21,432 nt of DNA from a virus. Both the position numbers and the translations under genes were made by a program. Every line of letters begins with the position of its first letter. Position 1 is the stretch's first letter. The stretch is from positions 1-21,432 of IMG/VR virus record IMGVR_UViG_3300010883_027071; one strand, written 5' to 3'. Below the pieces are notes generated by a model. That model worked only from the letters and a program-made list of their open reading frames with translations. It did not search any database and had not been told where the DNA came from. Below, one piece after another: positions 1 through 21,432 of the stretch.

Positions 1-3000
1 AATAATTTAGCAGATGCACTTAGTCGCGCCCAGCAAGCTGCCAGCTCTGGTTCAGATTCTTCTACTAATTTAGCAGACGCTCTTAGAAGTGCGACTACTG
101 AAGCTGGTAAACTGAAGGATACTCAGAAAGGCTTCTGGACTAAATTCAAAGAAGGAGTCGAAGACGCTGACAGTTTGTCAGACATTTTAGGAGAAGTTGA
201 CAAAATTACTCTTGGAGACATGGTCGGTAGCCTCGGAGCTGCAGCAAAAAAGGGTAACCTTCTTGCAGGAGCGCTTGCTAGTATTTCTCTTGGAGATTTA
301 AGCGCTACATTCACTAACACGTTTAAACAAATTGGAAGCGTAATAACCGGAACATTCAGCGCAGTCCAAAATATTGGAATGGGTGTCTTTGGTGCCCTTT
401 CTGGAGCAATGGGATTATTGGCCGATGCCGGCCATCAGGTTGGCAGCGCTGGAGTAGAAGTCGCAAACGCTTGGGAGTCTGTTAAAAAGACTATTTCTAC
501 TGTCGGACCCGAATTTGATGCAGTTAAAACCGCGGTGTCAAATCTTGGAATGGAGGGCGCTAGCCTTGGAGCCATGTTCGGATCAGGTCCTGGTGGAATG
601 GCAAGCGCAATAGCGTACGCTGGAGAAGTGGCGGGCGAGCTTGGAAATGCTCTTACAAAAGTTACAGAAGATTTTGGTAAAAATATAGACTCTTATGTGC
701 TCGCCAATAAAGCGCTAGGTCTTTCTGGCGCAGCAATGTCTAACATGCAGTTAATGGCAACGCACAGCGGGCAAGAGCTTAGCGATATGCTAGATACTAC
801 AGCTCGTGCCACAGTACATCTCTCTCAAACATTCGGTGTCAACGCCAAGGCTATTGGAAAGAATCTAGATGAGATGGCAACTGACTATGGAACATTCGGG
901 GGTATGTCTGCTGAATCCATGGCCTCAACAGCTGCATATGCTGCTAAGCTTGGTATCGCCATGTCGGACTTGCAGGGAATTACAGCCAAGACCGATGATT
1001 TTGAAGGCGCTGCCCAAGCCGCTAGCGAGCTGGCCGGTACTTTTGGGATGACTATTGATACGATGGACCTCATGAACGCAGATCCAGCTGAAAAAGCTGA
1101 AATGATTCGTGAGTCATTCGCAGAGACAGGCAAATCATTCGATGACATGAGCCGCCAGGAAAAGGCTAGGATGGCAGATCTTACAGGCATGTCCGAAGAG
1201 GCTCTCGCCGGTGCATTTGATCCAGAATTGGCAGAACTTGGATTAGACGATTTTAATTCGGCTGCAGATGCCGCTGCTGCCGGCGCAATATCTCAAGAAG
1301 AAGCAAATCTGATACTTGCTAAATCTATCGATAAAGTATATGAGTCTCTAGGCGGAGGCTCCGAACAGTTAGGCGGACCATTCAGCGCATTCTTTGATGG
1401 CGTTGTTAAAGGAATTACCAACTCAGAAGAGTTTATTGCACTAGCTCAAAATTTCTATCAAGTGATGGTTTATGCGCACGAAGCCGGAATGAAAGTCGGC
1501 GAGCTATTTGTAGATCTCTTTCCCGGAGTTAAGGATTTATTTGAGGGCTTAACAGAGTTTTTTGATCCTGCAAAGTGGAAGGCCGTAATGGGCGAAGTGG
1601 TCGTGGCCTTCGAAGATTTCTTTAAAGATTTGTCCACCGATCCCCAAGAAGCAGTTCAAACCTTGATGGATAAAATCTTAAGCATCTTTGATAACTTTTT
1701 CGATGGCAATAAGGGCGCAATTGATAAGATGAAACAGGGCGCCACCAAAATGATTAATGCAATTGGCGGAATCATCTCTGGTATGATCCCATGGCTTACT
1801 AAACAATTGGTAGTCATGATTAGATCACTGGCTGAGACTTTATCGGGTTCAGGTACAGATCTAGATAGGAATTCTATTGGCGGTGCTTTAATGGGAGCTT
1901 TTGGCGATGCATTCTCAGCTTTGATCGATGCATTGCCCACAATAGCTTGGGAATTGTTTAAGGCGTTGGGTCAGGTTTTGTGGGCCCATAAAGGAAAAGT
2001 TGCAGCTGCTCTAACTCTGCTTGCTGGTTGGATGGCCCTCCAGTTCACCATTCAGCTTGGAAAAGCAATCTTATTTGAATATCTCAAACAAAAGATATTG
2101 AATAAATTCTTAGGCAAAGTAAAAGACGACATGCCCAGTCCAGACGAGGCTCCAGGCCCTTCAAAAAGTGTCATGGAGTCTATTGGTGAAAGCATTGAAG
2201 CAATCGGAAAGATTAGTCTAACCGATGTTGGCAAAGCTATCATAATTGCTGCGATGATTGTGATATTTGTTGCTGTCTCAATGTACACCATGGGGGTTGC
2301 CATCGCTGCAACAGCTGCAGTTCTCTCTGGCACTTCTTGGGAAGATATGGGCAAGGCAATAATCGCTCTTTCGGTGGCAGTTGGCGCCGTCTGGGTGTTG
2401 TCTAAGATATCAAAAAGTCTTCAGCCTGCTGCCATGCTTCAAGGCGGCCTTGGACTGCTAGCCGGCGCTCTATTCCTTGCAGTGTCTGGAGCCGCTTTTG
2501 CGGGAGCAATATGGTTAATCGATAAAATATTAGGAAAAATTGATTTCTTGAGAGTGATTGAAATGTTCGCCATCGTCGCCCTAGCCATCGGTGCCGTTTT
2601 CTTGATGGCAATCGCTGGCGTGACACTTATTGCAGATGGTGGAATAACGCTGCTCATAGGTGGTCTTGGAATGCTTGCTGGTGCCCTGTTCTTGGCAGTA
2701 GCCGGCATGGGGTTTGCCCTTGCTATCCAAGGGGTCTTTGCCACGTTTGAGGGAATCGATTTCATACGAGCTGCAGAAATTTTTGCCACTCTAGGAATTG
2801 CAATTCTGGCCACAGCTGCGCTGGCAGTTTCGGGCGCAGTGCTCCTCTTGGCCATTCCAGTCTTAATTGCCGCCGTACCCGGGCTCAAGGCTGGCGCAAC
2901 CCTCATGGAAGTTGGAGCTGGCATATATGCCAAAGCCCTAACTAAAGTTGTAAATACATTCAGCAAGATTCCAGGCGGAATGAAGAAAGTAGAACAAGCT

Positions 3001-4353
3001 CTAGATGTTATGTCGTCTTCAATGGGAATCGTTGCTGGAATGGCTGTGTTGGGAGCAGCATTTAAGTTATTCATGCCACTTGTGGGAATGCTTACGAAAG
3101 GTTTAGAGGCTGCTGGTAAGTTTGCTGAAACTGGATTTACGCAAGTTGGGCTAGTATTAAAGGCTATCCAAGGAATTCCCATCGCGGACCCAGCAAAAAC
3201 CAAGGCAGCTGTAGATATCACTGGAGTTATCGTGGCCGCTATGGCAGACATCGCCGGCTTAGGAATTAAAATGGCAGGAGTAGCAGCTGTTGGATCGCTC
3301 TTTGGCGATACGAAGATGGACGATATGATTAACATGTCAGTGAGATTTATAGAGGCTGTGGGAGATACCTTGGCCAAGTTAGTCAAGCTACTAGTGAAGG
3401 CTGCTGGAAGTATGGACGAAAAGGCCATTAAGGGAGCTGAAGCCGTTGGCTCAATGCTTGGGGCAGTTTCTTCATTAATTTCTTCGCTGTCAGGACCAAT
3501 TGACAAAGTAATTGCCGGCCAAGGAATGATGGACAAGGTTCTGGATTGGTTAACAGATAGTGATAGTGCTGGAGAACAAATTGCATCTGTAGTGGAGGGA
3601 ATGACAAATCTATTAGATGCCGTTGGCTCAGCGATTCCCGACCTTGTAATCGCGATGAAGGAGGGACTGAGAGATATGCCGGAGGGGGAAGCATTCCTGA
3701 ATAAAGCGAAATCTTTCGGAATTGTCCTTGGCGCGATTTCTGAGGTCTTGGGCATGTGGGATCAGTATGATAATAAAATCAGCGCAAGAGAATCTGAAAA
3801 GGGCCTGGGCGTTGAGGGTGGATATGCATTTCGAGATAGTTCGTTTGCTACTGATATCACGAAAATAACGGATATAATGGTGTGGGAGGGGTGGACATTA
3901 GCTGCAGCAGCCCTTAACACCCAAGGATCCTTAAAAATCCCCAGTGGTGCGGGTAGAAACTTTGTGGCTGCAGTGAAGGAATTGTCAGGCACGGCGACCG
4001 GAACGGCGTTCGCCCTTAATGGGATTTGGAATTCTGGAATAATGGGATGGGATCAAGAATGGACTGCAGTAGTTGTTGGAAGGGTTGCTGAGGTTGTGGA
4101 TGCTTATAATGAACAAGCTACTTCGTTAGCTTCTATTTCTCCAATTAATATTGACGCTGTTTTAGAGACAGTAAATGAAAGTCTGCGTGTCAGGAGAGAT
4201 AAGATTACAATTGCCGATGGTAATGTTACTATAAACATGAGCTTAAACGTTGTCATGAAGGCCGATGATGTCGCAATTCCGATGATCGAAAGTAATCTCG
4301 TTCTTAAGGGATCTAGCGACAAGGTGGCAGGTTTAGGAGACACAACCGCATAA
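1..4353 (+). CDS. Tail tape-measure-like protein, 5' end outside window
   Basis: The frame is open from the first base, so the gene starts upstream; at least 1450 residues are visible. A TTG at 175 is not a convincing start because the same frame reads through it with similar composition. The visible N-terminus has two copies of NLADAL about 21 residues apart. The first ~650 residues are Ala/Gly-rich and soluble-looking. Residues about 665-962 (window codon numbering) hold six or more hydrophobic stretches and a 72-residue tandem repeat. The C-terminus is beta-like (ITIADGNVTINMSLNVVM). Great length, Ala/Gly richness, a central hydrophobic zone and position ahead of LysM and hub genes fit a tape-measure protein, which sets tail length and may enter the host membrane during DNA ejection. 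At the usual 0.15 nm per residue the tail would exceed 200 nm (inference). No muralytic domain was recognised. Function is assigned from architecture and context. Confidence 0.72.
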   Translation, partial: NNLADALSRAQQAASSGSDSSTNLADALRSATTEAGKLKDTQKGFWTKFKEGVEDADSLSDILGEVDKITLGDMVGSLGAAAKKGNLLAGALASISLGDLSATFTNTFKQIGSVITGTFSAVQNIGMGVFGALSGAMGLLADAGHQVGSAGVEVANAWESVKKTISTVGPEFDAVKTAVSNLGMEGASLGAMFGSGPGGMASAIAYAGEVAGELGNALTKVTEDFGKNIDSYVLANKALGLSGAAMSNMQLMATHSGQELSDMLDTTARATVHLSQTFGVNAKAIGKNLDEMATDYGTFGGMSAESMASTAAYAAKLGIAMSDLQGITAKTDDFEGAAQAASELAGTFGMTIDTMDLMNADPAEKAEMIRESFAETGKSFDDMSRQEKARMADLTGMSEEALAGAFDPELAELGLDDFNSAADAAAAGAISQEEANLILAKSIDKVYESLGGGSEQLGGPFSAFFDGVVKGITNSEEFIALAQNFYQVMVYAHEAGMKVGELFVDLFPGVKDLFEGLTEFFDPAKWKAVMGEVVVAFEDFFKDLSTDPQEAVQTLMDKILSIFDNFFDGNKGAIDKMKQGATKMINAIGGIISGMIPWLTKQLVVMIRSLAETLSGSGTDLDRNSIGGALMGAFGDAFSALIDALPTIAWELFKALGQVLWAHKGKVAAALTLLAGWMALQFTIQLGKAILFEYLKQKILNKFLGKVKDDMPSPDEAPGPSKSVMESIGESIEAIGKISLTDVGKAIIIAAMIVIFVAVSMYTMGVAIAATAAVLSGTSWEDMGKAIIALSVAVGAVWVLSKISKSLQPAAMLQGGLGLLAGALFLAVSGAAFAGAIWLIDKILGKIDFLRVIEMFAIVALAIGAVFLMAIAGVTLIADGGITLLIGGLGMLAGALFLAVAGMGFALAIQGVFATFEGIDFIRAAEIFATLGIAILATAALAVSGAVLLLAIPVLIAAVPGLKAGATLMEVGAGIYAKALTKVVNTFSKIPGGMKKVEQALDVMSSSMGIVAGMAVLGAAFKLFMPLVGMLTKGLEAAGKFAETGFTQVGLVLKAIQGIPIADPAKTKAAVDITGVIVAAMADIAGLGIKMAGVAAVGSLFGDTKMDDMINMSVRFIEAVGDTLAKLVKLLVKAAGSMDEKAIKGAEAVGSMLGAVSSLISSLSGPIDKVIAGQGMMDKVLDWLTDSDSAGEQIASVVEGMTNLLDAVGSAIPDLVIAMKEGLRDMPEGEAFLNKAKSFGIVLGAISEVLGMWDQYDNKISARESEKGLGVEGGYAFRDSSFATDITKITDIMVWEGWTLAAAALNTQGSLKIPSGAGRNFVAAVKELSGTATGTAFALNGIWNSGIMGWDQEWTAVVVGRVAEVVDAYNEQATSLASISPINIDAVLETVNESLRVRRDKITIADGNVTINMSLNVVMKADDVAIPMIESNLVLKGSSDKVAGLGDTTA
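2443..2874 (+). repeat. Two 72-residue tandem repeats inside the tape-measure-like gene
   Basis: Two in-frame units of 216 bases start at 2443 and 2659. Unit 1 begins GGLGLLAGALFLAVSG and unit 2 begins GGLGMLAGALFLAVAG. Both continue through an FA..AI stretch to IDF(L/I)R...E(M/I)FA and a second hydrophobic run. More degenerate partial copies (DVGKAII near 2227, DMGKAIIAL near 2347) lie just upstream, so the hydrophobic zone probably grew by duplication. The DNA of the two units has diverged, so this is an old protein-level repeat. Confidence 0.75.
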
Positions 4354-4368
4354 CACAAGGAAATAAAA

Positions 4369-4680
4369 ATGTCAGATGAAAAGAAAAAAAAGAAAGATAA
4401 AGCAAAAGCAGAACCCAAGGGGCCGTTTGGAGTGGGTGAAACTTTGGAAGATATCAAAGATATTGATATTATGAAAATTCTAACTCAAATGAAGGACTCT
4501 CCCTTCGATAAATTGACTGAAAAGTTAAATAAGAGCCAAAAGCATAATGTGCATATTGAATCTAAGGCGCTAATAAACAAATGGCAAACGGTGATTGATT
4601 CAGTAGTGAATAATTTGGAGACTGATGAACAAAAAGCTGCGTTCAAAAATATGATTTTGAAAAGAGCTGGAGTTGAATAG
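4369..4680 (+). CDS. Small lysine-rich protein of unknown function (structural module)
   Basis: This is a 103-aa protein with ATG start and an AGGA ribosome site in the 15-base gap after the tape-measure gene. The N-terminus is strongly basic and low complexity (MSDEKKKKKDKAKAEPKG). The rest looks helical and charged (ILTQMKDSPFDKLTEKLNK, then a C-terminal helix). There are no cysteines, signal peptide or membrane segment. I do not recognise the family. Placement between the tape measure and a large baseplate-like protein suggests a small tail component or tail-assembly chaperone, but this rests on position only. An A8 run at 4384-4391 in the lysine stretch is a possible slippage or sequencing-error site, although the frame is intact as given. 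Confidence 0.7.
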   Translation: MSDEKKKKKDKAKAEPKGPFGVGETLEDIKDIDIMKILTQMKDSPFDKLTEKLNKSQKHNVHIESKALINKWQTVIDSVVNNLETDEQKAAFKNMILKRAGVE

Positions 4681-4701
4681 TTAATCAAAAGAGGAACCTA
4701 A

Positions 4702-7700
4702 GTGTCAGATCCCAAAAACACCGATTTTACTCCAACCAGTGACCCAACTGCCGAGACTGCGCCAGCTGAGCTTGTTGATTTTGATATCGCTGATTTAAAA
4801 GAAGCGAGCGTAGAGACTCTGGGTTCTTTTATGCTTTCTAAAGTGGAAAGAAACTATTACTATCCAGAAGCGCCTCTCCACCAGACAGTGGCCTCTGACC
4901 AAGTCGCTGCGAATTTAGGAACTCCTGTTATTCCAGATATAACTGCAGGGATGGCAGAGGAAGAGGATCCTCCTCACGCTTTTATGGCAGACACTTTGGC
5001 TTCAGCCCAAGCTTATTATGCCACAATTACTGACGGCTCACTTCCTGATGCCGTAGGTGGTGGAACTATGGGTCCGCTCGGGGGTTTTTTAGATAAGACC
5101 AGTCAGACAGATGGGCACGCCCTTTTGGCCCAGGTTGCAGGAGATGCTTGGAGCACCACCTTCACCTCGATGCCAAACGAGTCAGATTCAGGAGAAGCCC
5201 TCCGGGATAAAGTTTCTGCTGTTTTAAAATATAACCGCTTTTCTCCCGGAGATGATTCTCCCTACGTTCAAGACGGTTATTTTTCTAATGGGATGTTCAG
5301 CATTCAAAACCAAGTGGGAAGATTCAATGAAAATGCGAACGCGGTGGCTGTAGAGCAATTGGCCAAGATTGCCTTCTCCACCATGTTGGCCGCAACTGGA
5401 ACAGGAGATTATGCGATTGTTGATGCAGATGGTGAGCCTATCACCACAGATCCAGATTCCCAAGATTCTACTATCGCTATCGGTGTCGGCATAACAACTC
5501 AGTTGGCTGTGACAAAGGTTGACGTGAACTCGATGCGTGCTAAAAATGCGGCAGGATTCCCGCGCCCGGCTAGAGAAATAAATCTAGACCTGCGTGAGAA
5601 CGCAGGGTGGACAGGTGCAGATGGGGAATCTGCCGCCGAAGGCCAAATGCACGGTGCCACAGGCCAGCGGCGAAAAGGCTCAAAGATCGAAGATTTAGGT
5701 GCAAAAAATAGTATGTCTTATGGACAGCTCAATAGCTATCTAGAGCCATTTGGTGGCCCACTTCCTACCGGAATGCTGGTGCTAGCAGTTCTCGCTGCTG
5801 TGGCCGTACTTATAGCTGGAATTGTTTTGGCTGCAATTATGACCCTTATATTTTTGCTCTTTCCTCCTGGAATGGCTGAAGAGCCTCCAGAGCCGCTCCC
5901 TTTGGGTTCAGCCTCAGGAGAGCCTGATTTTGGAAAATTTAGCATTCGTAAGTGGCTGATGAAAATGCTTAGAATGCCAATATTAAGGTCTGGTAAAATT
6001 TTCTTAATTGCGATGTTTTTTGGAGTTATCCAGTTTTATTGGAGAATTACTGATGCCATCTCTTCAGGCTATTTTATTGTAGTTTCTCGTGCTGCTATCC
6101 GGGATTTACAGCAAATTACCGATTCTTTAGCAGAGGCTGATTTTAGCAATATCGTTGGTGGATTAGAGAGCATCTTCGTCGTCTTAGATGCTTTCGCAAC
6201 GTCCACTACTTTTCAATTTTTAAACACGATGGCAATGCTGGGCGATATCGTGATAATGTCGGGAGGTCTCAAGGGTAAAGGTCCTATGAACTTTTCTCCT
6301 TATGGCTCCTGGGCTAATCAACCTGATCACTCAGAAGTAGAGTTGATGAGCCTCCATAAGAAGTCTAGGACGCACATGTCCGACGTAGACCCTGACTATA
6401 GGCTTGCCTGGCGTTTCGGTTCATTGCCAAGTAGGTATTTACTTCCAACTAACATTCTTGCAGCAAATTCTGCATTAGGAGTAAATTCAGCATATGCGGC
6501 AGCGCTGAGCATTCCCCACGGCGTGGGCCTCGAAAAGGGCACTAAAACTCAGAAATTTGGTAGTCCAGCTAGTGAAGACGGGACGACTCCTCCCAGCGGA
6601 AAAACAAGAAGCAACATGTTCACTGCTGATGAAAGGCAGGAATTTGAAGATGTTCTAAACGCTTATTATATTCCATTTTATTTACACGATCTCCGAACTA
6701 ATGAAATCATTGCAATGCACACTTTTGTCGATAACATCAGTGATTCATTTGCTCCTGAGTGGTCTGCCGTGGGCGGTTTCGGCCGCATGGATGATGTTCA
6801 AATTTATAAAAAGACGAAGAGGACGATTGGATTAAGCTTTTGGATGGTTGCAACTAATCCACAGGATTTAGAAGAGCTCTATTTTGCGATTAATCGCCTG
6901 GTGATGATGGTATACCCACAGTGGTCTAAAGGGCAAGTCAAGGCGGACGCGAGCAAAAATAGCTTTATCCAGCCGTTCTCTCAAGTTCCAACGGCCTCTC
7001 CAGTCATCAGGATGCGCTTGGGTGAGCTGTTTACCAGCAATTATTCCCTGCAGAATATTGCCAGACTTTTTGGCCTGGGAACTGATAATTTCAGGCACGA
7101 AGATGTTGCGCCTTATGGGAATGAAGGCATTACAGACGGTGCAGGCATGGAGGGGAAAATCAATGAAATTCTGGACACACTCCAAGAGGGCTTCACCCTT
7201 ATTGAAAAGGGGGAACCCAGCGGTGTGGATGCCATGAAGGCGAACGTCCTTGCCCAGACCGGCATGCCCGGTTCTGTCGACCAGGGTTTCAAATTTGGCG
7301 ATCCTGTCATCATTAAACCGTCCAAATATAAGCTTGTGTCCATGGATGCGGTAGGTCTCGCAAACTACAAAAACGTTGGAGGAAAGCTGAAGATCCCCGA
7401 TTCTGTCTTAGCTGCTGGGCGACAGGGAATTATCATGGGCTATCAAGTTATGCCCATTCTGGTGACTGAAGGAGAAGATGAATCCAGTGCCCGGCAGAAG
7501 AAGAAGGCGCGAGTTAGGTATGCAGTCGCTCCTTCCCTAGAGTGTTGGGTATCTGCCATTGAGGCTGGTGGCGGTTCTGCAATACTCTGCGGCCATGAAG
7601 ATCTTGAAATTAATTATGAACAGCAGGTGCTGACAGCGATTAATACAATCTTAGGTGGTCCGAAGGACTCGCCCATTCCAAACCCATTTGGTGAACCAGC

Positions 7701-8118
7701 GGAAAAGCTAGCCTTTGAAGCTGCTGATGCAACAAAATCATTTTTCAACTTAGATGGTACAGATAACTCCATAATCCGTTCCTTTCATGAGTCCGGAGGC
7801 CAGGGTCTCGCCGGCGTGATAACAAATTTAGACTTTGACTGGAACGCAGCTCCCTGGGATGAGCGCCAGGGAAGTCGAGCACCCACATACTGTAAGGTGA
7901 CGATGGGATTTGCTCCCATTCACGATATTCCACTCGGTCTCGATTTCCAGGGTGGAATGCGAGCACCCGCATACAATGTTGGAGGCCTTGTTCGGGGTCT
8001 CTTCGGTGCAGGACCCAATCCTATAGCTTGGGAAGAGTCCAAGGCTGCGCTACTTAAAGCAGTTACAGCGGCATCGAAGCAAGTTCCAGCACCTGAGCCT
8101 GATGCGGGTGGAGATTAA
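4702..8118 (+). CDS. Large virion structural protein, probably tail/baseplate, with two hydrophobic segments
   Basis: This 1138-aa protein has a GTG start and a GAGGA ribosome site at 4690-4694. The N-terminus is acidic and apparently disordered. Residues ~357-389 form a long hydrophobic stretch and ~430-447 a second one (SGKIFLIAMFFGVIQFYW), unusual for a virion protein. Residues ~660-745 hold a region resembling phage baseplate proteins (DLRTNEIIAMHTFVDNISD, then RTIGLSFWMVA and MVYPQWSKGQ). The C-terminus has a conserved-looking segment at ~1065-1092 (KVTMGFAPIHDIPLGLD, then MRAPAYNVGG) that I associate, from memory, with structural proteins of marine phages. It lies 2 bases upstream of the LysM-like gene, which supports a role near the tube-baseplate junction. 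The exact T4 equivalent cannot be named from sequence alone; baseplate or tail-tube initiator is inference. Confidence 0.65.
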   Translation: MSDPKNTDFTPTSDPTAETAPAELVDFDIADLKEASVETLGSFMLSKVERNYYYPEAPLHQTVASDQVAANLGTPVIPDITAGMAEEEDPPHAFMADTLASAQAYYATITDGSLPDAVGGGTMGPLGGFLDKTSQTDGHALLAQVAGDAWSTTFTSMPNESDSGEALRDKVSAVLKYNRFSPGDDSPYVQDGYFSNGMFSIQNQVGRFNENANAVAVEQLAKIAFSTMLAATGTGDYAIVDADGEPITTDPDSQDSTIAIGVGITTQLAVTKVDVNSMRAKNAAGFPRPAREINLDLRENAGWTGADGESAAEGQMHGATGQRRKGSKIEDLGAKNSMSYGQLNSYLEPFGGPLPTGMLVLAVLAAVAVLIAGIVLAAIMTLIFLLFPPGMAEEPPEPLPLGSASGEPDFGKFSIRKWLMKMLRMPILRSGKIFLIAMFFGVIQFYWRITDAISSGYFIVVSRAAIRDLQQITDSLAEADFSNIVGGLESIFVVLDAFATSTTFQFLNTMAMLGDIVIMSGGLKGKGPMNFSPYGSWANQPDHSEVELMSLHKKSRTHMSDVDPDYRLAWRFGSLPSRYLLPTNILAANSALGVNSAYAAALSIPHGVGLEKGTKTQKFGSPASEDGTTPPSGKTRSNMFTADERQEFEDVLNAYYIPFYLHDLRTNEIIAMHTFVDNISDSFAPEWSAVGGFGRMDDVQIYKKTKRTIGLSFWMVATNPQDLEELYFAINRLVMMVYPQWSKGQVKADASKNSFIQPFSQVPTASPVIRMRLGELFTSNYSLQNIARLFGLGTDNFRHEDVAPYGNEGITDGAGMEGKINEILDTLQEGFTLIEKGEPSGVDAMKANVLAQTGMPGSVDQGFKFGDPVIIKPSKYKLVSMDAVGLANYKNVGGKLKIPDSVLAAGRQGIIMGYQVMPILVTEGEDESSARQKKKARVRYAVAPSLECWVSAIEAGGGSAILCGHEDLEINYEQQVLTAINTILGGPKDSPIPNPFGEPAEKLAFEAADATKSFFNLDGTDNSIIRSFHESGGQGLAGVITNLDFDWNAAPWDERQGSRAPTYCKVTMGFAPIHDIPLGLDFQGGMRAPAYNVGGLVRGLFGAGPNPIAWEESKAALLKAVTAASKQVPAPEPDAGGD

Positions 8119-8120
8119 AA

Positions 8121-8417
8121 ATGAGCATTAGAAGATATAATCGTTCTTCCGTTATCATGGGTGGCAGGGCCACCTCTACTAGCGTTGCGGGAATAGCAAT
8201 CTATCATGCAGTGAAATCGGGCGCGATTGACGCAACCAAGCGCCAAATAAAGCAGGGCGAGCGGTTAGATATTATCGCTGGACAAACTTATGGTGATTCT
8301 AGCTTGTGGTGGGTTATAGCTGCTGCCAGTGGAATTGGATGGTCCCTCCAAGTGCCCCCAGGTGTTGTTATTTCTATTCCCGTCGACCTGGGACAAGTAT
8401 CGTTGTTCGTGGGGTGA
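8121..8417 (+). CDS. LysM-like baseplate protein (gp53/gpX type)
   Basis: This is a 98-aa protein with ATG start, 2 bases after the previous stop, and a GGTGGAG ribosome site inside the end of the upstream gene. Residues ~44-88 look like a LysM fold: a KQGERLDIIAGQTYGD strand-helix start, a helix with WWVIAAASGI, and a PPGVVISIP end that matches the usual LysM finish. Small LysM proteins of contractile tails (T4 gp53, P2 gpX) join the hub or tube to the baseplate. The order tape measure, large protein, LysM, hub agrees with that role. There is no signal peptide, so it is more likely a virion part than a secreted cell-wall binder. Confidence 0.7.
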   Translation: MSIRRYNRSSVIMGGRATSTSVAGIAIYHAVKSGAIDATKRQIKQGERLDIIAGQTYGDSSLWWVIAAASGIGWSLQVPPGVVISIPVDLGQVSLFVG

Positions 8418-8420
8418 ATA

Positions 8421-11378
8421 GTGAGTAATGCAAAAGCGCTGAAAGATGCTATCGCAAAAATAGCTTACTATGGTAATGTTGTGAGTCTAGATGATTTTTA
8501 CCTTAAAGCGATGCAGATGCAATGGATCAACTCACCGTATAGCGACACCGGCGAGCTGGGCGTCGAGATCCCCGCTGATTCATTCTTATTTGAAATGATA
8601 ACTGACATAAGCGACGGAGGTCTTTTTACTAACGAAATAGTGAGTAAGATCGACGTGTTTATGGGCGGTACAGGCGAAGTAGACATGACCGACTGGTCTG
8701 AGGAGAAGAGAGCGCAACACTTCCTTGCGGCAGAAATGTTGAATTCGTCTTTTTGTATCGTGTGTCCGGACGCACTTCCGAGTGATGGAGCAAGTGTTAG
8801 ATTAACGTCAATAACTCTGAATGACATGCTGAAAGAGCAAATCGGCAGTGCGGCTATTTCTCCTACCGCTCCCACCAAAGCATCTCCCAGCCTATCTATA
8901 ATCCAGGTGCTTCCAGCAATGCTAAGTTTTGGTTCGCGAAATACTGGCGCTGTAGAAGTTTTTATGAATATGATTCCCACCTTAGAGTGGACAAGATCAG
9001 TTCCATATTTAGATATCGAACTGATTACTCCTGGGCCGGCGACATCCACGAAAGATGGCAAGGAAACGATAGGGGACGGGATAAGCAACCTTCGCTTCCT
9101 CAAAGGTGTCTCTGAAATTACTGGGCCAGATCTTATAATGGCCCAAGGCGAGACGACTGCCATTGGAGCAATGAATAGCGGTTCTGTTGAGCAATTTTCA
9201 TCTGCTGGAATGGAAATATTCACATCCCCTCAAACCCTAGTGCCGCAGACTGAAGTATATCGCAGCTATGATGAAGTGGGCGCTTTCGCCCAAGGACACG
9301 CCACGAATCCCGAGGGCACAATTTGGCCTGGACAGATGGGAGCAGCTCGGACTGCACCAGTGATCGATCGCATGCGACCATTTATGAGTTTGAATTCGGT
9401 GAATATTAGTATAAAACCCACTCGCGGTATGATGTCTCATAAATCTGCAGAGATAAAACTTACGCTGCACGATCGTTCCAGGCTGGCTGAAATTGGAGCG
9501 CTGGTAAGGCCTTCTGCTTTTGGCCAGACGGAACTTTTGATTGAATGGGGATGGAGCCATCCAGACGCTGAAACCAATAACGGAAGCGATCGAAATGTTT
9601 TTGGACAATTCATTAACGCAAATAGAGTTAAAGAGAAATTTGGGGTTTATAACTCTAAGTATAATTTTAAAGACGATGGCCAAGTCGAAGTAACCCTCAG
9701 CTGTGTAACCAAGGGCGCAGACTCAGTTAACGTTACAAACATAGGCCTCTCTCCAGAAGCAACTTTAAAATATCAAGCTTTAGAAGCGCTTATCGAAGCA
9801 ATCCGCGAGCTTCGGAAGAAAGTTATGGGCCCAGACATGCCAGACATAGCAGGCATGTCAACTATTTCCAATATCAGCCCCACAAATGCGGGAGATATGT
9901 TTTTGGGAGAAAAGTTTGAAGAAATACAGAAATTTCTTAATGATGCTCGTGGTGCGACTGGAGATGTGGCGGCGCTAAAGAAGGCGCTAGAAGACGCAAA
10001 AGAATCCACTTCGACTCTTCAAACTACTATCGCGGGCGTTATTAAGAAAAAAACTGATATAGCTAAGATGACGGGAGATGCATTTTTAAAGCCTCGAGGA
10101 GAGTCTGCAGGATCTACTACACGAAAGCATGATACCCACCCTTCATATCCAAAAGATGGATCTAGTTGGTGTTCTTTTGGAAGGCTAGCTGCGCTTTTTA
10201 TAGGCGCTCCGTTGATGGAGACTAAGCGATTCAATGAAGTCCAGATGATTTTTTATTGCTTTAACGATAAAGCCAGCTTTATGCATGATCAAAATATAGC
10301 CTCTTTTCCGGTAGACCTTGCTGGTAATACTGGATTTGTCAAGCTGTTTGCTGCGTGGCAAGCAGAAAAAATTCAAGTTTCTGTGGCCAGCTTTCTGTCC
10401 TTCATGAACCGTTATTACTTGACTAATATGGCTTCCAAAGCGTATGGGTTTAATAACATCTTCACTAGGGACGAAGATGGAAAGGCTTCTGTGGCAAAAA
10501 ATATCACTGTGAGCCAGCTTTCTTCTAAAAAAGACGACGTATTAAAAAAAGCATATGGACCAGAAGCAGATGTCGCCTTCAAGCTGCCGAGGATAAGGAT
10601 GGCGACCGAATGCATTCCACACATAAAGACCACCGGTGATGAAGAAACAGCAGCGGGATCGGCAGATACGATCTTGAGGCTTCACTTTTATGATGATTCT
10701 GCTGCAAAATACGCCGGGTTGCACGACATTCTGACATCAATTCGAAGCAGTGAAATGGGCGCGGTAAGAAATGCTGCAAATGCAGTTTCTTCTACGAAGG
10801 GGGCTTCAGATTCTAATTGGGCGCAAGTAACGTCTGAATATCAGACCAAGATGGATGGGATGGGGCTTTTAGAGAAGAATAAAGAGGGTGACTATTACAG
10901 CGTGGTTGGAGGGGCTCCAGCGCTGAAGTATTTTATTCGCCAAGCGATGCCTTCCATATTATTCGGCTCTCAAAATTGCGCTATGCAATCTTTGTCGATG
11001 GGTTCCATGCACAATTCAGCCGATACCACTATTCACATGATGAGGGCACAGAGAGAATCTACTTCCGACAGTGGTACTCCCGGCGAACAAGATCGAGGGT
11101 TGCCAATTAGAATGATGCCTATGCAGGCTAGCGGACAAACAATGGGCTGTCCACTGCTTTCCCACGGTCAACAGTTTTTTATAGATATGGGAACGGGGAC
11201 ATCGGCTGATAATGTTTACGCGGTGTCAGGATTAGACCACTCTATCGAGCCCGGTAAATTTACGACAAAATTCAAGCTTATTCCGATCGACGCCTTTGGA
11301 AAATATGAATCCGCAATCAGCCAAGTAAACAAGGCTCTAGGTGTAATAAGTAATGCCGAAGCGGCTGAGAATGAGTGA
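8421..11378 (+). CDS. Large virion protein, probable baseplate hub-like
   Basis: This is a 985-aa protein with GTG start, 3 bases after the LysM gene; the end of that gene (GGGGTG) serves as ribosome site. Residues 341-382 read as a hub-type beta domain: KSAEIKLTLHDRSRLAEI, a loop, then ELLIEWGWSHPD at 371-382. This matches the shape of gp27/gpD-like hubs, where a segment on a named axis is followed by a strand and a 'W/G' turn. Residues ~450-550 are helical and coiled-coil-like (ALEALIEAIRELRKKV, ALKKALEDAKES). The C-terminus has YAVSGLDHSIEPGKF at 933-947, similar to the hub motif of strands around a conserved His. At 985 residues it is far longer than gp27 (about 390) or gpD, so extra domains are inserted. 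The hub role is inferred from motifs and gene order. Confidence 0.58.
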   Translation: MSNAKALKDAIAKIAYYGNVVSLDDFYLKAMQMQWINSPYSDTGELGVEIPADSFLFEMITDISDGGLFTNEIVSKIDVFMGGTGEVDMTDWSEEKRAQHFLAAEMLNSSFCIVCPDALPSDGASVRLTSITLNDMLKEQIGSAAISPTAPTKASPSLSIIQVLPAMLSFGSRNTGAVEVFMNMIPTLEWTRSVPYLDIELITPGPATSTKDGKETIGDGISNLRFLKGVSEITGPDLIMAQGETTAIGAMNSGSVEQFSSAGMEIFTSPQTLVPQTEVYRSYDEVGAFAQGHATNPEGTIWPGQMGAARTAPVIDRMRPFMSLNSVNISIKPTRGMMSHKSAEIKLTLHDRSRLAEIGALVRPSAFGQTELLIEWGWSHPDAETNNGSDRNVFGQFINANRVKEKFGVYNSKYNFKDDGQVEVTLSCVTKGADSVNVTNIGLSPEATLKYQALEALIEAIRELRKKVMGPDMPDIAGMSTISNISPTNAGDMFLGEKFEEIQKFLNDARGATGDVAALKKALEDAKESTSTLQTTIAGVIKKKTDIAKMTGDAFLKPRGESAGSTTRKHDTHPSYPKDGSSWCSFGRLAALFIGAPLMETKRFNEVQMIFYCFNDKASFMHDQNIASFPVDLAGNTGFVKLFAAWQAEKIQVSVASFLSFMNRYYLTNMASKAYGFNNIFTRDEDGKASVAKNITVSQLSSKKDDVLKKAYGPEADVAFKLPRIRMATECIPHIKTTGDEETAAGSADTILRLHFYDDSAAKYAGLHDILTSIRSSEMGAVRNAANAVSSTKGASDSNWAQVTSEYQTKMDGMGLLEKNKEGDYYSVVGGAPALKYFIRQAMPSILFGSQNCAMQSLSMGSMHNSADTTIHMMRAQRESTSDSGTPGEQDRGLPIRMMPMQASGQTMGCPLLSHGQQFFIDMGTGTSADNVYAVSGLDHSIEPGKFTTKFKLIPIDAFGKYESAISQVNKALGVISNAEAAENE

Positions 11379-11396
11379 TAAATAATTTGCTTTTGC

Positions 11397-11425
11397 TTGA
11401 AAATTGCTTTTTATCATGTTATATT
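11397..11425 (+). promoter_or_regulatory. Probable sigma70-like promoter for the polymerase unit
   Basis: A -35 TTGAAA (11397-11402), a 17-base spacer and a -10 TATATT (11420-11425) fill the 52-base gap between the hub-like gene and the polymerase gene. Transcription would begin close to the ATG at 11431, so the mRNA would be almost leaderless. TTGCTT occurs three times in the vicinity (11387, 11393, 11404). Confidence 0.6.
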
Positions 11426-11430
11426 AAAGC

Positions 11431-12618
11431 ATGAAGATCGCCATTCCGCAAAGTCGATTTCTTCGGCAGTTATCTTTAGTCAACCACAAGAATACTTTTA
11501 GCTGGAGAGATCACCCTGAAAAAGACGCTTATATCTTGGGAGATGATTACCACCCCAGGTCTATGACACCAGTTTTCGAGCTGCTTGGAAGTAAAAACTT
11601 CCCTCTTATTCCTGCAGAAGTTCAAGTAGCTTTTTCTTCGCTGGGCGTGGGCAAAGAGAATCTCCCCATTGATGGCGTTCAATCTGATATTAGCATGATT
11701 GCATGCGTTGAGGCAGCATTTAAGCATGCTCATGAGTCACTGAGTGAACTCCAAATGACCGGCTATTTAGATACCTTTATGGAATGCAACAGGACCCTCA
11801 GAAGGCTCCAGAGGGCCCGCATTGATATTAATTCACTTAAGCGTGGAATTGAATCTAAAGAAATTAAAAATGTTTCAGTTGCAAAGGGATTTTTCCCTCA
11901 AAAAGATGGATTTCTATCTCTTTCAGAATATAGCACCACTCGTACATTGACGGGTAGAACGACTATCGTCCGAGGACCTCAGATTTTAACAGCTCCTAAG
12001 CTTATTCGAAAATATCTAACTTCATCTTATCAAGGTGGAAAAATAGCTCAAGTAGATTTTGTATCGCTGGAGCCTCGAGTCGCGATGCAGCTTACTGCAG
12101 ATACTTTGGGACCAGATGTTTATGAATACTTGGCTGAAAAACTTTTTGTTCAGAAAGTTTCTCGGGCAGTTGTTAAGAAATTGGTGCTCTGTGCTGTTTA
12201 TGGAGCTTCAGAATCCACTCTCAAGAAGGGATTACCTGATGGAATTAATATTCAGCAGCTAGTAGAAAAAACCAAAGAGATTTTAAACTACGAGCTTGTA
12301 GTTAATGAGCAATCTAACAATTTTCAAAAAAATGGCACAATTCAAAATTTTTTCGGCCGAATAGTAGAACCGCAACACGCGCGCGATTCTTTATTATATA
12401 ACAACTACATTCAGTCGACAGCAGTTGATGTTGCGCTCTTGGGTTTCGGAAAAATCTTAGATAGAGCTTCAACTCGCGTACGACCAATTTTCTTTATCCA
12501 TGACGCCATGTTAGTCGACCTTCACCCAGACGACATAGAAGAGTTTAAAAAAGTTTCTTCTAGCATAGTTATTGATGGGTTAGGCGAATTTCTGCTTGAT
12601 TTCCAGCTCTTAGGGTGA
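11431..12618 (+). CDS. polA: Minimal family A (PolA-type) DNA polymerase, no exonuclease domain
   Basis: This is a 395-aa DNA polymerase. Motif A is DFVSLEPR with catalytic Asp209 and Glu214. Motif B has Arg245, Lys249 and Tyr257 (SRAVVKKLVLCAVYG). Motif C is IHDAM with His357 and Asp358. TGRTTIVRGPQ before motif A matches the TGR..NLQ region, and YNNYIQSTAVDV matches the QG(S/T)AAD helix. The position of E. coli Phe762 is Leu253. About 208 residues precede motif A, close to the E. coli Klenow polymerase domain alone (about 187), so the 3'-5' exonuclease is missing rather than truncated away. The motif A to B and B to C gaps are shorter than in E. coli, so fingers are reduced. No ribosome site precedes the ATG, and the nearest in-frame Met is at codon ~45, so this start is kept. 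It opens a unit with four small genes. Likely the main or accessory phage replicative polymerase. Confidence 0.9.
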   Translation: MKIAIPQSRFLRQLSLVNHKNTFSWRDHPEKDAYILGDDYHPRSMTPVFELLGSKNFPLIPAEVQVAFSSLGVGKENLPIDGVQSDISMIACVEAAFKHAHESLSELQMTGYLDTFMECNRTLRRLQRARIDINSLKRGIESKEIKNVSVAKGFFPQKDGFLSLSEYSTTRTLTGRTTIVRGPQILTAPKLIRKYLTSSYQGGKIAQVDFVSLEPRVAMQLTADTLGPDVYEYLAEKLFVQKVSRAVVKKLVLCAVYGASESTLKKGLPDGINIQQLVEKTKEILNYELVVNEQSNNFQKNGTIQNFFGRIVEPQHARDSLLYNNYIQSTAVDVALLGFGKILDRASTRVRPIFFIHDAMLVDLHPDDIEEFKKVSSSIVIDGLGEFLLDFQLLG

Positions 12619-12643
12619 TAATTATTACTAATTGGTGTGAGTA

Positions 12644-13150
12644 ATGAACGCAGAAGAATATATTAGAAGTCATATTAGAAAAATTCTTTTAGAGCAAGAG
12701 GAAAAAACTACCTCTTCTAAAAAGAAAAAGAAGGCTAAAAAAGTTAAGTCTGTCGGTGTCGGCAGCGGAAGATTCAGCTTTAGTATATCTGAGGCTGGAG
12801 CATTAGCTAAAGAAGATCCAGGACAGCTAATGAGCAATCTTAAAGTGGGATCTGCTGATAAAAATAAAACCCAGCTTGAAATGTTGAAAAAACTTCTCGA
12901 AGATGCCGCTTCTGGTACAGATGAAATGAGCGAAGTTTTTACTGTTCCTTCTAAGCAGCCAACGGCTAAAGACAAAGATGGAAACGAAGTAGAATCTGTA
13001 GCAATAAAAGTGTCTGTTATACCCATACGCAATGCTCAAAAGTATATTGAACACACTCTCATGGGAGCAACAAACGCTTTTGGAATCAAGTGGAGTAAAA
13101 ATGTTGAAGTCACTAAATCGGGTGACAACGTAGTGGTTTATTTAAAATGA
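12644..13150 (+). CDS. Unknown protein with N-terminal amphipathic helix and lysine-rich patch
   Basis: This is a 168-aa protein with ATG start and a GGTGTGAG ribosome site, 25 bases after the polymerase stop. The N-terminus (MNAEEYIRSHIRKILLEQ) is an amphipathic helix of the kind seen at the start of several T4-like phage virion or scaffold proteins, where it is thought to be a packaging or assembly signal. It is followed by SSKKKKKAKKVK, then a folded-looking region with a helical core and beta-rich end (VAIKVSVIPIRN, VEVTKSGDNVVVYLK). There is no signal peptide or membrane segment and no recognised family. Its stop overlaps the next start (ATGA), so the two are translationally coupled. Confidence 0.72.
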   Translation: MNAEEYIRSHIRKILLEQEEKTTSSKKKKKAKKVKSVGVGSGRFSFSISEAGALAKEDPGQLMSNLKVGSADKNKTQLEMLKKLLEDAASGTDEMSEVFTVPSKQPTAKDKDGNEVESVAIKVSVIPIRNAQKYIEHTLMGATNAFGIKWSKNVEVTKSGDNVVVYLK

Positions 13151-13461
13151 AAATAGAAGAATTATTACGAAAATTTGTGCTTCAAGTCTTGAGCGAAGAA
13201 AAAGATAAAGAAGACAACCTCCTTGGTGAACCTGATCTTTCTAAAGAAGATGAACGAGAAGACGATGGAGAAGAAGCTCACCATGATGAGCAAAACGTTA
13301 CTAGCAATATAGCTGGTTACACACTGCCTTTGGGAGCTTCTAATTCTCCCACTACGCTTAAGCAGCGTGGAGACATTGCGGGCTCAGGATTCGGTGGAGC
13401 AAAACCAGCCAAAAAGAAAAAGAAGAAGAAAGATGATGGCGACAAGGATTGGTATAAGTGA
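13147..13461 (+). CDS. Small charge-segregated protein of unknown function
   Basis: This is a 104-aa protein starting at an ATGA overlap with the previous stop. The N-terminal MKIEELLRKFVLQVLSEEKD is an amphipathic helix like that of its neighbour. A strongly acidic and His-containing middle (EDEREDDGEEAHHDEQ) follows, then IAGYTLPLGASN, and a Gly-rich and polylysine tail (AKKKKKKKDDGDKDWYK). It looks largely disordered. I do not recognise the family. Coupling and the shared N-terminal design suggest the two proteins act together, perhaps as internal virion or scaffold factors; this is inference. Confidence 0.68.
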   Translation: MKIEELLRKFVLQVLSEEKDKEDNLLGEPDLSKEDEREDDGEEAHHDEQNVTSNIAGYTLPLGASNSPTTLKQRGDIAGSGFGGAKPAKKKKKKKDDGDKDWYK

Positions 13462-13745
13462 ACTCATCTTTATTGTTATTGTTATTTTTATTCTCGTGTG
13501 GAGAAACTCAAACCCAGTTAGAAGCTCGGTGCAGTCCAGTGCTTGAAAGAATTTTAGAAATTCAAGACCATAGAGATGTGATTAGAAAAGATTTTCACAT
13601 TAACCGGAAAGACTATGCTTCGGGCCGTCTGAGTTTTCCTATCTGGCAGAAAGAAAAAAGTGTTTGGTTAAGTAAAGAAAATCAATTAGCAGCAGAAGTT
13701 AATGTGCTATATGAGTATTCTTATGAAACCAAATGCTTACAATGA
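13458..13745 (+). CDS. Small predicted lipoprotein
   Basis: This is a 95-aa protein with GTG start at a GTGA overlap with the previous stop, and an AGGA ribosome site at 13445-13448. Residues 2-13 form a short hydrophobic signal (SSLLLLLFLFS) ending in a lipobox, LFSC, with Cys14 as lipidation site. The mature ~82 residues contain Cys25 and Cys93, which could pair, and are charged and helical. Phage lipoproteins include superinfection-exclusion proteins (T5 Llp) and outer-membrane spanins. The lysis role is doubtful because no inner-membrane spanin partner or lysis gene lies next to it. The lipid anchor needs a Gram-negative or other lipoprotein-sorting host. Confidence 0.66.
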   Translation: MNSSLLLLLFLFSCGETQTQLEARCSPVLERILEIQDHRDVIRKDFHINRKDYASGRLSFPIWQKEKSVWLSKENQLAAEVNVLYEYSYETKCLQ

Positions 13746-14185
13746 ATGCAAATTATTTCTTTGAGGCTGGAGATCTAATCGCTGTATTCGGCGGCGAAAT
13801 CGGTAAAGATGGCAAAGCTGCAGATAGGGTATCAATATGCACAGTCATTGCGTGCGGAGAAAAAGACTTGATCGTAGAAGACAAATATACTAAATCTTAT
13901 TCTCGTACAGCATATCACAAAGTGCCTAAGAATATTTGTCACAAGCTTGCGATGAACCCAGAGTTTTTATCTCAAAATCATATACTCGTCCCAAAAGTAG
14001 GCGACCTGGTGTTATCTTATACTAAAGATACTTTTGGAGATGAACAAGCTTCTCAAGTTACAGGTATTCTCTATAAGACAACTTATATTTTGGGGAAACC
14101 GCATAAGTCTACTCTTATTTGCGGTGGCGAAATGAAAGAAGTTTCGCACGATTCTCTTATCGTTTTGCAGAGCAATAAAAAATAA
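13742..14185 (+). CDS. Unknown 147-aa protein, possible internal duplication
   Basis: I chose the ATG at 13742, which overlaps the lipoprotein stop (ATGA), like the neighbouring junctions; an ATG at 13733 in the same frame would add three residues. No clear ribosome site precedes either. The two halves look alike: GDLIAVFGGEIG at residues 10-21 and GDLVLSYTKDTF near 87-98, each followed by a beta-rich ~55-residue stretch. This would fit two SH3-like beta barrels, but the similarity is by eye and weak. There is no signal peptide. It precedes the gp32-like gene by 106 bases. Family unknown. Confidence 0.68.
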   Translation: MNANYFFEAGDLIAVFGGEIGKDGKAADRVSICTVIACGEKDLIVEDKYTKSYSRTAYHKVPKNICHKLAMNPEFLSQNHILVPKVGDLVLSYTKDTFGDEQASQVTGILYKTTYILGKPHKSTLICGGEMKEVSHDSLIVLQSNKK

Positions 14186-14191
14186 TTTATT

Positions 14192-14220
14192 TTGAACATT
14201 TAGTTAGCGGTTGATATTAT
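14192..14220 (+). promoter_or_regulatory. Probable sigma70-like promoter for the gp32-like gene
   Basis: A -35 TTGAAC (14192-14197), a 17-base spacer and a -10 TATTAT (14215-14220) lie in the 106-base gap ahead of the single-strand binding protein gene. A leader of about 65 bases would follow. The promoter shares TGAACAT with the recA gap. The gap is AT-rich, so other -10-like sequences (TATATT at 14241) exist without a matching -35. Confidence 0.5.
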
Positions 14221-14280
14221 TATTATATAGCTTACTTGGCTATATTACTAAGAAATTAGATTTTGCACATTTAAACATTT

Positions 14281-14285
14281 GGAGG
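14281..14285 (+). promoter_or_regulatory. Ribosome binding site fixing the gp32-like start
   Basis: GGAGG sits 6 bases before ATG 14292. The frame is open further upstream to a TTG at 14211, but that start overlaps the promoter and has no ribosome site, and the downstream protein starts in the typical way. Confidence 0.85.
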
Positions 14286-14291
14286 TTAAAA

Positions 14292-15122
14292 ATGGCACTT
14301 GATCTTAACGCAATTCGAGCAAAACTGAATAAACTCTCGGGCAACAACAGCCGGCGAGACTCACTTTGGCGTCCCCAAGAGGGTGAAGAGCACGTAGTAC
14401 GAATCGTTGCTTTTCCCGATAACGATGGCCAGCCCTTTAAGGAGCGCTGGTTCTACTATAACATTGGAAACAATCCTGGCTTGCTAGCTCCGCATCAGTT
14501 TGGCAGTCCCGATCCAATTCAAGAGCTTATCAATGAGCTTCGCTCTGACGGAAATAAAGAGAGCTATGAATTGGCTAAGAAGCTTTATCCTAAGATGAGA
14601 GCTTATGCTGCGGTTGTTGTTCGAGGAGAAGAAGAAAAGGGAATTCGCCTTTGGTCTTTTGGGAAGATGGTATACCAGTCACTTCTTAATATCATGCTAG
14701 ATGAAGATTATGGAGATATCACTGATCTTACTACTGGTCGAGATATCAAGGTTGTTTGTACCAAGCCACCAGGCAGAATGTATGCAGTCACCGATGTTCG
14801 GCCTCGTGGAAAGTCAACCGCGCTCGCAGAAAGTCAAAAGACTGCAAAGGCTTGGATCGATAATATTCCTAATCTAGATGACATTTACTCATGTAAGTCT
14901 TATGATGAACTGGGGAAGATAGTCAACGCTTGGATTGGCGGTGGTGAAGATGCGGGAGATGATGGAACTAGTCGTTCTTCTAAGACTCCGACTCCACCCG
15001 CCGCTACGCCCACGCCAACCGCTACTTCTACAGATTCTGCAGCAGATGATACAGCAGATGATGCAGCAAAGAAGTACTCGAGTTTGGATGATGCTTTTGC
15101 TGATCTAGAAGACGATTTTTAA
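14292..15122 (+). CDS. gp32: Single-stranded DNA binding protein, T4 gp32-like, lacking zinc cysteines
   Basis: This is a 276-aa protein that coats single-stranded DNA in replication and recombination and helps load the RecA and helicase proteins. The N-terminus (MALDLNAIRAKLNKLSG) is a basic cooperative-binding region. Residues ~24-170 form the OB-fold core, with RWFYYN, RIVAFPDND and a KMVYQSLLNIML helix that correspond to the T4 fold. T4 gp32 has a zinc knuckle (one His, three Cys including CPVC); here the equivalent stretch reads NPGLLAPHQFGSPDP and has no Cys. The only cysteines are 156 and 201. A Thr/Pro/Ala linker (~230-250) leads to an acidic C-terminal tail (YSSLDDAFADLEDDF), the usual site for partner proteins. 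It has its own promoter and terminator. T4 gp32 is translationally self-regulated, but I saw no clear operator here. Confidence 0.88.
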   Translation: MALDLNAIRAKLNKLSGNNSRRDSLWRPQEGEEHVVRIVAFPDNDGQPFKERWFYYNIGNNPGLLAPHQFGSPDPIQELINELRSDGNKESYELAKKLYPKMRAYAAVVVRGEEEKGIRLWSFGKMVYQSLLNIMLDEDYGDITDLTTGRDIKVVCTKPPGRMYAVTDVRPRGKSTALAESQKTAKAWIDNIPNLDDIYSCKSYDELGKIVNAWIGGGEDAGDDGTSRSSKTPTPPAATPTPTATSTDSAADDTADDAAKKYSSLDDAFADLEDDF

Positions 15123-15124
15123 AA

Positions 15125-15138
15125 TCTCTGCGCAGAGA
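15125..15138 (+). other. Perfect 14-base palindrome after the gp32-like stop
   Basis: TCTCTGCGCAGAGA is its own reverse complement and starts 2 bases after the stop. As RNA it folds into a 5-bp stem with a GCGC loop; as DNA it could bind a dimeric protein. It is the first of three closely spaced stem-loops before the terminator. Confidence 0.6.
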
Positions 15139-15153
15139 GGGGTATAATTCCCC
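15139..15153 (+). other. Small GGGG/CCCC hairpin
   Basis: GGGG at 15139-15142 pairs with CCCC at 15150-15153 around the loop TATAATT. The loop happens to hold a TATAAT -10-like sequence, but no -35 lies at the right distance, so it is treated as a structural element only. Confidence 0.5.
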
Positions 15154-15155
15154 AA

Positions 15156-15199
15156 GGGCGCCGACGCTATTCTTAGGAATGCATTCGGCGCCCTTTTTT
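15156..15199 (+). terminator. Intrinsic (rho-independent) terminator
   Basis: GGGCGCCGA (15156-15164) pairs perfectly with TCGGCGCCC (15185-15193), a 9-bp GC-rich stem, followed at once by six T (15194-15199). The 20-base interior can pair further (ATTC with GAAT around TTAG, and GC with GC). It ends the gp32-like transcript and separates it from the recA unit. Confidence 0.92.
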
Positions 15200-15209
15200 G
15201 TGTTTAGTC

Positions 15210-15238
15210 ATGAACATGTCTACAAAATAGTTTATAGT
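15210..15238 (+). promoter_or_regulatory. Possible promoter for the recA-exonuclease-helicase-nrdJ-iscU unit
   Basis: ATGAAC (15210-15215), a 17-base spacer and TATAGT (15233-15238) lie just after the terminator and before recA. The -35 matches consensus at three of six bases, so it is weaker than the other two, but it has the same spacing and shares TGAACAT with the gp32 promoter. A terminator followed by a long operon requires a promoter here. Confidence 0.45.
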
Positions 15239-15245
15239 TCAGCAT

Positions 15246-15250
15246 GGAGG
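15246..15250 (+). promoter_or_regulatory. Ribosome binding site fixing the recA start
   Basis: GGAGG is 6 bases before ATG 15257. The open frame extends upstream to 15179, inside the terminator stem, so those upstream codons are not used. Confidence 0.85.
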
Positions 15251-15256
15251 CCTTAT

Positions 15257-16441
15257 ATGGCAAAACAAAATCCAAGTGGCGACGATTTTACCGCTGATTT
15301 AATCAAATCTCTTAATAAAGAACATGGTTCTAGAGTTGCATATAACCTCGAAACTGATGAATCACCCACTCATGTAAAGCGCTGGATTGGAACTGGGTCT
15401 CAGCAGCTAGACTATATTTGTTCAAACCGTCGTGACGGCGGGCTGCCAGAAGGCCGTATCGTTGAGATTTTTGGACCTCCATCTATTGGAAAATCCCATA
15501 TTGCGATTCAAATTGCTAGAACTACCCAAGGCATGGGTGGAATTGTTGTTTATATCGATACTGAAAATGCTACTAGTGTAGAAAACTTACAGTTACTCGG
15601 AGTTAATATTTCTAAGCGTTTTGTATATGTTGATACTCACTGCACTGAAGAAGTGCTGTCTATTGCTGAGTCGACAATTATGAAAGCTAGAGCAATGGAT
15701 AAAGATGTTCCCATTACAATTATTTGGGATTCGGTGGCAGCTTCTTCTCCAAAGGCTGAACTCAATGGAACTTATGAACAGAACTCTATCGGGCTTCAAG
15801 CGAGAGCAATTTCAAAAGGAATGAGAAAAATTACCGGAGTGATTGGTGAGAGCAACACACTTTTTGTAATTTTAAATCAAACTAGAACTAAAATTGGAGT
15901 GATGTTTGGAGATCCAACAACTACCCCTGGGGGGAAAGCAATTCCATTCCATGCATCTGTTAGAATTAAGCTTGGAGCTGGCCAGCATATTAAGAACAAA
16001 GACAAAGAAGTTATCGGTATCCACGTCTCGGCGAAGACAATCAAAAATAAAGTGGCAGCCCCATTTCGATCTTGTAATTTTGAGATTCATTTTGGCAAGG
16101 GAGTCTATGAGCATGAACAAGTATTTGATTTACTTAGAAAGCATGGCCCTGTAGTAATTAATGACTCACGAGAAATTGAAATTTCTGGAACTGGAGCATG
16201 GAAGAAGCTTACTGTGGTTAACACTACTACTGGCGAACAGCTGATAGAAAAGAAATTTTATAAAGCAGATTTTAATGATGTTTGGCGTGATCCAGAGTTT
16301 AAATCCTATGTTGATGATCTACTTGAAGCTGCTATGATAAAGAAAATCGAAAGTTCAGATTTAGATCTAGATATAGAATCTTATGAAGAAGTCCGTGCAC
16401 TGGCAATGGAAATGGAACTAGATACAGGCGTGGAGGACTAG
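15257..16441 (+). CDS. recA: RecA-type recombinase (phage UvsX equivalent)
   Basis: This is a 394-aa ATPase that forms filaments on single-stranded DNA and catalyses strand exchange in recombination-dependent replication and repair. Walker A is GPPSIGKS at 73-80; YIDTEN near 103 carries the catalytic Glu; Walker B ends in IIWDS with Asp158. The stretch NQTRTKIGVMFGDPTTTPGG matches bacterial RecA ([20 protein letters not shown], from memory) and covers the L2 DNA-binding region. It resembles bacterial RecA more than T4 UvsX. The N-terminal region and the acidic, longer C-terminal tail differ from E. coli RecA (352 aa). Its TAG stop directly abuts the TTG start of the exonuclease gene, so translation is coupled. 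Confidence 0.9.
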   Translation: MAKQNPSGDDFTADLIKSLNKEHGSRVAYNLETDESPTHVKRWIGTGSQQLDYICSNRRDGGLPEGRIVEIFGPPSIGKSHIAIQIARTTQGMGGIVVYIDTENATSVENLQLLGVNISKRFVYVDTHCTEEVLSIAESTIMKARAMDKDVPITIIWDSVAASSPKAELNGTYEQNSIGLQARAISKGMRKITGVIGESNTLFVILNQTRTKIGVMFGDPTTTPGGKAIPFHASVRIKLGAGQHIKNKDKEVIGIHVSAKTIKNKVAAPFRSCNFEIHFGKGVYEHEQVFDLLRKHGPVVINDSREIEISGTGAWKKLTVVNTTTGEQLIEKKFYKADFNDVWRDPEFKSYVDDLLEAAMIKKIESSDLDLDIESYEEVRALAMEMELDTGVED

Positions 16442-17395
16442 TTGTCTTCAAACATCATATTGATCGATGCCCTTAATTTTTTTATGCGGCATTTCGCAGC
16501 CAACCCAAGTGTCAGCGATAACGGCCTCCACATCGGTGGTTCCGTCGGATTTCTTAAGGGAGTCCAACTTTTAATAGATAATTTTCATCCTGAAAAACTT
16601 TATGTTATTTGGGAGGGCGGCGGTTCGGCCCGTCGACGTAGCATATATAAAGGATATAAGTCTGGTAGACGACCAGTAAAGCTGAACCGATTTTATGAAG
16701 CAGATATTCCTGACACTGTTGGCAATAGGAATTATCAAATTAACTTGACAACTAAATTGCTAGGACTTTCTGGGATCCCCCAATTATATGTTTCAGATTG
16801 TGAAGCAGATGATGTGATTGGATATCTTTCTAAAAATAAACTTAAAAATGAAAATCTGATAATTGTCTCTTCAGACAAAGATTATTACCAGCTTTTAGAA
16901 AAAAATCGCGTAAAAATTTGGTCTCCTGGCCAGAAGAAAATATTAACCACAGAATCAGTTAGGGAAAGATTTGGAATACCTGCAGAAAATTTTTGTGTGG
17001 CTAGATGCTTTTGTGGAGATGGTTCTGATGGTCTGCCAGGGATAAAAGGTGCTGGTTTCCGCACCCTAAGTAAACGCTTTCCAGAACTAACAAAAGAAGA
17101 ATTTGTTAGCGTGGAAGAGATAATTAATATAAGCCGAAAACGATCCGAAGAATCTAAAGTGAAATTATATCATCAGGTTGTAGCTGATAGTGAAATACCG
17201 ACTATGAATTGGAAGCTCATGAATCTAGACGCAGTAAATTTATCCCCATATCAGGTTGAAAAAATTAACTATAAAATTGATACACCAGATAGAAAGATGA
17301 ATAAAATTAATTTCATGAGAATTTTAATAAGAGAAGGCGTCAAAGTTTTTGACGCAGACAAATTTTTTATGACCGCAAGATCAATTTTTAATTAA
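16442..17395 (+). CDS. 5'-3' exonuclease, FEN/T4 RNase H family
   Basis: This is a 317-aa structure-specific nuclease, expected to remove RNA primers and flaps on the lagging strand. Conserved metal-binding sites are all present: Asp9 (IILIDALN), the arch region RRRSIYKGYKSGR (66-76), DCEADD at 119-124, SSDKD at 143-147, and the helix-hairpin-helix GDGSDGLPGIKGAG at 192-205. The start is TTG, rare but well supported: GGAGG at 16432-16436 is 5 bases upstream, the recA stop immediately precedes it, and the protein begins in the family way. It lies between recA and the helicase gene. Because the polymerase lacks its own 5' nuclease, this enzyme may be needed for Okazaki-fragment processing. Confidence 0.9.
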   Translation: MSSNIILIDALNFFMRHFAANPSVSDNGLHIGGSVGFLKGVQLLIDNFHPEKLYVIWEGGGSARRRSIYKGYKSGRRPVKLNRFYEADIPDTVGNRNYQINLTTKLLGLSGIPQLYVSDCEADDVIGYLSKNKLKNENLIIVSSDKDYYQLLEKNRVKIWSPGQKKILTTESVRERFGIPAENFCVARCFCGDGSDGLPGIKGAGFRTLSKRFPELTKEEFVSVEEIINISRKRSEESKVKLYHQVVADSEIPTMNWKLMNLDAVNLSPYQVEKINYKIDTPDRKMNKINFMRILIREGVKVFDADKFFMTARSIFN

Positions 17396-17406
17396 GGGAG
17401 AGATAC

Positions 17407-18816
17407 ATGGCAGAAGTAGCTTACGACTATGAGCTCGCGCCCAAACCAGGACAAGCTTGGTTTGGGCAGTATGGAAAGCATTTTCAAGAGAAGATTTTTC
17501 AAGCTTTAATTTCAGATAATAGGTTTGCAGCCCAAATGGTAGAAGTTATGCATCCCGATTTCTTTGAAGTAAAGTACTTGCAGTATTTATGCGAGAAATA
17601 TTTTTCTTATCAAATAAAATATCGATCTTTTCCAAGCTTAAAGCTCTTGGTTTCTATCGTAAGAGATGATTTAGTAGACGATTCTACTCTTCTTCTTCGT
17701 GAACAAGTTGTAGAATTTTTGCACAGGCTCAAGTCTAATCCAGACCTCGGAGATCAAAATTATGTTAAAGAAAAGTCTTTAGATTTTTGTCGAACTCAGG
17801 CTTTTAAAGAAGCACTAGAGCAATCTGTTGAATTAATAGCAACTGAAAAATTTGAGTCAGTTTTAGGGCTTATGAAATCTGCAGTTTCGATGGGAATGGC
17901 AAATACTACTGGGCATGATTTCTTTGGCGACATGGATGCTCGCTTTAAAAAGTCTAGCCGCGTTGTAGTGCCGACTGGAATTCCCCGCCTTGATGCCCAC
18001 GATATTTTTCGCGGTGGCCTTGGAAAGGGAGAGATTGGAGTTATTACAGCTAATACTGGCGTCGGGAAATCTCACTGGCTAGTCCAAATGGGCGCAAACG
18101 CTATGCTTTCTGGTCGAAACGTGGTGCACTATACTTTTGAACTTTCAGAAGAGAACGTGGGAATTAGATATGATTCTTATTTGACAAATATTCCTAGCAA
18201 CGAAATAGTCGGTAGGAAAAAAGAAGTAAAAGAATTTTATAAAGATGGAAAGAAAATGGGCCGTCTTTTTATCAAAGAATATCCCACTGGATCTGCTAGC
18301 ATCGTAACGCTAAGGAACCACCTCGATAAATTACTTTTAAAAGACTTTAAGCCTCATGTAATCATTGTGGATTATGCAGATATTATGAGATCAACGAGAT
18401 CTTTTGATTCTTTGAGACATGAATTAAAACTCGTGTATGAAGAATTGAGAAATATGGCGATGGAAATGAATATTCCTATATGGACGGCATCTCAAGCAAA
18501 TCGCGATTCAGCAAATTCTGATATTGTTGGCTTGGAGAATATGGCAGAAGCATATGCAAAAGCTATGGTAGCAGATGTCGTTGTTTCTATATCAAGAAAA
18601 TCTACGGAAAAGGCTGGCGGAACTGGGAGGCTTTATATTGCTAAAAATAGAGCTGGAAGAGATGGGCTTTTGTTTCCAATTTCAATCGACACTGCGTGTT
18701 CGAAATTTAGTATCTTGGACGAGGACCACCTCACCCTCAATGAAGCGCTCCACGAAGATGAAAATGATATGAAATCTAAGCTAAGAGAAAAGTGGAAAGA
18801 TGTAAGGGGATTGTAA
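17407..18816 (+). CDS. dnaB: Replicative DNA helicase, DnaB/T4 gp41 type
   Basis: This is a 469-aa hexameric helicase that unwinds the fork 5' to 3' on the lagging strand. The N-terminal ~110 residues look like the DnaB N-domain helices (FQEKIFQALISDNRFAAQM, HPDFFEVKYLQYL). Walker A is ANTGVGKS at 215-222 with Lys221; Walker B is IIVDYAD with Asp322; SQANRDSA matches the DnaB SQ.NR motif; KNRAGRDG near the end fits the arginine-finger region. Ribosome site GGGAG lies 8 bases ahead of the ATG. No primase gene is visible, so primase is expected elsewhere. The last codon shares TAATG with the nrdJ start. Confidence 0.9.
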   Translation: MAEVAYDYELAPKPGQAWFGQYGKHFQEKIFQALISDNRFAAQMVEVMHPDFFEVKYLQYLCEKYFSYQIKYRSFPSLKLLVSIVRDDLVDDSTLLLREQVVEFLHRLKSNPDLGDQNYVKEKSLDFCRTQAFKEALEQSVELIATEKFESVLGLMKSAVSMGMANTTGHDFFGDMDARFKKSSRVVVPTGIPRLDAHDIFRGGLGKGEIGVITANTGVGKSHWLVQMGANAMLSGRNVVHYTFELSEENVGIRYDSYLTNIPSNEIVGRKKEVKEFYKDGKKMGRLFIKEYPTGSASIVTLRNHLDKLLLKDFKPHVIIVDYADIMRSTRSFDSLRHELKLVYEELRNMAMEMNIPIWTASQANRDSANSDIVGLENMAEAYAKAMVADVVVSISRKSTEKAGGTGRLYIAKNRAGRDGLLFPISIDTACSKFSILDEDHLTLNEALHEDENDMKSKLREKWKDVRGL

Positions 18817-21254
18817 TGGCTATGACTTGGTCGTATGATGAAGTTTTAAAAGAGACGCAAGATTATTTTAACGGTGATGATTTGGCTGCGTCCGCCGTTG
18901 TGGGAAAATACTTGCTTAAGGATCGAGACAACAACTTTATAGAAAAAACTCCAGACGATCTGCACCGTAGATTAGCAGCTGAATTCGCTAGAATTGAAAA
19001 TAAATTTGAAAAAAATGCGATGTCAGAAGAAGAAATATATTCTCTTTTGAAAAATTTTGACTATGTGATACCCCAGGGTTCTCCCATGTATGGGATAGGC
19101 AACAATTACGCAGTAGTTAGTCTGTCTAATTGCGTTGTCGTAGATTCTCCATCTGATGATGTAAGTTCTATTATGAACCAGGGAAAGGATTTAGCTAATC
19201 TTTTTAAAAGAAGATGCGGCGTTGGCATCGATATTTCCACCCTTCGACCAGATGGAACCTCAGTTTCTAATAGCGCTGGAAGTACTACTGGAGCTTGGAG
19301 TTTTGCAGATTTTTATAGCTACATATGTCGGATGATTGGCCAGAATGGTCGACGTGGTGCGCTTATGATTACTCTTGACATTCGTCATCCAGACATTGAA
19401 AAATTCATTACAATGAAGCACGATCTTTCCAAAGTGACTGGAGCAAATGTTTCTGTAAAAATAAACGATGATTTCATGCGAGCTGTTGAAAATAAACAAT
19501 CGTTTAAGTTGCAGTTTCCTGTAGAGTCTAATAACCCAACAGTTGTTAAAGAAATAGATGCTGAAGCACTTTGGAGTCTCATTATTGAAAGCGCAACTGC
19601 CACTGCAGAGCCGGGTCTTATGATGTGGGATACTATTCTTCGAGAATTACCAGCGCATGAATATGCAGATGTTGGATTTAATACTACGACTACCAATCCA
19701 TGCGGAGAAATCCCGCTTAGCCCTTATGATTCATGCAGGCTTATTGCCATTAATCTGGTAAATTTTGTAAGTGATCCATATACCAAAAATTCTAAATTTG
19801 ATTTAGAAAGATTTAAGAATACAGTTTCCAGCTCCATGCGTCTCAGCGATGATTTAGTTGAGCTTGAAATTGAAAAGCTTTATACGATTCTGGAAAAAGT
19901 GGACACTGAAGACGAAAAGATTCTTTGGACTAAACTTTTAGATGCTTGCGCCACTGGTCGGAGAACAGGCTTAGGAACCCTCGGCCTCGCAGATACTCTC
20001 TGCAGACTTGGAGTTAAATATGGCTCTAAAAAGTCTGTTGAAATAGTTGATAAAATTTATGATGCTTTCAAGTGCGCAGCATATCAAGAAAGCGTAAATT
20101 TAGCAAAAGAGCGCGGCCCATTCCATGCATTTAACTGGGAGAAAGAAAAGAACAACGCTTTCATCTGCAGATTACCCCATGATTTAAAAAAAGAGATGGC
20201 TACTGTCGGCAGACGCAATATTTCTATTCTTACTAATGCTCCTACAGGTACGTGCTCTATCGCAGCGCAAACATCAAGCGGGATAGAGCCTATTTTTAGG
20301 CTTGGTTACACGAGAAGAAAAAAGATAAATTACAGTGATTCCGAAGCAAGAGTTGATTTTATCGACGATCTTGGAGATAAGTGGCAAGAATTTGAGGTGT
20401 ATCACCATGAAATTAAAAATTATTGGGCAATTCGTGGAAAAAGTGAAATTGAAGATTTGCCAAAATATTTTATAACTTCAGACCAGATAGACTGGAACGG
20501 TAGAATCAATGTCCAAGCTGCGATTCAACGGCACGTGGACCATTCAATAAGCTCCACTATTAATTTGCCAAAAGGGACGAAGCCAGAGGTAGTAGGCCAG
20601 CTCTATATGGACGCTTGGCGAGCTGGATTGAAAGGGGTTACTATTTATGTCGATGGTTCTCGCTCTGGAGTTTTAGTAACTAAAGATAAGAAATCAAATA
20701 ACGGCGATGCTGCCCAACACGCTCAGAAACGACCGGAGATTTTAGATTGTGAAATCTATCAAACTACTATAAAGGGAGAAGGTTGGACAATCTTGGTGGG
20801 AGTAATCGATAATGTCGCTTATGAAGTTTTTGGAGGTCTTTCTGAATATGTAGAAATTCCAAAAAGGTATACTCAAGGCAAAATTCAAAAGCGCCCCAGA
20901 AAGTCAATGGCTAATAAGTATGATTTAATCGTTGGTGGCGATGGCGAAGAATTTGTGATCAAGGACATAGTCAAAGTTTTTGACAACCCTAACCACACAT
21001 CTTTTACAAGGACAATTTCTTTAGCGCTTCGGCATAAAGTTCCACTGCAGTTTTTAGTAGAGCAGCTTCAGAAAGACAAAGATGCTGATTTATTCTCTTT
21101 TTCTAAAGTGGTGGCCAGATGTTTGAAAAAGCATATTGAAGATGGCACTAAAGTCAGCAATGGCATTTTAAACTGCTCTTGCGATTCTCCAGACATTGTT
21201 TATCAAGAAGGTTGTGCGACTTGTTTAAACTGCGGACATGCAAAATGCGGGTAA
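18816..21254 (+). CDS. nrdJ: Class II (adenosylcobalamin-dependent) ribonucleotide reductase
   Basis: This is an 812-aa enzyme that reduces ribonucleotides to deoxyribonucleotides with a B12-derived radical. The start is the ATG in TAATG, overlapping the helicase stop, with AAGGGGA at 18804-18810; an ATG two codons later is possible. Motifs: SLSNC with Cys106; NPCGE with Asn294, Cys296 (radical cysteine) and Glu298; PYDSC with Cys307; NAPTGTCSIAAQTSSGIEP. The 11-residue gap between Cys296 and Cys307 equals that in Thermotoga NrdJ. The C-terminus has the NrdJ-type domain (ILDCEIYQTTIKGEGWTI) and a redox/zinc-like tail, CATCLNCGHAKCG, preceded by CSC where the family usually has CxxCG. No N-terminal ATP cone is seen, so overall-activity control may be absent. 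It implies a host that makes or imports cobalamin. Class I (NrdA) is excluded by the single-chain form and these motifs. Confidence 0.93.
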   Translation: MAMTWSYDEVLKETQDYFNGDDLAASAVVGKYLLKDRDNNFIEKTPDDLHRRLAAEFARIENKFEKNAMSEEEIYSLLKNFDYVIPQGSPMYGIGNNYAVVSLSNCVVVDSPSDDVSSIMNQGKDLANLFKRRCGVGIDISTLRPDGTSVSNSAGSTTGAWSFADFYSYICRMIGQNGRRGALMITLDIRHPDIEKFITMKHDLSKVTGANVSVKINDDFMRAVENKQSFKLQFPVESNNPTVVKEIDAEALWSLIIESATATAEPGLMMWDTILRELPAHEYADVGFNTTTTNPCGEIPLSPYDSCRLIAINLVNFVSDPYTKNSKFDLERFKNTVSSSMRLSDDLVELEIEKLYTILEKVDTEDEKILWTKLLDACATGRRTGLGTLGLADTLCRLGVKYGSKKSVEIVDKIYDAFKCAAYQESVNLAKERGPFHAFNWEKEKNNAFICRLPHDLKKEMATVGRRNISILTNAPTGTCSIAAQTSSGIEPIFRLGYTRRKKINYSDSEARVDFIDDLGDKWQEFEVYHHEIKNYWAIRGKSEIEDLPKYFITSDQIDWNGRINVQAAIQRHVDHSISSTINLPKGTKPEVVGQLYMDAWRAGLKGVTIYVDGSRSGVLVTKDKKSNNGDAAQHAQKRPEILDCEIYQTTIKGEGWTILVGVIDNVAYEVFGGLSEYVEIPKRYTQGKIQKRPRKSMANKYDLIVGGDGEEFVIKDIVKVFDNPNHTSFTRTISLALRHKVPLQFLVEQLQKDKDADLFSFSKVVARCLKKHIEDGTKVSNGILNCSCDSPDIVYQEGCATCLNCGHAKCG

Positions 21255-21280
21255 TACTTAACTAAAAGAAAGGAAGTTAT

Positions 21281-21432
21281 ATGGCATATTCACAAAAAAC
21301 TATAGATCATTTTGAAAATCCACGGAACATGGGATCGTTAGAAAAAACAGACCCAACCGTAGGAACTGGAATTGTAGGAGCGCCTGCTTGCGGTGACGTA
21401 ATGAAGCTTCAATTAAAGATCAGCGATTTGGG
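21281..21432 (+). CDS. iscU: Iron-sulfur cluster scaffold IscU, 3' end outside window
   Basis: The first 50 complete codons and the start of one more are present. The ATG follows the ribosome site AAAGGAAG, 26 bases after nrdJ, with no promoter between, so it is read from the same operon. The start MAYSQKTIDHFENPRNMG, then GIVGAPACGDVMKLQLK, matches E. coli IscU (MAYSEKVIDHYENPRN, GAPACGDVMKLQ, from memory) almost residue for residue. Cys37 and Asp39 of the active site are present; the two further cluster cysteines lie beyond the edge. IscU accepts sulfur from IscS and iron to build [2Fe-2S] clusters. No partner (IscS, HscAB, ferredoxin) is visible. It is a proteobacterial-type host-derived gene and probably an auxiliary metabolic gene of the phage. 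Confidence 0.95.
   Translation, partial: MAYSQKTIDHFENPRNMGSLEKTDPTVGTGIVGAPACGDVMKLQLKISDL

Follow-up and report, generated by a model that had tools for sequence, protein, structure and literature searches.

The window analysed here, a stretch of 21,432 nucleotides that comes from an uncultured, probably marine phage, encodes a small DNA polymerase ahead of a block of replication genes. The question raised by this locus is whether such a short enzyme copies the phage genome at the fork or works beside another replicase. The polymerase and the parts recognised in it are as follows.

11431..12618, + strand: exonuclease-less, thumb-reduced family A DNA polymerase, 395 aa
11425..11427, + strand: in-frame TAA, one codon before the ATG of the polymerase
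11431..11784, + strand: N-terminal module, residues 1-118, possibly vestigial exonuclease-like, without conserved acidic residues
11785..11928, + strand: reduced thumb region, residues 119-166, with 35 aa from ID (131-132) to Y167
11950..11958, + strand: TGR motif, residues 174-176 (Klenow 666-668), R176 being R668
12052..12078, + strand: motif A, VDFVSLEPR, with D209 at Klenow D705 and E214 at E710
12163..12204, + strand: motif B, RAVVKKLVLCAVYG, with L253 (12187-12189) at Klenow F762
12499..12519, + strand: motif C, HDAMLVD, with D358 at D882 and A359 at E883

First, the identity of the protein was examined. The Pfam family DNA_pol_A covered residues 167-378 of the 395-aa chain (E 7.3e-9, just above the cut-off), and PHROG 17 (DNA polymerase) covered residues 167-374 (E 8.4e-20). 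When the protein was aligned with E. coli Pol I and T7 gp5, D209, R245, K249, and L253 corresponded to D705, R754, K758, and F762; in the same alignment, Y257, Q328, H357, and D358 corresponded to Y766, Q849, H881, and D882 of Klenow. An earlier note on this DNA had read motifs A, B, and C in the protein and had placed Leu253 at the E. coli 762 position, and the alignment bore out both. Motif C reads HDA, not HDE. The structure model (pLDDT 93.3) contained the palm and fingers fold and matched the Taq, Bst, T7, and Klenow chains with Z values of 21-23, at 13-17% identity in the structural alignment with Klenow and Taq. Judged from the catalytic aspartates, the R, K, and Y of the O-helix, and the palm and fingers fold, the window protein is a family A DNA polymerase.

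The protein had also been described as a bare polymerase chain without a linked 3'-5' exonuclease. Indeed, no exonuclease family matched it. The stop-to-stop frame opens at 11428, and a longer N-terminal start is excluded because the TAA at 11425-11427 lies in frame; an upstream start adding an exonuclease was ruled out on the same ground, in keeping with the earlier observation that no far-upstream in-frame start is present. The further claim that the chain begins where the polymerase domain of Klenow begins did not hold. Profile comparison recognised only residues 158-378, beginning at Klenow 651, and a module of about 118 aa lies before the recognisable part.

We then considered this N-terminal module. 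Residues 1-118 modelled alone gave a pLDDT of 93.5. In alignments of the whole-polymerase model, the match began at residue 350 of Klenow, 304 of Taq, and 1 of T7, which indicates that the module occupies the place of the exonuclease domain. When the module alone was compared using VIA-align, the top row was the inactive exonuclease region of Taq (304-432), a weak match with a Z of 3.0, 83 aligned residues, and an rmsd of 3.9. Foldseek with the module alone returned nothing significant, and a sequence search with the N-terminal profile returned no match (best E 0.34). Among 30 homologues, the module had no invariant residue, Y112 alone being nearly invariant. The N-terminus of the homologue in Microcystis phage Mel-JY01 (PP395634) was also searched for a hidden exonuclease at the sequence level without a match, and the exonuclease domains PF01612 and PF00929 matched nowhere in the 21.4-kb window. 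A vestigial exonuclease is plausible; an active exonuclease in the module is not supported. A hidden exonuclease in the N-terminus was rejected on the profile and Foldseek results and on the VIA-align Z of 3.0 to an inactive region.

Comparison of the thumb with that of Klenow, as the earlier note had proposed, pointed to a reduced thumb, both by sequence spacing and by predicted secondary structure. The ID motif at 131-132 corresponds to Klenow 547-548 and Y167 to Klenow 659; the spacing between them is 35 aa, compared with 111 aa for E. coli Pol I, or about 76 thumb residues fewer. The predicted model showed just two short helices in this region, and the same stretch ranged from 10 to 40 aa in the alignment of 35 homologues. 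In the distant Mel-JY01 homologue, IERN is followed almost directly by YNWFTLTSR, which backs the alignment of the ID motif. Spacing and model thus suggest that the window polymerase has lost most of its thumb, for which the N-terminal helices might substitute. Such a reduction is the loss of a subdomain with the family A signature kept; a full thumb is usual in the family and does not define it.

Subsequently, the surroundings of the gene were examined. The genes that follow it in the window, with the 168-aa frame described below left aside, are listed here.

14211..15122, + strand: gp32-like single-strand DNA binding protein, its true start probably near 14292 (Pfam gp32 2.7e-9, PHROG 1192)
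15179..16441, + strand: UvsX/RecA-like recombinase, likely real start about 15257
16442..17395, + strand: stand-alone FEN-type 5'-3' nuclease, corresponding to the N-terminal domain of Pol I (Pfam 5_3_exonuc_N 1.6e-28)
17407..18816, + strand: gp41/DnaB-type ring helicase (Pfam DnaB_C 2.1e-21, PHROG 19)
18792..21254, + strand: ribonucleotide reductase (RNR) large chain; the window ends 178 bases further on

A profile search over 80 helicase-bearing loci, polymerase-bearing loci, and Mel-JY01 gave 39 matches, namely the window, the same Mel-JY01 gene twice, and 36 uncultured homologues. The polymerase gene (polA) was found in 31 of the 33 loci with more than 6.5 kb ahead of the helicase; the contigs of the remaining two (L092 and L094) begin about 1-1.6 kb before gp32, and their polA slot is accordingly not covered. 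The order tail gene, polA, gp32, UvsX, FEN, helicase, and RNR recurred in nearly every spanning contig, and exactly one PolA, in frames of 397-413 aa, was present in each of 14 contigs tested. The equivalents of R668, D705, R754, K758, Y766, Q849, H881, and D882 were invariant in 35 homologues that are mostly just 21-36% identical to the window polymerase, indicating that polymerase activity is under selection. Position 762 was Leu in 27 and Ile in 8 of the 35 aligned rows, and the position of E883 was Ala in 32. The idea that Ala at this position is unique was rejected; Ser stands there in HMO-2011, CRP-207, Twort, and P100. In a tree with nine reference sequences, the family and Mel-JY01 grouped together (99/99), nearest to the PolA of BFK20, which has Leu at 762 by its motif B; the tree left the family root unresolved, and the Mel-JY01 branch was very long.

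Two further observations concern the family and its locus. The divergent contigs L100 and L069 grouped loosely with Mel-JY01 and had the shortest thumb stretches (10 aa). A 168-aa gene directly after polA (12644-13150 in the window), for which no significant Pfam or PHROG match was obtained, recurs after polA in many loci with 27-74% identity.

Whether the protein is the main fork enzyme, as the earlier note had asked, depends on what other polymerases these phages encode. Within 21.4 kb, PolA is the sole polymerase visible, and the window, a fragment, ends before the place where relatives carry dnaE. Of 17 uncultured contigs examined as a first set, 11 encode DnaE (DNA polymerase III alpha), among them each of the 8 that measure at least 84 kb; a second set of 12 shorter contigs yielded no DnaE (11/29 in total). 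All 11 DnaE proteins had intact PDIDxD and K(F/Y)D catalytic motifs, and dnaE followed polA downstream at a distance of 14.3-30.9 kb on the same strand, one of these distances assuming circular permutation. The closest relative with dnaE is G001 (184.9 kb), whose PolA is 64% identical to that of the window; its 1209-aa DnaE, the one scanned with Pfam, contained PHP, pol3_alpha, finger, and HHH domains. Most contigs without DnaE end before its expected position. In the divergent 32.9-kb contig L100, which extends about 31 kb after polA, neither DnaE nor a family B polymerase was found, and no family B polymerase was found in the 17 first-set and 12 further uncultured contigs. Mel-JY01 carries a family B polymerase and clamp-loader genes in place of DnaE. 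Hence another replicase elsewhere, the kind of finding that the earlier note had named as refuting, is encoded in every relative contig of at least 84 kb (DnaE) and in Mel-JY01 (family B), and PolA is probably not the main fork enzyme.

A separate exonuclease had been suggested as something to look for, and the result was divided: a DnaQ-like exonuclease gene is present in four relatives (G001, G004, G005, and G007), and the window has no PF00929 match. The acidic motifs expected of such an enzyme (DVETTG, NASFD, and a late HxAxxD) were present in the two DnaQ-like sequences examined, and in G007 (L035) the gene lies two genes after polA.

Some genes of G001 outside the polA block were also recorded. 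Two unusual phage metabolic genes adjoin each other in L009, an ATP-type phosphoenolpyruvate carboxykinase at 23004-24458 (PF01293, 1e-153) and an S-adenosylhomocysteine hydrolase at 21698-23032 (PF05221, 8e-125). In L011, a GroEL-type chaperonin (59956-61530) adjoins a second FEN-type 5'-3' nuclease (61728-62558) beyond the FEN of the replication block. Near the DnaQ-like exonuclease, a PF00291 pyridoxal-phosphate-dependent enzyme, of the cysteine synthase type by its look, is encoded at 2606-3466 of L007.

Based on these results, we consider it likely, with a probability of roughly 0.65, that the window polymerase is an accessory family A enzyme rather than the fork replicase, and that it would fill gaps while a phage DnaE encoded past the 3' end of the window would act as the main replicase. 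From Klenow thumb mutants, a family A polymerase with a small thumb would be expected to grip DNA weakly and to act over short stretches. The window enzyme retains every catalytic residue in its palm and fingers, whereas proofreading and, it seems, most of the thumb are gone; it should thus add nucleotides over short stretches only. Its most likely job would be filling the gaps left after the nearby FEN nuclease removes Okazaki primers; gaps arising from UvsX/gp32 recombination would be an alternative substrate. A weak, short-range hold on DNA would suit either kind of gap. In E. coli, copying at the fork falls to Pol III, and primer removal and gap filling fall to Pol I, a single chain that unites FEN, proofreading, and polymerase activities (PMC12926913). 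These phages seem to divide the work in the same way, with Pol I broken up into individual genes: the polymerase, the FEN nuclease, and, in some relatives, the DnaQ-like exonuclease.

Other roles were weighed against the accessory gap-filling one. The bare PolA could itself be the principal polymerase at the fork, partnered by the gp41-type helicase and the gp32-like protein as in T7 or T4, with the DnaE of the relatives being accessory. The place of polA in the gp32-UvsX-FEN-helicase block in nearly every spanning locus, the invariant catalytic residues, and the lack of any other visible polymerase in the window speak for such a role. However, the intact DnaE in all 8 large contigs, the reduced thumb, and a chain without proofreading speak against it. 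In addition, Leu at the 762 position cut the polymerase activity of T7 by 97% and left the phage unable to complete its cycle (PMC13228545), although other backgrounds may compensate. We regard a main-fork role as improbable. A catalytically dead remnant that serves the replisome structurally would account for the reduced thumb and exonuclease and for the loss of E883, but neither the two catalytic aspartates nor the dNTP-binding residues vary in homologues as distant as those described above, which makes a remnant very improbable indeed.

A specialised polymerase for repair or lesion bypass, serving recombination-dependent replication or damage tolerance and not Okazaki maturation, is unlikely but deserves somewhat more attention. 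The gene lies near gp32 and UvsX, its product has no proofreading, and the best solved sequence by profile was human Pol nu (E 2.2e-15). Pol nu is a low-fidelity family A enzyme. However, the profile scores of Pol nu and Bacillus Pol I were almost equal, and the top rank of Pol nu therefore says little. The bacterial PolA2, with an inactive exonuclease, has likewise been termed low-fidelity (PMC12926913). Against a lesion-bypass role, the block also contains a stand-alone FEN, and general gap filling covers both kinds of work.

Among known systems, E. coli Klenow and the Taq large fragment have TGR, Q849, motifs A to C, and the fold of palm and fingers in common with the window polymerase, which lacks an active exonuclease, has a thumb shorter by about 76 aa, and carries Leu at 762 and Ala at 883. 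A likeness in a named phage is the 408-aa protein of Mel-JY01, which occupies the same slot before the gp32, RecA, FEN, and gp41 genes. As in the window family, no exonuclease is recognised in it, the thumb is nearly gone, and Ala follows the aspartate of motif C (YDA); it is 26% identical to the G001 PolA over 195 aa and has Phe at 762. The two also differ in the accompanying replicase, family B with a clamp loader in Mel-JY01 and DnaE in the relatives described here. In PP395634, this PolA-like gene (50397-51623) is annotated as "hypothetical protein", and the FEN (55792-56832) as "DNA polymerase I". Rhodothermus phage RM378, a Far-T4 relative, has a short polymerase frame (532 aa) with other polymerase-related genes annotated separately; it was rejected as a precedent for a split family A enzyme, its polymerase matching family B. 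Actinobacterial PolA2/APEX resembles the proposed role as an accessory family A enzyme with a vestigial exonuclease beside DnaE replicases, but it is cellular and has a clamp-binding motif in the vestigial domain, and the likeness is one of description only (PMC12926913).

Phage Pol III alpha, Far-T4 polymerases, and phage PolA with Ser at 883 are already known. Far-T4 phages with DNA polymerases have been published (PMC4360716), and the accessible part of a report on the marine jumbo phage cluster PGC_A gives Pol III alpha (PF07733) in half of the members, as in the relatives here, and describes no companion PolA (PMC9123017). PolA was present in none of five cultured DnaE phages sampled, a small sample. 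A literature search of limited journal coverage found no phage with both family A and family C enzymes, and the literature searched held no description of a conserved, nearly thumbless phage PolA beside a phage DnaE.

PolA and its 762 residue serve surveys of ocean viruses as a marker of replication speed and lifestyle, and the earlier note had cited virioplankton studies of PolA as tying Leu to slower, possibly less aggressive replication. In a virioplankton survey, Leu762 groups went with SF1/SF2 helicases (UvrD/RecB/SNF2) and without RNR (Nasko et al. 2018; PMC6302109). The window polymerase shares Leu at 762 (L253) with those groups, whereas a DnaB_C ring helicase and RNR lie near polA here and likewise in nearly all loci, in contrast to the non-ring helicases and missing RNR of the groups surveyed. 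Carrying the slow or temperate reading over to this phage is thus unsupported, and no lifestyle follows from either the virioplankton pattern or the T7 result when the polymerase is probably an accessory one. Given the other replicase in the relatives, the residue would tell little of the speed of genome copying, and caution is warranted in inferring phage lifestyle from a small PolA.

More tentatively, and with rather less confidence than for the window itself, widespread uncultured phages may combine a phage DnaE replicase with a three-part Pol I consisting of a nearly thumbless polymerase, a stand-alone FEN, and, in some, a stand-alone DnaQ. If this is true, the chain with hardly any thumb would represent a minimal form of family A polymerase that is uncharacterised so far. 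The family offers a natural test of which parts of a family A enzyme can be lost with catalysis kept, here proofreading, most of the thumb, and the usual glutamate of motif C.
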